This document shows, piece after piece, positions 1-64,000 of a stretch of 64,000 bases of DNA. The position numbers and the translations under genes were made by a program. The notes under the pieces are model-generated. The model did not search any database, was not told the origin of the DNA, and worked only from the letters and a program-made list of their open reading frames with translations. The DNA comes from Pelagibacteraceae bacterium AG-404-P07 (lineage in GTDB: Bacteria; Pseudomonadota; Alphaproteobacteria; Pelagibacterales; Pelagibacteraceae), in assembly GCA_003216235.1 (NCBI GenBank), contig QCJE01000002.1, forward strand, positions 38,246-102,245. Reading direction: 5' to 3'. Every line of letters starts with the position of its first letter. Within the stretch, counting starts at the first letter, position 1.

Positions 1-1
1 A

Positions 2-286
2 GCTAGAGAGACATTTTCAGGAAACTCAATTGGTTCAAACTTACCGTCGATTAAAGTTAAAGAAAATTTAATTAATAATGAAATTAATATTGTTGATTTA
101 GTTATTATATCAAAGTTAGAAAAGTCTAAAAGTGAAATTAGAAGACTAATCAAAGGAAACGCTGTGAAAATAAATAATGATGTTATTAATGATGAAAAAT
201 TAATTATTAATAAAAAATTTTTTAATGAAAATTACTGCAAACTTTCTATTGGAAAAAAAAGACATTTAAAAATAGAATTAATTTAA
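2..286 (+). CDS. tyrS: Tyrosyl-tRNA synthetase, C-terminal part (cut by window edge)
   Basis: An open frame enters from the left edge and runs 94 codons to a TAA. It holds an S4-type RNA-binding domain: the stretch SKLEKSKSEIRRLIKGNAV and the closing IGKKRHLKIELI match the pattern at the C-terminus of bacterial TyrRS, where it contacts the tRNA. The first residues (ARETFSGNS..LPSI) resemble the linker that precedes S4 in TyrRS. The catalytic Rossmann domain with its HIGH and KMSKS motifs lies outside the window, so the assignment rests on the linker and S4 domain only. The gene converges on the methyltransferase with a 2-nt gap. Another S4 protein is the main alternative, but the linker makes TyrRS much more likely. 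Confidence 0.75.
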   Translation, partial: ARETFSGNSIGSNLPSIKVKENLINNEINIVDLVIISKLEKSKSEIRRLIKGNAVKINNDVINDEKLIINKKFFNENYCKLSIGKKRHLKIELI

Positions 287-288
287 AA

Positions 289-996
289 TTATTTTTCTAA
301 TATTAGGCAAACCAATTTATCATCAAAATATAATATTTTTTTGTACTCTTTATTAAATTCATCTATTCCTTTAACTATTTCGTAAGATTTTAGACCTAGC
401 AACGTTGAAATATATCTTTTCTTTATCATTTCTACATAATTTTTTTTTGATATTTTGACATTAAATACAAATTTTTTTTTTTTAATTTTTGGATAAAAAC
501 TGGCTATGAATTTAATTATTTTTTCATCTCTTTTTAAAGACATATTAAGTTTTTTTTTCATTAATGAAAAAGTAGGTATCTTATTATTTAAAGTATCTAA
601 AGTAAGAATAAATATTTTTCCATTTTGATTTAACATATTTTTACAATTAAAGATTAGCTCTTTTATTTCTTTAAATTCTAATAAATGAATAGTTTGTTTA
701 ATTAAGATTAAATCAAATTTTTTTTTATTTTTTTTAAAGTATCTTGTGGCATCAATCTTTTTGAAATAAATTCTCTTGTCTCTATCTTCGAATGCTTCAA
801 TATCTATACCTATTGGTTTATTCTTTAGTTTCAATCTTGTAGATAAAGATCCTAATATCTTTCCTCTTCCACAGCCAATGTCTAGAATTAATGATTTTCT
901 ATGTAATTTAGTATGTTTTAATAAAAAACTGTTAAATGATTGAATATATTTTTTTGAAGAAATCCAAGTTTTGTTGTCCCAATTCTTTAATGACAC
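289..996 (-). CDS. Class I SAM-dependent methyltransferase, substrate unknown
   Basis: This 235-aa protein has a Rossmann methyltransferase core. Motif I is LDIGCGRGK at residues 38-46, an acidic SAM-ribose position follows in GIDIEAF near residue 65, and FDLILIKQTIHLLE near residues 95-108 is a motif IV-like strand. The C-terminal half is very lysine-rich and has no domain I recognise. Its start overlaps the end of the upstream DUF4396 gene by 10 nt, so the two are probably translated together, together with the cupredoxin gene. The substrate cannot be read from sequence. Confidence 0.7.
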   Translation of the reverse strand: MSLKNWDNKTWISSKKYIQSFNSFLLKHTKLHRKSLILDIGCGRGKILGSLSTRLKLKNKPIGIDIEAFEDRDKRIYFKKIDATRYFKKNKKKFDLILIKQTIHLLEFKEIKELIFNCKNMLNQNGKIFILTLDTLNNKIPTFSLMKKKLNMSLKRDEKIIKFIASFYPKIKKKKFVFNVKISKKNYVEMIKKRYISTLLGLKSYEIVKGIDEFNKEYKKILYFDDKLVCLILEK

Positions 997-1433
997 ACAA
1001 TACCAAATTTTTTAAGTCTCCAATAATTATATGGCCATGGAGTTAAAAAACCAACTAAAAGCATGATTGGTACAATGTACCATGTAAGAATAGCGCCACC
1101 TGTTAGAAGATAATCCGTTAGGTTCATTGTAATTTCCATACTAATCATTGATATAAAGCTCATACTCATAGCTGTTTTAAATGCTTTTGAAAAATCTAAA
1201 TTTTGTTTCATTAAAACTATTGTTTCTAGAATGATACTAGTGATTAAACCATTAATAATAGCTAGTACCATTATACCTAAAACTGGAAATGGAATTAGAG
1301 TTAATTGAAAAAATAAAATTGTTCCAAAATCACCTATTGCACATCCGAGTAAACACCAACCGGTATTTTTGGCACTTCTTTTCCAAGTGTGTATGCAAGA
1401 CCAATTAAAATTGGTAGAAGCAGTGTTGTCCAT
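987..1433 (-). CDS. DUF4396-type integral membrane protein
   Basis: This 148-aa protein is mostly hydrophobic, with about four membrane segments (roughly residues 25-50, 52-75, 85-108 and 112-134). The N-terminal WKRSAKNTGWCLLGCAIGDFG resembles the DUF4396 family, small membrane proteins often found with copper or heavy-metal proteins. It lies 4 nt after a secreted cupredoxin, which supports a role in periplasmic copper handling; that role is inferred from context. The extreme N-terminus (MDNTASTNFNW) is uncertain. The family call is from memory of its pattern. Confidence 0.6.
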   Translation of the reverse strand: MDNTASTNFNWSCIHTWKRSAKNTGWCLLGCAIGDFGTILFFQLTLIPFPVLGIMVLAIINGLITSIILETIVLMKQNLDFSKAFKTAMSMSFISMISMEITMNLTDYLLTGGAILTWYIVPIMLLVGFLTPWPYNYWRLKKFGIVCH

Positions 1434-1437
1434 TTAA

Positions 1438-1941
1438 TTATTTTATATTAACTTTGGCTATCATTCCAGCTTGATAATGACCAGGAACATTACAAGCTAC
1501 TTCGATGTTAACAGCATTATCAAATTTCCAAATGATATCTCCTTTTTGTTTTGGTTCTAACAAAACACTGTTACTGTGTGAATGACCCATAGACTTATCC
1601 ATTTTTGCCATCTTCTTCATTTTTTCTTTATCAATAGAGAAAGCAAGAAGAATTCCATTCTCAGCCATTTTTATCATCTCTGGCTGATGCTTCATATGCA
1701 TCATTTTGTTTGCAATATTAAATTCATGAACAAGCATACCTGCATTTTCAACTTCAAACTTAATTGTTTCACCTTCTTTAATCTGAAATGAACTTGGTTC
1801 GTAATAATTATCATACATGACAACTTTTATAACTCTTGTTACATCAGTTTCATCACCTTTTGAACCAATTTTCATATTCTTATCTGCATAAGCTATTGAG
1901 TTTAAAAGTAGGATTGTAAATAAAATTGTGATTATTTTCAT
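1438..1941 (-). CDS. Secreted plastocyanin-like cupredoxin, Met/His-rich
   Basis: This 167-aa protein has a signal peptide (residues 1-19, ending SIAYA) followed by a cupredoxin fold. Copper ligands of the type 1 pattern are visible: His72 in VHEFNI, Cys150, His155 and Met160 in ACNVPGHYQAGM. Between them, residues 80-122 form an unusual Met/His/Lys-rich insertion (MMHMKHQPEM and MGHSHS), the sort of segment that loads or buffers copper in the periplasm. It is the first gene of a three-gene minus-strand unit with DUF4396 and a methyltransferase. Likely roles are copper chaperoning or electron transfer; the insertion favours copper trafficking. Confidence 0.75.
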   Translation of the reverse strand: MKIITILFTILLLNSIAYADKNMKIGSKGDETDVTRVIKVVMYDNYYEPSSFQIKEGETIKFEVENAGMLVHEFNIANKMMHMKHQPEMIKMAENGILLAFSIDKEKMKKMAKMDKSMGHSHSNSVLLEPKQKGDIIWKFDNAVNIEVACNVPGHYQAGMIAKVNIK

Positions 1942-2010
1942 AATACAGAATTAATATAGATTAAAATTTTAACAATGGGTCAATTTGTACTTATGTGTTA
2001 GTATTAAATT

Positions 2011-2691
2011 ATGATTTTTAAACAATTATTTGATTCTAAATCCTCAACCTATACTTATTTAATTTCGTCTGGCAATGGAAGAGAGGGCTTAATAATTGAT
2101 CCAGTTTTGGAAAATGTAAATGAATATATTGATGTTCTTAAAGAATTAAATTTAAAATTGGTAAAAGTAATTGATACTCATATCCATGCTGATCATGTGA
2201 CTGGTGCCTCTAAACTAAAAGATATTACAAAATGTTCAACCATCATGGGTGCTCATACCCCAGCAGAGTCTGTGGAAATAAAAGTAAAAGATGATGAGTA
2301 TATAGATTTAGATAATCTTAAAATTAGAGCCATGTATACTCCTGGACATACATCGGATAGTTATAGTTTTTTAATGAACAATCACCTCTTTTCAGGAGAT
2401 ACATTATTAATTAATGGAACTGGTAGAACTGATTTTCAAAATGGTAATGCTAAAGATGCATATAATTCAATATTTAATAAACTTTTAAAATTACCTGAGG
2501 AAACTCTTTTATATCCTGCACATGATTATAAAGGTGAAAAAGTGAGTACTATTGGAAAAGAAAAGAAACAAAATCCAAGATTACAAGTTAAGAGTGTTGA
2601 TGAATATATTGATATTATGAACAATTTAGATTTAAAAAAACCAGCTGAACTTGAGTCTAATGTCTTTAGAAATATAAAATTAGGGGCTTAA
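2011..2691 (+). CDS. ETHE1-like metallo-beta-lactamase fold hydrolase/dioxygenase
   Basis: The 226-aa protein has the metal motif HxHxDH at His57, His59, Asp61 and His62, a later His113 in TPGHTSDS, and Asp130 in FSGD. The GTGRTDFQ segment near residues 136-143 is typical of the ETHE1/persulfide dioxygenase and Blh branch rather than glyoxalase II. Members of that branch oxidise glutathione persulfide with a single iron. The sulfur-oxidation role is inferred from family resemblance. It is transcribed alone and is convergent with the thioredoxin-like gene, with a 2-nt gap. Confidence 0.7.
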   Translation: MIFKQLFDSKSSTYTYLISSGNGREGLIIDPVLENVNEYIDVLKELNLKLVKVIDTHIHADHVTGASKLKDITKCSTIMGAHTPAESVEIKVKDDEYIDLDNLKIRAMYTPGHTSDSYSFLMNNHLFSGDTLLINGTGRTDFQNGNAKDAYNSIFNKLLKLPEETLLYPAHDYKGEKVSTIGKEKKQNPRLQVKSVDEYIDIMNNLDLKKPAELESNVFRNIKLGA

Positions 2692-2693
2692 AT

Positions 2694-3062
2694 CTAAATT
2701 GAAGACTGAATAGCTTTATAGATTAAATCTTTACTTGTTTCACCAATACTTCTGTAAACTAACTTTTTGTCTTTAAAAATTAAAAGTGTAGTTTGATACT
2801 GTACATCAAACAATTCTGCTATTTCTTTATTTGTAACATCAAACGCAAAATATTCTATGTTATCAAAATCATTTTTAGCTTTATCTAAAACTTTCATTTG
2901 ACTGGCACAAGATGTGCAATATTTGATCCAAGAACTAACTATTACAACTTTGCCCTCTGCTTGGGCTTTATCGAATAATTCTTTTTTGAAAGTTGTTTCT
3001 TTTGTAAGCCCACTTGAACTAAATGATAAAACTAAAAATATATATATAAAAAATTTTTTCAT
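2694..3062 (-). CDS. Exported thioredoxin-like protein
   Basis: A 122-aa protein with a short signal peptide (residues 1-20) and one thioredoxin-fold domain. The redox pair is Cys49 and Cys52 in YCTSC; the usual WCGPC is replaced. The later segment QYQTTLLIF holds the position of the cis-proline loop, where a threonine seems to take the place of proline, so this is a divergent thioredoxin. A periplasmic disulfide reductase or isomerase role is plausible. It follows azlD by 6 nt on the same strand, apparently as the last member of the fbp-azl run. Confidence 0.65.
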   Translation of the reverse strand: MKKFFIYIFLVLSFSSSGLTKETTFKKELFDKAQAEGKVVIVSSWIKYCTSCASQMKVLDKAKNDFDNIEYFAFDVTNKEIAELFDVQYQTTLLIFKDKKLVYRSIGETSKDLIYKAIQSSI

Positions 3063-3068
3063 AATTTT

Positions 3069-3383
3069 TTATACTACAAAAATTAAGATCCAATAAGAAG
3101 CTAATCCTGAAAATATTGTCGCAATTATACTTCTTGAGAAAATTCCAATTAATGTTGCAATTAACGCTGCAATAATTTTTGGATTATCTTCAATTAGAAT
3201 TAATCCTGAATTATCTAAAAAAATAGCTGGAAAAATAATTGCTGGAAATATTGCTGATGGCACATAAGACAAAACTTGTCTAATTCTATTATTAAACATT
3301 TCCTTTTTTATTAAAGCTATCATTGAAAATCTTGTTAGATAAGTAATCAATCCACAATATATTATTAAAGCCCAGTTACTCAT
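3069..3383 (-). CDS. azlD: AzlD-family branched-chain amino acid exporter small subunit
   Basis: A 104-aa membrane protein with about three or four hydrophobic segments. The N-terminal pattern WALIIYCGLITYLTRFS and the RQVLSYVPSAIFPAIIFP segment are characteristic of AzlD/YgaH. AzlD pairs with AzlC to export branched-chain or related amino acids. The gene overlaps the end of azlC by 8 nt, which supports coupled translation and a two-subunit complex. Confidence 0.85.
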   Translation of the reverse strand: MSNWALIIYCGLITYLTRFSMIALIKKEMFNNRIRQVLSYVPSAIFPAIIFPAIFLDNSGLILIEDNPKIIAALIATLIGIFSRSIIATIFSGLASYWILIFVV

Positions 3384-4071
3384 TTGTTTTAACTATTTTT
3401 GTTAATATCATAGCAACTAATAAACCTGATAAACCAGCAACTATTGCATAAGCTTTAAAAGGTATATAATTATATCCAAGTGTAGCTACCAATCCTGAAA
3501 CAACTATCACAATAATATTTATAAACTTCCTAAAATCATTAACTAAAAGTGCTAGAAATGTTAAAGGAACAGCAAAACTTAAACCAAGTTTTTCAGGTAT
3601 TGCTGCACCTAGTATAATTCCAAAAAAAGTAGTTGATTGCCAAATTACCCAACATGTTGCACCAGCACCAACTAAATGAAAATATCTATTTTGATCTTTG
3701 TTTTTCTTTAAATACTCATTTGATATTGCATATGCCTGATCAATTAAAAAATATGAAATGACAATTTTCCAAATCAATTTTAAATCTGACAAATGTTCAG
3801 ATACTACAGCTCCATAAAGGAGATGGCGTGAATTAACAGCGCCAACTGAGCTTATAATTACGATAGATGAAGCTCCTCCAGAAAATAATTGTAAAAGAAC
3901 TATTTGAGAGGCACCACCAAAAACTATTAATGACATGCCCATTGTCTCTAAGGGACTAAATCCAATGTCAATTGCAAGAACTCCAAATATAAGGCCAAAG
4001 GGAACTACTGGGATCATTAATGGACTTACATCAACTATACCTTTTAAAAAAACTTTAAGATTACTTTTCAT
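3376..4071 (-). CDS. azlC: AzlC-family branched-chain amino acid exporter large subunit
   Basis: A 231-aa protein with multiple membrane spans. The family patterns PFGLIFGVLA, FGGASQIVLLQLF and NSRHLLYGA are all present, matching AzlC/YgaZ. The complex exports branched-chain amino acids or analogues; the exact substrate is not readable. The start lies 17 nt after the iron-transport ATPase gene on the same strand with no terminator between, so it may be co-transcribed with the iron operon even though the function looks unrelated. Confidence 0.87.
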   Translation of the reverse strand: MKSNLKVFLKGIVDVSPLMIPVVPFGLIFGVLAIDIGFSPLETMGMSLIVFGGASQIVLLQLFSGGASSIVIISSVGAVNSRHLLYGAVVSEHLSDLKLIWKIVISYFLIDQAYAISNEYLKKNKDQNRYFHLVGAGATCWVIWQSTTFFGIILGAAIPEKLGLSFAVPLTFLALLVNDFRKFINIIVIVVSGLVATLGYNYIPFKAYAIVAGLSGLLVAMILTKIVKTNE

Positions 4072-4088
4072 TTTCTAAAAGGTTTTTA

Positions 4089-5150
4089 TTAGAAGCAAAC
4101 TATATGATCAATATGAATTGGTCTTTTAATACCAAATTTTTCATCAACTTCATGTTGATGTATATGATGTGAGTGAACAAATACTGGTATTAAGGTATTA
4201 CTTGGTGTTTTAAGAGTATAGATAAAATTAGTTCCTCTAAATTTTCTATCAACCACTTCAAGTTTCAAATTACTTGTATCATCATGTTCTAAATCTTCTG
4301 GTTGAAGCAATAATTGCACATTAGAACCTTTAGGATATTCTTTTATAAAATTACCTTCAATAGTGCCCAAATCCCAATTTTCTAGAGTATTTTTTCCTGT
4401 AACCTTTGCAGGAACTAAAATTCCTCTATTTAAAAAATTAACTACCTCAACAGAATTTGGCAAATGATAAACTTTATAAGGATCATCAAATTGTTTGAGT
4501 TCTTGATTCAAAATTATCCCACATTTAGATCCTAAATAAAATGCTTCATAGGAATCATGAGTTACAATAATTGTTGTAATTTTTAGTTTATGTAAAATTT
4601 TTTTTAATCTTACTTGAATTTCCTCTTTAAAACTTTGATCAACATTTGATAAAGGCTCGTCTAATAATAATAAATCTGGCTGAGTTATTAAAGATCTTGC
4701 CAATGAAGCGCGTTGAGCTTCACCAGCACTAATTTCATGAGGGTATTTATTAAGTATATGAAATATATCTAATAAATCTACTATTTCTTTTAAATTAATT
4801 TTTTTTTCTTTTTTTTCCTTATTCCTTTCAGAACCAAGTAATATATTTTTTTCAACAGTGTAATGTGGAAATAGGCTGTTATCTTGAAAAGCAAGTGACA
4901 CGTTTCTATCTTCTGGCTCAAGATTTACTTTTTCTGAGGATAAAGTTTTTCCATTTAATATAATTGAACCTTTTTTTATTTTTTCTAAACCAGCAATCGT
5001 TCTTAATATTGTTGTTTTACCAATACCCGAGGGGCCCAAAAGACAAATTACATCTCCTTCGTTTTCAATCGAAAAAGTAACATTCTTAACTTTAATTTTG
5101 TTACTTACATTAAAATCAACATTTTTGACTTCAAAAAAATTTTTACTCAT
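4089..5150 (-). CDS. fbpC: Ferric iron ABC transporter ATP-binding protein
   Basis: A 353-aa ABC ATPase. Walker A is GPSGIGKTT (residues 39-47), the signature is a degenerate ISAGEAQRAS in place of LSGGQ, and Walker B is LLLLDEP. The region after about residue 240 forms a C-terminal regulatory (TOBE-like) domain, as in FbpC/FutC. It overlaps the permease gene by 8 nt and works with it and FbpA to import Fe3+ from the periplasm. The ISAGE signature is uncommon but conserves the serine and glycine needed for ATP contact. Confidence 0.82.
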   Translation of the reverse strand: MSKNFFEVKNVDFNVSNKIKVKNVTFSIENEGDVICLLGPSGIGKTTILRTIAGLEKIKKGSIILNGKTLSSEKVNLEPEDRNVSLAFQDNSLFPHYTVEKNILLGSERNKEKKEKKINLKEIVDLLDIFHILNKYPHEISAGEAQRASLARSLITQPDLLLLDEPLSNVDQSFKEEIQVRLKKILHKLKITTIIVTHDSYEAFYLGSKCGIILNQELKQFDDPYKVYHLPNSVEVVNFLNRGILVPAKVTGKNTLENWDLGTIEGNFIKEYPKGSNVQLLLQPEDLEHDDTSNLKLEVVDRKFRGTNFIYTLKTPSNTLIPVFVHSHHIHQHEVDEKFGIKRPIHIDHIVCF

Positions 5151-6762
5151 TATTATCTCTTAATATATATTTAGATGTAACAATTATGAAAAAAGTTGCA
5201 ATCAAAATCAAAAACAATGAAGGAACGGCAGCTGCCTCAAGTAAATCTTCTGATGCAGAAATATAGGCTGTAGTTGCAAAAGTTTCAAAATTGAAAGGCC
5301 GTAAAATTAGAGTTATTGGTAGTTCTCTAATTATTTCTAAAGAGACTAAAATACCAATAAACAATAAAGAATTTCTTAAAAAAGGTATATGTATATTCAT
5401 GAAAGTTTTCCTTTTAGAATAACCAAGTAAATACGAACTCTCATCAACTGAAATATTTATTTTTTCATAACCCGATTTAATTCCATTATATGCAAGTGAA
5501 TAAAATCTGATAAAATATACAAGCACTAATCCCAAAATAGATCCTATAAAAACTTTTTTGATAGAAATAAAACCTAAATTTTTAACTACACTATCATCAA
5601 ACCATGCAATAAAAGTAATAAAAGCAACAGCTAAAATTACTCCAGGAATTGCATATCCTGAGATAGATAACGTAGATAAAATATTTAAAGTTTTATCTTT
5701 ATTCACTCTATTTCCGTAATTGGAAACTAAACCAAACACTATTAGCATAAGACTTGATAAAATTACTAAATAAAGAGTATTGGTTAATAAATCTAAAGTA
5801 TTTAAATCAAATAAATTTTCTGGAAATTTGATTGTCCAATACATCATCTGACTAAGAGGAAATAAAAAGCTTAAAAATAACACTAAAAAACAAAAAAAGA
5901 ATGCCAAGAAAGCTTTTTTACCAGAAAGTTGTATTTTTTGTTTTTGTTTAAATCCTGACCTAGCATTAAAGTGGTACTTAGCATTTTTCCTAGATAAGTT
6001 TTCCAAAATAAATAGAGCAAAGATAAACAATAATAAAAAGAATGACAGCTGATTTGCAAATGCTAGATCATCAAAAGCAATCCATGAATTATAGATACCA
6101 GTTGTTAATGTATTTATAGAAAAAAAATCTACTGCACCAAATTCAGCAAGTGTTTCCATAGCAACTAGGGATAAACCTGCAACTATTGCTGGTCTTGCTG
6201 CTGGCAGAATAATTGAATAAAATGCCTTAAACTTTGTAAAACCAAGATTTTTACCCAAATCAATTATGTTTTGTGATTGATATAAAAATGATGCTCTTGC
6301 TAGAATATATACATATGCATAAAGTGAAAAAGAGATTGATAATACCACACCTAATAAACCATCAAACTTTGGAATGTTTTGATTGTAATTACCCTCACCA
6401 AATAAATTTTTTAAAATAGTATAAGCAGTACCATAATTTTCAAAAAAAGCTGTTAAAGAATATGCGTAAATATAAGGTGGTACAGCAAATGACAATATTA
6501 GCGCCCATTTAAAAAAATTACTGAATGGAAAATTATAAAATGAAACTAAATATGCTGATCCTGTGCCTATTAAAAAAGTTAAAAGTAAAACACTTACTAA
6601 TAAGATTAATGAATTAAAAATATATTCCATTAAAAAAGTATCTTTTAATACTTGATAGTAATTGGATGTACTCTCAAAAAAACTTGAAAAGACAGTTAGA
6701 ATTGGAATAATTACAAATAATGAAATTACAAAAGAGGATATATACCAAAAATTTATTCTCAT
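5143..6762 (-). CDS. fbpB: Ferric iron ABC transporter permease (fused two-domain)
   Basis: A 539-aa protein with about twelve membrane segments arranged as two homologous permease halves (about 1-265 and 285-539), as in FbpB/FutB/SfuB. Coupling loops can be seen in each half: LGFTKFKAFYSIILPAARPA in the first and LGYSKRKTFMNIHIPFLRNS in the second, each starting with the EAA-like LG.(S/T)K pattern. It is followed by the ATPase gene with an 8-nt overlap. It is separated from fbpA by about 265 nt that hold a small gene and a hairpin. Confidence 0.85.
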   Translation of the reverse strand: MRINFWYISSFVISLFVIIPILTVFSSFFESTSNYYQVLKDTFLMEYIFNSLILLVSVLLLTFLIGTGSAYLVSFYNFPFSNFFKWALILSFAVPPYIYAYSLTAFFENYGTAYTILKNLFGEGNYNQNIPKFDGLLGVVLSISFSLYAYVYILARASFLYQSQNIIDLGKNLGFTKFKAFYSIILPAARPAIVAGLSLVAMETLAEFGAVDFFSINTLTTGIYNSWIAFDDLAFANQLSFFLLLFIFALFILENLSRKNAKYHFNARSGFKQKQKIQLSGKKAFLAFFFCFLVLFLSFLFPLSQMMYWTIKFPENLFDLNTLDLLTNTLYLVILSSLMLIVFGLVSNYGNRVNKDKTLNILSTLSISGYAIPGVILAVAFITFIAWFDDSVVKNLGFISIKKVFIGSILGLVLVYFIRFYSLAYNGIKSGYEKINISVDESSYLLGYSKRKTFMNIHIPFLRNSLLFIGILVSLEIIRELPITLILRPFNFETFATTAYISASEDLLEAAAVPSLFLILIATFFIIVTSKYILRDNNE

Positions 6763-6796
6763 AATTTATAATTCGCCTTAAAACATGAAAGTATTA

Positions 6797-6843
6797 TGTT
6801 CATGGTCTTAGTAAGGAGACATCTTAACTAAGACGCATGAACA
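6797..6843 (-). promoter_or_regulatory. Strong hairpin between fbpA unit and fbpB
   Basis: Bases 6797-6812 pair with 6827-6843. Two 8-bp perfect blocks (TGTTCATG/CATGAACA and GTCTTAGT/ACTAAGAC) stack with a single bulged G at 6835. No T-run follows on the minus strand, so it is not a simple intrinsic terminator. It lies 34 nt before fbpB in transcription order and 10 nt after the small cysteine gene. A role in mRNA processing or stability that leaves fbpA more abundant than the permease is a reasonable inference, as seen for other binding-protein transporters. Confidence 0.6.
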
Positions 6844-6852
6844 CCCAGAAAA

Positions 6853-7023
6853 TCAAAAATCAAATACTTTTAGAGTATGCGGAACCTCCTCAGTTTTAAT
6901 TTCTGACAGCTTTCTGTTATTTACTCTTTTATTGATTTTTTCACACTCCAAATTGCACGGGAAACATGCTTTGGAAAATTTATTTAAATCAAGTTCAGAA
7001 ATAAATTTTTTTTTTACTTTCAC
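6853..7023 (-). CDS. Small cysteine-rich protein in iron transport operon (56 aa, GTG start)
   Basis: A 56-codon frame begins with GTG only 4 nt after the fbpA stop codon. A GGAAGTAA segment about 4 nt upstream of the GTG may act as ribosome site. The protein is lysine/asparagine-rich with a compact cluster at Cys20, Cys23 and Cys27 (ACFPCNLEC), suitable for a metal or Fe-S site. There is no signal peptide or membrane segment. It is behind the same Fur-type box as fbpA, so iron-starvation expression is likely. I do not recognise a family. Support: the frame is open, composition is like the neighbours, and it fills a gap unusual for this genome. Comparison with related genomes is needed to confirm it. 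Confidence 0.5.
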   Translation of the reverse strand: MKVKKKFISELDLNKFSKACFPCNLECEKINKRVNNRKLSEIKTEEVPHTLKVFDF

Positions 7024-7027
7024 AATA

Positions 7028-8056
7028 TTACTTCCAACCAGCGGCTGTCATGACCTCTACTGCAGCAGCTTGATTTTTTCCATAAGAAGCAAGCTTAGTT
7101 TTCATATCTTGTTTAAAATCTAATCCTAAGTTATTTACTACTAATGGACTTGGTGAAACACCATCAATCATTGGAAACTCAAAAGTATTGTTTGTAAAGT
7201 GCTCTTGAGATTCTGGAGTTAATAAAAACTCTACAAGCTTGATAGCATTATCTTTGTTAGGTGCCCCTTTTACTAAAGCTGCACAACTTACGTTCATGTG
7301 TGTTCCTCTATCATTTTGATTAGGAAAGAAAGCTTTAACTTTTTTAGCTGCTGCTTGTTGCTCAGGTCCCTTTTTACCAGATAACATAAGAGCTAAATAG
7401 TAAGTGTTAGCCACAGCAATATCAGCTTCACCAGCTGCTACCGCCATTATTTGAGCTCTGTCATTACCCGTTGGTGTTCTTGCCATGTTAGCAACAACTC
7501 CCTCAGCCCATGCTGCTGTTGCAGCTTTTCCATTGTTTTTAATCAATGATGCTACAAGAGACTTATTGTAAATGTTGCTAGATTTTCTAATTACTAATCT
7601 ACCTTTCCATTTAGGATCAGCTAAACCCTCATAAGTCATTCCAGATAATTCAGCACCTGTAACTCTTTCAGGTGAATAATAAATTATTCTAGCTCTTTTT
7701 GCGATTCCAACCCACTTACTTGTTCTAAAGCTTTTTGGAACAGCTGCTTTAATTGCTGTAGATGTTAAACCATTTTGAAGCGTACCTTTTGAATCCATAG
7801 CACCACATCTTCCAGCATCTGCTGTGATATAAAGATCGGCTGAAGAATCTGCACCTTCACTAATAATCCTTTTTTCTAAAGCACCTGATTTTCCGTTTAT
7901 CAAATTAACTTTGATACCAGTCAAATTGGTAAACTTAGAATAAAGCTCTCCGTCAGCTTTATAATGTCTTGCATTAAAAATATTTACCTCATTTGCTGCA
8001 ACAAAAGTTGAAACAAACAAAGATACAATTAATGTTAAAATTGATATTTTTTTCAT
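7028..8056 (-). CDS. fbpA: Ferric iron ABC transporter periplasmic binding protein
   Basis: A 342-aa protein with a signal peptide (residues 1-21, ending FVAA) and a type D substrate-binding fold of the FbpA/FutA/SfuA family. Diagnostic iron-binding features are visible: NARHY near residue 28, and the paired tyrosines in NTYYLALM near residues 218-225. It delivers Fe3+ to FbpBC. The gene is preceded by a Fur-type box and leads the minus-strand operon. The spacing to fbpB (about 265 nt) separates it from the membrane components. Confidence 0.88.
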   Translation of the reverse strand: MKKISILTLIVSLFVSTFVAANEVNIFNARHYKADGELYSKFTNLTGIKVNLINGKSGALEKRIISEGADSSADLYITADAGRCGAMDSKGTLQNGLTSTAIKAAVPKSFRTSKWVGIAKRARIIYYSPERVTGAELSGMTYEGLADPKWKGRLVIRKSSNIYNKSLVASLIKNNGKAATAAWAEGVVANMARTPTGNDRAQIMAVAAGEADIAVANTYYLALMLSGKKGPEQQAAAKKVKAFFPNQNDRGTHMNVSCAALVKGAPNKDNAIKLVEFLLTPESQEHFTNNTFEFPMIDGVSPSPLVVNNLGLDFKQDMKTKLASYGKNQAAAVEVMTAAGWK

Positions 8057-8092
8057 TTACTCTCTGTTCTTTCTTCCGCATATTTTTTTGAG

Positions 8093-8130
8093 ATTGATAA
8101 CTATTCGCAATGATAATGATTATCAATCGC
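8093..8130 (-). promoter_or_regulatory. Fur-type iron box upstream of fbpA
   Basis: The region contains the core GATAATGATTATC at 8112-8124, extended as GATAATGATTATCAATC, which is a close match to the classical Fur consensus built from GATAAT/ATTATC half sites. A second half-site-like GATTGATAAC lies at 8093-8102. The sites are about 40-65 nt upstream of the fbpA start. Fur or a related regulator is expected to repress fbpABC when iron is sufficient. The LysR gene ends just downstream of the site and is read on the same strand into it. Confidence 0.85.
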
Positions 8131-8169
8131 AAGAATGTCGCACCCTTAAGTTGTGTTTTATTTAATGAA

Positions 8170-9060
8170 TTAAGATTTCCAGTCGCCTATTTTACTGAAT
8201 AAAAAGTTCCTAAAGGCCTGAACTCTAGCTGTGTTTTTTAATGATTGAGGGTAAACAAAATGCGCCTCTGTAATTGGTCCCTCAGATTTAGGCAATACTT
8301 TAATGACATTATTTGAGTTACTTACTAAATATTCTGGTAACGCAGCCAATCCTAGTCCAGATTCTACTGCTAGAAGCAATCCCATAACACTATTTACTTT
8401 CATTATTGTTTTTCTTTTTTTACCATCTGGCATGCCTAATTTTAAAGCCCAATCAGGGTTATAAACTGGTGAAGGAGCTCCTTTTCCAAAAGAAATAAAC
8501 TTATGTTTATTTAAATCGTTAATTGTTTTTGGCATACCAAATTTTTCGAGATATTTATTTGAACCATAAATATAATACTTTAAATCAACTAACTTTTTTT
8601 GGATATAATTTAACTGCTTTGGTCTTCTCATGAAAATACCAATATCAGCTTGTCTAGTGCTTAGGTCTAACTCTTTGTCCTCAAAAATTAGTTCTATTTC
8701 AATTTCTGGATTCAATCTCATAAACTCCCGAATTCTTGGAGTAAGCCAGTGTGTTCCAAAACTTCTTACAGTGGTAATTGTTAATTTACCTGTAGGCTTG
8801 TTTTTTTGATCACCTAATGAAGTTTCTACTTCTTTTAGTTTACTTATAACTTCATGCGCGGTTTTAAAAACATACTCACCATTTTCTGTTAAAGTAAGAC
8901 CTCTAGCATGCCTTTCAAATAATTGAACTTTTAAATCTTGTTCTAGAGATTGAATTTGTCTACTGATGGCTGACTGGCTTAGATTTAAATTAACTGTAGC
9001 ATTAGTAAAACTACCTGCTTCAGCAACTGCATGAAATATCTTTAATTTATCCCAATCCAT
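8170..9060 (-). CDS. LysR-family transcriptional regulator
   Basis: A 296-aa protein with an N-terminal winged helix-turn-helix (residues 1-62, containing AVAEAGSFTNATVNLNLSQS and AISRQIQSLE) and a C-terminal periplasmic-binding-like effector domain from about residue 90. It lies directly after acuI with touching coordinates, suggesting it is co-transcribed with acuI and may control it; the inducer is not readable. The domain organisation and length are normal for the family. Confidence 0.9.
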   Translation of the reverse strand: MDWDKLKIFHAVAEAGSFTNATVNLNLSQSAISRQIQSLEQDLKVQLFERHARGLTLTENGEYVFKTAHEVISKLKEVETSLGDQKNKPTGKLTITTVRSFGTHWLTPRIREFMRLNPEIEIELIFEDKELDLSTRQADIGIFMRRPKQLNYIQKKLVDLKYYIYGSNKYLEKFGMPKTINDLNKHKFISFGKGAPSPVYNPDWALKLGMPDGKKRKTIMKVNSVMGLLLAVESGLGLAALPEYLVSNSNNVIKVLPKSEGPITEAHFVYPQSLKNTARVQAFRNFLFSKIGDWKS

Positions 9061-10061
9061 TATTTGTTTAAATCGACTAAAACTCTTCCTGAAATTTCAC
9101 CCTTTAATATTTTAGGATAAGTTTCAACTAACTCCTCTAAACTTACTATTTGAATTGATTTTTCCAATAAACTAAAATCAATTAATTTTGCTGCCTCGCT
9201 CCAAATAAATTCTCTTCGTTTAATACTACAATTAGCAGAATCTATACCCCATAGCTTAATTCCTCGAAGCATAAATGGAATAACACTTGTATTAAGTTCG
9301 TTAGTATTTGCATTTCCACAAACTGCTATAATTCCATTAGGATTAGTTTGAACTATTGCATTAGCTAATATCTTTCCTCCAACAGTATCTACTACACCAT
9401 CCCACAAACCTTTATCGATAAGTCTTGGATCTTTGTCAAATTCCGCTCGATTTACAACAGTTTTAGCACCTAAAGATTTTAAATAATCTGCTTTAGAATC
9501 CTTTCCTGTAACTGCAGTAACGTTGTATCCCATTTTATTTAATACAATCACTGCAACACTTCCAACACCACCTGTTGCTCCAGTTACTAAAACATTATTT
9601 ACTTTTTCCCCAAGTAATATTTCTTCTCTTGCTTTAATTGCAAAAGCACTCATTAATGAAGTAAAGCCAGCAGTACCAAGTATCATTGCTTGTTTACTAG
9701 TTAAATTTTTTGGTTTTTTAACTAAAAAATCTCCATTAACTTTTGCAACTTGAGAATACCCACCATAAAAAATTTCACCCACTCTAAATCCTGTTAAGAT
9801 TACTTCATCACCTTCTTTAAAATTTGAATTTTCACTTTCTAAAACTGTTCCTGAGAAATCAATACCTGGAATGTGAGGAAACTCTTTAACTAATCTTCCA
9901 CCATTTTTTAAGATCATCCCATCTTTAAAATTAAGATCTGAGTAATCTACTTTTATAGTAACATCCCCATGCTTTAAAAAATTTTTATCTATTGATTTTA
10001 TCTCACGGGTAAACTCTTCACCTTTTTGATCTAAAATTAATGCTTTAAATTGAGCAGACAC
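9060..10061 (-). CDS. acuI: Acryloyl-CoA reductase-type zinc-free MDR oxidoreductase
   Basis: A 333-aa medium-chain dehydrogenase/reductase of the YhdH/AcuI type. The N-terminal GroES-like domain shows HIPGIDFSGTV, and the nucleotide-binding motif is VTGATGGVGSVA (residues about 159-170). The usual structural zinc cysteines of alcohol dehydrogenases are absent, as in AcuI. AcuI reduces acryloyl-CoA to propionyl-CoA with NADPH, detoxifying acrylate formed from DMSP. Marine alphaproteobacteria use it in DMSP catabolism. No DMSP lyase or dmdA-sized gene lies next to it. Confidence 0.82.
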   Translation of the reverse strand: MSAQFKALILDQKGEEFTREIKSIDKNFLKHGDVTIKVDYSDLNFKDGMILKNGGRLVKEFPHIPGIDFSGTVLESENSNFKEGDEVILTGFRVGEIFYGGYSQVAKVNGDFLVKKPKNLTSKQAMILGTAGFTSLMSAFAIKAREEILLGEKVNNVLVTGATGGVGSVAVIVLNKMGYNVTAVTGKDSKADYLKSLGAKTVVNRAEFDKDPRLIDKGLWDGVVDTVGGKILANAIVQTNPNGIIAVCGNANTNELNTSVIPFMLRGIKLWGIDSANCSIKRREFIWSEAAKLIDFSLLEKSIQIVSLEELVETYPKILKGEISGRVLVDLNK

Positions 10062-10062
10062 T

Positions 10063-10677
10063 TTAATCTTTTGTTATGCTGATAAATCTTAGATATCTGT
10101 TTTGATAACTAAGGTCTTCTTTAAATTGACCTAAGTAGTAGTTTGTTACTGTTGTAGCTTGTTCTTTTTTAATACCTCTCATGGTCATACACTGATGAGT
10201 GGAATCTATTGTTACAGCTACTCCTTTTGCATCTAAAGACTCCATAAGGGTATTCGCAATCTGCATGGTTAATCTTTCTTGGGTTTGCAATCTTTTTGAA
10301 AATACTTCTACAACTCTAGCTAATTTACTTAACCCAACTACTCTTTCTTTTGGAATATAAGCTACATGAGCTTTTCCAATAATTGGTGCCATATGATGCT
10401 CGCAATGACTTTGAACAGATATATTCTTTTGTATGACCATATCGTCATAACCATCAACGTCACCAAAAGTTTTATCTAAAATTTGATTAGGATCTTCATT
10501 GTAACCTTTAAAATATTCTTTAAATGCTTTAACCACTCTTTTGGGTGTTTCTAATAATCCTTCTCTATTAGGGTCTTCTCCCATCCAAGATAAAATTGTT
10601 TTAAATGCTTCTTCAGCCTCTTTATCTGAAACTTTTTTTGAATTTTCGATGTTATTTATATCTTTAACTAATTTCAT
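10063..10677 (-). CDS. folE: GTP cyclohydrolase I
   Basis: A 204-aa enzyme that makes dihydroneopterin triphosphate from GTP, the entry step of folate synthesis. Signature motifs include QSHCEHHMAPIIGKAHVAYIP, GLSKLARVVEVFSKRLQTQE and STHQCMTMRG, with Cys and His zinc ligands of the type IA enzyme present. It matters here because the downstream amine-degrading enzymes depend on tetrahydrofolate. It shares the divergent 76-nt gap with the hisI-like gene. Confidence 0.95.
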   Translation of the reverse strand: MKLVKDINNIENSKKVSDKEAEEAFKTILSWMGEDPNREGLLETPKRVVKAFKEYFKGYNEDPNQILDKTFGDVDGYDDMVIQKNISVQSHCEHHMAPIIGKAHVAYIPKERVVGLSKLARVVEVFSKRLQTQERLTMQIANTLMESLDAKGVAVTIDSTHQCMTMRGIKKEQATTVTNYYLGQFKEDLSYQNRYLRFISITKD

Positions 10678-10753
10678 GAAGAGTTTTATACCTATAAATG
10701 TGCGTTTTTAAAATATTTAATATATCTATATATGTGCTACATAATTACCATTT

Positions 10754-11221
10754 ATGTTCAAAAAAAGAGAAAATGTACTTGAAATCGAGGAAGGGAATCT
10801 TCTTTCTCCAAAATTTGATAATGATGGGCTTATTCCAGTCATTACAATGTGTGCTAAAACAAAAGAAATTTTAATGCACGGATACATGAATGTTGAAGCT
10901 TTAAAAAAAACAATTGAAACAAAGGAAGCTCATTATTTTAGTAGATCAAGAAATGCATTATGGCATAAAGGTAAAACAAGTGGGTTTACGCAAAAAGTTA
11001 ATGAAATTAGAATTGATGATGACCAAGACTCAATATGGCTAACTGTTGATATTGGAGAAGGATCAAGCTGCCATGTAGGTTATCGATCTTGTTTTTATAG
11101 ATCTATCCCTTTAGGACCAATTGATAGTGGTCGAAAAGTAGAAATGAAATTTACGGAAAAAGAAAAAAAGTTTGATCCCAAAAAAGTATACAAAGGCCAA
11201 CCCAATCCAACTAAAATTTAA
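10754..11221 (+). CDS. hisI: HisI-like phosphoribosyl-AMP cyclohydrolase with altered zinc site
   Basis: A 155-aa protein of the PRA-CH family, which opens the purine ring of PR-AMP in histidine synthesis. The motif SRSRNALWHKGKTSG is at residues 63-77 and CHVGYRSCFYR, with Cys106 and Cys113, at 106-116. The usual magnesium/zinc motif D-C-D-x-D is D-D-D-Q-D at 88-92: the zinc-binding cysteine is replaced by Asp89. The C-terminal tail (about 125-155) is lysine-rich and longer than usual, but it is not a HisE domain. Location next to folE and the loss of the cysteine leave room for a different cyclohydrolase activity. Confidence 0.75.
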   Translation: MFKKRENVLEIEEGNLLSPKFDNDGLIPVITMCAKTKEILMHGYMNVEALKKTIETKEAHYFSRSRNALWHKGKTSGFTQKVNEIRIDDDQDSIWLTVDIGEGSSCHVGYRSCFYRSIPLGPIDSGRKVEMKFTEKEKKFDPKKVYKGQPNPTKI

Positions 11222-11227
11222 ATAATT

Positions 11228-11872
11228 ATGGATAAACTTGATATACAAATTGCAAAACCTTTTGGACCTACAATCGCTAAAGTAACAATACCAGAGGAAA
11301 TGATTTTAAAACTTAATAATTACATCGATGAAATTATCAAAGACCAAGAAAAATCTAAAGCTCAAGATCATGGAAATACACTAGCGGGTCAGGTTACTCA
11401 AGAATTAATCCTGGATAATAAATTTTGTGAGTCCTCAGGTTGGTTAAAATTTTTAGGGATAAGTGTAGGAAACTGGATAAAACTTTCTGGATTACCAGAA
11501 ATTACAAAATTTAAATTAATAAATTCATGGGCTGTGAGACAATTTGAAGGCGATTATAATCCTACTCATTGGCATAATGGACATGTTTCTGGCGTAGGTT
11601 ATTTAAAAGTTCCAAACGAACTTGGAAATAAAACACAAAGTGGAAAAAAAGATAATCCTAATGGAAAATTGGCATTGATCCATGGAACAAAACAATTCTT
11701 AAGTCAATCAACTTTTACAATAAAACCAAAAGTCGGTGAATTTTATTTTTTTCCAAATTATATGATGCACACAGTATATCCTTTTAAAGAAACTGATGAA
11801 GAAAGAAGATCAGTTTCGTTTAATGCTTATGTAGATGATCATATTTACAATGTATATGCAGAAAGAGTCTAA
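11228..11872 (+). CDS. Putative 2-oxoglutarate/Fe(II) oxygenase-like protein
   Basis: A 214-aa protein with a double-stranded beta-helix pattern. The segment THWHNGHVSGVGYLKVP is compatible with an HxD/H-type iron site, and FFPNYMMHTVYPF contains the distal histidine followed by a basic region (DEERRSVSFNAY) that would bind 2-oxoglutarate. This resembles a conserved family of putative 2OG-Fe(II) oxygenases of unknown substrate, often seen in marine genomes and phages. It follows hisI by 6 nt and overlaps or abuts the DUF2237 gene. Confidence 0.65.
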   Translation: MDKLDIQIAKPFGPTIAKVTIPEEMILKLNNYIDEIIKDQEKSKAQDHGNTLAGQVTQELILDNKFCESSGWLKFLGISVGNWIKLSGLPEITKFKLINSWAVRQFEGDYNPTHWHNGHVSGVGYLKVPNELGNKTQSGKKDNPNGKLALIHGTKQFLSQSTFTIKPKVGEFYFFPNYMMHTVYPFKETDEERRSVSFNAYVDDHIYNVYAERV

Positions 11873-12239
11873 TCCTCAAAAAAATGTTCTTGGAGAACAT
11901 TTAGAAAATTGTTCTAATGATCCTCTTACAGGATGGTATCGAGATGGCTGTTGTAATACTGACGAAAATGACCATGGGGCACATACAATCTGTGCAAAAG
12001 TAACTACTGAATTTTTAGAATGGTGTAAAGAAGCAGGAAATGATTTAATCACACCACATCCTGAATTTGGCTTTCCAGGTTTAAAAGATGGTGATGGGTG
12101 GTGCGTTTGTGCAAGTTGGTATGCGAGAGCAGTCGAGGCAGGTAAAGGTTGCCCTATATATTTAAAAAGTACACACGAAAATACTCTTAAGATACTGCCA
12201 ATAGAAACCCTAAAAAAATTTGCGATAGATTTATCTTAA
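11856..12239 (+). CDS. DUF2237 family protein
   Basis: A conserved cysteine-containing protein, about 127 aa with this start. The signature features are NVLGEHLENCSNDPLTGWYRDGCC near the N-terminus, DHGAHTICAKVT, GDGWCVCASWYARA and a final PIETLKKFA, all typical of DUF2237. Its function is unknown. An upstream ATG at 11835 would extend into the previous gene by 38 nt; I prefer the later ATG at 11856 (residue 8 of the longer frame) because the family begins just before NVLGE. It is convergent with etfD with no gap. Confidence 0.8.
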   Translation: MQKESNPQKNVLGEHLENCSNDPLTGWYRDGCCNTDENDHGAHTICAKVTTEFLEWCKEAGNDLITPHPEFGFPGLKDGDGWCVCASWYARAVEAGKGCPIYLKSTHENTLKILPIETLKKFAIDLS

Positions 12240-13859
12240 TTACATATTACCATATTTTGGACCACCACCACCTTCTGGTGTAACCCAAGTAATATTTTGA
12301 GAAGGTTCTTTAATGTCACAAGTTTTACAGTGAATACAGTTTTGAGAATTAATCACAAATTTATTTAAACCATTTTCATTTTGCACTTCATATACACCTG
12401 CTGGACAATATCTTTGTGCAGGTTCATCAAACTTTTCTAAAGTATAGTTTATCGGTAATGATGGGTCTTTAAGTTTTAAGTGAACTGGTTGATTATCAAC
12501 ATGATTTGTACCTGTTAAATAAACCGAGCTTGTCTTATCAAAAGTAATTACATTATCAGGTTTTGGATACTCTATTTTTGGCATTTCACTTGCTAATTTT
12601 AAAGTTTCGTGATCGGCATGTTTGTGTTTTAAAGTCAAAGGTAATTTTCCTCTAAACAATATTTGGTCAATACCAGTAAATATAATACCTAAAATTAATC
12701 CCCAGCTGAAACTTGGCTTAACATTTCTGGCTTCATAGAGCTCTTTATATAGCCAGCTTTTATTAAATTTTTCCTCAAAGATTGATAAATTTTTGTTATT
12801 TTTGATGTGATCAAAAATTGTTTCTGCAGCAATAATTCCACTTTTCATTGCAGTATGCGATCCTTTAATTTTTGGCATATTTAAAGTTCCTGCATCACAA
12901 CCAACTAATAACGCTCCTGGCATAAACATTTTTGGTAAACTTTGAAAACCTCCCTCTATTAATGCCCTAGCCCCATATGAGATTCTTTTTCCACCTTCAA
13001 TTATCTTTTTAATAGCTGGGTGTGTTTTAAATTTTTGAAATTCATCAAAAGGTGATAAATGAGGATTTTTATAATCTAAACCAATAACATAACCTAAAAA
13101 AATTTGTTTGTTTTCCGCATGATACATAAAACTTCCACCATAAGTTTGATTATCTAAAGGCCATCCTGCTGTGTGCATTACCAAACCTTCCTCATGATTT
13201 TTTTCATCTATTTCCCAAATTTCTTTGAAACCTATTCCATATTGTTGTGGGTCTTTATTTTTATCAAGTTCAAACTTTTTTATCAATTCTTTTCCAAGGT
13301 GTCCTCTGCAACCTTCAGCAAAAACAGTAACTTTACCTAAAAGCTCTATTCCTGGTTCAAAACTATCTTTTTTGTTTCCATCTTTATCAATGCCCATATC
13401 CTGTGTTGCAACACCTTTAACTGAACCATCTTCGTTATATATAATTTCACTAGCTGGAAATCCGGGAAAAATTTCAACACCTAACGCTTCAGCTTGTTCA
13501 GCAAGCCACCTACATAAATTTGCAAGACTTATAATATAATTTTTATGATTTTGTTGCACATTAGGTAATAACCAAGTCGGCCAGCTTAATGATTTATTTT
13601 TTCCAAGAAATAAAAATCTTTCTTTACTTACCTTTGTTTTGATTGGAGAATTTAATTCTTTCCAATTTGGAATCAATTCATCCAAAGCTCTTGTTTCAAA
13701 AACATTTCCAGATAAAATATGAGCTCCAATTTCAGAAGCCTTTTCTAATAAGCAAACATTTAAATTAGGATCTAATTGTTTAAGTTTTATCGCCGTAGAC
13801 AAACCTGAAGGTCCACCTCCTACAATAACTACATCATATTCCATTGTCTCTCTGGACAT
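12240..13859 (-). CDS. etfD: Electron transfer flavoprotein-ubiquinone oxidoreductase
   Basis: A 539-aa membrane-associated flavoprotein that passes electrons from ETF to ubiquinone. It has an N-terminal FAD dinucleotide fold (VVIVGGGPSGLSTAIKL), the conserved FAEGCRGHLG, and a C-terminal [4Fe-4S] cluster region with CPAG and CIHCKTCDIK. Length is normal. It follows etfA on the same strand with a 23-nt gap, completing the path dimethylglycine dehydrogenase to EtfBA to EtfD to the quinone pool. Confidence 0.95.
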   Translation of the reverse strand: MSRETMEYDVVIVGGGPSGLSTAIKLKQLDPNLNVCLLEKASEIGAHILSGNVFETRALDELIPNWKELNSPIKTKVSKERFLFLGKNKSLSWPTWLLPNVQQNHKNYIISLANLCRWLAEQAEALGVEIFPGFPASEIIYNEDGSVKGVATQDMGIDKDGNKKDSFEPGIELLGKVTVFAEGCRGHLGKELIKKFELDKNKDPQQYGIGFKEIWEIDEKNHEEGLVMHTAGWPLDNQTYGGSFMYHAENKQIFLGYVIGLDYKNPHLSPFDEFQKFKTHPAIKKIIEGGKRISYGARALIEGGFQSLPKMFMPGALLVGCDAGTLNMPKIKGSHTAMKSGIIAAETIFDHIKNNKNLSIFEEKFNKSWLYKELYEARNVKPSFSWGLILGIIFTGIDQILFRGKLPLTLKHKHADHETLKLASEMPKIEYPKPDNVITFDKTSSVYLTGTNHVDNQPVHLKLKDPSLPINYTLEKFDEPAQRYCPAGVYEVQNENGLNKFVINSQNCIHCKTCDIKEPSQNITWVTPEGGGGPKYGNM

Positions 13860-13882
13860 AATCTATTTTTTTACAGATTCTA

Positions 13883-14836
13883 TTATTTTTGTATAGTGTT
13901 TAATTTGTTCAATTCCTCTAAGAATTGAGGAAGAGCTTCAAAAAGGTCTGCTTCAAGCCCATAATCTGCAACACTAAAGATAGGTGCCTCACCATCTTTA
14001 TTAATTGCAACAATCACCTTACTTTCTTTCATTCCAGCTAAATGTTGAATAGCCCCTGAAATTCCTACTGCAATATATAAATCAGGAACTACAACTTTTC
14101 CTGTTTGACCGACTTGATGGTCATTGCTTATATAACCTGCATCAACTGCTGCTCTTGATGCGCCAATAGCAGCATTCAATTTATCAGCAAGAGATGTAAT
14201 TAATTTAAAATTATCTCCACTTTGCATACCCCTTCCACCGGAAACAACAACTCTAGCAGTTCCAAGTTCAGGTCTATCAGATTTGACTTCTTCTCTTTTA
14301 ATAAATTTTGTTTGTCCAAACTCACCGCTTGGTTCTGCTTTTTCAATAGGTGCCGATCCACCAGAACTCTCACAAGGGTCAAAAGACGTTGGTCTTATTG
14401 TAACACATTTTTTAGGATCTTTACTTTTTACTGTTGCAAAAGCATTTCCAGCATAAATTGGCCTCAAAAAAGTATCAGGTGATATAACTTTAGTAATATC
14501 ACTGATTTGTGAAGTGTCTAAAGCAGCAGCAATTCTTGGCATTAAATTTTTTCCAAATGTATTTGCTGAACAAACAATATGCGAATAATTTTCAGCAAGT
14601 TTAACAATTACCGGTGAAAAATTTTCTGCAACAAAATTTTCATAATAAGGAGCCTCTACTTGAATTACTTTTTTAATTATTGGCAATTCTGAAAGTGCTT
14701 TTGAAGCATCTCCACAGTTTTGACCAACTATTACTGCATGAACATCAGCATCAATTTGTGAAGCTGCATTTGCAGCATTTAGAGTAAAAGGTTTGAGTTC
14801 TTTATTATTATGTTCTGCTATTAATAAAACTGACAT
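13883..14836 (-). CDS. etfA: Electron transfer flavoprotein alpha subunit
   Basis: A 317-aa protein. The C-terminal FAD-binding domain has SGGRGM (about 200-205), RAAVDAGY, HQVGQTGKVVVPDLYIA and GISGAIQHLAGM, all hallmarks of EtfA; the N-terminal half is the adenine-nucleotide-like fold. It carries FAD and takes electrons from flavin dehydrogenases. It starts next to etfB with no gap. Position after the dimethylglycine dehydrogenase gene suggests a dedicated pair for methylamine oxidation, though it may serve other dehydrogenases too. Confidence 0.95.
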   Translation of the reverse strand: MSVLLIAEHNNKELKPFTLNAANAASQIDADVHAVIVGQNCGDASKALSELPIIKKVIQVEAPYYENFVAENFSPVIVKLAENYSHIVCSANTFGKNLMPRIAAALDTSQISDITKVISPDTFLRPIYAGNAFATVKSKDPKKCVTIRPTSFDPCESSGGSAPIEKAEPSGEFGQTKFIKREEVKSDRPELGTARVVVSGGRGMQSGDNFKLITSLADKLNAAIGASRAAVDAGYISNDHQVGQTGKVVVPDLYIAVGISGAIQHLAGMKESKVIVAINKDGEAPIFSVADYGLEADLFEALPQFLEELNKLNTIQK

Positions 14837-15586
14837 TTAAATCACCTTTGCTTCGTTTTTTAATTTTTGCACTAACTCAGCCACACTTGAAACTTTAATA
14901 CCTGCTTTTCTTTTTGGTGGCTCTTCTACTTTAGTTTGCTCGATTCTAGGAGATGTATCTACTCCTAAATCTGACGCATTTATTTGTTCAATTGGTTTCT
15001 TCTTGGCCTTCATTATATTAGGTAATGAAGCGTATCTTGGTTCATTAAGCCTTAAATCACATGTAACTATTGCAGGTACATTTATTTCAATTGTTTCTAG
15101 ACCTTCATCAATTTCTCTTGTTACCTCTAATGATTTATCTTTTACTTCTATTTTAGATGCGAAAGTTGCTTGAGGCCAATTAAGTAACGCACTTAACATT
15201 TGTCCTGTTTGATTGCAATCATCATCAATTGCTTGTTTACCCATAAAAACTAAATCAGGTTTTTCTTTTTCAACTATTTTTTGTAACAATTTAGAAACAG
15301 CTAATGGTTCTAAAATCCCATCTGCTTTTATAAGAATACCTCTATCAGCCCCAACCGCCAATGCTTTACGAACGGTCTCTTGTGCTTTTTCTTCACCAAC
15401 ACTAACAGCTATTACTTCTGTAGCTTTTCCAGCTTCTTTTATTTTAACAGCTTCTTCTATTGCATTATCATCAGGTGGATTAGTTGACATCTTAACATTG
15501 TCAGTGACAACACCAGTATTGTCCTCTTTAACTCTTACCTGTACGTTATAATCAATAACTCTTTTAACTGCGACTAAAATTTTCAT
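14837..15586 (-). CDS. etfB: Electron transfer flavoprotein beta subunit
   Basis: A 249-aa protein with the EtfB pattern [19 protein letters not shown] at the start, [20 protein letters not shown] in the AMP-binding region and [25 protein letters not shown] in the segment that contacts dehydrogenases. Its start codon shares one base with the stop of the upstream dimethylglycine dehydrogenase gene, so the two are translationally coupled, which supports functional pairing. Confidence 0.95.
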
Positions 15587-18018
15587 TAAGCTCTCAATAA
15601 TTTATTTTCAACATCGTATGGACTTTCCTCTAAAATTGTAGCCTCATACATTTTTCCTAATATATCAACTGTAAGTTTTTCTCCCACATTTGCTAATTCT
15701 GGTTTAACCATTGCTAGTGCTATAGATTTATCCAATCTAAATCCATACTCACCACCAGTTGCTCTTCCAATTACCTTATTGTCTTTGTAAATAGGATTAT
15801 TACCTAATACATCAGAGTCAGTCGTATTATGAACTTCTAATGTTACTAATTTATTATCAAAACCTTTTTCTCTCCATTTATTTAAAGCTTCTAAACCAAT
15901 AAAGTTACCTTTGTTAGGATGAATAAATCTATCTAAGCCTGACTCGTAGGGCGAATATTCAATAGATAATTCAGTACCTACAAGTTTATAAGATTTTTCT
16001 ACTCTTAAACTATTCATTGCTCTAATACCAAAAGGTTTGATCCCTAATTCTTTGCCAGCTTCCATTAATTTATCAAAAATATGATTTTGATATTCAATTG
16101 GATGATGTAACTCCCACCCAAGTTCTCCAACAAAATTAACTCTCATAGCATTTACAGGAGCATATCCAACATTAACATTTTTAGCTGTGAGCCATTTAAA
16201 ATTTTCGTTTGAAAAATCATCTGTTGAAACTTTTTGCATCAGTTGTCTAGATTTAGGACCTGCCACAACTAATACACCATTACTGTTTGTAAGATCCTCA
16301 AATATAACCGATCCATCAGTTGGCATCCATTTTTGAATCCAATCATGATCTAATCTTAAATTTGCTCCTGCAGACACAAGATAATAACTATTTTCAGCTT
16401 CTTTCATTATTGTAAATTCTGAGTGCACACCCCCTTTAGTATTAAGAGCATGACATAAATTTATTCTACCAATTTTTTTAGGAAGTTTATTTGCTACCAA
16501 ATAATCCAAAAATTCCTCAGCTTTTGGACCTTTAATTCTGCATTTTGCAAATGCTGTCATATCTAATAAGCCAACATTTTCCTTAACGTTTTGACATTCT
16601 TTTTTAATTGCATCAAACCATTTTGATCTTCTAAAAGACCAATCATCTTTTTGCTCCATGCCATCAGTTGCAAAAAAGTTGGGTCTTTCCCATCCAAATT
16701 TTTGTCCAAATACTGCTCCTAAATTTTTCATTCTTTCATAACAAGGTGAAGTTCTTAAAGGCCTCGCGGCTGGTCTTTCTTCATCTGGATAATGAACAAT
16801 AAAAACATGGCTGTAAGCTTCTTCATTTTTAGCTTTTAAATAAGATTTAGTTGCATAATTTCCATAACGTCTAGGTTCAACACCAAGCATATCAATTGTT
16901 GGTTCACCATCTACAATCCACTCAGCTAATTGCCAACCTGCACCTCCAGCTGCAGTTATTCCAAAACTATGTCCTTCATTAATCCAAAAATTTTTTAATC
17001 CCCAAGCAGGACCAACTATAGGATTGCCATCTGGTGTATAACAGATTGCTCCGTTATAAACTTTTTTTACACCTACTTCTCCAAAAGCAGGAACACGATG
17101 TATAGCACCTTCTATGTGTGGTGCGAGTCTATCTAAATCTTCTTGGAATAATTCATATTCAGAATTTTTTGATGGTCCTTCAACATAACAAGCCGGAGCT
17201 CCATCTTCATAAGGTCCCAAAATTAATCCACCAGCCTCTTCTCGCATATACCATCTGCTATCACTATCTCTCAAAACTCCCATTTCTGGAAGTCCGTCTT
17301 TTTTTCTTTTTTGAATTTCAGGATGTGGCTCTGTTACAATGTATTGATGTTCGACAGGTATAACTGGAATGTCTAATCCAACCATTTCACCAGTTTGGCG
17401 TGCGAAATTACCTGAACAAGAGATTATATGTTCACATTCAATTGTACCTTTGTCTGTTTCAACAATCCAGCCATCTTTAGTTTGTTTCATTGCTAAGACA
17501 GTTGTGTTTCTATAAATCTCTGCTCCCATATTTCTTGCGCCTGTTGCAAGAGCTTGAGTTAAATCAGCAGGTTGAATGTATCCATCTTCTGGGTGTTGAA
17601 TAGCTCCAACTAAATCATCTGTATGACATAAAGGCCAAATTTCTTTTACTTGTTGGGGTGTTAAAAATTTCACATCAACACCGATTGTTTTAGCTACACC
17701 AGCGTATTGATGATATTCATCCATTCTATCTTTAGTGCTTGCTAAACGAATATTTGATACAATACTAAATCCTACATTCTTTCCAGTTTCTTCTTCTAAT
17801 TTTTTATAAAGGTCTACTGCATACTTGTGAAGTTGTCCTACAGAGTAACTCATATTAAACAATGGTAATAATCCGGCAGCATGCCAAGTTGAACCAGAGG
17901 TTAATTCTTTTCTTTCAACAAGAACTACATCAGACCAACCTTTTTTTGCTAAGTGGTAAAGAGCACTTACTCCTACAACCCCACCACCAACAACAACAAC
18001 TTTTGTTTTAGATTTCAT
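15586..18018 (-). CDS. dmgdh: Dimethylglycine/sarcosine dehydrogenase, FAD and THF dependent
   Basis: An 810-aa two-domain enzyme. The N-terminal half is a DAO-type FAD domain ([19 protein letters not shown] at 9-27) with the [11 protein letters not shown] motif whose histidine carries covalent FAD in this family. From about residue 430 the C-terminal half is GcvT-like and binds tetrahydrofolate. It oxidises an N-methyl group of dimethylglycine (or sarcosine), producing methylene-THF and passing electrons to ETF. The next genes are etfB, etfA and etfD, which makes this one oxidation unit. The choice between dimethylglycine and sarcosine is uncertain. Confidence 0.85.
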
Positions 18019-18074
18019 TAGGCGATTCCTACTAAATTTTTATTCATTTCGAAACAAAATTGTATTGTGGACAA

Positions 18075-18548
18075 TCAAATCGAACTTCCTAAAGCAATGG
18101 GGCTCGAAACCATCGTAGTCAGCCAGCAATCTTTTAAAGGCCCTTCTCTTGTATATTTTTCTACTTGCCAGTTAAATTTATGATAAATTTTTTTACTATC
18201 TAAAATTATCACCTCAAATTGGGCCCATTTATCACTGCTTCCCACCTCAGTAATTGTATGGCTTAAATGATTTAAAAGCATTTGATAAGATCTTCCTTTA
18301 ATCATCATCTTAAAATTTGGTAATGGACCTGTATTTTTTTTATTGTCTGGATGCGCAAAAGTCCATGTCTGTTCAATCCCTCTATCTTTAAACTGGTCAT
18401 CATTATTCATTAATCCAGTAAGCTGAATTTGAACTACCTCTTTAGGTTTAATCAAATTACTTGGTTCAATCAGATCGGCCTTTAATATATGGGTAGAAAT
18501 AAAATAAAAAAAAATTACACTAAACGTTAAGAGCAGTTTTTTTAACAT
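18075..18548 (-). CDS. Exported DUF4864-type protein
   Basis: A 157-aa protein from this start, with a hydrophobic signal segment (LKKLLLTFSVIFFYFISTHI). The mature part contains VVQIQLTGLMNND, IEQTWTFAHPDNK and KDCWLTTMV, a pattern that resembles DUF4864. A longer reading begins 30 nt upstream, but that would overlap the end of the upstream gene by about 60 nt and place charged residues before the signal segment, so I prefer the internal ATG. Function is unknown. Confidence 0.6.
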   Translation of the reverse strand: MLKKLLLTFSVIFFYFISTHILKADLIEPSNLIKPKEVVQIQLTGLMNNDDQFKDRGIEQTWTFAHPDNKKNTGPLPNFKMMIKGRSYQMLLNHLSHTITEVGSSDKWAQFEVIILDSKKIYHKFNWQVEKYTREGPLKDCWLTTMVSSPIALGSSI

Positions 18549-19089
18549 CTTTGAGAAACAATTTTCTTTTTTCATCACTTACAAATGGTACAGCAAAATA
18601 TCTTCTGTAATTAATATTATAAATGCCGCACATATGGAAAACTCCTCTTTTTAATCTTCTAATTGGTAAATTTAAAAAGAATGTAGTAATTGCTAACCTT
18701 GGAGAGCCATAGGTACAAAAGATAATTGCTTTTTTATCTCTAAGATTTCCAATTGGATATCCATAGTTGCCCCATAATTGTTTAAATCTAAATGCCCATG
18801 GTGGAGCTAAAACTTTATCTATCCAACCTTCAACTATTGCAGGCATCCTAAAATTCCATATTGGAGCAATTAAAACAATTGTATCACAAGCATCAATTCT
18901 TTTTCTATGATCCAAAACTATTTTGTCTGGTTCTTCACCAGCAAAGACTGGATCAAACTTTTCCTTGTAAAGATCAATTGTATCAACAGAGTGGCCTTTA
19001 TCTTTAGCGGTTTCAATAAAGGTATCTCTAATAGCTGCATTAAATGATTTGTCATCATAATGACCGTATATTAGAAAAATTTTTTTCAT
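18520..19089 (-). CDS. NAD(P)H dehydrogenase (quinone)-type flavodoxin-fold protein
   Basis: A 189-aa protein of the KefF/MdaB/NQO flavodoxin-like family. The N-terminal KKIFLIYGHYDDKSFNAA holds the flavin phosphate loop, APIWNFRMPAIVEGWIDKVL is the conserved central motif, and FCTYGSPR is the second flavin loop. It likely uses FMN or FAD to reduce quinones by two electrons. It sits 1 nt after the CoA-binding protein gene. Confidence 0.8.
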   Translation of the reverse strand: MKKIFLIYGHYDDKSFNAAIRDTFIETAKDKGHSVDTIDLYKEKFDPVFAGEEPDKIVLDHRKRIDACDTIVLIAPIWNFRMPAIVEGWIDKVLAPPWAFRFKQLWGNYGYPIGNLRDKKAIIFCTYGSPRLAITTFFLNLPIRRLKRGVFHMCGIYNINYRRYFAVPFVSDEKRKLFLKDVKKTALNV

Positions 19090-19090
19090 A

Positions 19091-19525
19091 TTAACTTTGT
19101 AAAACTGGAAATGCTTGCCGTACTTTTAAAAAATGTTTTTGATATTCCATTTTAGTACATTTATCTTCAACATATTCAATCTTATTTTCTTCAACAATTT
19201 TTTTTGCCTCTTCACTTTTAATACCCAACTGTAACCATAAAACTTTAGCTTTGATACTGACTGTATCTTTTGCAATATCCAATACTTCTTTTGAAGGTCT
19301 AAAAACATCCACGATATCAACTGTGTCTTTAATATCAGTTATTTTTTCAAAAACTTCCTCTCCTAAAATTTTTTGACCTTTAGCTTTTGGGTTTACAGGA
19401 AAAACTTTAAATCCATATTTTTGCATATATTTCATTACAATAGTCGAAGCTTTTGTTGGGTCATTGCTAACTCCAATCATTGCAATTTTTTTATATTTTG
19501 AAAGAATTTCTTTTATATCATTCAT
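19091..19525 (-). CDS. CoA-binding domain protein (YccU type)
   Basis: A 144-aa single-domain Rossmann protein. IAMIGVSNDPTKASTIVMKYM, the segment VFPVNPKAKGQKILGEEVF, IVDVFRPSKE and LWLQLGI match the YccU/CoA-binding family. Substrate and role are unknown. It is in a tightly packed minus-strand run with the small membrane protein and an enoyl-CoA hydratase-like enzyme, compatible with acyl-CoA chemistry. Confidence 0.85.
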   Translation of the reverse strand: MNDIKEILSKYKKIAMIGVSNDPTKASTIVMKYMQKYGFKVFPVNPKAKGQKILGEEVFEKITDIKDTVDIVDVFRPSKEVLDIAKDTVSIKAKVLWLQLGIKSEEAKKIVEENKIEYVEDKCTKMEYQKHFLKVRQAFPVLQS

Positions 19526-19710
19526 TAATTTTTCATAATCTCTTTTTTGCAGAATATTTTAGCTTCTTCTGTGGTCATTGGTTTATCTAATTTTTGACTC
19601 CCAGCAACACAGGCATCTATAGCTCTTTTAAAATTATGTTCCCTAAAAGTAAAAATTAAATAAAGTCCCAAAATTATTAAAATAATAGTTATAATATTTT
19701 TTATTTTCAT
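19525..19710 (-). CDS. Small single-pass membrane or exported protein
   Basis: A 61-aa protein with one N-terminal hydrophobic segment (residues 5-22, IIIIL-rich) followed by a short polar domain with two cysteines (AC at 34-35 region and FCKKE near 53). It touches the neighbours on both sides (1 nt overlap with the CoA-binding gene and 4 nt with the hydratase gene), which supports it being real. I do not recognise a family. Confidence 0.6.
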   Translation of the reverse strand: MKIKNIITIILIILGLYLIFTFREHNFKRAIDACVAGSQKLDKPMTTEEAKIFCKKEIMKN

Positions 19711-20480
19711 CTATTTTTCCATTTTGGTTTTCTTTTTTCTAAAAAAGCAGAAATCCCCTCTTTTGCATCCATTGCCATCATATTAAGAGTCATCATCTTG
19801 CTAGTGTAAACATATGCTTTTCTCAATGGCATCTCTAATTGTTTATAAAAAGCTTGTTTACCAATTTTAATTGTAAGATTTGATTTTGACGCTATTTTTT
19901 TAGCTACTTTAAGAACCTCAGTATTTAATTTAGATTTTGAAAAATAATCATTAATTAATCCAATTTCTTTTGCATAAGATGCTTTAATAGGTTCTCCGGT
20001 TAACAGCATTCTCATCATTGGTTTTCTATTTATTTTTCTGCTTACAGCGACCATTGGAGTGCTACAAAATAATCCAATATTTACACCTGGTGTTGCAAAC
20101 AAAGCATTATTTGAACTATAAGCTAAGTCGCAACTTGCAACTAATTGACACCCAGCTGCATATGCAGCTCCATGAACTTTAGCTATAACTGGTTTTTTTC
20201 CTTCCACAATTTGTAGCATTAATTTTGAGCAAAGATTAAATAACTTTTGATATTTATTTCTAATTTTTAAGTTCTTTACCTCTTTCAAATTATGTCCGGC
20301 ACTAAAACCCTTACCTGCTCCCTCAAGAATAATTACTTTTGTTTTTTTATCTTTATCAAGTTTTAAAAAAACTTTAATCAAATCATTCAAATTTTTAAAT
20401 GATAATGAGTTATATGTTTTAGGCTCATTAATGGTGACTATAGATATTCCGCCAGACAAATTTTTAACTTTTACATTCAT
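19707..20480 (-). CDS. Enoyl-CoA hydratase/isomerase family protein
   Basis: A 257-aa crotonase-fold protein. GKGFSAGHNLKEV is the first oxyanion-hole segment (residues about 55-67), and KVHGAAYAAGCQLVASCDLAY is the second. The position of the catalytic glutamates is not obvious: the usual E in the GGG..E region appears to be replaced near ASCDLAY...FATPGVNIGLF, so the specific reaction is uncertain. This branch (with GHNLKE) is close to ECHDC3-like proteins. It heads the small run with the membrane protein and CoA-binding protein. Confidence 0.8.
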   Translation of the reverse strand: MNVKVKNLSGGISIVTINEPKTYNSLSFKNLNDLIKVFLKLDKDKKTKVIILEGAGKGFSAGHNLKEVKNLKIRNKYQKLFNLCSKLMLQIVEGKKPVIAKVHGAAYAAGCQLVASCDLAYSSNNALFATPGVNIGLFCSTPMVAVSRKINRKPMMRMLLTGEPIKASYAKEIGLINDYFSKSKLNTEVLKVAKKIASKSNLTIKIGKQAFYKQLEMPLRKAYVYTSKMMTLNMMAMDAKEGISAFLEKRKPKWKNR

Positions 20481-20488
20481 TAAAAATT

Positions 20489-20863
20489 TTATTTAAGTTT
20501 CCCTTCTTTTCTCATTTTGGCTCTTATTTTAGTTGCTGAAATTTCTTGAATTTCTTTAGAAAGTTCAATTTCTTCAATTTTATAACCCACACCTCTACCA
20601 TAACAAATATTAGTAATATTTGGCACCATCATAATCTTGAAATGTCCCTCAAACTCTGGGTTCAATCTATCTTCGATATTTTTTTTTACTGTCTCAAAAT
20701 CAAATGGATTGTCATCAACTCCCTGAACGTCTCTAATTTGAATGCAAACCTGGCCCGTTTTTTTTATAATTTCTTTAAATAAAGTATAATGACCATCGTG
20801 AAACGGTTGCCATCTTCCCAACATTTGTGCAGTTGGTTTTTTATTATCCCACTTGTAAGTCAT
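20489..20863 (-). CDS. Small HxGH nucleotidyltransferase
   Basis: A 124-aa protein of the nucleotidylyltransferase superfamily. The motif GRWQPFHDGHYTLF carries the HxGH (HDGH) signature near residues 22-25, and the C-terminal ISATKIRAKM matches the ISxTxxR motif that binds the triphosphate. Enzymes of this fold transfer AMP or CMP to phosphorylated substrates (for example NMN, pantetheine phosphate, glycerol phosphate or sulfate). It shares its start base region with the stop of the kinase gene, so the pair probably act in sequence. Confidence 0.7.
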   Translation of the reverse strand: MTYKWDNKKPTAQMLGRWQPFHDGHYTLFKEIIKKTGQVCIQIRDVQGVDDNPFDFETVKKNIEDRLNPEFEGHFKIMMVPNITNICYGRGVGYKIEEIELSKEIQEISATKIRAKMRKEGKLK

Positions 20864-21270
20864 TATTTTATCTCCTTTAATATTTTTGGTGCCCAGTTTT
20901 TAGCATCTTGAGTAGTAACATGAAAGTCATACTTATCTGGTTTAACAAACATTTTATTAGTATCATCAAATCTTCCTTCTTTTATCGTGTCCATCCAAAT
21001 TATATAATCTGCTGGGAATAAACTTCTTGCTTCAGGTGTAGGACAAATAAAGTCTGCTACAACATAACTTCCATCTTGTTTCATCTTAACAGCAAACTCA
21101 GCCATTCTTTTTGATTGTCTTTTTCTTCCTTCTTCAGAAAAATCCCAATCATTAGCTTCTTTTCGAACCTCATCTGCATTCAATCTTTTTGCTTTTAACA
21201 TTGGAGCTAACTCATTTGCTAAAGTTGTTTTGCCAGATCCAGGTAATCCCATAACTAAAATAATCTTCAT
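20863..21270 (-). CDS. APS-kinase-like P-loop kinase
   Basis: A 135-aa small kinase with Walker A GLPGSGKTT (residues 8-16). The segments RLNADEVRKEANDW and VADFICPTPEARSLF parallel the DGD and SPYRADR segments of adenylylsulfate kinase (CysC), but this protein is shorter than the usual ~180 aa and lacks several CysC features. Overlap with the nucleotidyltransferase gene and a start just after the Rieske oxygenase gene suggest a small set acting on one substrate. The substrate is unknown. Confidence 0.65.
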   Translation of the reverse strand: MKIILVMGLPGSGKTTLANELAPMLKAKRLNADEVRKEANDWDFSEEGRKRQSKRMAEFAVKMKQDGSYVVADFICPTPEARSLFPADYIIWMDTIKEGRFDDTNKMFVKPDKYDFHVTTQDAKNWAPKILKEIK

Positions 21271-22496
21271 ATTAAATTATTTGCTACCCATTTATGAAAC
21301 TGATGAGTAGGTTGATCCATAATAGGTGAAAAGTTTCCACCATTGTAAACTGGTGAGTTTCTTCCATCTTGCATCCCTTCAATTGCATTTATGTCTTCTA
21401 ACATAACATCTTTCCAAAATCTTGAATTTTCTTTTCTTAATTCTTTTAACTCTTCTCCTTGAGCACTTTCATTTCCAACATAATATATTTGCATATGTTC
21501 TTTTGTTTTATTCATTGCCAAAGGTTCTAACCAAAAAACATAAAAGTGATCTAAATGTAAACCTATCATTACATTTGGAAATAGAGCAATATACTCTGAA
21601 TGTTTCAACATACCTTTGTCCCAATTAGGGAAAGTATTAAATTTTTTATTTCCTTTGACAGGTTGTTCATATTTCCTGCTTCCTTGACCAGCAAATCTAT
21701 TAGGTAGTCCTTGTATATGATAATGATCGTCTATATTCGAAACTTTATTTAATTCTGGATGAATTGTTGGTAAATGATAACTCTCACAATAATTTTCAAT
21801 TGCAAATTTCCAATTACACTTTACTTCTAAATTAAAATAACCATAATCATTTGAATAAACTAAAGATTTGTAATCTTCTTTATTTATAAATTTTAACCAT
21901 CTATTTTCCAAGGGTTTAATATATTCATCAAATTCAATTTCATTTGAATTGATATTAACAAAAATTATATCCATCCAAACTATAGTTTTAACTTCCTTTA
22001 AATTATTTTTTGCTTTATCAAATTTCTCTGATTGATGATTGTTTAGCCCGCCAATATGTGGAGTAGCTAAAAGTTTTCCGTTAAAATCATAAGACCAGGA
22101 GTGATAAGGACATCTAATTACATTTTTTAAGGCACATGATTTATCTAAAAGTTTATAACCTCTATGGCTACAAACATTGTGGAATACTCGAATCTTCTTT
22201 TCTTTATCTCTTAATATAATAAGTGGTACCCCCAGCAGATTGTGTGGTCTGGCATCTCCAATATTTGGTACAGAGCTTGCTACACCAATGACTGTCCATT
22301 TATTGAAAAAAATCTTCTCTTTTTCATACGCTAAATAATCATTATTTATGTAACACTCATTTGGTAGGCCATTAGCTACTTCTATTGGTTTATCAACATT
22401 ATTTAGTTTCTTAATATCTAGTATTTCTGAGAGAGGTTTTTTTTTGAGATTTTGATCCACAAAAAAAATTATCATGAGCATATTTTTTGGCAACAA
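21267..22496 (-). CDS. Rieske non-heme iron oxygenase alpha subunit
   Basis: A 409-aa protein. The Rieske [2Fe-2S] ligands are Cys109 and His111 in NVCSHRG and Cys129 and His132 in RCPYHSW. The mononuclear iron site is in ENYCESYHLPTIHPEL. The layout resembles GbcA and choline/carnitine-type monooxygenases, which attack N-methyl groups or quaternary amines. The N-terminal 5-12 residues are doubtful because the frame may begin later (MIIFFVD or beyond). It is divergent from the MetF-like gene with an 18-nt gap and precedes the kinase with a small overlap. A glycine betaine demethylase would fit the dimethylglycine dehydrogenase nearby but is not proved. Confidence 0.75.
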   Translation of the reverse strand: MLPKNMLMIIFFVDQNLKKKPLSEILDIKKLNNVDKPIEVANGLPNECYINNDYLAYEKEKIFFNKWTVIGVASSVPNIGDARPHNLLGVPLIILRDKEKKIRVFHNVCSHRGYKLLDKSCALKNVIRCPYHSWSYDFNGKLLATPHIGGLNNHQSEKFDKAKNNLKEVKTIVWMDIIFVNINSNEIEFDEYIKPLENRWLKFINKEDYKSLVYSNDYGYFNLEVKCNWKFAIENYCESYHLPTIHPELNKVSNIDDHYHIQGLPNRFAGQGSRKYEQPVKGNKKFNTFPNWDKGMLKHSEYIALFPNVMIGLHLDHFYVFWLEPLAMNKTKEHMQIYYVGNESAQGEELKELRKENSRFWKDVMLEDINAIEGMQDGRNSPVYNGGNFSPIMDQPTHQFHKWVANNLI

Positions 22497-22514
22497 ATTT
22501 CGCCATGCTTTTAA

Positions 22515-23288
22515 ATGAATTTCTTTGACAGCTTTTTTAAAAAATATAATGATCGGGTTATGAAATTTTCTTTAGAAATAGGTCCTCAAACTGATTTATC
22601 AACAGTGCCCCCTGTAAATGATGTTTATATTACTATGTTGCCTGGTGGAGATTATAAGGAAACTGCTCAACAAGCGGTTGAGTTGGTTAAAAAAGGATTT
22701 AATCCAGTTCCTCATTTTCCGGCGAGATCAATGAAAGATGAAATAGAGCTAAAAGATTATGTTTCTAGATGTAAAGATGGAGGTGTAAAACAAATTCTTG
22801 TTATTGGCGGTGGTCGAGAACCGTTAGGTAAATTTGATAGCTCATTCCAACTATTGGAGACTGGTTATTTTGAGAAGATGACAATAGGAATTGCTGGACA
22901 CCCAGAGGGGAGTCCTGATATATCCGAATCAAATTTAGAAAAAGCTATGATAAATAAAAAGCCTTATGCTGATTATATTGTAACTCAATGGTTACTTGAC
23001 CCTCAGCCTATTATAGACTTTATATCTAAACAAAGCGTACCAGTGCATGTAGGAATTACTGGGCCATTAAAAATATCTAGCTTAATAAAATTTGCTAATA
23101 TAGTTGGGGCGAAAAATTCTATTAACTTTCTTAAATCTAATTTTACTAAGGCGTTAGATTTATTGAAACCTAAAGACCCTAATGAACTAATTGGGAAAGT
23201 TAAATCGCATACAGATTTTTTTCACATTTATACATTCGGCGGCTTGAAGGAAACTAACAAGTGGTTGAAGGAGAATGGTTATGTCTAA
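22515..23288 (+). CDS. Methylenetetrahydrofolate reductase-family protein
   Basis: A 257-aa TIM-barrel protein. VMKFSLEIGPQTD, the VYITMLPGGDYKETAQQAVELV segment, PHFPARSM and QILVIGGGREPLG follow the MetF pattern, with YIVTQWLLDPQ near the C-terminal FAD region, but overall similarity looks remote and the protein is shorter than E. coli MetF (~296 aa). It overlaps the downstream GcvT-like gene by about 8 nt. MetF-like proteins paired with GcvT-like demethylases recycle methyl- or methylene-THF. A housekeeping metF role cannot be excluded. Confidence 0.7.
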   Translation: MNFFDSFFKKYNDRVMKFSLEIGPQTDLSTVPPVNDVYITMLPGGDYKETAQQAVELVKKGFNPVPHFPARSMKDEIELKDYVSRCKDGGVKQILVIGGGREPLGKFDSSFQLLETGYFEKMTIGIAGHPEGSPDISESNLEKAMINKKPYADYIVTQWLLDPQPIIDFISKQSVPVHVGITGPLKISSLIKFANIVGAKNSINFLKSNFTKALDLLKPKDPNELIGKVKSHTDFFHIYTFGGLKETNKWLKENGYV

Positions 23289-24639
23289 AGAATTTGACTA
23301 TACTAAACTAAAACATGTTACTTCAGTTGATCAGTCAGATCGACAAGTACCATACAATTTAAGACAAAGTGGGCCAACAAAAGTTGAGATGTTAATTTCA
23401 ACAAGGGTTAGAAAATCACCTTATTGGCATTTATCAATGCAAGCAGGTTGCTGGAGAGCAACTGTTTACAATCGAATTTATCATCCAAGAGGATATGTAA
23501 AACCAGAAGATGGTGGAGCAATGGTTGAATATGATGCAATTGTAAATCACGTTACAATGTGGAACGTTGCTGTTGAAAGACAAATAAGAGTTAAAGGTCC
23601 AGATGCAGAAAAATTTACAGACTATGTTATTACTAGGGATGCTACCAAAATTTCTCCCATGAGAGCCAGATACGTAATTTTATGTAATGCTTATGGTGGA
23701 GTTTTAAATGATCCAATTCTCTTAAGAATTTCAAAAGATGAATTTTGGTTTTCTTTATCAGATTCAGACATTGGAATGTACCTTCAAGGTGTTAATGCTG
23801 ATGGAAGATTTAATTGTACAGTGGAAGAAATAGATGCTTGTCCTGTACAAATCCAAGGTCCAAAATCTAAAGCATTAATGAAAGATTTATGTGGAAATCA
23901 AGTTGATTTTGATAACATGCCTTTTTATGGTCTAGCAGAAGTTAAGGTTGGGGGAAGAAGTTGTGTAATTTCACAATCAGGTTTCTCTGGTGAAGCTGGA
24001 TATGAAATTTATTTAAGAGATGCTACACTGTATGCAGAAGATATGTGGAATGCAGTTCTTGAAGCTGGAAAAAAACATAAACTTATGGTTATTGCACCAG
24101 CACACCATAGAAGAATTCAAGCTGGAATTCTTTCTTGGGGTCAAGACATGGATCAACAACATAATCCTTTTCAATGTAATTTAGGTTATCAAGTTTCTTT
24201 ATCTGGAAAAGGAGAATGGAATAAAAAAGCTGATTATGTTGGTAAAGCTGCATTAGAAAAAATGGGTAAAGAACTTAAAGATGGTAAAAAACCATACAAA
24301 TTACAATTAGTTGGTTTTGAACTTGGAGGAAAACCAATTGAGGATTATGCACCAGATTTTTGGTTAATTTCAAGTGAAAATGGTGGTGATCCAATAGGTT
24401 TTATAACTTCTCCTTGGTATCACCCAGAGAAAAAAACAAATATTGCAATGGGATATGTACCTTTTGATGGAACTTTAAATGCAAATGGATTTCCTAAAGG
24501 AAAAGTTGGAACAAAATATAAAGTTCATTTACCTGAAAAATACTCAGAAACTCCAGGTAAACCTGTAGATGCTGTTATAGTGGATATTCCTTTCAAAGAA
24601 TCTTTTAACGCAAATACAAGAGAAGTTGTAAAAGGTTAA
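23281..24639 (+). CDS. GcvT/DmdA-family THF-dependent demethylase or aminomethyltransferase
   Basis: A 452-aa protein from the ATG at 23281 (an ATG 6 nt earlier is possible, but the GGAG motif fits this one better). It has the aminomethyltransferase fold seen in GcvT, DmdA and LigM: ISTRVRKSPYW, VWNVAVERQIRVKGPDAEKF-type segments, VQIQGPKSKALM, SQSGFSGEAGYEIYLRD and a C-terminal beta domain. It is longer than the SAR11 DMSP demethylase (about 370 aa), so it is not a plain dmdA. Substrate unknown; methyl-S or methyl-O/N donor are all possible. It is translationally coupled to the MetF-like gene and ends at a strong terminator. Confidence 0.75.
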   Translation: MSKEFDYTKLKHVTSVDQSDRQVPYNLRQSGPTKVEMLISTRVRKSPYWHLSMQAGCWRATVYNRIYHPRGYVKPEDGGAMVEYDAIVNHVTMWNVAVERQIRVKGPDAEKFTDYVITRDATKISPMRARYVILCNAYGGVLNDPILLRISKDEFWFSLSDSDIGMYLQGVNADGRFNCTVEEIDACPVQIQGPKSKALMKDLCGNQVDFDNMPFYGLAEVKVGGRSCVISQSGFSGEAGYEIYLRDATLYAEDMWNAVLEAGKKHKLMVIAPAHHRRIQAGILSWGQDMDQQHNPFQCNLGYQVSLSGKGEWNKKADYVGKAALEKMGKELKDGKKPYKLQLVGFELGGKPIEDYAPDFWLISSENGGDPIGFITSPWYHPEKKTNIAMGYVPFDGTLNANGFPKGKVGTKYKVHLPEKYSETPGKPVDAVIVDIPFKESFNANTREVVKG

Positions 24640-24647
24640 ATTTTTTA

Positions 24648-24675
24648 GGAGGGGTTTTAAAACCCCTCCCTTTTC
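24648..24675 (+). terminator. Rho-independent terminator after the GcvT-like gene
   Basis: A perfect 22-nt inverted repeat at 24648-24669 (GGAGGGG with TTTTAAAA centre) is followed by CTTTT. It ends the MetF-like/GcvT-like unit 9 nt past the stop codon. Confidence 0.9.
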
Positions 24676-24682
24676 AATTTAA

Positions 24683-24787
24683 ATGTCTAAAGTCTTTTTA
24701 ATTGCAATTTGCTTTATTATTATTATTGCATTAATAATCTTTCCATTAGTTGTTTCTTACAAAGAGCAGATAAATAAAAAAAAATAA
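24683..24787 (+). CDS. Small membrane peptide (34 aa) upstream of Yip1-like gene
   Basis: A 34-codon frame starting at ATG 24683 encodes MSKVFLIAIC followed by a long isoleucine-rich hydrophobic segment and a short KEQINKKK tail, i.e. a single membrane helix with a cytoplasmic or periplasmic lysine-rich end. Its TAA (24785-24787) is immediately followed by the ATG of the Yip1-like gene, which suggests translational coupling. It sits right after a terminator and has no other start nearby. No recognised family; supported by position and coupling, not by similarity. Confidence 0.55.
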   Translation: MSKVFLIAICFIIIIALIIFPLVVSYKEQINKKK

Positions 24788-25330
24788 ATGTTTGGTGAAT
24801 TTCTTAATATCCTTTTTAAATCTATAAAATTAGATAGGTCTCTATATAGTGATAACAGAAATTTTGGTGAAGCTTCAATATATTTTGCTGGCTTAATAAT
24901 GATTTTAGATGGAATGGCAGGCGCAGTTGCAGCAAACACAATCGTCAAAACTGCTATAGCTATGTCGGGATTAACAGCAATCCTTACCTGGTTTGTTTGG
25001 GCAATATTTATTTTTGTAATAGGGGCTAAACTTTTTCCTGACAAACAAACAAAAGTTTCTTTTAAAAAAGTATTAACTGCAGTTGGATTTGCGCATGCTC
25101 CAGGTATATTAAGATTCTTTGCTGTAACTCCTGATTTAATGATCCCAATTATTTTCTTAACTCAATTTTGGATATTTGCAGCCCTAATAATATCAACAAA
25201 ACAAATTTTAAATCTTAAATCTAATTTTAAATCATTTGGAATTGTATTTTTATCATTTTTAATAATAGCTTTTTTATCTATTTCTTTTGTAATGAGTAGA
25301 ATGGATGCTTTGCCGATCAATCATATTTAA
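24788..25330 (+). CDS. Yip1-family membrane protein
   Basis: A 180-aa protein with about five membrane segments. The N-terminal LFKSIKLDRSLYSD, followed by SIYFAGLIMILDGMAGA and a later GFAHAPGILRFFAV, resembles the YIP1 domain seen in small bacterial membrane proteins. Role unknown. It begins directly at the stop codon of the 34-aa peptide and converges on the zinc-ribbon gene with a 4-nt overlap. Confidence 0.65.
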   Translation: MFGEFLNILFKSIKLDRSLYSDNRNFGEASIYFAGLIMILDGMAGAVAANTIVKTAIAMSGLTAILTWFVWAIFIFVIGAKLFPDKQTKVSFKKVLTAVGFAHAPGILRFFAVTPDLMIPIIFLTQFWIFAALIISTKQILNLKSNFKSFGIVFLSFLIIAFLSISFVMSRMDALPINHI

Positions 25331-25488
25331 ATTGGAAATATAGTTTTAGATATTCTACATGATTTGCAAATTTTAAAACCTGTTAGTATAAGGTTTTGAG
25401 AAACACTTTCATGTTCTTGGTTACATTCATCGCAAATATTATTAAAATCTTCTAAATCTTTTTCTTTTATTAATTTTTCGTCAATCAT
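25327..25488 (-). CDS. Small zinc-ribbon protein (53 aa)
   Basis: A 53-aa protein starting at ATG 25488 and overlapping the end of the DUF3726 gene by 8 nt. It has two CxxC pairs, CDEC at residues 19-22 and CKSC at 41-44, with a 18-residue spacer, the pattern of a zinc ribbon. It is acidic at the N-terminus (MIDEKLIKEKDLED). As the last member of the M19-like/553-aa/DUF3726 unit it may act as metal carrier or adaptor in that unit. No family identified; the paired CxxC and translational coupling argue it is real. Confidence 0.65.
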   Translation of the reverse strand: MIDEKLIKEKDLEDFNNICDECNQEHESVSQNLILTGFKICKSCRISKTIFPI

Positions 25489-26092
25489 TATCTGTTAATC
25501 CTGCACCAGCAGCTCCATGTTTTAAACTTTCAGTTTCATCTACAAAAGTATTTTCAGATAATCTATATAGATCCTTCCAATCTTTTTCTGTAAAAGAATC
25601 TTTATTTTCTAAAAAAATTACTTCACCTTTTTTTGCAGTTGATGGGAATTCTTTTTTAGAAAAATTTGATAAGATGTTAACATTAAAATTAAATAAAAAA
25701 TTTTTTTTTTCAAATGTAAATAATATTTTTTTTCCAATCACTTCTGAACCCCTGCTTAAAAAGGGTAAGAATAGCATTGGATAAGCAATTTTTTTAAAGG
25801 TAATCTTTTTTAATGGCTCAAGTGTTGTAATTTGATCTAAGAAATTCACACCCAAATTTATAGGACATAAATCTAAATTATTCTGCTTATTATTTTTTTT
25901 AAAATTTGATAAATTTTCAAAATCCTTTTTGTTAATATGTTTATAATATTGATTTAAATTTTTAATACCTGGAAGACCAAATAATTCTAATAATCTTATT
26001 CCTTTTGCTACTTCTTCTGCAACACCCCAGGAAAACCCTGCCGCTCGACTAGCTCTTTTAGAAGTAGTTTCAATTTCGCTTAAAGATTTCAT
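25481..26092 (-). CDS. DUF3726 family protein
   Basis: A 203-aa protein beginning MKSLSEIETTSKRASRAAG followed by FSWGVAEEVAKGIRLLELFGLPG, the recognisable start of DUF3726. The C-terminus has KKGEVIFLENKDSFTEKDW, a Thr/Glu-rich FVDETESLKHGAAGAGLTDND. Function unknown. It lies 3 nt after the 553-aa gene and overlaps the zinc-ribbon gene by 8 nt, so all four genes in this unit appear to be co-expressed. Published roles are not known to me. Confidence 0.7.
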   Translation of the reverse strand: MKSLSEIETTSKRASRAAGFSWGVAEEVAKGIRLLELFGLPGIKNLNQYYKHINKKDFENLSNFKKNNKQNNLDLCPINLGVNFLDQITTLEPLKKITFKKIAYPMLFLPFLSRGSEVIGKKILFTFEKKNFLFNFNVNILSNFSKKEFPSTAKKGEVIFLENKDSFTEKDWKDLYRLSENTFVDETESLKHGAAGAGLTDND

Positions 26093-26095
26093 AAA

Positions 26096-27757
26096 TTAAT
26101 TATGAGATTTATAAACCCATTGTTCATCAAAATCTTTTAATTCATTTGGAAGTGGTGCGCCTTGAAACATGCAGATACGAAGCCATTTATCTGATCTCGG
26201 ATCAAACTTTAATGCACCAAAAAAAGATAATTTTAATCTTAACATATCAATAGGAATTATATTTTCACTTATTGTGTTATCCTGGATTTCTGAATAAGGA
26301 AATTTTTCATTTATAAATGCTCTTCGAACAACATGCCTTAATTCTGAATTATCAACTAAAAACTTACTAAGTTTTAAAGTTTTTTTTGATAATGATATCT
26401 TATTGTATAGTTTTTTAATATCTCTTGCTATTGCTAGTGGTTGTTCTAAATTTGAACCCTCTTCCTCAAAACGATCAGCTAATCTAGGCTCTTCTTTATT
26501 CCTTGAAATAAACCAAAACTTTTTATAATTTTCTTTTTCATTAAAATTTATAGTTAATATATTTGAATATTTTTTTTCTAAAATATTTCTTAAGTCTCCT
26601 ACAGTTCTATCAGTTGGAATATTAAAATATTTTTCCTCATCTGAACTCATTTGTGTAATAAGTGGTTCAACAATTTCACCAAATGGTTCCATCATAATTG
26701 AGACAATATACTCAATACACTCTTCACAGGTCTCTTCTTCTAGCCATGTATATAATTCATTAAAAGGATAATCCTTTTGAAAATTGAATTCATTCTCAAT
26801 AAAATTTATCGACTTTCTAACATCTTTTAGTAAAAGTTTGATTTTTTTAAGCTGATATTCGCTTTCTGTATTCCAGCTAGTAATATTACTTATTGAATTT
26901 CTTAAACACTCTTTAAATAAATTGCTATCTTTAAAATTAACTTTTTTTAATTCTCTAATCTTTTTTAAAGCTGTTTCTCTACAAAATATCCAATTATTAA
27001 GTAAAGTAGGATGATTTACAATAAATGGTGCCATTCCTAAACCTGTTGAATTGCCTATTCCAAGATTTTTACAAATTTTTGGATCTAACTCAATTGCTGA
27101 TTTAGGGTTTCTATTTTTTGCTACATGATTTACTTGATCGAAAGTAAATTGCCTAACTAAGTAAACCAACATCATTTCCAATCTAAAAGGTCCATTGATT
27201 TCTTCTCTATTTTTTATTCTAAAACGATCTGCCAATCCAAATTTACCTGAACCATATACTGCTGTTGTTCTATATAGATATCCAACTTTTTCCAATAAAT
27301 CTAAATCTGGCTGATTTCCATTACTCAAACTTTCAACTACGTGGTTGAAAACCCTTACGGATTTATTGGCTCTAGATAAAGTAAGCTCTTTATAAGATAA
27401 TCTGCCAACTTCTTGTTTTGGAACTTCATTTTTTAACCTTTCAATATCCTTTTTAAGAGGTATCCCATCATGAAGAGTGAATGCTGCGTCCCATTTTGTA
27501 GCTATAACCCTGTCAGATCTTTCATCATCATTTATTTTATTTGCAAAACAAACCAATGAATAAACTCTATTGTTTTTTTTAAAAGAATAAACTGCAGTTC
27601 CATAACCTTTTTTATCTAAATTAAACAAATCTCTTTTATAATCCCAATCTTTAAATTCATTAAGAAAGCTTCTTAAAAAAGATAATCTAGATTGATGAAA
27701 TGAACCAAGTCTAGAAAGTTTCATTATAACTTTGGGATCTCTAAGTTGTACATTCAT
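26096..27757 (-). CDS. Conserved protein of unknown function (553 aa)
   Basis: No family I recognise. Visible features: an N-terminal RLGSFHQSRLSFLR, a CEECI pair of cysteines around residue 335 in TWLEEETCEECIEYI, and two RLxYKELTL/RxADRFxxxG-like repeats (FGLADRFRIKNRE near 175 and RLADRFEEEGSN near 427). No signal peptide or membrane segment is evident. It lies between the M19-like protein and the DUF3726 protein with 2- and 3-nt spacing, so it is likely a subunit or enzyme of a shared pathway. Confidence 0.7.
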   Translation of the reverse strand: MNVQLRDPKVIMKLSRLGSFHQSRLSFLRSFLNEFKDWDYKRDLFNLDKKGYGTAVYSFKKNNRVYSLVCFANKINDDERSDRVIATKWDAAFTLHDGIPLKKDIERLKNEVPKQEVGRLSYKELTLSRANKSVRVFNHVVESLSNGNQPDLDLLEKVGYLYRTTAVYGSGKFGLADRFRIKNREEINGPFRLEMMLVYLVRQFTFDQVNHVAKNRNPKSAIELDPKICKNLGIGNSTGLGMAPFIVNHPTLLNNWIFCRETALKKIRELKKVNFKDSNLFKECLRNSISNITSWNTESEYQLKKIKLLLKDVRKSINFIENEFNFQKDYPFNELYTWLEEETCEECIEYIVSIMMEPFGEIVEPLITQMSSDEEKYFNIPTDRTVGDLRNILEKKYSNILTINFNEKENYKKFWFISRNKEEPRLADRFEEEGSNLEQPLAIARDIKKLYNKISLSKKTLKLSKFLVDNSELRHVVRRAFINEKFPYSEIQDNTISENIIPIDMLRLKLSFFGALKFDPRSDKWLRICMFQGAPLPNELKDFDEQWVYKSHN

Positions 27758-27759
27758 GT

Positions 27760-28725
27760 TTAAATTGTTTTATAAAAATTATACCAATTATTACCAAGTA
27801 TCCCATTAGTCTCAGTATCTGAAAATCCTATCTTTTTTAGTCCATTTTCGATATTCTCAAATCCTCGAGCATCTTTAAACCATTCTGGTTGTGAAGGAAA
27901 ACCTGGTTTATTTTTTGTACCTTCTCCATAATTCTGACTCTTTGACCATGTGCCATTTCTCATCCATTCAACAATTTCATCTGGTTGATTTAAGCAAAGA
28001 TCAGATCCAATCCCAATATTATTTACATTCATTATCTCTGCTGTTCTAGCAACCATTTCACAAAAACTTTCAAGGGTACAATTTGTATTATCTTTTAAAT
28101 GATGAGGATAAAGTGATAATCCTAGAATGCCTCCACTGTCATTTAATGTTTTCAATAACTCTGAAGATTTATTTCTTTTAGCTGCGTGCCAAAATGATGG
28201 ATTAGCATGAGTTATAGCAATTGGTTTTTCACTTAATTCTATTGCATCAAAAGTACTTTTTTCTGCAGAGTGTGACATATCAATAACAATACCAACTCTA
28301 TTCATTTCTTTAATCACTTCTTTTCCAAAATTTGTAACACCACTATCTACTTTTTCATAACAACCTGAGGCCAATAAGGATTGATTATTATAAGTTAATT
28401 GCATAAATCGGCAGCCAAGTTCATGAACTTTCTCAACTAATTTGATATCATCCTCAATTGGTGAACAATTTTGAAAACCAAAGAAAATAGAAGTTTTTTT
28501 ATCTTTATTTGCTTTTTCTATATCTTTAAAATTTTTTCCTAAAAATATCAAATCTGAATTATCTTCAAATAATTTGTTCCATTTTTTTATTTGCTCAAGT
28601 AATTCATCAAAATCTTCATGATAAACTATCGTAACATGAACAGCATCAAGACCTGCCGCTCTATTTATTTCAAATACTTCTCTAGTCCAATTACAATATT
28701 GAAGGTTATCAATTTTAAATTTCAT
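27760..28725 (-). CDS. Peptidase M19 (membrane dipeptidase-like), atypical metal site
   Basis: A 321-aa protein of the M19 fold: residues 147-153 IVIDMSHSA (His152), PIAITHANPS (His173), the FWHAAKRNKSS region and IGIGSDLCLN near 239-248. The usual first metal ligand motif (D-G-H-N-D) is D6-N7-L8-Q9-Y10 here, so His and Asp are lost, and the bridging glutamate position is Gln85 in FFGFQN. A classical binuclear zinc dipeptidase activity is therefore doubtful. It heads the unit with the 553-aa, DUF3726 and zinc-ribbon genes. Confidence 0.75.
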   Translation of the reverse strand: MKFKIDNLQYCNWTREVFEINRAAGLDAVHVTIVYHEDFDELLEQIKKWNKLFEDNSDLIFLGKNFKDIEKANKDKKTSIFFGFQNCSPIEDDIKLVEKVHELGCRFMQLTYNNQSLLASGCYEKVDSGVTNFGKEVIKEMNRVGIVIDMSHSAEKSTFDAIELSEKPIAITHANPSFWHAAKRNKSSELLKTLNDSGGILGLSLYPHHLKDNTNCTLESFCEMVARTAEIMNVNNIGIGSDLCLNQPDEIVEWMRNGTWSKSQNYGEGTKNKPGFPSQPEWFKDARGFENIENGLKKIGFSDTETNGILGNNWYNFYKTI

Positions 28726-28828
28726 TTTACTAAATTATTTTCAACCATATCAATATGTTTTTTTAAATTCTATTTATTTTATTGAAATTTTAATCTAATT
28801 TTGAAATAAAGTTTAAACCTTATAAGTA

Positions 28829-29320
28829 ATGAAAAAGAATAATGCTCTCAAAGTTGCAATCGTGATGGGTAGTCAATCAGACTACAAAACCATGAAATTA
28901 GCTGAAAAAATCTTCAAAAACATTGGTATAAATTATGAAACAAAAATAGTTTCAGCTCACAGAACTCCTAAACGAATGTATGATTTTGCACAATCAGCTA
29001 AGAAAAAGAAATTTGGAGTAATAATTGCTGGTGCCGGTGGGTCGGCACATCTTCCAGGTATGATTTCAGCTTTAACAACCATTCCAGTTTTAGGTGTTCC
29101 AATTGAAAGTAAAAAGCTTAAAGGGCTGGACAGTTTATTATCTATAGCTCAAATGCCAAAAGGTATACCAGTTGGAACATTGGCGATTGGAGAAGATGGG
29201 GCAATAAATGCTGCGTTATTAGCTGCTTCTATTGTTGCAAATAGTAATTTTACTGTAAGAAAAAAACTTGAAAATTGGCGACGCTCTCAAACAAAATCTG
29301 TAAAGAAAAAACCTAAATAA
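28829..29320 (+). CDS. purE: N5-carboxyaminoimidazole ribonucleotide mutase
   Basis: A 163-aa protein with the class I PurE signature: VAIVMGSQSDYKTM near the N-terminus, SAHRTPKRM at about 42-50, and AGAGGSAHLPGM at 71-82. It isomerises N5-CAIR to CAIR in purine synthesis. It is followed by purK with a 2-nt gap. The intergenic gap from the divergent M19 gene (104 nt) should hold its promoter. Confidence 0.95.
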   Translation: MKKNNALKVAIVMGSQSDYKTMKLAEKIFKNIGINYETKIVSAHRTPKRMYDFAQSAKKKKFGVIIAGAGGSAHLPGMISALTTIPVLGVPIESKKLKGLDSLLSIAQMPKGIPVGTLAIGEDGAINAALLAASIVANSNFTVRKKLENWRRSQTKSVKKKPK

Positions 29321-29322
29321 AA

Positions 29323-30369
29323 ATGTCTAAAATAATTTTAGGTATTATTGGAGGTGGTCAGCTAGGAAGTATGCTTTCAATTGCTGCTAAAAAGCTAAAT
29401 ATAAAAACAATAATTTTTTGTGACGACATTGATGCACCTGCAAAAAATTTTTGTGATGAATTTATATTTGGCAAATATGATGATAAAGAAAAAATTCTGG
29501 AGTTTGTTGATAAAACGAATATCATTACTTATGAATTTGAAAATATTCCTTATGAAACTCTTAATGAAATAAATAAAAAAAAATCTGTATTACCAAAACC
29601 TTCAATAAATAGACTTATACAACATAGACTTGCAGAAAAAGATTTTATAAACAAGTTAAACATTCGAACAACACAATATAAATTTGTTGAAAAAAAGTCT
29701 GACATTGAAACTTCAAAAGATTTTCTTCCAGGAATTCTAAAAACTACAACAATGGGTTATGATGGTAAAGGCCAATATCTAATAAATAAAATCGAAGATA
29801 TAGAGATATTAAATATTGATTTTTCTAGACAATATATACTTGAAAAACTCGTAAAACTTAAAAAAGAAATCTCAGTAATCATAACAAGATTTAGTAGTAA
29901 TAGTTATGAAATTTATGAACCTATAGAAAATATTCATGAGGATCAAATATTAAAATATTCAAAAATACCAGCTGAAATAAGTAAAACTATTTTTGATGAA
30001 TCAAAAGAATGGGCAATTAATATTGCCGAAGAATTAAATTATATAGGAACTTTATGTGTAGAATTTTTTATTGATAGAAATGAAAATTTATATGTTAATG
30101 AAATTGCGCCAAGAGTTCATAACTCAGGACATCTTACAATTAATGCATATAATATTAGCCAATTTGAAAATCATGTGAGAGCAGTTTGTTCTCTAGATAA
30201 GATTTCATTAAAAAAAATTGCGAATGCTAAAATGGTTAACTTAATAGGAAATCAAATAGAACTATATAGACAAAATATAAAATTAAATAAAAATGAATTT
30301 TTCTTTGATTATTTAAAAAAAGAGATTAAAGAAAAAAGAAAAATGGGCCATATAACAACTTTATTATAA
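29323..30369 (+). CDS. purK: N5-carboxyaminoimidazole ribonucleotide synthase
   Basis: A 348-aa ATP-grasp enzyme: N-terminal LGIIGGGQLGSMLSIAAKKL, a central ATP-grasp core with LKTTTMGYDGKGQ, and VNEIAPRVHNSGHLT near residue 258. PurK uses ATP and bicarbonate to carboxylate AIR. Length and order (purE-purK) are normal. The next gene (GNAT) follows after 4 nt. Confidence 0.95.
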   Translation: MSKIILGIIGGGQLGSMLSIAAKKLNIKTIIFCDDIDAPAKNFCDEFIFGKYDDKEKILEFVDKTNIITYEFENIPYETLNEINKKKSVLPKPSINRLIQHRLAEKDFINKLNIRTTQYKFVEKKSDIETSKDFLPGILKTTTMGYDGKGQYLINKIEDIEILNIDFSRQYILEKLVKLKKEISVIITRFSSNSYEIYEPIENIHEDQILKYSKIPAEISKTIFDESKEWAINIAEELNYIGTLCVEFFIDRNENLYVNEIAPRVHNSGHLTINAYNISQFENHVRAVCSLDKISLKKIANAKMVNLIGNQIELYRQNIKLNKNEFFFDYLKKEIKEKRKMGHITTLL

Positions 30370-30373
30370 ATCT

Positions 30374-30841
30374 ATGCTCGAGTCTGTAGAGGGAAATTTT
30401 GATCATCCAGAAGTTAATGAACTTCTAGCCAAACATTTTATTGAACTTAGGGCTGCTTCACCCGAGGGTAGCGCTCATGTTTTAGATATTCCTGGGTTAA
30501 AAGATCCATCTATTAAGTTTTGGAGCTTATGGGAAAATAATAAATTAATGGGTTGTGGTGCTCTTAAATTTTTAAGTGATGAGCATGGAGAGTTTAAATC
30601 AATAAGAGTTCATGATCATTTTAGAAAAAAAGGTAACGGAATTAGAGTCATTAAACACCTAATTGATGAAGCAAAAAAACTTAAAATTAAAAGAATTAGT
30701 ATTGAAACTGGTGCAGGAAAATTTTTTGAACCTGCACGACGGTTGTTTAGCAAATGTAATTTTGAGCCCTGTGAACCTTTTGCACACTATAAAAAAGACA
30801 TTAATTCTCTTTATTTGACAAAAATTGTAGATAATAATTAA
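30374..30841 (+). CDS. GNAT-family acetyltransferase
   Basis: A 155-aa GNAT protein. The acetyl-CoA region is SIRVHDHFRKKGNGIRVIKHLIDEA (the R-K-K-G-N-G motif A around residue 83-88), preceded by a strand with GCGALKFL. It resembles YafP/ElaA-type acetyltransferases but the substrate is unknown. It is placed 4 nt after purK, likely in the same transcript. Confidence 0.85.
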   Translation: MLESVEGNFDHPEVNELLAKHFIELRAASPEGSAHVLDIPGLKDPSIKFWSLWENNKLMGCGALKFLSDEHGEFKSIRVHDHFRKKGNGIRVIKHLIDEAKKLKIKRISIETGAGKFFEPARRLFSKCNFEPCEPFAHYKKDINSLYLTKIVDNN

Positions 30842-30904
30842 AATAAATACTAAAAAAAGATCAATTTTGTTGACAAAACCGTTAAAAATCTTAACAAAGC
30901 AAAA

Positions 30905-30924
30905 ATTACTTATTTATAAGTAAT
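30905..30924 (+). promoter_or_regulatory. 20-nt perfect palindrome in cspA leader region
   Basis: ATTACTTAT and ATAAGTAAT are exact complements separated by two bases, 30 nt before the cold-shock start codon. It could be a hairpin in the 5' leader or a dimer operator. A TTGACA that may be a -35 element lies upstream at 30868-30873, so the palindrome is probably transcribed. Function is inferred only from position. Confidence 0.4.
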
Positions 30925-30953
30925 AAATTAACATAATAACAAAAAGTAAAAAT

Positions 30954-31160
30954 ATGAGTCTAAAAGGAAAAGTAAAATGGTTCAATCCAACCAAAGGTTA
31001 TGGTTTTATTGAAAGAGAAGATAAAGAAAAAGATGTATTTGTGCATGCCTCTGCAGTGAGAGAAGCAGGTATGAATGGTTTAGATGAGGGTCAGGCTTTG
31101 ACTTTCGATGTTGAAGATGGTCCTAAAGGTCCTTCAGCAGTTAAATTACAAACTGCATAA
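30954..31160 (+). CDS. cspA: Cold-shock domain protein
   Basis: A 68-aa single cold-shock domain. RNP1 (KGYGFI) and RNP2 (VFVHASA) motifs are both present, and the N-terminus [14 protein letters not shown] is typical. It binds single-stranded nucleic acid as an RNA chaperone. Transcribed alone, with a leader of about 100 nt and a large-loop inverted repeat after its stop. Confidence 0.95.
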
Positions 31161-31175
31161 TTTTCACATTTAAAT

Positions 31176-31233
31176 TTATTGGCTATACAGATTAAATAAT
31201 CCAAAGATATGTTTTATTTTTTATAGCCAATAA
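31176..31233 (+). terminator. Inverted repeat after csp gene
   Basis: TTATTGGCTATA (31176-31187) and TATAGCCAATAA (31222-31233) are exact 12-nt complements with a 34-nt AT-rich loop. The arm is followed by ACTATTCTTTTATTT. It is probably a terminator or 3' stability element, though the loop is long for a classical intrinsic terminator. Confidence 0.6.
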
Positions 31234-31249
31234 ACTATTCTTTTATTTA

Positions 31250-31603
31250 ATGGATAAAAGAAAAATTACAAAATTAGACAAACTAAAGTTTGAACCTTTT
31301 GATAAGTATGGTGAACCAATCAAAGGATGGTCCTGGCACAAAATTAGTTTCAATGAAAAAACTAATTACGGAAGTTATATATCAAAATTAGAGCCAGGAA
31401 CAAAAACTCTACCACACATGCATACTGGGTATGAAGAATTTTTAATCCTTGAGGGGGAGTTGATAGACTCAGATGGTACAGTTTTTAAAAAAGGAGATTT
31501 TATTTCATATCAACCTAATAGTAGTCATTCATCGTTTACAAAAAAAGGTTGTTTAATTTTAACTTTTATGAGAGGACACAATAATCAAATAAAAGAAAAA
31601 TAA
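31250..31603 (+). CDS. Cupin-domain protein (ChrR-like)
   Basis: A 117-aa single cupin with the metal motif PHMHTGYEEFLILEGE (His, His and Glu at about 55-66) and a second histidine after PNSSHSSF near residue 93. Similar proteins bind iron or zinc and may act as a small enzyme or sensor. Substrate unknown. It precedes the racemase by 3 nt. Confidence 0.8.
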   Translation: MDKRKITKLDKLKFEPFDKYGEPIKGWSWHKISFNEKTNYGSYISKLEPGTKTLPHMHTGYEEFLILEGELIDSDGTVFKKGDFISYQPNSSHSSFTKKGCLILTFMRGHNNQIKEK

Positions 31604-31606
31604 TTT

Positions 31607-32353
31607 ATGATTGGAATATTGGGAGGTATGGGTACACAAGCAGGATTGGATTTCTGCAATAAATTAGCAATTCAATATAGAGGAAAAATTGATCAAGATT
31701 ATCCTTTATTTTTTTTATACAACAAGTCTAATATTCCTGGAAGACCAGAGTCAATTGGAAAAACTACAGGAGCACTTTCAAATAGATTTGAAAATATTTC
31801 ATCAAAAAAAAAATATGAGAAAGTTTTAAAAAGTTTGGTTGATGGATGTAAAAAATTAGAAAAGGCAAAATGTAAATTTATTGTAATTCCATGTAATACA
31901 GCTCATTTTTGGTTTGAAGATCTTCAAAAAAAAATAAAGATTCCAATTATAAATATGCCAAAAGAAGTTTTTAATCACGCTAAAAGAAATTGTAAGAAAA
32001 ATTCAAAAATAGGATTGCTGGCAACTGAAGGAACTTTAAAAACTAAAGTTTATGATAAAATTTTTAATAGAAATTTTAAGTTATTTTTTCCAAATAATAA
32101 ACTGCAAAAACAAAGTGTGAATAAAGCAATCAGAGATGTTAAAATGGGCAAAGTTAAAAGAGCTGCTAAAATAATACAGCCTGCAATAAATTATTTGATA
32201 AAAAACAAATGTAATAAAATCATTTTAGGCTGCACAGAACTCCCGATTGCTATTTTTGCTTTTAAATCAATTAAAACTGTAAAATCGTCAAAAATTTTTT
32301 TAGATCCAAATTTAATTCTAGCTAATGCAGCAATGAAAAAATACAAAAATTAA
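31607..32353 (+). CDS. Aspartate/glutamate racemase family protein
   Basis: A 248-aa protein. GILGGMGTQAGLDFCNKL near the N-terminus, the first catalytic cysteine in VIPCNTAHFWF (about residue 98), and the second in ILGCTELPIA (about residue 207) give a cofactor-independent racemase. The enzyme probably interconverts D/L aspartate or a relative. It lies in a four-gene plus-strand run with the cupin gene and a 146-aa protein. Confidence 0.85.
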   Translation: MIGILGGMGTQAGLDFCNKLAIQYRGKIDQDYPLFFLYNKSNIPGRPESIGKTTGALSNRFENISSKKKYEKVLKSLVDGCKKLEKAKCKFIVIPCNTAHFWFEDLQKKIKIPIINMPKEVFNHAKRNCKKNSKIGLLATEGTLKTKVYDKIFNRNFKLFFPNNKLQKQSVNKAIRDVKMGKVKRAAKIIQPAINYLIKNKCNKIILGCTELPIAIFAFKSIKTVKSSKIFLDPNLILANAAMKKYKN

Positions 32354-32794
32354 ATGAAACAATCTAAAGAACGACCATATGTCTTATTTGTTGCTGAAGT
32401 TATATATTCTGAAGTTTCAGAAATAAAAAAAAATAATATTGGTTTCTCAAATATTAATGCTATTGACAATTTCATTGGTACTAAAACTTATAATGAAATT
32501 AGTAGTGGAAAATTTCATGATAATTGGTTTAAGGAACTTTCCAAAAATAATTATATTGATAAGAAAACAAAAAGAAAGATTCCAGAAGAAACTTTAAAAC
32601 TCCTTAAAGTTCAAAAAGATATGATGATCAAACAATTAATTCAATATCCTGAATTATATTATGCTAAGAGCCATTTTCCCTTAGAAATTTCTCAAAGAGC
32701 TTTTGATCATTTATGGAGAATGTGTGAAAGTTATGAATTATGGTGCAAAGAGACTAAACAAAATAAATTAATATTATTAGATCTTATTGATTAG
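32354..32794 (+). CDS. Conserved hypothetical protein (146 aa)
   Basis: No family recognised. The protein starts at the base after the racemase stop codon. It is mostly alpha-helical by composition, with several aromatic residues and a C-terminal SQRAFDHLWRMCESYELWCKE segment. There is no signal peptide. Convergent with the lipoprotein gene, overlapping by 11 nt. Confidence 0.6.
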   Translation: MKQSKERPYVLFVAEVIYSEVSEIKKNNIGFSNINAIDNFIGTKTYNEISSGKFHDNWFKELSKNNYIDKKTKRKIPEETLKLLKVQKDMMIKQLIQYPELYYAKSHFPLEISQRAFDHLWRMCESYELWCKETKQNKLILLDLID

Positions 32795-33095
32795 CTTTTT
32801 TAAGAATAGCTCCAGTTTTATTTATTTTATTTTTAACTAAAATATAAAAATCTTCGCTTTCTAAAGTTTGCTTATGAATATTTTTATTATTCGTGCTTAT
32901 TTCCTTAACATTTTCAAGTGGTGTTTTTCCAGTATAATGAGTTATCATTTCATTAGATCCATATGACAAACTTGCCTGAAAAACATTCCCAGTAGAACTT
33001 AATGTATAAGCTGGGCCTAGCATAGCAGTTGGTGAAGTACATCCACCTAAGAAACTTATTGTCAATAATCCAAATATTATTTTTTTATGAATCAT
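32784..33095 (-). CDS. Small lipoprotein
   Basis: From the ATG at 33095, a 103-aa protein begins MIHKKIIFGLLTISFLGGC: a lipobox (LGGC) with a cysteine at residue 19 fit for lipid modification. The 27-residue extension upstream in the same frame lacks signal character, so I prefer this start. The mature part contains STGNVFQASLSYGSNEMI and a Thr/Lys-rich tail. It is a probable outer- or inner-membrane lipoprotein of unknown role. Confidence 0.7.
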   Translation of the reverse strand: MIHKKIIFGLLTISFLGGCTSPTAMLGPAYTLSSTGNVFQASLSYGSNEMITHYTGKTPLENVKEISTNNKNIHKQTLESEDFYILVKNKINKTGAILKKANQ

Positions 33096-33230
33096 GTGAA
33101 GGAATCTTAAGCATTTAAAAATACAACTCAAGGTAGAATTAATTTTTTGATGCAAAGCCTTTATTTTCATAGACAAATTTAACTAAATTTGAGAATCAAA
33201 TGTAAGCTTAATTTATTTATAAAACCTAAA

Positions 33231-34079
33231 ATGATCAGGATATATCCACTCATTTTTATTTTACTATGGTCATCGGCTTTTATAACAACTAAGCCGATCG
33301 TAGATAATAGCGATCCATTTGCTGCTTTAGCATTTAGATTTTTTTTTGTAGCAGTTGGATTTTATTTATTTTCACTTTATTCAAATCACTCAATACTTAT
33401 TAAGCAAAAAAATTTAATTGAATCTGTGTTTAGTGGAGTTCTTTTTCATGGACTTTATTTAGGTGGAGTATTTTATTCTATCTCAATAGGTATGCCGACA
33501 GGCATAGCTGCCTTAATAGTAACGCTGCAACCTGTTTTAACAAATGTATTAAGCGGACCAATTCTTGGTGAGAAAGTGACAATAAAACAATGGACTGGTG
33601 TTTTACTCGGATTTATAGGTGCAGCAATAGTTTTAGGATTAGATGTAGGACATGAGATACCTTTGTTTGGATTAATAGCAACGATAATCGCATTAATTGC
33701 TATTACAACTTCAACAATTTGGCAAAAAAAATTAAGCAGTAATTTACCTTTATCAGTGAGTAATTTCTATCAGGCCATTGGTGGCTGTTTATTTCATGTT
33801 ATTATAGTAATACTTTTTACTGAACCTTACATTGAATTTACGAAAACATTCTTTATCGCAATGAGTCATCAAATTTTTTTAGTATCGTTTGGAGCTTTTA
33901 CAATACTAATGTTTTTAATAAAAAATAATTCAGCTAGTAAAACCGTTTCTATTTTTTTTCTAATTCCAGCTACGTCTGCTTTTATGGCTTGGCTTTTTTT
34001 AAATGAAAATTTAACAAATTTAGATCTTCTGGGTTTTTTAGTTACCTCATTGGGTGTTTATATTGCTACTAGAAATTAA
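33231..34079 (+). CDS. EamA-family transporter (DMT superfamily)
   Basis: A protein of about 282 aa from ATG 33231, with ten hydrophobic segments in two EamA repeats. The first has ILLWSSAFITTKPIVD and GALxxxR-like; the second has GAFTILMFLIKNNSASK and ATSAFMAWLFLNENLTNLDLLG. A longer frame begins at 33189, but its extra 14 residues are charged and uncharacteristic. EamA members export or import amino acids and metabolites; the substrate is unknown. It is convergent with the soxG gene. Confidence 0.85.
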   Translation: MIRIYPLIFILLWSSAFITTKPIVDNSDPFAALAFRFFFVAVGFYLFSLYSNHSILIKQKNLIESVFSGVLFHGLYLGGVFYSISIGMPTGIAALIVTLQPVLTNVLSGPILGEKVTIKQWTGVLLGFIGAAIVLGLDVGHEIPLFGLIATIIALIAITTSTIWQKKLSSNLPLSVSNFYQAIGGCLFHVIIVILFTEPYIEFTKTFFIAMSHQIFLVSFGAFTILMFLIKNNSASKTVSIFFLIPATSAFMAWLFLNENLTNLDLLGFLVTSLGVYIATRN

Positions 34080-34085
34080 GAATTA

Positions 34086-34673
34086 TTATATGGATTCAAA
34101 TCCAAACTCTAAAGACGCATCAGTTATAGAGTGATACAAAGACTCACCAAAACTTCTTAAAGCAAATATTCTTACTTTATATGGACTTTCATCAATCATA
34201 TCTATTGTTAGAGCTATACCATTATAAATAGAATTTATTGAATTATTTTTTTCTAAAGTATTAAAATTGAAAGGACACCCTTTCTTTAATACTTCTTTAA
34301 CTTCTTTTCCTTCTAATTCAATTATAGCTTTTGAATGAGATAAATCAGTTACGGCAAAATCTTTTTCTTTAAAATTTTCTAAAATATTTTTTAGTAAATC
34401 TTTTTTTGTTGAAACCAAAAGCCAATTTTTTGGTCCATTCCACAATATTCTTGTATCTTTATTACTGATTACACTTAATGGTTTATCTTTTAATTTCAAA
34501 CTATCAATATCAATACTCTCAATTGAAATATTAGAATTTTTATATTGAACTATTTGGACTATGAGTAAATTTTTTATCTCTGAAATTTTTAAAAGATTAT
34601 TATCATTTTTGTTTTGATAATCACCAAATTTACCTGTTGTGTGAACATTTGCTAAAGCTGATATCGAACTCAT
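34086..34673 (-). CDS. soxG: Sarcosine oxidase gamma subunit family protein
   Basis: A 195-aa protein with the gamma-subunit fold (GcvT-like). The segment [12 protein letters not shown] (residues 79-90 region) and [24 protein letters not shown] are typical. In heterotetrameric sarcosine oxidase it closes the THF/substrate site. It overlaps the alpha subunit gene by 4 nt. The same family member in N-methylglutamate dehydrogenase is called mgdD, so the role is not certain. Confidence 0.8.
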
Positions 34674-37666
34674 GACCTTACCCTTTCACCTTTTGGATCA
34701 ACATAATGTGAAGAAACTATCTCAACAGGAATTATCTTATTTTTAAGAGGAGACATTACAAATAATTTTTCACCAATCATATTTTTTCCATCTTTCAATA
34801 TGGCTAATGAAAATGGGTTATTATGTTCAACGCTCCAACATGAAGCTGAAATGTAACCTAATTTTGGATTTGGCAATGGCGCGTTAGAATCTTTAACTAA
34901 ATGTGATCCTTCTGGAATACTTGTTTTTTTATCTAATGGAACAACACCAACAACTTTCTGTCTATCTTCAGCTGTAAATGCTTCTCTAATTAGAGATCGC
35001 TTTCCAATGAAATCTTTCTTTTTACTTAATAATCCTTCAAGAGAATTATCATAAGGTATTGTTCTTCCATCAAGTTCAGATCCTGCAACGTGACCCATTT
35101 CTATTCTAAGAGTTGATAGTGCCTCTGTTCCATATGGTTGAATCTCAAATTCTTGACCAGCTTCAATGATTTTTTCCCACATAAAATTACCATTATCAGA
35201 CTCAACATTTACTTCGTAAGCAAGTTCTCCTGAAAATGAAATTCTAAAAATTCTAGCTTTTACTCCAAATAAATCTGCTTCCATGTAGCCCATAAATGGT
35301 AATCCTTCCTTAGACACATCGGAATTTGGAAATAGTTTTTGCAATAAATCCCTTGATTTTGGTCCAGCAATAGCGGCTCCAGCCCATTGCTCTGTTGTTG
35401 AAACTACGTTAACATTTAGCTCTGGCCATACCAGTTGCAAATAATATTCCAAATGTGAGAGAACATTAGCTGCTTGAGCAGTCGTAGTTGTCATATGATA
35501 ATGATTTTCTGAAATTCTTGTTGTTGTTCCGTCGTCCATAACAATGCCATCTTCCCGTAACATGACTCCGTATCTTGCTTTTCCAATTGGTAACTTTAAC
35601 CATGCATTTGTGTAAACTCTGTTAAGTAGTTCTGCTGCATCTGGACCTTTGATGTCTATTTTACCTAATGTAGTTACATCACAAACTCCTACGTTTGCTC
35701 TCACATTTTTTGCTTCTCTTTTTGATGCTTCAAATAAATTTTCATCTCCCTGTTTATAATATCTAGGTCTTAACCAAACTCCTGCATCGACAAATACTGC
35801 ATTATTTTTTTCATGCCACGAGTGCATTGGAGACTTTCTTGTTGGCTTTGAGTGTTTTCCAATCTCTCTTCCAACAATTGCACCTATCGAAACTGGCGTA
35901 TATGGAGGCCTAAAAGTAGTGTGACCAACATTTGGTACTACTTTATTTTCAATTTTTGATACTAATTGCAAACCATTAAGGTTACTTGTTTTACCTTGGT
36001 CTGTTGCCATACCAAGGGTGGTATATCTTTTTACATGTTCGATTGATCTATAACCTTCTTTTAAAGCTATTTCTATATCCGAAACGGCGACGTCATTTTG
36101 AAAGTCCAAAAATCTTTTATAATTTTTACCCTTAGGAAGGGGCACACACCAAAATTTATCATGGACGGTTGATTTTTTTTCAACAACATTTGGAAAAGAA
36201 ATTTTATTATCATTATTAGTAATTTTTTTTGCCAATTCATGACCAGTTTCAAATGAACTTTTTAAAGTCTCATTTAAAGTGTAAATCCCGTTCGCAGCTC
36301 CCAATGTTTTTTCATTTTGTTTTGAAATTCCTGGAACAAATGCATCAATATCTTCATTAAACTTTGTTTTATTTCCTGATTGTGACGCTAAGTGAATAGT
36401 AGGTGTCCAATAACCAGAAACACAAATACAATCACATTTTATATTTTCTATTACACCAAGTTCTTCTTTATTATCAGAAATTTTCGCAATATCTGCTGAT
36501 CTTACTTTTTTATAACCTTGTGCAGCCACTACCACATAAGAAAACTTGATATTAATTCCTAAATTTTTTGCTTCATCAATTATTTCTGATTGAGGATTTT
36601 TTCTTGTGTCTAAAATAATTGTCTCAACTCCATTTTTTTTAAATTCAATAGCTGTTTCATATCCACTGTCATTGTTAGTGAATATTAAAGGATTTTTTCC
36701 AACTAACACTCCATAAACTTTTAAATATTCTTTTGCAGCAGAAGATAGTATTACACCTGGGGTATCATTATTGCCAAAAACTATTGGTCTTTCAATTGAA
36801 CCTGATGAAATTAGAACTTCCTTAGCTCTGATGTACCATAGTCTTTGTTTTGGATGAAATTTTTTTGTTTCTGGTAAATGATCACTAATTCTTTCTGACA
36901 TTACCAACATATTATGATCATAATAGCCAAAAACCTGCGATCTATTTTTAACAGTTACATTTGGCATTTCTTTCAGTTCACTGATAATTCCTTCAGCCCA
37001 TTCTTTGCCCGATTTATTTCCAATATTTACTTCACTTGTAAGTAATGTTCCGCCAAATCTAGATTTATCTTCAGCCAGAATTACTCTTGCTCCATTCTTC
37101 GCAGCAGCATAAGCGCTTGCTAAACCTGACGGACCTGAGCCTGCAATTAATAAATCACAATACTCATACTTGTGTTCATATCTTTCTTTGTCATGCTCTA
37201 TAGATGCAACTCCAAGTCCTGCTGCTTTTCGAATAAATGGCTCATAAATTTTATACCAAAAACTTTTTGGCCACATAAAAGTTTTGTAATAAAATCCAGC
37301 AGGTAAAAAAATCTTTAAGAAATTATTTATTGCTCCCACATCAAAATTTACACTAGGCCAACAATTTACACTTTTTGCCTCTAATCCCTCAAAAAGCTCC
37401 TGTTCTGTAGCTTTTATGTTCGGTTCAGTTTCACCATTCCTGTATAATTGAACTATTGCATATGGTTCGTCTACTCCTGCTCCAAAAAAACCTCTAGGTC
37501 TATGATATTTAAAGCTTCTTCCAACTAAATGAACACCATTTGCAATTAAAGCTGAGGCTAAAGTATCTCCTTCATATCCAAAATAATCTTTACCATTAAA
37601 TTTAAATGAGAGTTTTTTATTTCTGTTAATCAATCCAATATTTTCTAATCTAAAATTTTGTGACAT
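34670..37666 (-). CDS. soxA: Sarcosine oxidase alpha subunit family (FAD/NAD, THF-binding)
   Basis: A 998-aa subunit: an N-terminal 2Fe-2S-like domain (to about residue 110) with the motif [18 protein letters not shown], an FAD/NAD domain with [21 protein letters not shown] near residue 170, and a C-terminal GcvT-like domain from about 610, which binds THF and passes the methyl carbon as methylene-THF. Touches soxD and soxG. If this operon works on N-methylglutamate, this is mgdC. Confidence 0.9.
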
Positions 37667-37935
37667 TATGAAATTTCCTCATTAGCTTTTAAAGTATTAA
37701 AAATTTCGTGAGTTGCTGTATCTCTTTCAACTTTTATCCATTGTCTACATCCCGATAAATGTTGCCATAACTCCCAATGTTTTCCTCTTAGACTTTTTCT
37801 ATTATATACAAAGTTATTCCACTCTTCATCTGAGGTTTCTTTACCTAACTCGGGTCTTTTAACACTGGCATCACCACCATAAGAAAATTCATTTTGAGAT
37901 CTCATTCCACAATGTGGACATTTGATATGAAGCAT
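37666..37935 (-). CDS. soxD: Sarcosine oxidase delta subunit family (zinc protein)
   Basis: An 89-aa subunit with the four zinc ligands at the conserved places: Cys6, Cys9, His59 and Cys63 (CPHCG and HLSGC). The order of subunits is beta, delta, alpha, gamma as in the soxBDAG operon. It joins the heterotetramer and supports its assembly. Its start abuts soxB. Confidence 0.9.
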   Translation of the reverse strand: MLHIKCPHCGMRSQNEFSYGGDASVKRPELGKETSDEEWNNFVYNRKSLRGKHWELWQHLSGCRQWIKVERDTATHEIFNTLKANEEIS

Positions 37936-39192
37936 TTATGAAATCCAAGTTTTTGTGCCAAGTCCCTTTTCATCTAACAAGTGACCTGTATTAAATCTAT
38001 TTAAATTATATCCAGCATTTAATTCATGAACTCTATCTTGAGCAATAGTGTGAGCAAAAGTCCAACCAGACGCTGGTGTTGCTTTAAAACCACCATAACA
38101 CCAACCGCAATTTAAATATAATCCTTCAATATGAGTTTTGTCTATAATTGGTGAACCATCCATAGACATGTCCATTATTCCACCCCAAGTTCTAAGCATT
38201 TTTAATTTACTCAAGAAAGGCATCATTGCAATCCCTTCTGTTAAAACATGTTGAAGTGTTGGAAGGTTTCCTCTTTGCGCATAACTATTATAACCATCTA
38301 AATCACCACCCATAACCATTTCACCTTTGTCCGATTGACTAATATAAAAATGTCCAGCACCAAAAGTAACTACTTTATCCAAAACTGGTTTTACTGGTTC
38401 AGAAACACATGCTTGTAAAAGATGAGTTTCAATAGGTAATGTCATATTTAATTTTTCAGCTAAAATATTTGTGCTTCCTGCAACACATAATCCAATTTTT
38501 TTTGCTTTAATGTTTCCACGTGATGTTCTTACTCCCTGAATTTTTCCCCCTGAAATATCAAATCCAATTACCTCACAATTTTGTATTATATCAACACCCA
38601 TTGAGTCTGCTTGACGAGCGTAACCCCAAGCTACCGCATCATGTCTTGCTGTACCAGCGCTTGGTTGCATGAGTCCACCAAAAATTGGAAATCTTACATT
38701 TTCAGAAAAGTCTGCCATGGGGATAATTTCTTTTACTTGTTCTCTGTTTAAAAGTTCTGCATCAATTCCATTTAAACGCATTGAATTTCCTCTTCTTGCA
38801 TAAACATTCATTTGAGCATCAGAGTGTGCAAGATTAATAATTCCCCTAGGTGAGAACATAACGTTATAATTTAAATCTTGGCTCATCTTTCTCCATAGAT
38901 CCATTCCAAATTCACTGAATAATGCATTATCATCATACATATAATTTGACCTGATTATTGTAGTATTACGTCCAACATTGCCACCACCGATCCATCCTTT
39001 TTCTATGATAGCAACATTTGTAATATTATGTTCTTTTGCAAGATAATAAGCAGTGGCTAAGCCATGACCTCCGCCTCCAATAATAACTACATCATATTCA
39101 CTTTTTGGAGTTGGGTCTTTCCAAGCCAAATCCCAATTTTCGTGATTGGAAAAAGCATTTTTAACTAGACTAAATATTGAGTATTTTTGCAT
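37936..39192 (-). CDS. soxB: Sarcosine oxidase beta subunit family (FAD + covalent FMN)
   Basis: A 418-aa DAO-fold flavoprotein. The FAD motif VVIIGGGGHGLATAYYLAKEH starts near residue 35, and GTARHDAVAWGYAR at 180-193 contains His184, the probable covalent FMN anchor. In the complex, the beta subunit oxidises the N-methyl amine. It heads the soxBDAG run and is followed by soxD with no gap. Given mgsABC and gmaS in the island, it may instead be the N-methylglutamate dehydrogenase beta (mgdA); sequence alone does not decide. Confidence 0.88.
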   Translation of the reverse strand: MQKYSIFSLVKNAFSNHENWDLAWKDPTPKSEYDVVIIGGGGHGLATAYYLAKEHNITNVAIIEKGWIGGGNVGRNTTIIRSNYMYDDNALFSEFGMDLWRKMSQDLNYNVMFSPRGIINLAHSDAQMNVYARRGNSMRLNGIDAELLNREQVKEIIPMADFSENVRFPIFGGLMQPSAGTARHDAVAWGYARQADSMGVDIIQNCEVIGFDISGGKIQGVRTSRGNIKAKKIGLCVAGSTNILAEKLNMTLPIETHLLQACVSEPVKPVLDKVVTFGAGHFYISQSDKGEMVMGGDLDGYNSYAQRGNLPTLQHVLTEGIAMMPFLSKLKMLRTWGGIMDMSMDGSPIIDKTHIEGLYLNCGWCYGGFKATPASGWTFAHTIAQDRVHELNAGYNLNRFNTGHLLDEKGLGTKTWIS

Positions 39193-39319
39193 TATTAAAT
39201 TTTATAATAATGAATATAAATAGTCCCTATTTTTTTTATATATAATTTTTAGATATTTCCAAAGGCTCTAAAAAGAGATACTAATCGACCAATTTTTTTA
39301 ATTATTTTAAAGATTTTAA
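39193..39319 (+). promoter_or_regulatory. Intergenic leader between soxB and fhs
   Basis: A 127-nt divergent intergenic stretch. It contains a small hairpin-like GGCTCTAAAAAGAG at about 39264-39277 and GATACTAATCGACC at 39277-39290, which resembles the 3' end of bacterial 23S rRNA. Nothing is identifiable as a riboswitch I know. It should hold the promoters for both soxB and fhs. Confidence 0.35.
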
Positions 39320-41002
39320 ATGAGCGATGTAAAATCAGATATTCAAATAGCAAGAGAAGCAAAAATGCAGCCAATCAAAGATATATTGGCTACGATAAAT
39401 GTACCAGATGAAAGCTCAGCGTTTAGCCCAATGGGCAGACATATAGCCAAAATAAATTTAGAATATTTAAAAACCTTAAAAAAAAAAGATGGAAAATTAG
39501 TTTTAGTTACTGCAATAACCCCAACTCCTGCTGGAGAGGGAAAAACTACCACATCTGTAGGGCTTAATGATGGATTAAATAAAATCGGAAAAAAATCTAT
39601 AGTATGTTTAAGAGAGCCCAGTCTTGGTCCATCATTTGGATTAAAAGGTGGTGCTGCTGGAGGAGGTTATGCTCAAGTTGTTCCTATGGAACAAATCAAT
39701 TTACATTTCACTGGAGATTTTCATGCAATAACTTCTGCTCATAATTTATTATCTGCTCTTATTGATAATCATATTTATTGGGGTAATAAACTAAACATCG
39801 ATGTAAGACGAGTTTCTTGGAGAAGAGTAATGGACATGAATGATAGATCTTTAAGATCAATCATCGTAGATCTAGGAGGTGTAGCAAATGGATATCCACG
39901 TCAAGACAGTTTTGATATTACAGTTGCCTCAGAATTAATGGCTATTTTCTGTCTAGCAACAGATCTAAAAGATTTAGAAAATAGGATTGCAAATATAACA
40001 ATTGGATATACTAGAGAAAAAAAACCTGTACAGGCTAAAGATTTAAATGCTCAAGGTCCAATGACAGTTTTGCTTAAAGAAGCAATTAGACCAAATGTAA
40101 CTCAAACTTTAGAAAATAATCCTGCGATTATTCATGGAGGTCCTTTTGCCAATATTGCTCACGGTTGTAATTCTGTAATAGCTACAAAGGCAGGACTTAA
40201 ATTAGCAGATTATGTTGTTACAGAAGCTGGATTTGGCGCAGATCTTGGGGCAGAAAAATTTTTAAATATTAAATGTAGAAAATCAGGATTGAAGCCTGAT
40301 TGTGTTGTTATTGTTGCAACCATAAGAGCTCTTAAAATGCATGGTGGTGTATTAAAAGATGAATTAAAAAACGAAAACGTAAAAGCTTTAAAGAAAGGTT
40401 TGGTTAATCTAGAAAGACATATAAATAATACGCGAAAATTTGGATTACCAGTTACGATTGCAGTAAATCATTTTATTACCGACACAGAGGAAGAAATGAA
40501 AACTTTGCTTGATTTTTGTAAAACTCAGGGAGTTAAAGCCTCAAAATGTACTCACTGGTCAAATGGAAGTGAAGGTACTAAAGAATTAGCGAAAAATGTT
40601 GTTGAAATATGTGAAGATAAAAAAAATACATTTAAATATTTATACGAAGATAGTCTTTCATTGTTTAAAAAGATTGAGAAAATTGCACAAGAGATTTACC
40701 ATGCAAGTGAAGTTGTAGCTGATACAAAAGTAAGACAACAATTAAAAGATTTTGAGGAGAAAGGTTACGGTAAACTTCCAGTTTGTATAGCAAAAACTCA
40801 ATATAGTTTTTCAACAGATCCAAATTTAAAAGGTGCACCTACTGGTCATGTATTGCCAGTGAGGGAAGTTAGACTATCATCTGGTGCAGAGTTTATTGTA
40901 GTTGTTTGCGGTGAAATAATGACTATGCCTGGTTTGCCTAGAGTTCCTGCAGCTGATTCTATAAAACTTAACGATAAAGGTGAAATTGAAGGGTTATTCT
41001 AA
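39320..41002 (+). CDS. fhs: Formate-tetrahydrofolate ligase
   Basis: A 560-aa enzyme of normal length. ATP-binding [15 protein letters not shown] (about residue 69-83), the motif [23 protein letters not shown], and [16 protein letters not shown] are all signature features. It reversibly joins formate and THF using ATP, so it can turn formyl-THF into formate and ATP. It stands between the sox operon and the TMA/TMAO genes, which fits methylene-THF disposal or use for one-carbon units. Confidence 0.97.
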
Positions 41003-41961
41003 ACTTTAATTTTTAGTTTTTTATTACTCTTAATAGTTTTTATTAAATTAACCATCAAAGGTATCTTCTTTTTATTTATTTTTCTAAGAATAAAAGGTGC
41101 AATCTCTCTTGCTAATTGCTCTCCCTCTACAGTATCATTTGCCATAAATTTTTTTTTAGCAGTTTTAAATGTGTATCCCATACCAAGATAGCTTCCCATT
41201 TTGCTATTTCTTCCACCAGCTGCACTTACATAAAGATCTCCTGCTCCAGCCAGTCCTAAAGTAGTTTCTTCATTGCCTTTAAAATATTTTGTTAAATATT
41301 TCATTTCTAAAATTGATTTCTGAAATAAATTTGATGAAGCATTTAAGCTCTGGCCAGCACCAATTATCATTGAATATATATTTTTTATAGCCGAACAAAC
41401 CTCGACCCCAATAACATCTTTTGAGAATTCTGTGAGATAATAATTTGTTGAAATTCTTTTTCCAATTTTTTTAGCAAAATTAATACTTTTATTTGCAATA
41501 ACAACGCTGGTTTGATTTTTTCTAGCTAATTCTTTTGCCAAACAAGGACCTTTTAAAACTGATACGTTCTTAATACCAGAATTTCTTCTAAGATTTTCTG
41601 AAATTGTTAAAATTTTTTTGCTTTTGGACAAATATTTTAATCCTTTGGTGAGAACTAAAACAGGCGTCTTTATCTTTTTATCTTTTAATTTTTTACCAAT
41701 AAAATCAATTCCTGGTAAACTTAAAGCAATTACTAAAAGATCAAATTTTTCCTTTAATAATTCATTTGAAAATTTTCTAAATTTCAATTTTCTTGGAAGT
41801 TTAATCTTTAATGCTGAATGAAACTTTCTTCTTGAGGATAAGTCTTTAATAAATCTTTTTGAGTAAGGTTCGGTAATTGTTACATCATTTTTATTTTCTA
41901 AACACGGGATCGTAAAGGCTGATCCCATTGCACCACCGCCAATTATCAAAATTTTTTTCAT
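40999..41961 (-). CDS. gpsA: NAD-dependent glycerol-3-phosphate dehydrogenase family protein
   Basis: A 320-aa enzyme: Rossmann [14 protein letters not shown] at the N-terminus, [21 protein letters not shown] in the middle, and C-terminal [17 protein letters not shown] and [22 protein letters not shown], close to the GpsA pattern. It probably makes glycerol-3-phosphate for lipids. The overlap with fhs by 4 nt is convergent. The divergence from typical GpsA at the dinucleotide loop (GGGAMGS) is minor. A related dehydrogenase cannot be excluded. Confidence 0.75.
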
Positions 41962-42103
41962 ATATATTTAGCTTAAAAATTTCATGTTAATACAACACAT
42001 ACGAGAGAAAGTAATCTCAAATAATCTTAATTATAATGTAATATTTTATTTTAAATTTGAGTAATTTGTTAGTAAAATAATTTTTATTTTTATAAAGTAA
42101 CTA

Positions 42104-43435
42104 ATGACTAAAGTAGCAATTATAGGAGCTGGACCATGTGGACTATCTATGCTCAGAGCATTTGAGTTAGCTGAAAAAAATGGTGAAAAAATTCCTGAAA
42201 TAGTTTGTTTTGAAAAACAAGAAGATTGGGGAGGATTATGGAACTATAATTGGAGAACTGGTTCTGACCAATATGGAGACCCTATACACAACAGTATGTA
42301 CAGGTATCTTTGGTCAAATGGACCAAAAGAATGTTTAGAATTTGCAGATTATTCGTTTGATGAACACTTTGGAAAACCCATTCCTTCATTCCCGCCTAGA
42401 GCAGTTTTGTATGACTATATCATAGGTAGATTAAACAAGGGAAAAATGAAAAGTAAAATCAAATTTAATACTGGGGTAGTAGGGACAATATTTAAAAATG
42501 ATAAATTTGAAATTAGTTATCAAGACAAAGTAAATGATAAAATTTTGAAAGATATTTTTGACTATGTGGTTGTATCAACTGGTCATTTTTCAGTTCCTTT
42601 TATCCCAGAATATGAAGGAATGAACTCTTTCCCTGGAAGAATTATGCATTCCCATGATTTTAGAGATGCTGAAGAATTTAGAAATAAAAATGTAATTGTT
42701 TTAGGAAGTAGTTATTCTGCAGAAGATGTTGCACTCCAATGCAACAAGTACGGGGCCAAAAGTGTAACAATAGGATACAGACATAATCCTATGGGATTTA
42801 AATGGCCAAAAGGAATGAAAGAAGTCCATTACCTTGATAAATTGGAAGGCAAAAAAGCAATTTTTAAAGATGGTACAGAACAAGAGGCAGATGTTGTAAT
42901 TTTATGCACTGGTTATCTTCATCATTTTCCTTTTTTAGAAGAGAGTTTGCAATTAAAAACTAGAAATAGATTATACCCACCAAAACTATACAAAGGAGTT
43001 GTTTGGCAGAATAATCACAAACTTTTATATCTTGGCATGCAAGATCAATTTCATACTTTTAATATGTTTGATTGTCAGGCTTGGTACGCAAGGGATGTAA
43101 TAATGAATAAGATTAAAATTCCAAATGATAAAGAAATTGAGACTGATATTAATAAATGGGTTGCTATGGAGGAAAAATTAGAAAATCCAGATCAAATGAT
43201 TGATTTTCAAACTGAATATACAAAAGAGCTTCATGAAATGTCAAATTATCCAAAAATTGATTTTGAATTAATTAGAAAGCATTTTAAAGAATGGGAACAT
43301 CATAAAGTTGAGGATATATTAACTTATAGAAACAAATCTTTTTCTTCACCAGTGACAGGTTCTGTTGCTCCAATTCATCATACACCATGGGCAACTGCTA
43401 TGGATGATTCATTAAAAACTTTTTTAGATAAATAG
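42104..43435 (+). CDS. tmm: Trimethylamine monooxygenase (FMO family)
   Basis: A 443-aa flavin-containing monooxygenase. FAD motif IIGAGPCGLSML at residues 6-17, the NADPH-linked FMO identity region FPGRIMHSHDFRD at about 176-188, and VLGSSYSAEDVALQ near 199-212 are visible. Length and the conserved MHSHDF pattern agree with bacterial Tmm. It uses NADPH and O2 to convert trimethylamine to TMAO; it can also oxidise other amines and dimethyl sulfide. The gene is divergent from gpsA and convergent with tmoV. Confidence 0.9.
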   Translation: MTKVAIIGAGPCGLSMLRAFELAEKNGEKIPEIVCFEKQEDWGGLWNYNWRTGSDQYGDPIHNSMYRYLWSNGPKECLEFADYSFDEHFGKPIPSFPPRAVLYDYIIGRLNKGKMKSKIKFNTGVVGTIFKNDKFEISYQDKVNDKILKDIFDYVVVSTGHFSVPFIPEYEGMNSFPGRIMHSHDFRDAEEFRNKNVIVLGSSYSAEDVALQCNKYGAKSVTIGYRHNPMGFKWPKGMKEVHYLDKLEGKKAIFKDGTEQEADVVILCTGYLHHFPFLEESLQLKTRNRLYPPKLYKGVVWQNNHKLLYLGMQDQFHTFNMFDCQAWYARDVIMNKIKIPNDKEIETDINKWVAMEEKLENPDQMIDFQTEYTKELHEMSNYPKIDFELIRKHFKEWEHHKVEDILTYRNKSFSSPVTGSVAPIHHTPWATAMDDSLKTFLDK

Positions 43436-43442
43436 ATTAGAA

Positions 43443-45596
43443 TTAATCAATACCTAGGTGTTTTTTTCTTTTTTGAACGTAAGCTCTGATTAAGTTATCA
43501 AATATTAAAGCGATAAAGGCTACGCATATACCAAGTGTCAATCCAATACCTGCACCTTTTTTATCTGATAATGCTTTTAAAATATATTGACCTAAATCCT
43601 CTGTACCAATGAATGCTCCAATAATTACCATGAATAATGCAAATACTATTGTTTGGTTTAAGCCAAGCATCATATGTGGGAATGCCAAAGGAAATTCTAT
43701 TTTAGTCAATCTTTGAAATTTATTCACACCTGACATAGTTGCTGCATCATGCAGTCCAGCCGGAACACTTCTAAGTCCCTCAATTGTATACCTAGTAGCA
43801 GGTATGGTTGCATAAACTATAACTGCAATTAATACTGATGTATCAGTTATACCAAATAACATCATTACAGGTATTAAATATACAAAAGATGGAAATGTTT
43901 GAAAGATATCACATACACCTAACATAAATTTTGCAGATTGCTTATTCTGAAAACATAAGGTTCCAACTGTAAATCCTATTATACAAGACACAATTACACC
44001 AAAAGTTGCCATATACGCAGTTACTAAAGCCCTATCCCACCATGGACTAAAAGCGATAAATAAAGTTAAAGCACAAACAACTAAGGCAGAACGAACTCCA
44101 CCAATTAAATATCCCGCACCAACAACTAAAACTATTGTAGCTATTGCAGGCATTCTTAAATACAGCGCCCTCATGGGTTGAAGTACCTCTTGAATCAACC
44201 AAGTGTTAAATGCCTTGATATATACAAAAAAGGTTTCAAAAATCCAATCAACACCTTTGTTCCAAAAATCAGCTGTTGAGATTCCTTTATTATGTGGAAT
44301 TTCAAATAAGTAATTGAATGTCCCTTTGAACAAAAAGGTTCCAATGTAAGCGAGTAATAATCCAATCACTACCGTCGTAGCAAAAAATATTAAATTTTTA
44401 TTTCTTTGAAAGAATGTAAGGTTACCAAAATAATCCTCTTGCTTATTTGCCCAAGCTAAAGACATTTTATCTAATAATATTGCAATCAAACTAATGCACA
44501 AGCCTGCTTCAAGTGCTAACCCAATGTTCAATTGATTTAATGCTAATAATAAATTAAATCCTAAACCTTTTGCACCAATAAAAGCTGAAATAACTGCCAT
44601 TGAAAAACAAACCATTATAACTTGGTTAACTCCAATTAAGATATCTCTTCTTGCAGTTGGAATTAATACTTTAAACATAAGTTGAAAGTTATTACATCCA
44701 CTCATTCTACCAGCTTCAATCACTTCCGGTGGTACAGCTCGTAAACCAAGTATAGTTAATAATATCATTGGTGGCACAGCAACAACCATTGTTATTATTA
44801 CTGCAGCATGATCACCTACCCCAAAAAGAACTAACGCAGGAACTAAAACCGCATATTGAGGCATTGTCTGCATCACTAACAATATTGGATATAATGCTTT
44901 TTCAACACGTTTACTTTTAAATGCTGCTATCCCTAAACCTAAACCAAAAATAAATGATAAAGGGGCTGCAACTAGTATAAATGATAGAGTTTGCATTGAA
45001 GGTTTCCATTGACCAAATATAGAAATGTAAACCATCGTTAGACCTGCAAACAAAGCTAAACCTTTGCCACTTAATTTATAAGAAAGTAAAATTGCACCTG
45101 CTGCAACAATTGTCCACGGTAACCCTGGTAGTTCAGCCCAAGGATTCTTATCTATCCAATCCCAACTACTAAAGGCCACTATAGTTTCAAGACCTCCCAA
45201 TAAAATCTCTCTTATTAACTGTATTAAAAAAGTCATAAATGCAGTTATGTTTCTACTTATCTGTAAGACAAGAGGGCGACTTTTAAATTCTTGAGTATCT
45301 TCATTCCAAACTTCAATTGGCATCCATTCATTCATTAAGAAAAATAATGAGTCGTTTATCCAAATAGGTAACCATCCAAGTAATGGGGGTAATCTCCAAA
45401 AAACATCAAAAGCATAGTATCTTACTTCTTTACCTAAAAATATGTAGCTACTTTGATTGGGATCTTTTACAAATTCTGCTTGACCTCTAATAAATTTATA
45501 TGTTTCAGGAACTTCGATTGCAAAACATAATGCAAAAAATATAACTAATAAAAATAACCATTGAAATGTTTTTGGATATTTTTTGAAAAATTCCAT
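43443..45596 (-). CDS. tmoV: TMAO-type ABC transporter permease, two-domain fusion
   Basis: A 717-aa protein with two ProW/OpuAB-like permease halves (about 190-390 and 490-710), each with an EAA-like loop: AGRMSGCNNFQLMFKVLIPTARRD and AATMSGVNKFQRLTKIEFPLA. N-terminal 130 residues carry an extra membrane and periplasmic region. The fused pair of permease domains is as in TmoV of the TMAO transporter. It follows tmoW by 2 nt. Confidence 0.83.
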   Translation of the reverse strand: MEFFKKYPKTFQWLFLLVIFFALCFAIEVPETYKFIRGQAEFVKDPNQSSYIFLGKEVRYYAFDVFWRLPPLLGWLPIWINDSLFFLMNEWMPIEVWNEDTQEFKSRPLVLQISRNITAFMTFLIQLIREILLGGLETIVAFSSWDWIDKNPWAELPGLPWTIVAAGAILLSYKLSGKGLALFAGLTMVYISIFGQWKPSMQTLSFILVAAPLSFIFGLGLGIAAFKSKRVEKALYPILLVMQTMPQYAVLVPALVLFGVGDHAAVIITMVVAVPPMILLTILGLRAVPPEVIEAGRMSGCNNFQLMFKVLIPTARRDILIGVNQVIMVCFSMAVISAFIGAKGLGFNLLLALNQLNIGLALEAGLCISLIAILLDKMSLAWANKQEDYFGNLTFFQRNKNLIFFATTVVIGLLLAYIGTFLFKGTFNYLFEIPHNKGISTADFWNKGVDWIFETFFVYIKAFNTWLIQEVLQPMRALYLRMPAIATIVLVVGAGYLIGGVRSALVVCALTLFIAFSPWWDRALVTAYMATFGVIVSCIIGFTVGTLCFQNKQSAKFMLGVCDIFQTFPSFVYLIPVMMLFGITDTSVLIAVIVYATIPATRYTIEGLRSVPAGLHDAATMSGVNKFQRLTKIEFPLAFPHMMLGLNQTIVFALFMVIIGAFIGTEDLGQYILKALSDKKGAGIGLTLGICVAFIALIFDNLIRAYVQKRKKHLGID

Positions 45597-45598
45597 AA

Positions 45599-46627
45599 TT
45601 AATTATTATTTTTTCTTCCTCCAAAAACTGTGTTGATTATTTTAGCTGGGTTAATAGAACCAATAATATTATTATTATCATCAACCACAGCTACTGATTT
45701 TTCTTGAGTAAGAATTTTTTCAGCTACATTCTCTATAATTTCATCTTTTGAAACTTTTAAATCGCCAAGATTATCTTTAGTGTTGTCCATTACATCTTCA
45801 ATTAATAAAACTTTTTCTCTAGGTACTTCCTCAGTAAACTTTCTTACATATTCAGTTGCTGGATTTAATACAATATTAGCTGGAGTATCTAATTGCTCAA
45901 TTATACCATCTTTCATAATTGCAATACGATCAGCAAGTTTCAAAGCCTCATCAAAATCATGAGTAATAAACATAATTGTTTTTTGTAATTTTTCCTGAAG
46001 TCTTAAAAACTCATCTTGCATTTCTTTTCTAATTAATGGATCTAAAGCAGAGAAAGGTTCATCTAAAAACCATATATCCGGTTCTACAGCTAATGATCTT
46101 GCAATTCCTACTCTTTGTTGTTGTCCTCCTGATAACTCCCGTGGAAAATAATTTTCTCTGCCATCAAGTCCAACCAACTTAACCATGTCCATTGCTTTAT
46201 TTATGCTATCTTCAGTTTTGACACCTTTAATTTGAAGTGGAAAAGCTATATTTTCAACTACAGTTTTGTGTGGAAGCAAAGCAAAACTTTGAAAAACCAT
46301 TCCCATTTTATTTCTTCTTAGATCAATGAGGTCTTTGTTGTTTAATTGTAATAAATCCTGGCCTTCTATAAAAATTTTTCCACCTGTTGCATCAGTTAAT
46401 CTAGAAATACATCGTAATAAAGTTGATTTTCCCGAACCAGACAAACCCATAACAACCAGCATCTCTCCTTTAGAAACTTCAAATGAAGCATTATTAACTC
46501 CTACAATACATCCATTTTCTTGAAAGGTTTTAGCATCAACATTGCCATTTGAATCTTTAAGCATCTTTTCAGCATTTGCTCCAAAGATTTTATAAACATT
46601 TTCACATTTGATTACTGGTTCAGACAT
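45599..46627 (-). CDS. tmoW: TMAO-type ABC transporter ATP-binding protein
   Basis: A 342-aa ATPase of the ProV/OpuAA type. Walker A is GLSGSGKST (about residue 61-69), signature LSGGQQQRV, Walker B IWFLDEP, and a C-terminal CBS-like regulatory domain ending about 340, shorter than in ProV. It is paired with tmoV. The N-terminal VYKIFGANAEKML is typical of betaine ATPases that bind in front of the ABC domain. Confidence 0.85.
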   Translation of the reverse strand: MSEPVIKCENVYKIFGANAEKMLKDSNGNVDAKTFQENGCIVGVNNASFEVSKGEMLVVMGLSGSGKSTLLRCISRLTDATGGKIFIEGQDLLQLNNKDLIDLRRNKMGMVFQSFALLPHKTVVENIAFPLQIKGVKTEDSINKAMDMVKLVGLDGRENYFPRELSGGQQQRVGIARSLAVEPDIWFLDEPFSALDPLIRKEMQDEFLRLQEKLQKTIMFITHDFDEALKLADRIAIMKDGIIEQLDTPANIVLNPATEYVRKFTEEVPREKVLLIEDVMDNTKDNLGDLKVSKDEIIENVAEKILTQEKSVAVVDDNNNIIGSINPAKIINTVFGGRKNNN

Positions 46628-46692
46628 AGATTTCTAATTAAGTTATATGAAATTAAGATAAAATTAAATCCATAATATTAATGTTTTCCTCC

Positions 46693-47244
46693 TTAAAAAT
46701 TTTTAATATAGTAAACCCTAGTATCAATTCCTGTGCTTAAAAAACTTAATGCTTCCCCGCTAACAGATATTGACTCATTAACTCCAACATTATCTCCACT
46801 TACTGTAAAACCTGCATAACATTTATTTTTCTCTTCATCCCACTTAACAAAAGTTTCATCAATTTTATTCCCATTAATTGTGTAGATTTCGTGTGCTCTA
46901 AAATTTAAAAAATTTGCACCCATAATTGCTCTTTGAGGAATGAGTTTTGTTGCTTTACAAACTTGTTCATATACTTCATCTGTTAATTTATAATGATCAG
47001 TACCGTCAAAAGTTACTAATATTCCTGAAGGTAATTTAGATATTAATTCACTTAATTTTTTTTCTTCCGCAATTCTTTCTTCTTCCAATTTCATTTTTCT
47101 TACAAGCTCATCACCACCACCAAACATAATATTTAATACAGAAAATGAAAAAAATATAATTAGAACTATTAGCACCAAACCTCCAAATTGTTTTACAGTT
47201 TCTGGTAAATCCTTAATCTTATTTAAATAATTTTCTTTTGACAT
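46693..47244 (-). CDS. Single-pass membrane protein with C-terminal periplasmic domain
   Basis: A 183-aa protein from ATG 47244, whose A is shared with the stop of the MORN gene (TAATG). One membrane segment is at about residues 17-40 (GGLVLIVLIIFFSFSVLNIM), then a coiled-coil-prone MKLEEERIAEEKKLSELI, then a folded domain with two cysteines (VCKATK and KCYAGF). A longer frame starts upstream, but the TAATG overlap favours this start. Function unknown. It lies between tmoX and tmoW. Confidence 0.65.
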   Translation of the reverse strand: MSKENYLNKIKDLPETVKQFGGLVLIVLIIFFSFSVLNIMFGGGDELVRKMKLEEERIAEEKKLSELISKLPSGILVTFDGTDHYKLTDEVYEQVCKATKLIPQRAIMGANFLNFRAHEIYTINGNKIDETFVKWDEEKNKCYAGFTVSGDNVGVNESISVSGEALSFLSTGIDTRVYYIKNF

Positions 47245-47621
47245 TATTCTTGTAGCTTTCCATTTTTCCATGTGCCTGATTTCTGTGTTCCATCTGATGA
47301 GGTAAAAGTTCCTGTTCCATTCATAAATCCTTTTGCCCATTCACCTTCATAAGTTGAGCCATCAGGAAAAGTTAAAACACCTACTCCACTCCATTCACTG
47401 TTTTTAAATTCGCCCTTGTAGATGTATCCGTTGGGCCAAGTTTCAACTCCTTGACCATTTTTTTTTGTTCCTACCCATTCACCTTCGTAAGTAGTTTTAT
47501 CTGTATAAACCCATTTACCAAAACCATTTTCACAATTTCCTTCTTTGCAACCAGTGCTTCGTGCTAATGCAACTGATGAAATGAGCAAACTTAAAATTAT
47601 GCTGAGAAAGTATTTTTTCAT
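47244..47621 (-). CDS. Exported MORN-repeat protein
   Basis: A 125-aa protein with a signal peptide (1-20, ending ALAR) and about four MORN repeats: YEGEWVGTKKNGQGVETWPNG, YKGEFKNSEWSGVG, YEGEWAKGFMNGTG and a last shorter one ending KSGTWKNG. MORN repeats bind lipids or proteins; a periplasmic location is likely. It is inserted in the tmo region between the exported 47656 gene and the membrane protein at 46693. Confidence 0.85.
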   Translation of the reverse strand: MKKYFLSIILSLLISSVALARSTGCKEGNCENGFGKWVYTDKTTYEGEWVGTKKNGQGVETWPNGYIYKGEFKNSEWSGVGVLTFPDGSTYEGEWAKGFMNGTGTFTSSDGTQKSGTWKNGKLQE

Positions 47622-47655
47622 AACAACACTTTACACAAAATTTTTTAAAAAAAAA

Positions 47656-48117
47656 TTAGACTTTTTGGTCATGTTTAGTGCATGAATATATTGAAATATA
47701 TTTTTCTGCATTTTCACTTTTTATATTTCTTGTAATTTCATGAATCAATTCTCCTGTTTTTCTGGTAATTATGCCTGACTCTGAATAATTTTTTTCTTGA
47801 TCAATCGACTTAAATAAAACTACATCTTTATTCACAACTTTTACATTTAGTTTTGCTGACTCTGAAAGAAACAGTGATAATCCTTTAATTAACAGTGTCT
47901 CTGGTTTTTTTGACTGTATTTCAAATTCATCCAAACCTTTTTCATTCAAATCTTTAGCTAAAAAAGTTTGATAATTATATTCTGAATTTTTAATTATTTT
48001 TTTATCTAAATCACAAACAAACTTAAGATCAATATTTTCATTAATATTCACATCTTTTGCAATAGTTTGATTAAAAAATAATAAACTAATGAATATACTT
48101 AAAAAATATCTAATCAT
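47656..48117 (-). CDS. Exported protein of unknown function
   Basis: A 153-aa protein from ATG 48117. It starts MIRYFLSIFISLLFFNQTIA, a signal peptide with cleavage after the alanine. Two cysteines (FVCDLD and YSCTKHD) could form a disulfide in the periplasm. A longer frame begins at 48150, but that start lies inside the tmoX terminator hairpin, so the later ATG is preferred. No family recognised. Confidence 0.65.
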   Translation of the reverse strand: MIRYFLSIFISLLFFNQTIAKDVNINENIDLKFVCDLDKKIIKNSEYNYQTFLAKDLNEKGLDEFEIQSKKPETLLIKGLSLFLSESAKLNVKVVNKDVVLFKSIDQEKNYSESGIITRKTGELIHEITRNIKSENAEKYISIYSCTKHDQKV

Positions 48118-48130
48118 TAAATTTTTCCTA

Positions 48131-48162
48131 AAAAAAATCTCTCCCAACATTGTTGGGAGAGA
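48131..48162 (-). terminator. Rho-independent terminator after tmoX
   Basis: An 11-bp perfect hairpin (TCTCTCCCAAC/GTTGGGAGAGA, 48138-48148 and 48152-48162) with a 3-nt loop, followed on the minus strand by a run of T (48131-48137 as A on the plus strand). It is 26 nt beyond the tmoX stop codon and lies before the exported 47656 gene. Confidence 0.93.
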
Positions 48163-48187
48163 TCTAAAGATTTAATCGCTTTTAACT

Positions 48188-49135
48188 TTATTTAGTAAAA
48201 GCTTTCCAAACTTTTTTGTTCTTTTTCAACCATGCTTTTGCAGCATCCTCATGAGTCATTTTGTCAATGTCAACTAAAGCTGCCATTGCACCAATTTGAC
48301 TTGTTGTGAAAGAAAGTTTTTTGAACATAGCTGCTGCTTTTGGATGAGTTTTTGGAAAATCAGCGTTAACTGCTTTTTTCAAATAACCATCAGGCGAACC
48401 ACATTTTCCATCTCCACCATCTTCAGGTCTGCAACCTGCTGTGTATGGAGGAAAGTCGATAAATGTAAAACCAGCACCATCTGTAAAGTTAGGTGTCCAG
48501 TTAAAGATGATTGTCCCTCTTCCTTCTTTTTCAGCTGCTGCTAACTCTGCCCAAAGTGCATCGGCACTTCCAGCAAATTTAACCCACCAAAGATTTCCTA
48601 AACCTAAAGCGTCAACCCTTTGTGGAATTAAATCACCATGCCAAGTTTGTGGACCTTCCAACATTCTTCCTTTTCCATCTGGAGAGTCAGGTGTTGTAAA
48701 GTTTTTAGCACAGTCAGGATTTTTTAAAGCAGTCCAGTCTGGTAATCCAGGACATAGTCCTTTTTCTGCAACCCAGTTTGGATATCCCATATCTTCAAGT
48801 GTTCTCGCTTCATGGTCACCCCAGTCTAACAATCCACCTTTATCCAAAGCAGTTGTAAAAGATTTACCAAAAGCAGATTCCCATACTTCATGAGATATAG
48901 TTACGTCACCAATTCTTATTGACTCGTAAACTGCTTGAGAGTCAGCGTTAACATATTTAACATTGTTTCCCATATCTTCCATAATTCCACCAATAACGTA
49001 AGCCATTACAATTTGGCTTGACCAGTTATGTGTTGGGATCACGATAGGTTTTTTACTATCTGCTGCGTTTGATATTCCTGCAAAACTTACTACTGAAATA
49101 ATCATTGCAGATACTAATGATATTATTTTTCGCAT
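48188..49135 (-). CDS. tmoX: TMAO-binding periplasmic protein
   Basis: A 315-aa protein with a signal peptide (residues 1-24, ending SNAA) and the OpuAC/ProX fold of quaternary amine binders. Several tryptophans that line the cage for methylated amines are visible: HNWSSQIV, EVWESAFG, YPNWVAEKG, LWWVKF, FNWTPNF. The size and its association with tdm, tmm and tmoWV support TmoX. It is likely strongly expressed: it has a near-consensus promoter and its own terminator. Glycine betaine binding is the main alternative. Confidence 0.83.
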   Translation of the reverse strand: MRKIISLVSAMIISVVSFAGISNAADSKKPIVIPTHNWSSQIVMAYVIGGIMEDMGNNVKYVNADSQAVYESIRIGDVTISHEVWESAFGKSFTTALDKGGLLDWGDHEARTLEDMGYPNWVAEKGLCPGLPDWTALKNPDCAKNFTTPDSPDGKGRMLEGPQTWHGDLIPQRVDALGLGNLWWVKFAGSADALWAELAAAEKEGRGTIIFNWTPNFTDGAGFTFIDFPPYTAGCRPEDGGDGKCGSPDGYLKKAVNADFPKTHPKAAAMFKKLSFTTSQIGAMAALVDIDKMTHEDAAKAWLKKNKKVWKAFTK

Positions 49136-49166
49136 TTATTCCCCTTTCTTAATATTAAGTGTTAAT

Positions 49167-49195
49167 AGTATGTGCCTAAGTAAAATGATAGTCAA
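49167..49195 (-). promoter_or_regulatory. Sigma70-like promoter of tmoX
   Basis: On the minus strand TTGACT (rc of 49190-49195) and CATACT (rc of 49167-49172) are separated by 17 bases, a good -35/-10 spacing. The transcription start would be about 25 nt upstream of the ATG, in which AAAGGGGAAT supplies the ribosome site. The tdm start lies divergently 40 nt further on. Confidence 0.6.
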
Positions 49196-49235
49196 CTACT
49201 AGATATTTATATATTATAACAATAGATAATAAAAA

Positions 49236-51575
49236 ATGTCGCAAACTACTTTAGATATTAGAGAACCTGGTCTCAATGTGCTACCACCTGGAGTTGAAAG
49301 GCATGTTGTAAATGCTGGTGGTCTTACTGGTTTACAAATTTTTCCTGATGATGAAATAGAAATCATAAATGATGAGGGGAATCAAATTTGTGAAATAATT
49401 TGTTTTAATAAAGACGGAAAGTCTGAACTTGGAATTTTAAATCAAAAGGAAAATGGTAAAGAAAGTTTTATTAAAGAAATTTTAAAAAGAAAAGACGAAA
49501 GTTCTTTAGTTACAAATCTTCAATTAAAAAAAAGAAATTTAGATATAAATAAATCCAAATCATCTGTTCTTTTTGATAATAAAACTCCTAGTGGCGAAAA
49601 AGTTAAAATAAAATCAAAAGATAAATGTTATGTAATTTTATCAGCACCACAAAATGACATGTTGGTAAGTGAGCAAAATCCCTCAAGTGATTTAACAGTA
49701 TTCATAAAAAGAGCTAAAATTATTAATGATAAAGAATTATCAATTATACCTGATCCAGTTTTTGAACCAAATTTTGAAAAAAATATTGATAGAGAAACTT
49801 CAATCTCTTATCAAGTAAAAGAAGGTGATTATATTCAGATTATAAGTCCTGCGGGAAGACAATGTTCTGACTTTGTGGCATTTGATACAAGAAAACTTGA
49901 TAAGAAATTAGAGAAAGGCCTTGATTGGCAAACAACAAGGACTTTCATGGGTAATACTTTTCCTGGACCAGGGTTATTCTCAAAATTTTATGATACTGAT
50001 CATGAACCATTGATTGAAGTAATTAGAGATACTGTTGGAAGACACGATACATTTAATCTTGCTTGTACTTCAAAATATTATGAAGATGCGGGTTATTTTG
50101 GTCATGCTAATTGTTCTGACAATTTAAATAATTCAATGGAAAAATATGGTGTCCAAAAACAAAAAGGTTGGCATGCAATTAACTTATTTTTTAATACCTC
50201 TGCCTCAGGTTTAAATTCTGTAATTTCTGATGAGTCATTCGCAAGACCAGGTGATTATGTAATATTTAGAGCTTTAAAAGATTTAACTATTGGTACTACT
50301 GCATGTCCAAGTGATATTGATGCATGTAATTCATGGAATCCAACTGATATTTTTGTTAGAACTTATGACAAAAAAAAAGAATTTTCAAAATCATTTGCTT
50401 TTAGAATGAAAACTGACTCAGAAAAAAAACTAACTAGAAATTCTGGTTTTTATGAAAGAACATCAAAACTAACAAGAAACTTTGTTGATGCAAGAGGATT
50501 TTGGTTACCTAATGATTATACAAAACATGGTGTAGTTGAAGAATATAACGCTTGTAGAGAAAAGGCAGTTCTAATCGATTTATCATCTCTAAGAAAATTT
50601 GAAATAATTGGTCCAGATGCTGAGGAGTTAATGAATTATTCATTAACAAGAAATATCAAGAAGCTCTCAGTTGGTCAGGTTGTTTATTCTGCAATGTGCT
50701 ATGAAAATGGAACAATGTTTGATGATGGTACTTTATTGAGATTAAGTGAGACAGGATTTAGATGGATTTGTGGAGATGAGTATGCAGGAGAATGGTTAAA
50801 AAAAGTTGCTAAAAAGAAAAATTATAAAGTAAATATAAAGAATTCCACCGATCAAATTAGTAATGTTTCAGTGCAAGGTCCTAAAAGTAGAGAAATATTA
50901 AAAAAATTAATTTTTACTCCTCCAACTCAACCATCTATTGATGAGCTAGAGTGGTTTAGATTTACAATCTGCAGAATTGAAGAACTTCAAGGAATTCCCT
51001 TGATTGTTTCTAGAACAGGTTATACTGGTGAACTTGGTTATGAGGTTTGGTGTCACCCAAAACATGCTCCTGAAGTTTGGGATAAATTATTATCAGTAGG
51101 AAAAAACGAAGGTTTAATTCCTGCTGGTTTTGCAGCTTTAGATAAATTAAGGATAGAGGCAGGTTTAATTTTATTTGGTAACGAATTTGACGGACAACAG
51201 GATCCCTTTGAAGCTGGAATAGGTTTTTCTGTCCCGCTGAAAACAAAAGAAGAGGATTTCATTGGAAAAAAAGTATTAAAAGAAAGAAAAGCAAATCCAC
51301 AAAAAAAACTTGTTGGTTTAGAGCTTATTGGAAAAGAACCTGCTGGCCATGGTGATTGTGTGCATGTTGGAAGGTCTCAAGTTGGAATAGTAACAAGTGG
51401 TTGTTTATCAACAACTTTAAATAAAAATATTGCTTTATGTAGAATCGACAACCAATATTCAGAAATAGGAACTGAAGTTGAGGTTGGTAAAATTGATGGT
51501 CATCAAAAAAGAATTTCTGCAAAAGTAGTTGCTTTTCCACACTTTGATCCAAAAAAAACTAGAGTTAGATCTTAA
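49236..51575 (+). CDS. tdm: TMAO demethylase (DUF1989 + THF-binding GcvT fusion)
   Basis: A 779-aa protein. Residues about 180-375 form a DUF1989 domain with three candidate zinc cysteines, Cys277, Cys357 and Cys364 (ACTSKY, ACPSDIDAC), and from about 405 to the end a GcvT-like domain with VSVQGPKSREIL, VSRTGYTGELGYEVWC and the C-terminal THF-binding pattern. The N-terminal ~170 residues resemble a second degenerate DUF1989-like region. Tdm splits TMAO to dimethylamine and formaldehyde, which can be caught on THF. It is divergent from tmoX and one base overlaps the next gene. Confidence 0.9.
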   Translation: MSQTTLDIREPGLNVLPPGVERHVVNAGGLTGLQIFPDDEIEIINDEGNQICEIICFNKDGKSELGILNQKENGKESFIKEILKRKDESSLVTNLQLKKRNLDINKSKSSVLFDNKTPSGEKVKIKSKDKCYVILSAPQNDMLVSEQNPSSDLTVFIKRAKIINDKELSIIPDPVFEPNFEKNIDRETSISYQVKEGDYIQIISPAGRQCSDFVAFDTRKLDKKLEKGLDWQTTRTFMGNTFPGPGLFSKFYDTDHEPLIEVIRDTVGRHDTFNLACTSKYYEDAGYFGHANCSDNLNNSMEKYGVQKQKGWHAINLFFNTSASGLNSVISDESFARPGDYVIFRALKDLTIGTTACPSDIDACNSWNPTDIFVRTYDKKKEFSKSFAFRMKTDSEKKLTRNSGFYERTSKLTRNFVDARGFWLPNDYTKHGVVEEYNACREKAVLIDLSSLRKFEIIGPDAEELMNYSLTRNIKKLSVGQVVYSAMCYENGTMFDDGTLLRLSETGFRWICGDEYAGEWLKKVAKKKNYKVNIKNSTDQISNVSVQGPKSREILKKLIFTPPTQPSIDELEWFRFTICRIEELQGIPLIVSRTGYTGELGYEVWCHPKHAPEVWDKLLSVGKNEGLIPAGFAALDKLRIEAGLILFGNEFDGQQDPFEAGIGFSVPLKTKEEDFIGKKVLKERKANPQKKLVGLELIGKEPAGHGDCVHVGRSQVGIVTSGCLSTTLNKNIALCRIDNQYSEIGTEVEVGKIDGHQKRISAKVVAFPHFDPKKTRVRS

Positions 51576-51925
51576 TGACCAAAACTACAAAAGATTTATT
51601 AGAGTTTTGGGAAGATCAAATGAAACTTTCGCATATGTCTAGTAATTATTTCTTTAGAAAATCTCCTTCTCATTATCATATGATGCTGTTGGTAATGCAT
51701 GCATTTAAATACAAAGAACATTTAACTGTTGAAGAACTTAAGACAAAACTATTTAAAACATCTAGACCAAAGTCAGCTCTAATGATTAATGAGGCTTGTG
51801 AAAAAGGCTTCTTTTTTCTTGAAAAAGGATCAAATGATCAAAGAAAAAAATTTATTAGACCAAGTAAATCCTTTATTGATGAATTTAATTTATATATCCA
51901 AACATTAAAAAATCTTAGTTTCTAA
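51575..51925 (+). CDS. MarR-like winged-helix regulator
   Basis: A 116-aa protein. The middle has HLTVEELKTKLFKTSRPKSA followed by LMINEACEKGFFFLEKGSNDQRKKFIRPSKSF, which fits a winged helix with the wing containing SNDQRKKFIRPS, as in MarR/DtxR-like proteins. It starts on the last base of tdm, so it is co-translated with it, and probably controls methylamine genes. Confirmation of DNA-binding is not possible here. Confidence 0.65.
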   Translation: MTKTTKDLLEFWEDQMKLSHMSSNYFFRKSPSHYHMMLLVMHAFKYKEHLTVEELKTKLFKTSRPKSALMINEACEKGFFFLEKGSNDQRKKFIRPSKSFIDEFNLYIQTLKNLSF

Positions 51926-51958
51926 AGAAAAAATCTCATTAATATATTTATTACTTAT

Positions 51959-51980
51959 ATTTTTTATATATATAAAAAAT
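51959..51980 (+). promoter_or_regulatory. 22-nt perfect palindrome upstream of the FAD/GS/mgs operon
   Basis: ATTTTTTATAT and ATATAAAAAAT form an exact palindrome 32 nt before the FAD oxidoreductase start and directly after the MarR-like gene. AT-rich palindromes of this length are typical for MarR-type operators, but AT-richness makes chance likelier. No known family motif. Confidence 0.4.
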
Positions 51981-52011
51981 TATATATTTAACTTATGCTA
52001 AAAATAAAGTT

Positions 52012-53343
52012 ATGAATATGTCATTACCAACAAAAGCAAAAGTAGTAATAATTGGTGGAGGTATTCATGGATTAAGTACTGCTTGGAAACTTTCAGAGAC
52101 ATACAAAAATCCTGGTGACATAATTGTTTTAGAAAAAGAGGATACAGCAGCAGGTGCAAGTGGAATTGCCTGTGGAGTAGTAAGAAACAATTACTTTCAA
52201 CCTGCAATGCGAGAGCTAATGGCTCACTCAGTTTCAGTTTGGGAAAGTGATCCAAAAGCATGGAAATATAATGCAGTAGGATATCTTCAAATATCTCCAG
52301 AAGTAATGCATGATGATGTTTTGTCTATATACGAACAACAAAAAGCTATCGGATATGACTCAGAATTTATAGAAGGTGAAAAAGATTGCATGAAATATAT
52401 GAAGGGCATTTTTGATGATTGGCAAGCTCAAGGGATCACATCAGTACTTCATGAAAAAAAAGGTGGTTATGCATTTAATAAAGATTCAATTAAAGCTCTT
52501 GAAAAAAAATCAGTAACTAATGGAGTTAACGTTATTAAGGGGGTTAGAGTAACTGGATTTAAAAGAGGCAGTAACAGTAAAGCTGTAACAGGTGTTGAAA
52601 CTGACAAAGGAATAATAGACTGTGAACAAGTAGTTGTTGGGGCTGGTCCTTGGGTTAGAGATTTTTGGAATATGTTAGAACTTCCAAAAACTGCATGGAT
52701 AAAAGATGAAGATGGAAGATTCCATGAAACTGATATGTGGAAATATTGGATGCTGCAAGAAGGAATTATAGGAGTAGAACCTGATTTTTTAAAAACAAAT
52801 AATGGTAAACAGCCACCTGTGGTACATGTCGACTCTACTGCTCCTTTATATTCAGATACAACAAAAAAATTAATTACAGATAAAATTTGGGGAATTTATT
52901 ACAAACCTGATATTGAGGGTTTAGGAGTTCAAGGTGGTACGTCCCCTTATATAGTTGATAAACATTTTGATAAAGTTAATGTAGATCCGTATGGAGTAAA
53001 ATCACCCGAGTATCAAACAACTGATGCATTTAATGAAATGTGGTGTTCAGCGTTAGCTCATTGTCAAAAAAGATTTGAAGGTAAGTCTCATTTATATAGA
53101 AAGGGCCCATCAGGTGGCTTAGGATGTATGACCCCAGACTCATTTCCAATCTTTGATAGATTTTTAGAAAACGTTTATATGATTGCAGATGCAAACCATG
53201 GATATAAAATGATTGGTGTTGGAGAATTAGTTGCAAAAGAAATTTTAGGACAAGAAAGTGACTTGCTGAAACCTTTTAGATTCAACCGATACGAGAAGGG
53301 TGAGCTTCACCCTACTTCGAACAGTCCGTTTCCTTGGAGCTAG
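52012..53343 (+). CDS. FAD-dependent amine oxidoreductase (DAO family)
   Basis: A 443-aa DAO-fold protein. The FAD motif VVIIGGGIHGLSTAWKLSE at about 11-29 is followed by the RNNYFQPAMREL region; it resembles sarcosine oxidase beta, dimethylglycine dehydrogenase and related N-demethylases, but lacks the TARHD covalent-FMN motif and the C-terminal GcvT domain. It is followed by a GS-like gene and mgsABC, so its substrate is probably an N-methylated amino acid or gamma-glutamyl amine. Dimethylamine-derived or N-methylglutamate oxidation are both possible. Confidence 0.75.
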   Translation: MNMSLPTKAKVVIIGGGIHGLSTAWKLSETYKNPGDIIVLEKEDTAAGASGIACGVVRNNYFQPAMRELMAHSVSVWESDPKAWKYNAVGYLQISPEVMHDDVLSIYEQQKAIGYDSEFIEGEKDCMKYMKGIFDDWQAQGITSVLHEKKGGYAFNKDSIKALEKKSVTNGVNVIKGVRVTGFKRGSNSKAVTGVETDKGIIDCEQVVVGAGPWVRDFWNMLELPKTAWIKDEDGRFHETDMWKYWMLQEGIIGVEPDFLKTNNGKQPPVVHVDSTAPLYSDTTKKLITDKIWGIYYKPDIEGLGVQGGTSPYIVDKHFDKVNVDPYGVKSPEYQTTDAFNEMWCSALAHCQKRFEGKSHLYRKGPSGGLGCMTPDSFPIFDRFLENVYMIADANHGYKMIGVGELVAKEILGQESDLLKPFRFNRYEKGELHPTSNSPFPWS

Positions 53344-53413
53344 TTTATCTAAGTAGACAGACGTTTTTTTTTCAGTTACCTTTTTGAACTAAAAATTCTT
53401 AACAGAGGGGACT

Positions 53414-54883
53414 ATGACAGATCTAGAAAAGCACGTAAATAAACCTGGTAGAGATAAACTTGTAAAACAAGTTAGAGCTAAAATAAATGAACTTGGAGTT
53501 GAGTATATTTTTTTTCAATTTATATCAGTTACTGGAAGAGTAGTTGGTAAAGGTATTCCTTCCGATCACTGGGAAAGAACTTGTGAAAAAGGATTTCAGC
53601 TAGTTTACGGTGCTACTGCCAACTTATTTTTAGATAGACATAACAACTACATAGGATACGGGCCTGAAGCTAAAGAATTAGTTGGAATTCCAGATCCTGA
53701 AACTTTCTGCCAACTGCCCTGGGATAAAAAAGTTGGAAGAGTATTCGTTACTTGTTTTAGAAACAGAGAAGAAAGAGAAAATCCAGGTGGTCATTTAACA
53801 TCTGATTGTAGAGGAAATTTGAGAATAATTGCTGAAGAATTTAAGAAAAAACATGGTTACCAATTGAGAGTTGGTACTGAACCTGAAATGATGTGGTTAA
53901 CAAAAAATCCAGATGGCACTCCAACAGGTAAAGGATTTTCTAAACCTTATTGTTATCATATTGATCAATTTGAATCTCTCAGACCTGTTTTCATGAAAGT
54001 AATGGAATACGCTAGAGCAATGGGCTTTGATATGATTCAAGGTGATCATGAAGATGCTCCAGGACAACTAGAATTAAACTGGATGTACGATGATGTCTTA
54101 AGGAATGCAGATAGACTTTCAACTTATAGACAAATCTGTGCACAAGTAGCAAGAGAATTCAATTTAATTGCTTGCTTTATGACAAAACCTTTTATGGGAG
54201 TATCAGCAAGTGGTTGTCACACTAACATGTCTTTATGGACAGGTGGTAAAGATAAGGTTAATAAATTAGGTCATAAATCTATTCCAGGAATGGACGAGGT
54301 GTTTAGCTATGTAGAGGGTGGCACAAATACATTTATGCCTGATACTAAGGATGTTCAATTACCAGGTAAAGTGGGATTATTGTCTATCGGTGGAGTAATG
54401 AAACATTTAGGAGCACTTACCGCAATCGGGTCATCAACTGTTAATTCTTATCGAAGATTATGGGATCAAGGATTCTGGGCACCTGTTTATGCAGATTGGG
54501 GTTATCAAAATAGAACTTGTGGATTAAGAGTTTCTGCTCCAGGACGATTTGAATATAGATCAGTAGACTCAATGCATAATCCTTATTTGATGGGAGCAGG
54601 TCTATTAAAAGCATTTGATGATGGTTTAACAAATAAAATTGATCCAGGTAAACCAGAGTCTAGAAACATTTATGAAGCTCAAAAAGCTGGAAAAGATGTT
54701 AAAAAATTACCTTTAAGTCTTGGTGAAGCATTAGATCAATTGGCTGATGATAAAGTTATTCAATCAGCGATGCCAGATGAAATGTATAAGATATTTCATT
54801 GGTATAAGAATGATGAATGGGAAAAATTTTTAGGTGCAACAACTCAATGGGATCTGGACACTTATCTGGATTGTCTACCATAG
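53414..54883 (+). CDS. Glutamine synthetase-family ligase, second paralog
   Basis: A 489-aa GS-fold enzyme with the expected catalytic patterns: GTEPEMMWL (metal glutamate), GDHEDAPGQLELNW, SGCHTNMSLW, NSYRRLWDQ and APGRFEYRSVDS. It is longer than the nearby gmaS (441 aa) and only distantly similar, so it is a distinct subgroup, probably a gamma-glutamyl amide or amine ligase. Its place at the head of mgsABC, behind the FAD oxidoreductase, suggests it acts on an amine substrate other than methylamine or on an intermediate. The exact substrate is unknown. Confidence 0.75.
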   Translation: MTDLEKHVNKPGRDKLVKQVRAKINELGVEYIFFQFISVTGRVVGKGIPSDHWERTCEKGFQLVYGATANLFLDRHNNYIGYGPEAKELVGIPDPETFCQLPWDKKVGRVFVTCFRNREERENPGGHLTSDCRGNLRIIAEEFKKKHGYQLRVGTEPEMMWLTKNPDGTPTGKGFSKPYCYHIDQFESLRPVFMKVMEYARAMGFDMIQGDHEDAPGQLELNWMYDDVLRNADRLSTYRQICAQVAREFNLIACFMTKPFMGVSASGCHTNMSLWTGGKDKVNKLGHKSIPGMDEVFSYVEGGTNTFMPDTKDVQLPGKVGLLSIGGVMKHLGALTAIGSSTVNSYRRLWDQGFWAPVYADWGYQNRTCGLRVSAPGRFEYRSVDSMHNPYLMGAGLLKAFDDGLTNKIDPGKPESRNIYEAQKAGKDVKKLPLSLGEALDQLADDKVIQSAMPDEMYKIFHWYKNDEWEKFLGATTQWDLDTYLDCLP

Positions 54884-54910
54884 TCTTTAAAAATATAGAG
54901 AGGGAAAGAT

Positions 54911-55855
54911 ATGTGCGGAATAGCAGGATTAATACATAGAGGCAAATCTTCAAAAGTTGGTCATGAATTGCAAGGAATGTTGCAAGCTTTAAAACATAGA
55001 GGAGAAGACTCTACTGGTTACGCTTTGTATGGGGACACAGATGGAAAAAATTTCATTATGCGATTTAAGGTAGGCGAAAACGTTGGTGAAGGAAGCACAT
55101 CTGTAGCAGAGGACGTATCTGTTTATGATGAAAGAAAAAAAATTGTTGATAGCTATCTTTTAGAGATGGGTGCAAAAATCATTAAAGAAGAGAGAATTCT
55201 TCCATACTCTTTAAGATATGAAATTGAATATAATAAAAAAGATTTATTAGAGTTTTCTCAAAAAATAGAAAGTATTCCAGGTGTTGAAATTCTCTCAATG
55301 GGTAAATCTTTAGAAGTAATTAAAGATCTTGGGAATGCTAAAATGGTTTGTGACAGATACAATTTAGATAAACTTGTTGGTACTCATGCAATAGGTCACG
55401 CTAGAATGGCAACAGAATCTGGTGTAGATATTAAATCAGCTCACCCATTTTGGGGCTACCCATTTAGTGATGTGTCTGTAGTTCACAACGGTCAACTAAC
55501 TAATTATTGGAATAATAGACGTGCTTTAGAAAATAAAGGTATGAGGTTTATGTCTGAGTGTGACTCAGAACTTATTGCAGTTTACATTGCGCAAAAAATG
55601 AGAGAAGGAGCATCGTTAGAAGAAGGTATGAAAGAATCTCTTATTGGCTTAGATGGAGTCTTTACTTATTTTGTTGCTACTAAAGACTCTTTAGGAATGG
55701 CAAAAGATACTATGGCTGCAAAACCATTGGTTCTTTATGAGTCTGATGATTTAGTGGCTATGGGTTCAGAGGAGATAGCAATTAGATCAATTTTACCACA
55801 AGAAATCGACACATATGATCCATTCGATGGAGAGGTTAAGGTATGGCAAATTTAA
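54911..55855 (+). CDS. mgsA: N-methylglutamate synthase subunit A, class II amidotransferase-like
   Basis: A 314-aa class II glutamine amidotransferase domain: Cys2 in MCGIAGLI is the N-terminal nucleophile after methionine removal, and LKHRGEDSTGYALYG, GHARMATESGVD and PFSDVSVVHNGQLTNY are glutaminase features. In the mgs complex it hydrolyses gamma-glutamyl-methylamide or glutamine and passes the amine on to the synthase core. It overlaps mgsB by 13 nt. Family relatives are GlxB and the GltB N-terminus. Confidence 0.85.
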   Translation: MCGIAGLIHRGKSSKVGHELQGMLQALKHRGEDSTGYALYGDTDGKNFIMRFKVGENVGEGSTSVAEDVSVYDERKKIVDSYLLEMGAKIIKEERILPYSLRYEIEYNKKDLLEFSQKIESIPGVEILSMGKSLEVIKDLGNAKMVCDRYNLDKLVGTHAIGHARMATESGVDIKSAHPFWGYPFSDVSVVHNGQLTNYWNNRRALENKGMRFMSECDSELIAVYIAQKMREGASLEEGMKESLIGLDGVFTYFVATKDSLGMAKDTMAAKPLVLYESDDLVAMGSEEIAIRSILPQEIDTYDPFDGEVKVWQI

Positions 55856-56697
55856 AGAATGTAACAAAAAAAACCAAGGCCCAAGCAATGGGTATGCACA
55901 CTGAAGTTCTAACCGGAAGAACACAGCAAAAATTTTTTAATCCTGATGAAGCTGAAAATTTTTATTACTTTGGAACTTACGATGTAGATTTTAACAAGAG
56001 AACAGATCTTGATGTAAAGAATATGACAGCAGCCGATGCTAATAAAAAAATTGATAACTTAATGAGCCAGGGTTATGGAACTATAGTAATTAAAAACCCT
56101 CAAGGAAAACACAGTATCGGTGTTGGAATATTAAATAAACTAAACTTAATTTTTGAGGGAAGCTTAGGATATTTTGGAATGGGTTCCTGTGATGGTCCAA
56201 CTGTACGTATAAATGGAAGAGTTGGCTGGTCTTGTGCTGAAAATTTAATGGCAGGCAAAGTAGTGATAGAAAAAAATGCTGGTTCATGTTTTGGTGCAGC
56301 TATTAGAGGTGGAGATTTAATATGTAAAGGGAGCGTTGGTGCTAGAACAGGTATTGATATGAAAGGTGGAACCATAATTATTGGTGGAGATGCGGGCGCT
56401 TTTACAGGTTTTATGATGCAAAGAGGTAGAATAATAATACTAGGTGATGTTGGAATAAATCTAGGCGACTCTATGTATGATGGGACAATTTTCGTAGGTG
56501 GAGAAATTGGTTCATATGGTAGTGATGCAGTAGATTCCGAACTGACTAAAAGCGATCAAGATTGGTTAAAACGAAAACTAAAGGTCGCTGAAATCGGAGA
56601 AAATTTTGATGTTAGTAAAATGAAAAAAATAGTAGCTGGTAAAAAACTTTGGAATTACGATAATTTAGAACCTACAGAGAAAAAAGGAGCAATTTAA
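55843..56697 (+). CDS. mgsB: N-methylglutamate synthase subunit B, GltB3/FwdC-like
   Basis: A 284-aa protein dominated by the GXGXG beta-helix motif seen in the C-terminus of glutamate synthase and in FwdC: GSLGYFGMGSCDG, GRVGWSCAENLMAGKVV, GSCFGAAIRGGDLI, MKGGTIIIGGDAGAFTGFM and GDVGINLGDSMYDGTIFVGG. The subunit forms a scaffold between glutaminase and synthase active sites. It shares one base with mgsC's start codon, so the three subunits are coupled. Confidence 0.85.
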   Translation: MANLKNVTKKTKAQAMGMHTEVLTGRTQQKFFNPDEAENFYYFGTYDVDFNKRTDLDVKNMTAADANKKIDNLMSQGYGTIVIKNPQGKHSIGVGILNKLNLIFEGSLGYFGMGSCDGPTVRINGRVGWSCAENLMAGKVVIEKNAGSCFGAAIRGGDLICKGSVGARTGIDMKGGTIIIGGDAGAFTGFMMQRGRIIILGDVGINLGDSMYDGTIFVGGEIGSYGSDAVDSELTKSDQDWLKRKLKVAEIGENFDVSKMKKIVAGKKLWNYDNLEPTEKKGAI

Positions 56698-58106
56698 TGG
56701 CTAAGAAAAAAAATAAAAAGAAATCAAATGGTAAAGGTGTTGGAGGAAAAGCTGATGTTCATACACATGAAGAAGGTAAAAGAAATAAAAGTTTACTAGG
56801 CCATAATGCTATTTTTACTCCAGAAGTAATAGATGATATTCATATAAAATCACAGTTGGGACGATACAGAATGCGTGGAATGGCATTAATGAAAAAAATT
56901 CCAACATTTGATGATTTAGTTTTCTTACCAGGAACTTTAACAAGGTTTGTAATCGAAGGTTATAGAGAAAAATGTGAAACAAAAACTATAATTGGTCCAA
57001 GATGTGAAAATCCTATTGAATTAGATATACCAGTTTATATCACTGGTATGAGTTTTGGTGCGCTTTCTTATGAGGCAAAAACTGCTTTAGCAAGAGGTGC
57101 AACAATGGCTGGAAGTGCTACTTGTTCAGGAGAAGGTGGAATGATTCCTGATGAAAGAAGATATTCAGAAAAATGGTTTTATCAATGTATTCAATCAAGA
57201 TATGGATTTAACCCACATCATGCCCAGCTTGCAGATGGAATTGAAGTTTTTATTGGACAAGGACAAAAAGTTGGAATGGGTGGTCACTTAATGGGTCAGA
57301 AAGTTACAGACCAAGTTGCTGAAATGAGATCATTACCATCTGGAATAGACCAAAGATCTCCAGCAAGACATCCTGATTGGTTAGGTCCTGATGATTTAGC
57401 TTTAAAAGTTGAAGAATTAAGACAATTAACAAAAAATAAAGTTCCAATTCAATTAAAATTAGGTGCATCAAAAGTTTATGATGACGTTCGTATGGCAGCT
57501 AAATGTGATCCAGACTCAATTTATCTTGATGGTATGGAAGGATCGACAGGAGCTGGTCCACATATAGCAGCAGCAAATACCGGTATTCCTGGCATTGCAG
57601 CAATTAGAGAAGCTAGAAGAGCATTAGATGATGTTGGTAAAACTGGGAAAGTAACATTAATTTATGCAGGTGGTGTAAGAGATGGTGCTGATATGGCAAA
57701 AGCCTTAGCTTTAGGAGCAGATGCTATTGCTATTGGCACTGGATCGATGATCGCATTAAATTGTAACAAAGATATTCCAGAGGCAAATTTTGAAAAAGAA
57801 ATGGGAGTAAAAGCAGGTGAATGCTATCATTGTCATACTGGAAGATGTCCAGTAGGTGTTGCAACGCAAGATCCTAAACTTAGAGCAAGATTAAATCCGG
57901 ATGATGCAGCATTGAGAGTTTATAATTATTTACACTCAATGACTCTTGAGGCTCAATTGTTAGCTAGAGCATGTGGTAAAACAAACATACATTCTCTAGA
58001 ACCTGAGGATTTAGCAGCACTAACTTCTGAAGCATCAGCTCTAGCAAAAGTTCCTTTAGCAGGAACTAACTATACTGTTGGAGTAGATAATTATCATAAA
58101 ATTTAA
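56697..58106 (+). CDS. mgsC: N-methylglutamate synthase subunit C, GltB2-like FMN enzyme
   Basis: A 469-aa FMN-binding barrel of the glutamate synthase central domain. FMN-site GMSFGALSYEAKTALARG, LKLGASKVYDDVRMAAK, YLDGMEGSTGAGP and IAIGTGSMIAL are visible, and the iron-sulfur cysteines are in CYHCHTGRCPVGVATQDP near the C-terminus. The N-terminal 30 residues are an odd polybasic tail (MAKKKNKKK...), also seen in the next gene. This is the synthase subunit making N-methylglutamate from methylamine and 2-oxoglutarate or glutamate. Confidence 0.87.
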   Translation: MAKKKNKKKSNGKGVGGKADVHTHEEGKRNKSLLGHNAIFTPEVIDDIHIKSQLGRYRMRGMALMKKIPTFDDLVFLPGTLTRFVIEGYREKCETKTIIGPRCENPIELDIPVYITGMSFGALSYEAKTALARGATMAGSATCSGEGGMIPDERRYSEKWFYQCIQSRYGFNPHHAQLADGIEVFIGQGQKVGMGGHLMGQKVTDQVAEMRSLPSGIDQRSPARHPDWLGPDDLALKVEELRQLTKNKVPIQLKLGASKVYDDVRMAAKCDPDSIYLDGMEGSTGAGPHIAAANTGIPGIAAIREARRALDDVGKTGKVTLIYAGGVRDGADMAKALALGADAIAIGTGSMIALNCNKDIPEANFEKEMGVKAGECYHCHTGRCPVGVATQDPKLRARLNPDDAALRVYNYLHSMTLEAQLLARACGKTNIHSLEPEDLAALTSEASALAKVPLAGTNYTVGVDNYHKI

Positions 58107-58117
58107 AGGTAACTATT

Positions 58118-58534
58118 ATGGTTAAGAAAAAAAATAAAAAAAAAGTTACAAAATCAGTAGCTGTTAAAGACCAACAATTAGGTAAAAAAAAAGAAACGGC
58201 TAGAGAAAAAATGATTGGTCAGTCAATTGGTTATAGATATGACGTTAATCTTCTTCCAGACTATACTAAGATAACTCCTTTTTTAAAAAAGTATGTCGAA
58301 GCTATGGGTTGGGATGATTTAAATTGGTTAGAAGATGTTCATATGGGATACGAAGAAGGAAGACCTGCAGTTTTTTGTAGAAACGCAAATGGCTGGGTTA
58401 CAATTCCAAAATCAATTAAACTACCTAACAATCAACAAGACAGAGATATGATAGCTAGAGAACTTTTAGTTAAATTTCAAATGTCTCCAAAACATCCTCT
58501 TGTTGATTTAAAAAAAGCATACTTAAAATTTTAA
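58118..58534 (+). CDS. Small conserved protein in the mgs operon (138 aa)
   Basis: No recognised family. The protein begins MVKKKNKKK, nearly identical to the start of MgsC (MAKKKNKKK), and the DNA of the first nine codons is also almost the same. The rest has a conserved-looking core GYRYDVNLLPDYTKITPFLKK and RPAVFCRNANGWVTIPKSIKLP, and no cysteine pair or membrane segment. It is 11 nt after mgsC in the same transcript. A structural or regulatory partner of the mgs enzyme is likely. Confidence 0.65.
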   Translation: MVKKKNKKKVTKSVAVKDQQLGKKKETAREKMIGQSIGYRYDVNLLPDYTKITPFLKKYVEAMGWDDLNWLEDVHMGYEEGRPAVFCRNANGWVTIPKSIKLPNNQQDRDMIARELLVKFQMSPKHPLVDLKKAYLKF

Positions 58535-58536
58535 TA

Positions 58537-58600
58537 AAACAATCTATAGTTGATTTTTTTTTAAAACCTCTTGCTAATTCAAGGTTTTAGAGAATTGTTT
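58537..58600 (+). promoter_or_regulatory. Nested hairpin in the leader of the Amt gene
   Basis: AAACAAT (58537-58543) and ATTGTTT (58594-58600) can close an outer stem, and AAAACC...CTTG (58563-58573) with CAAG-GTTTT (58580-58588) an inner stem. No T-run follows it. It lies between the mgs operon and the ammonium transporter start at 58662, so it may act as a leader structure or mRNA boundary. AT-richness means chance pairing is possible. Confidence 0.4.
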
Positions 58601-58661
58601 CATTTGTCACACGTTCCTAAATTTAATAGGGTTTTTAAAAATAAATAAGGAGATAGAGAAT

Positions 58662-60062
58662 ATGACTGATCAGTTAGCTGCTCTAACTACTATATTTACA
58701 GAATTTTACTACTGGGTAACAGTGGTTCTAATGTTTTTAATTCACGTTGGTTTCTGTATGTATGAAGTTGGAGCTTCTCGATACAAACATCACCAACATA
58801 CTCTTATGAAAAATACAATGCTGATACCTTTGGTAACAGTAACCTGGTTTTTATTTGGTTGGTGGATTTATTGGGCTTTCCCAACAGGACCGGGATTAGC
58901 ACCTTCAATAATGAATGAAAGCACTGCGCTAATTACAGATGACTCTGCTTTTAGTGCTACTTGGTACAAAGCAACAAGTGATTTAATGGCTGTAAACTTA
59001 GGAGATCACATTTCTGGTGTCTTCTGGGCTGCATTCCTTTTATTCTCTTGGACAGCTGCTTCTATCGTTTCAGGAGCAATTATTGAAAGAATTACAACTT
59101 TTGCATTTGGAATTTTAGCAATTGCAATAGGTTCAGTATTTTGGACAATCGATGCTGCTTGGGGATGGCACTTTGATGGCTGGATGCTTAAACTATTGGG
59201 ATACCATGATGCTTATGCATCAGGAGTAATTCACGCGATTGCGGGTGGATTTGCTTTAGGTGTTCTTATGGTTTTAGGACCAAGAATTGGAAAATTTTCA
59301 TCTAGCGGTGAACCGAGAAACATTGGGCCAAGAAATCCTTGGCTAGTTACAATTGGATTATTTCTAATTTATACTGGTTTCTGGGGCTTCTACGCAGCAT
59401 GTAATATACCAATCTTTGATCTTGGACCTGAATACGGTATGGAAGGCATAAGTTATTGGACTGCTACAAACATATACGTAACCCCTACTACACTTAGTGG
59501 TATTACTTTTAACTTCTTGATGTCATTATCAGGAGGATTATTAGCCGGTTATTGGATTGCAAAAGGTGATCCTTTCTGGACATACTCAAGTGGACTAGCA
59601 GGTATCATATGTGCTTCAGCTGGAAATGATTTATATCATCCAATTCAAGCAATGATTATTGGTATGATCGGTGTTGTGATTTCATACAAACTACATTACT
59701 GGGTTGAACGTAAGTTCAAAATTGATGATGCAGTTGGTGCGGTTGCAGTACATGGTTATGCTGGATTTATTGGTCTAGTGATATGTGGTTTTGTTCTTAA
59801 TGGTTACCCATCATCTGGTTACAGTGTTGGTGCTATGTGGGACGGGACAACTTATGCTACAATTAACCCATTAGGACAATTCTTAGGAGCATTAATAATG
59901 TTCGTAGTTCTTGGACTAATACCAGGTTATGTCATTGCAAAAGTACTTCATGGAATGGGTAAATTAAGAATACCTCGTGATGTGGAGATTGCAGGACTTG
60001 ACTATGAAATAATGGAAACTGCTAAAAGGGACGAAAGAACTGTTTCGTCTGCAACCAGGTAA
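58662..60062 (+). CDS. amtB: Ammonium transporter family protein within the methylamine cluster
   Basis: A 466-aa Amt/Mep/Rh protein with eleven predicted membrane segments. Twin-histidine positions are visible in ASGVIHAIAGGFALG and in AVAVHGYAGFIGLVICG. It differs from standard AmtB in the length of some loops (the PGLAPSIMNESTALI periplasmic loop) and in a C-terminal tail ending SSATR. It probably takes up ammonium and, because of its surroundings, possibly methylammonium. No glnK gene is adjacent, and the next gene is a 76-aa membrane protein. Confidence 0.88.
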   Translation: MTDQLAALTTIFTEFYYWVTVVLMFLIHVGFCMYEVGASRYKHHQHTLMKNTMLIPLVTVTWFLFGWWIYWAFPTGPGLAPSIMNESTALITDDSAFSATWYKATSDLMAVNLGDHISGVFWAAFLLFSWTAASIVSGAIIERITTFAFGILAIAIGSVFWTIDAAWGWHFDGWMLKLLGYHDAYASGVIHAIAGGFALGVLMVLGPRIGKFSSSGEPRNIGPRNPWLVTIGLFLIYTGFWGFYAACNIPIFDLGPEYGMEGISYWTATNIYVTPTTLSGITFNFLMSLSGGLLAGYWIAKGDPFWTYSSGLAGIICASAGNDLYHPIQAMIIGMIGVVISYKLHYWVERKFKIDDAVGAVAVHGYAGFIGLVICGFVLNGYPSSGYSVGAMWDGTTYATINPLGQFLGALIMFVVLGLIPGYVIAKVLHGMGKLRIPRDVEIAGLDYEIMETAKRDERTVSSATR

Positions 60063-60074
60063 AGGAGAAACAAT

Positions 60075-60305
60075 ATGGCAACAGTCACAAATTGGATCGA
60101 TCACCTGAACAAACCTGCAGAAGAAGTTGTAGGTGCTGTTTATCCTGGTGCTGGATCCTCAGAAGGATTGCTAGTAATTTTAGCAATTATTTTATGGGTT
60201 GGTTGGCATGTTTTAACCGCAAAGTCCGAAAGTGATGAGCTTGAAAGACTTTCAAGGAAAAGACATGGTCCAAATGATCATAAAAGTAATATTACCGACT
60301 GGTAA
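60075..60305 (+). CDS. Small single-pass membrane protein after Amt
   Basis: A 76-aa protein: an N-terminal soluble segment (MATVTNWIDHLNKPAEEVV), one membrane segment (GLLVILAIILWVGWHVL, about residues 30-46), and a charged tail rich in Ser/Arg/His. It lies 12 nt after the Amt gene with a good ribosome site (AAAGGAGAAAC) and ends before a strong terminator, so the two are one transcript. It could regulate or stabilise Amt; family unknown. Confidence 0.75.
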   Translation: MATVTNWIDHLNKPAEEVVGAVYPGAGSSEGLLVILAIILWVGWHVLTAKSESDELERLSRKRHGPNDHKSNITDW

Positions 60306-60322
60306 TCTTTAAATAAAAATTT

Positions 60323-60351
60323 GGGCGCTACATTAAGTGGCGCCCTTTTTT
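60323..60351 (+). terminator. Rho-independent terminator after the Amt unit
   Basis: GGGCGCTAC (60323-60331) pairs with GTGGCGCCC (60337-60345), nine base pairs with a GT pair, and is followed by TTTTTT. It is 18 nt beyond the stop of the 76-aa gene. Confidence 0.93.
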
Positions 60352-60361
60352 ATAATTCAAA

Positions 60362-60517
60362 ATGTCTGAAGAAGATAATAATGAAGAACTAAGACCAAGC
60401 AAAATGCGAGGTGTTGCTTTTCCAAAAGCAAAATACGGAGTCATAATAGCAGTAATAATAATTGTTATAGTAAACTTAATGTATTACAGGGAAACAATTT
60501 TTTCTTTATTTAGGTAA
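60362..60517 (+). CDS. Small membrane protein (51 aa) upstream of gmaS
   Basis: A 51-codon frame from ATG 60362. The N-terminus is acidic (MSEEDNNEEL), then comes a basic RPSKMRGVAF, then one membrane helix (VIIAVIIIVIVNLMYY, about residues 27-42). It starts right after a terminator and ends 17 nt before gmaS, filling the gap neatly. No known family. Composition resembles genuine small proteins rather than random AT-rich frame. Confidence 0.6.
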   Translation: MSEEDNNEELRPSKMRGVAFPKAKYGVIIAVIIIVIVNLMYYRETIFSLFR

Positions 60518-60534
60518 TTATGTTAATTTAATTT

Positions 60535-61860
60535 ATGTCAAAAAATTTATTCAAAATTGCTAAAGAAAAAAGAATTAAATATTTTTTAATAAGTTTTGTA
60601 GATTTGTTTGGAGTATTAAGATCAAAACTAGTTCCAGCACATGCAATAAAAGAAATGCAAGAAGCTGGTGCTGGATTTGCAGGATTTGCTGCTTGGCTAG
60701 ACATGTCGCCTGCAGATTCTGATATGTTTGGTATTCCTGATCCTGATAGTCTTATTCAATTACCATGGAATAAAGAAGTTGGTTGGCTAGCATCAGATCT
60801 TTGGATGAATGGAAAACCAGTAGAAGCTTCACCAAGAATAATACTTAAAAATCAAATTAAAAAATTAGAAAAAAAAGGTCTTACAATGAAAACTGGTGTA
60901 GAATGTGAATATTTTCTTATTTCGCCAGATGGCAATTCAATAGCTGACCCAAGAGATACTCAATCAAAACCTTGTTATGACCAATCAGCTTTAATGAGAA
61001 GATATGATCTAATTAAAGAAATTTGTGATTGTATGATTGAAATGGGATGGGGCCCTTATCAAAATGACCATGAGGATGCTAATGGTCAATTTGAAATGAA
61101 TTGGGATTATGATAATTGCCTAATTACTGCTGATAGACATACATTTTTTAAATTTATGGTTAAAACTATTGCTGAAAAACACGGATTAAGAGCTACATTT
61201 ATGCCCAAACCATTTGAAAATTTAACAGGAAATGGATGTCATGCGCATATTTCTGTTTGGGATGGTAAAAAAAACAAATTTTTAGATAAATCTAACAATC
61301 TAGGTTTGAGTAAAATAGCTTATAATTTTCTTGGAGGTGTAATAAAAAATGCGTCTTCTTTATCGGCTTTTTTTAATCCAACTATAAATAGTTATAGAAG
61401 AATAAATGCTCCACCAACAAAATCTGGAGCATCATGGTCACCAAGTAGTATTTCTTATACAGGTAATAACAGAACACATATGATTAGAATTCCTGATCCT
61501 GGAAGATTTGAATTAAGACTAATGGATGGTTCAGCCAACCCTTACCTTTTACAAGCTAGTGTATTGGCAGCAGGTTTAGACGGTTTAAAAAATAAAATTG
61601 ATCCTGGAAAACCATTAAATTGTAATATGTATGAGGACTATGAAAAATATCCTGATCTACCAAAACTTCCAGACGAATTAGATCAATCTCTTGAAAAATT
61701 AAAAAATAATAAAGATATGAATGATGCTTTTGGTCATAAAACTATTAACAGTTATATTAAACTAAGAAAATCAGAAATTAATGAATTTAAACAAAAAGAT
61801 AATTTTGATAAAACAAAAGCTATTACTAGGTGGGAAAGAGATAATACGCTAGACTGTTAG
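60535..61860 (+). CDS. gmaS: Gamma-glutamylmethylamide synthetase (type III GS)
   Basis: A 441-aa GS-fold protein of the type III group. Motifs: MKTGVECEYFLI, NDHEDANGQFEMNWD, GNGCHAHISVWD, NSYRRINAPPT and ELRLMDGSANPYLLQASV. GmaS ligates methylamine to glutamate, using ATP, to give gamma-glutamylmethylamide. The length is close to characterised GmaS proteins, and the nearby mgs genes support it. Unlike the usual arrangement, it is not directly next to mgsABC but separated by the Amt unit and a terminator. Confidence 0.83.
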   Translation: MSKNLFKIAKEKRIKYFLISFVDLFGVLRSKLVPAHAIKEMQEAGAGFAGFAAWLDMSPADSDMFGIPDPDSLIQLPWNKEVGWLASDLWMNGKPVEASPRIILKNQIKKLEKKGLTMKTGVECEYFLISPDGNSIADPRDTQSKPCYDQSALMRRYDLIKEICDCMIEMGWGPYQNDHEDANGQFEMNWDYDNCLITADRHTFFKFMVKTIAEKHGLRATFMPKPFENLTGNGCHAHISVWDGKKNKFLDKSNNLGLSKIAYNFLGGVIKNASSLSAFFNPTINSYRRINAPPTKSGASWSPSSISYTGNNRTHMIRIPDPGRFELRLMDGSANPYLLQASVLAAGLDGLKNKIDPGKPLNCNMYEDYEKYPDLPKLPDELDQSLEKLKNNKDMNDAFGHKTINSYIKLRKSEINEFKQKDNFDKTKAITRWERDNTLDC

Positions 61861-61863
61861 AAT

Positions 61864-62994
61864 ATGACAATTTTATCTAACGGCCATTTGTGGAAACACA
61901 GTGAATTTATTGAAAATAAAAATTTTTCATTTGATAAAAATAAAATATTAAATTCATTATCTAAAAAAGATATTGATGATGCTTATTCGAGCATTTCTAA
62001 TTGGAAAGGATATTCTCCAACACCATTAATTCAATTAAATAAGCTTTCAAAGGATCTAAATTTAAATAAAATTTTTTATAAAGATGAAAACAAAAGATTT
62101 GAACTTAAATCATTTAAAGCTTTAGGGGGAGCTTATGCTGTAGAAAAAGTTTCTAAGGAAAACCAGAACATTATTGTTGCAACTGCTACTGCAGGTAATC
62201 ATGGTAGATCAGTTGCCTGGGGTGCTAGAAGACTTGGTTTGAAATGTAAGATTTTTATTAGTGAATTCGTTAGCAATGCAAGAAGTATGGCAATGGCAGA
62301 TCTTGGAGCTGATGTAATTAAAGTAAAAGGTAATTATGAAAAATCATTAATTGAATGCATTAAACAGTCAACAGAAAATAACTGGCAAATTGTTCAAGAT
62401 GTTGCATGGAAAAATTATATGATTGTTCCTAAATATACGATGGCCGGTTATACGGTTATGATGAAAGAAATAATAGATCAAATAAATCAAAATAAAATTT
62501 CTCATATTATCTTACAAGCAGGTGTTGGGGGAATGGCGGGTGCAATGATAGCTGGTATTGCAAGATACATGAAAAATATACCTGAAATTATAGTCGTTGA
62601 ACCTGATAGTGCAGCATGTGTTATGGAAAGTATTAAAACAGGTAAGATTGAAAAGATAGACATTAAAAGAGAAAGCTTGATGGGAGGAATGTCGTGTGGA
62701 GAAGTATCATTAGTCCCATGGGAAATTTTAAAAAATTCGGTTAAATATTGTATTAGTTTACCCGATGACGATATTGCTAAAACCATGAGATTACTTGGAA
62801 ATGGAAATTTTAGTAATGAAAAAATAATTGCTGGCGAAAATTCTGCGCCTGGAGTAATTAGTCTAATTGCAATTTGTGAAGATGAAAAAATAAAACAAAA
62901 AATGAAATTAAATAAAAAATCAAACATCTTATTAATTGGTTGTGAGGGTGATACTGATGAAGAAATGTATCAAAAACTTATAAACCAAAAATAA
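61864..62994 (+). CDS. Diaminopropionate ammonia-lyase-like PLP enzyme
   Basis: A 376-aa fold type II PLP enzyme. The Schiff-base lysine is in RFELKSFKALGGAYAV; ATATAGNHGRSVAWGARRLG is the phosphate/substrate region, and QAGVGGMAGAMIAG the glycine-rich phosphate loop. It follows DpaL/YgeX, which split 2,3-diaminopropionate into pyruvate and ammonia, but threonine dehydratase-like activity is possible. It lies 3 nt after gmaS, so co-expression is likely. Confidence 0.78.
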   Translation: MTILSNGHLWKHSEFIENKNFSFDKNKILNSLSKKDIDDAYSSISNWKGYSPTPLIQLNKLSKDLNLNKIFYKDENKRFELKSFKALGGAYAVEKVSKENQNIIVATATAGNHGRSVAWGARRLGLKCKIFISEFVSNARSMAMADLGADVIKVKGNYEKSLIECIKQSTENNWQIVQDVAWKNYMIVPKYTMAGYTVMMKEIIDQINQNKISHIILQAGVGGMAGAMIAGIARYMKNIPEIIVVEPDSAACVMESIKTGKIEKIDIKRESLMGGMSCGEVSLVPWEILKNSVKYCISLPDDDIAKTMRLLGNGNFSNEKIIAGENSAPGVISLIAICEDEKIKQKMKLNKKSNILLIGCEGDTDEEMYQKLINQK

Positions 62995-63001
62995 TAGTTA
63001 A

Positions 63002-63463
63002 ATGAAAAAAATATTGAAAAAAAAGGTTGATAATTTAGATTTTTATAAGATTTTTAAACCTGAGCTAACTCCAAAAAGAATGATGGAACTAGGTGTATTT
63101 GGAGGGGCCTATTTTGGTTTAAATGTGAAAGAGTACCCAAAATCCTGGTTTAAAAATGTCAAATTATCTAAAACTTTTGATGTAAATCTTAATAGATTTA
63201 AAATTGTTTCAGGATTATCTAGGGAACATTGGATTGAAAAAGGATGGATTTTTAAAGAAGATCCATTGGGCTGGTTTCAATGGTATTGTAGATTTACTAA
63301 TGGAAGAAGAATTCCTCACATGGACGAGACTCAAATCAAAAGGTGGAAAAATTTTAGAAGACACGTTTTGGCAATAGAAAAAAATTGTGAAAAAGGAGAT
63401 TTAGATTGTAGAAAAAGACAAAGACAAGCAATCTTACAATGGGCTTACAACCCTTACAGATAA
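63002..63463 (+). CDS. Conserved hypothetical protein (153 aa)
   Basis: A 153-aa protein with a strongly conserved-looking middle: PELTPKRMMELGVFGGAYFG, REHWIEKGWIFKEDPLGWFQWYCRFTNGRR and a C-terminal RKRQRQAILQWAYNPYR. No cofactor motif is seen. Similar proteins exist widely in marine bacteria and eukaryotic algae as far as I remember, of unknown role. It follows the diaminopropionate lyase-like gene by 7 nt. Confidence 0.65.
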   Translation: MKKILKKKVDNLDFYKIFKPELTPKRMMELGVFGGAYFGLNVKEYPKSWFKNVKLSKTFDVNLNRFKIVSGLSREHWIEKGWIFKEDPLGWFQWYCRFTNGRRIPHMDETQIKRWKNFRRHVLAIEKNCEKGDLDCRKRQRQAILQWAYNPYR

Positions 63464-63469
63464 TAATGT

Positions 63470-63889
63470 TTAAGTTCCTAAAAAGTGATGAATAACTGTT
63501 CTTGTTTGTGGATTTAGTCTATGTTCAAAAAGATATATTCCCTGCCAAGTTCCAAGTAATAATTTACTATTTCTGATACTGAAAGAAATTTGATTATTTG
63601 TTAATGCTGATTTTATATGAGCTGGCATATCATCTTTTCCCTCAGTTTTATGAGTATATAGCTTATTGTTCATTGGAGCCAAATTGTCAAAATAATTTAA
63701 TAAATCTGTTTGAACATCTGGGTCTGCGTTCTCTTGTACAATTAACGACGCACTGGTATGCTGAATACTTAAATTAAGCATTCCATCTTTAAACTTATTT
63801 TTTCTTATCCATTCAATTGTTTGATTGGTAAATTCATAAAGTTTTTGTCCATTTGTATTGATCTGAAGATTATGAAACTCTTGAATCAT
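63470..63889 (-). CDS. YjbQ/UPF0047 family protein
   Basis: A 139-aa protein. LSIQHTSASLIVQENADPDVQTDLLNYF, MPAHIKSALT and LLLGTWQGIYLFEHR are signatures of the YjbQ family, which includes proteins with thiamine-phosphate-synthase-like side activity. The true physiological role is unclear. It is convergent with the 153-aa gene. Its start overlaps the stop codon of a partial upstream gene on the minus strand. Confidence 0.88.
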   Translation of the reverse strand: MIQEFHNLQINTNGQKLYEFTNQTIEWIRKNKFKDGMLNLSIQHTSASLIVQENADPDVQTDLLNYFDNLAPMNNKLYTHKTEGKDDMPAHIKSALTNNQISFSIRNSKLLLGTWQGIYLFEHRLNPQTRTVIHHFLGT

Positions 63890-63999
63890 TCTTTATAATC
63901 TATAGATGTTAACTCATATAAACGACTAATAGTACGTTTAAATTGTTTTTTTAAAGATTGAGATGAAGTAAATTGATCTAAATTTTGATCAGCTGTAAC
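63886..63999 (-). CDS. C-terminal end of an unknown protein (cut by window edge)
   Basis: A 37-codon open frame enters from the right edge on the minus strand and ends with TGA at 63886-63888, overlapping the ATG of the YjbQ gene. The tail residues are VTADQNLDQF...LYELTSIDYKE. Overlap of this sort is normal for coupled genes, so it is likely real, but the identity cannot be read from this short fragment. Confidence 0.5.
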   Translation of the reverse strand, partial: VTADQNLDQFTSSQSLKKQFKRTISRLYELTSIDYKE

Positions 64000-64000
64000 T

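Follow-up and report, generated by a model that had tools for sequence, protein, structure and literature searches.

A divergent Amt-family transporter and a conserved small membrane protein form a candidate methylated-amine uptake unit in SAR11 bacteria

Two adjacent forward-strand genes at positions 58662-60305 of the window, the whole 64,000-nucleotide stretch of DNA analysed here, appear to form an uptake unit made up of a divergent Amt-type channel and a dedicated small membrane protein, an explanation whose full form, set out below, we hold at marginally better than even chances. The first gene (58662-60062) encodes a 466-amino-acid Amt/Mep/Rh-family transporter of a divergent subfamily linked to methylated-amine genes. 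The second (60075-60305), beginning 12 nt 3' of the Amt open reading frame (ORF), encodes a 76-amino-acid single-pass membrane protein that is a candidate accessory subunit. Amts are usually viewed as ammonium channels, with methylammonium as a laboratory analogue. Methylated amines are a marine source of nitrogen and carbon for SAR11 and roseobacters, and no transporter for methylamine itself is named in the accessible literature. The recovered genome (937 kb, 79% complete) belongs to SAR11 by gene content and gene order.

The identification of the transporter as an Amt is near certain. The ORF matches PF00909 (E=1.3e-51) with 176.1 bits, above the cut-off of 23.2, and scores 176.3 bits against TIGR00836, the NCBIfam model of canonical bacterial Amts, below its cut-off of 343.3. 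In an AlphaFold model of the read-through product of both genes (pTM 0.84 for the fusion) the Amt part has the Amt fold, and Foldseek matches the model to Sd-Amt1, AmtB, Mep2, Rh50 and Ks-Amt5 with E values down to 6e-16. The count of Amt paralogues proposed in a previous reading of the sequence gave two in the 79%-complete genome, the second lying on another contig and being of canonical type, so the window Amt is not the sole copy. Many genomes likewise hold both a subfamily and a canonical Amt. That reading's remark that the gene does not lie beside glnK is true yet uninformative, since a search for P-II genes (PF00543) found none anywhere in the recovered genome; the control search was positive in 13 of 14 genomes. 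Two SAR11 genomes (G043 and G026) carry adjacent Amt pairs of ~700 amino acids each (L106, L107, L128 and L129); L106, the one scanned, has a C-terminal SpoIIE-type phosphatase domain and is a possible Amt-based sensor.

Searches covering 197 genomes from the family, 385 from the class and 399 from the phylum recovered relatives of the window Amt in two clades, clade 1 at 56-100% and clade 2 at 39-49%. In a tree of 88 Amts the two clades together (63 of the 88 sequences) are monophyletic with a support of 0.998, apart from AmtB and the canonical alphaproteobacterial Amts, and the resulting subfamily spans Alpha- and Gammaproteobacteria. Comparison of the selectivity residues with AmtB, another check suggested earlier, revealed a different substrate site. 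Residues A103, F104, W140, F212 and C219 (AmtB numbering) occur in all sampled members, comprising 77 sequences and 18 further ones, whereas every one of the 25 canonical alphaproteobacterial Amts has F103, Q104, Y140 and W212, and 23 of them have S219. The pore core is kept in every sampled subfamily member: the twin histidines (H168/H318), the phenylalanine gate (F107, F215) and D160 are invariant, as is W148. Clade 1 has Tyr162, Tyr216 and Ser273, where clade 2 has Gly (sometimes Ala), Leu (once Met) and Ala, respectively. Position 219, which with F107 and W148 forms the S1 site of canonical Amts, is thus Cys throughout the sampled subfamily. An S219A mutant of AmtB, whose S1 site consists of S219, W148 and F107, is reported to show enhanced methylammonium uptake relative to the wild type (PMC10433425), and a change at this position therefore fits an altered methylammonium path.

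The order of genes along the stretch is a DUF1989-GcvT fusion, an FAD oxidase, a 489-amino-acid glutamine synthetase (GS)-like protein, an mgsABC-like set, a 138-amino-acid protein, the Amt, the 76-amino-acid protein, a 51-amino-acid protein and gmaS. The GS-like gene and the mgsABC-like set, here called set A, occupy 53414-58106 on the forward strand, with set A itself at 54911-58106. The 138-amino-acid protein (58118-58534, forward strand) is the final gene of this upstream mgs-like operon and holds the position of SAR11_1309 in HTCC1062 (order from PMC2704228); it has no match in Pfam or NCBIfam, and is 64-79% conserved adjoining the set-A mgsC in other families. Downstream, 60535-61860 (forward strand) encodes a 441-amino-acid type III homologue of the gamma-glutamylmethylamide synthetase GmaS/GlnT (TIGR03105, 623.8 bits) whose best PDB match is the type III glutamate-ammonia ligase 7cql (574 bits). 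The 489-amino-acid GS-like protein is farther from GmaS than this 441-amino-acid GS. A Tmm homologue at 42104-43435, with the flavin-containing monooxygenase 7d4k as its best PDB match and the trimethylamine monooxygenase 6kbw also strong, lies nearby together with a betaine-type ABC binding protein, and both fit a methylated-amine region. The DUF1989-GcvT fusion (49236-51575), 5' of set A, also occurs in Thioclava (L147, 5458-7827), where its neighbours are a clade-2 Amt and dmm genes. The 51-amino-acid ORF (60362-60517), single-pass and situated between a terminator and gmaS, carries the motif RPSKM..(F/W)PKAKYG; its counterparts in SAR11 relatives are 42-78% conserved and precede mgsABC set B or gmaS.

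Many SAR11 genomes have two paralogous mgsABC-like sets, one on either side of the Amt, with their largest subunits 50-55% identical (for example at L081, L082, L084 and L085). Relatives such as G026 have set B between the 51-amino-acid gene and gmaS; set A alone is present in the recovered sequence of the window genome, where set B was not seen. Sun et al. identified SAR11_1313-1315 of HTCC1062 as the best match of Methyloversatilis universalis MgsABC (PMC3160333), and by gene order these genes correspond to set B. The placing of the Amt between mgsABC and gmaS in the sequence-only reading consequently stands for position and for gmaS. The label 'mgsABC' is not secure, because the window set is paralogue A and not the set that, in HTCC1062, gives the best match to the proven enzyme (PMC3160333); for the same reason we infer, rather than observe, a 'methylamine-dedicated' Amt. 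Set A accompanied by DAO, the GS-like gene and the 138-amino-acid gene is widespread, occurring in 38 of 385 alphaproteobacterial genomes, and its function is putative.

The proposed link between this type of Amt and methylated-amine genes is borne out by comparison with a canonical control. In the stretches fetched around each Amt, 20 of 33 subfamily members have methylated-amine genes nearby, against none of 20 canonical Amts (Fisher p ~4e-6, shared ancestry ignored), where the markers were mgs, gmaS, dmm, tmm or set A, the inclusion of set A being an assumption; the other 13 subfamily Amts have no tested marker in the stretch. Linked loci with methylamine-type genes only, such as set-B mgsABC with gmaS, or dmm, and no set A, are L062, L068, L074, L078, L098, L099 and L145-L149. 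At genome level, among 385 genomes of the class, clade 1 occurs with set A in 31 of 37 cases (p=5e-33, shared ancestry ignored) across many families, and clade 1 or 2 occurs with some mgsC-like gene in 40 of 43. Within SAR11 the set-A mgsC is found in 65 of 69 amt-bearing genomes, and no set-A genome is without this Amt. Ruegeria conchae and Ponticoccus alexandrii have dmm genes divergent from amt, which is followed by a 71-amino-acid 'hypothetical protein', glxBCD-type mgsABC and glnT, while Thioclava and a Pseudomonas plasmid have the clade-2 amt and small protein near dmm-type genes. At one further locus (L097, in G226) set A and gmaS lie beside a clade-2 rather than a clade-1 Amt, an apparent replacement of Amt type in the same island.

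That the Amt and the small protein constitute a conserved two-gene unit can be stated with high confidence. Of 91 clade-1 loci, 87 have a Y-P-containing small ORF immediately 3' of the Amt. The four exceptions comprise the G282 locus, represented twice, in which the profile does detect a homologue, a locus that reaches a contig end, and a rearranged one whose partner is truncated. All 18 further subfamily loci, including those of Ruegeria, Ponticoccus, Thioclava and a Pseudomonas plasmid, have a like ORF in the same position, and no homologue was found beside the canonical Amts that were checked. The clade-1 profile detects clade-2 partners weakly (E ~2e-4 to 0.12, with the intermediate L133 at 1.4e-8), all of them directly beside the Amt; because the weakest of these scores overlap noise, homology rests equally on position and score. 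At L093 (G180) the small protein is apparently truncated and the set-A genes are inverted beside the Amt, reflecting either a true rearrangement or an assembly error. An intrinsic-terminator-like hairpin (60323-60345, forward strand) 3' of the 76-amino-acid ORF would close the unit and is conserved in 34 of 35 SAR11 loci. The previous suggestion that a single-pass protein is co-transcribed with the Amt up to a strong terminator is hence well supported at the level of sequence.

The 76-amino-acid protein and six sampled relatives have no match in Pfam or NCBIfam, and membership of a family known to either database was rejected. Positive charges follow the single hydrophobic segment in 72 of 73 proteins, which predicts an N-out/C-in orientation, and Tyr23, Pro24, Gly27, Glu30 and Glu52 are invariant in the clade-1 proteins (64 of 64). 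The two genes share a reading frame, which allowed a fold of the window's stop-read-through product to be computed from an alignment of 18 relatives that are naturally in frame, together with the separate proteins. In the read-through model the small protein forms a helix at 501-532 (pLDDT ~84), its N-terminal motif is of low confidence and the fold gives no interface score; the ends that the fusion tether connects are predicted to be on opposite faces of the membrane.

The 127-nt spacer upstream of the Amt had been suggested to form a leader of two nested stems, a claim that did not survive. Over its full length the spacer has a folding score indistinguishable from that of shuffled sequence (z=-0.11), its Amt-proximal part is not folded beyond expectation (median z -0.3), and a search of Rfam returned no family match. 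The inner hairpin (repeat I6; 58557-58594, forward strand), an A-tract, stem and T-tract, in all likelihood terminates the upstream operon. Compared over 37 distinct SAR11 spacers, it folds strongly in many close relatives, with z reaching -6.4 and a changed stem sequence where it is kept, and is lost in others. It lies 5' of a promoter-like element, TTGTCA and AATAGG separated by ~15 nt (58604-58630, forward strand), which falls in an aligned block in relatives, where TTGTCA-(15-16)-TATAGG is found immediately 5' of the Amt; the extended pattern gave 0 chance matches in 100 shuffles. The hairpin is therefore probably outside the amt mRNA. On the simplest reading the spacer would hold a terminator and then a promoter, leaving the amt mRNA with a short, unstructured leader. 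Retention of the inner stem in many relatives despite its altered sequence is what could be expected of a regulatory RNA leader controlling the Amt, but its terminator-like form, its loss in several relatives, its position 5' of the promoter-like block and the folding scores make such a leader very improbable. Accounts of the spacer as a structured RNA leader or riboswitch were thus rejected on the Rfam search, the single-sequence fold and the aligned relatives, in favour of an upstream terminator. The equivalent HTCC1062 spacer was listed by Meyer et al. without an RNA assignment (PMC2704228). Besides the promoter-like block, conservation of a DNA-like kind is seen in CAATCnnnnGTTGATT (58540-58555, forward strand), a possible operator that is aligned in most SAR11 relatives and conserved upstream of the Amt across SAR11 genera, and in CAATCnnnnGTTGAT, conserved after the stop codon in the SAR11 spacer alignment. 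CAATCnnnnGTTGATT has just one exact match in the recovered genome, and sites with one mismatch across that genome form no coherent pattern.

The alignment shows that the Amt retains the twin-histidine conduction path and phenylalanine gate, and that its periplasmic vestibule and S1 site have been remodelled through A103, F104, W140, F212 and C219. We propose that such remodelling would favour methylammonium, in binding or in passage, and probably together with ammonium. The channel would then deliver methylammonium, or return whatever has leaked out, to the gamma-glutamylmethylamide and N-methylglutamate enzymes encoded next to it. The small protein, its N-terminus outside, its Y-P-x-x-G-x-x-E motif at the membrane and its positive C-terminus inside, may be an accessory subunit that binds to the Amt trimer and shapes its outer vestibule or contributes to its stability. 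The hairpin before the Amt would belong to the previous operon and have no role in the transporter. A bolder version, which we regard as speculative, is that an Amt subfamily specialised for methylated ammonium needs a small single-pass subunit whose N-terminal segment partly builds or gates the outer vestibule. Clade 1 would then be adapted to methylammonium, and clade 2, which has smaller residues at 162 and 273 and dmm neighbours, possibly to dimethylammonium.

We rate a preference of the subfamily for methylated ammonium as about as likely as not. The unit might instead be an ordinary ammonium uptake or retention channel that recaptures NH4+ from the breakdown of methylamine or of a set-A substrate, with the small protein as a stability or regulatory factor replacing P-II. 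Amts generally carry ammonium, the twin-histidine pore is intact and no P-II gene was found in the SAR11 genome; moreover, the subfamily Amt is the only one detected in five sampled genomes (G282, G358, G371, G284 and G273) and may in those simply carry ammonium. This alternative is nevertheless rather unlikely given that the S1-site substitutions are invariant over two proteobacterial classes, that many genomes retain a canonical Amt as well, and that linkage to amine genes was never seen for the canonical Amts sampled. Less likely again is that the pair's partner pathway is set A (DAO, GS-like, mgsABC-like and 138-amino-acid genes), a putative route for an amine other than methylamine. Clade 1 tracks set A (31/37) far above set B (16/37, and 3/36 set-B-only genomes), and the set that best matches M. 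universalis MgsABC in HTCC1062 (PMC3160333) was not seen in the window genome. It also counts against the explanation preferred here that the strongest co-occurrence is seen for set A, a set of putative enzymatic role. A gmaS homologue is retained in the window, however, and in Roseobacteraceae the pair directly precedes set-B mgsABC-glnT, beside dimethylamine monooxygenase genes.

A separate question is whether the small protein acts on the Amt at all. It might be an independent membrane protein that travels with the operon, and the read-through model, which yields no interface score, neither favours nor disfavours contact between the two. Yet the partner stands directly after the Amt at practically all intact loci, in two Amt clades and many neighbourhoods, and is kept even at loci with no nearby amine gene, so that independence seems improbable. 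We consider the small protein to be probably a physical subunit of the Amt.

Linkage of amt to methylamine genes is already in the literature: amt is recorded as co-occurring with trimethylamine, dimethylamine and monomethylamine degradation genes in Rhodobacteraceae/Roseobacter and in HTCC1062, in passages of PMC7574528 and in Fig. 1 of PMC5520151. The subfamily and S1-site signature, and the small partner as a conserved companion, were not found in the open literature, the scope of the search; priority for signature and partner is not established. With its altered S1 site and conserved partner, this naturally occurring subfamily offers a route to the residues that set ammonium versus methylammonium selectivity, and allows one to ask if a subunit integral to the membrane can form part of an Amt. 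The hypothesis of a two-part methylamine/ammonium channel is directly testable.

The nearest known counterpart of the locus is SAR11_1303 to SAR11_1316 of HTCC1062, in which the gene order is as in the window (PMC3160333, PMC2704228, PMC5069961). The amt gene SAR11_1310 follows SAR11_1309 after a 125-bp spacer (PMC2704228), and by gene order it is the putative orthologue of the window Amt. The Rhodobacteraceae/Roseobacter and HTCC1062 amine clusters represent the same type of neighbourhood, and the passages describing them (PMC7574528, PMC5520151) contain no subfamily signature, small partner or comparison with canonical Amts. For the Amt family, the protein modulators listed in passages of a review of small-protein transporter modulators such as FeoC and LucB are P-II proteins (PMC10710835); FeoC/LucB-type modulators, as described there, are likewise small proteins tied to a membrane transporter. 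Ks-Amt5 (6eu6) and Sd-Amt1 (8qj3) are the closest solved structures to the window Amt by sequence and fold, and are described as sensor or receptor Amts, whereas the window Amt has no fused signalling domain. With Escherichia coli AmtB the window Amt shares fold, family and residues F107, W148, D160, H168/H318 and F215. It differs from AmtB in A103, F104, W140, F212 and C219, in the clade-specific residues at 162, 216 and 273, in falling below the TIGR00836 cut-off, in having no P-II partner gene in the recovered genome and in being paired with a small membrane protein.
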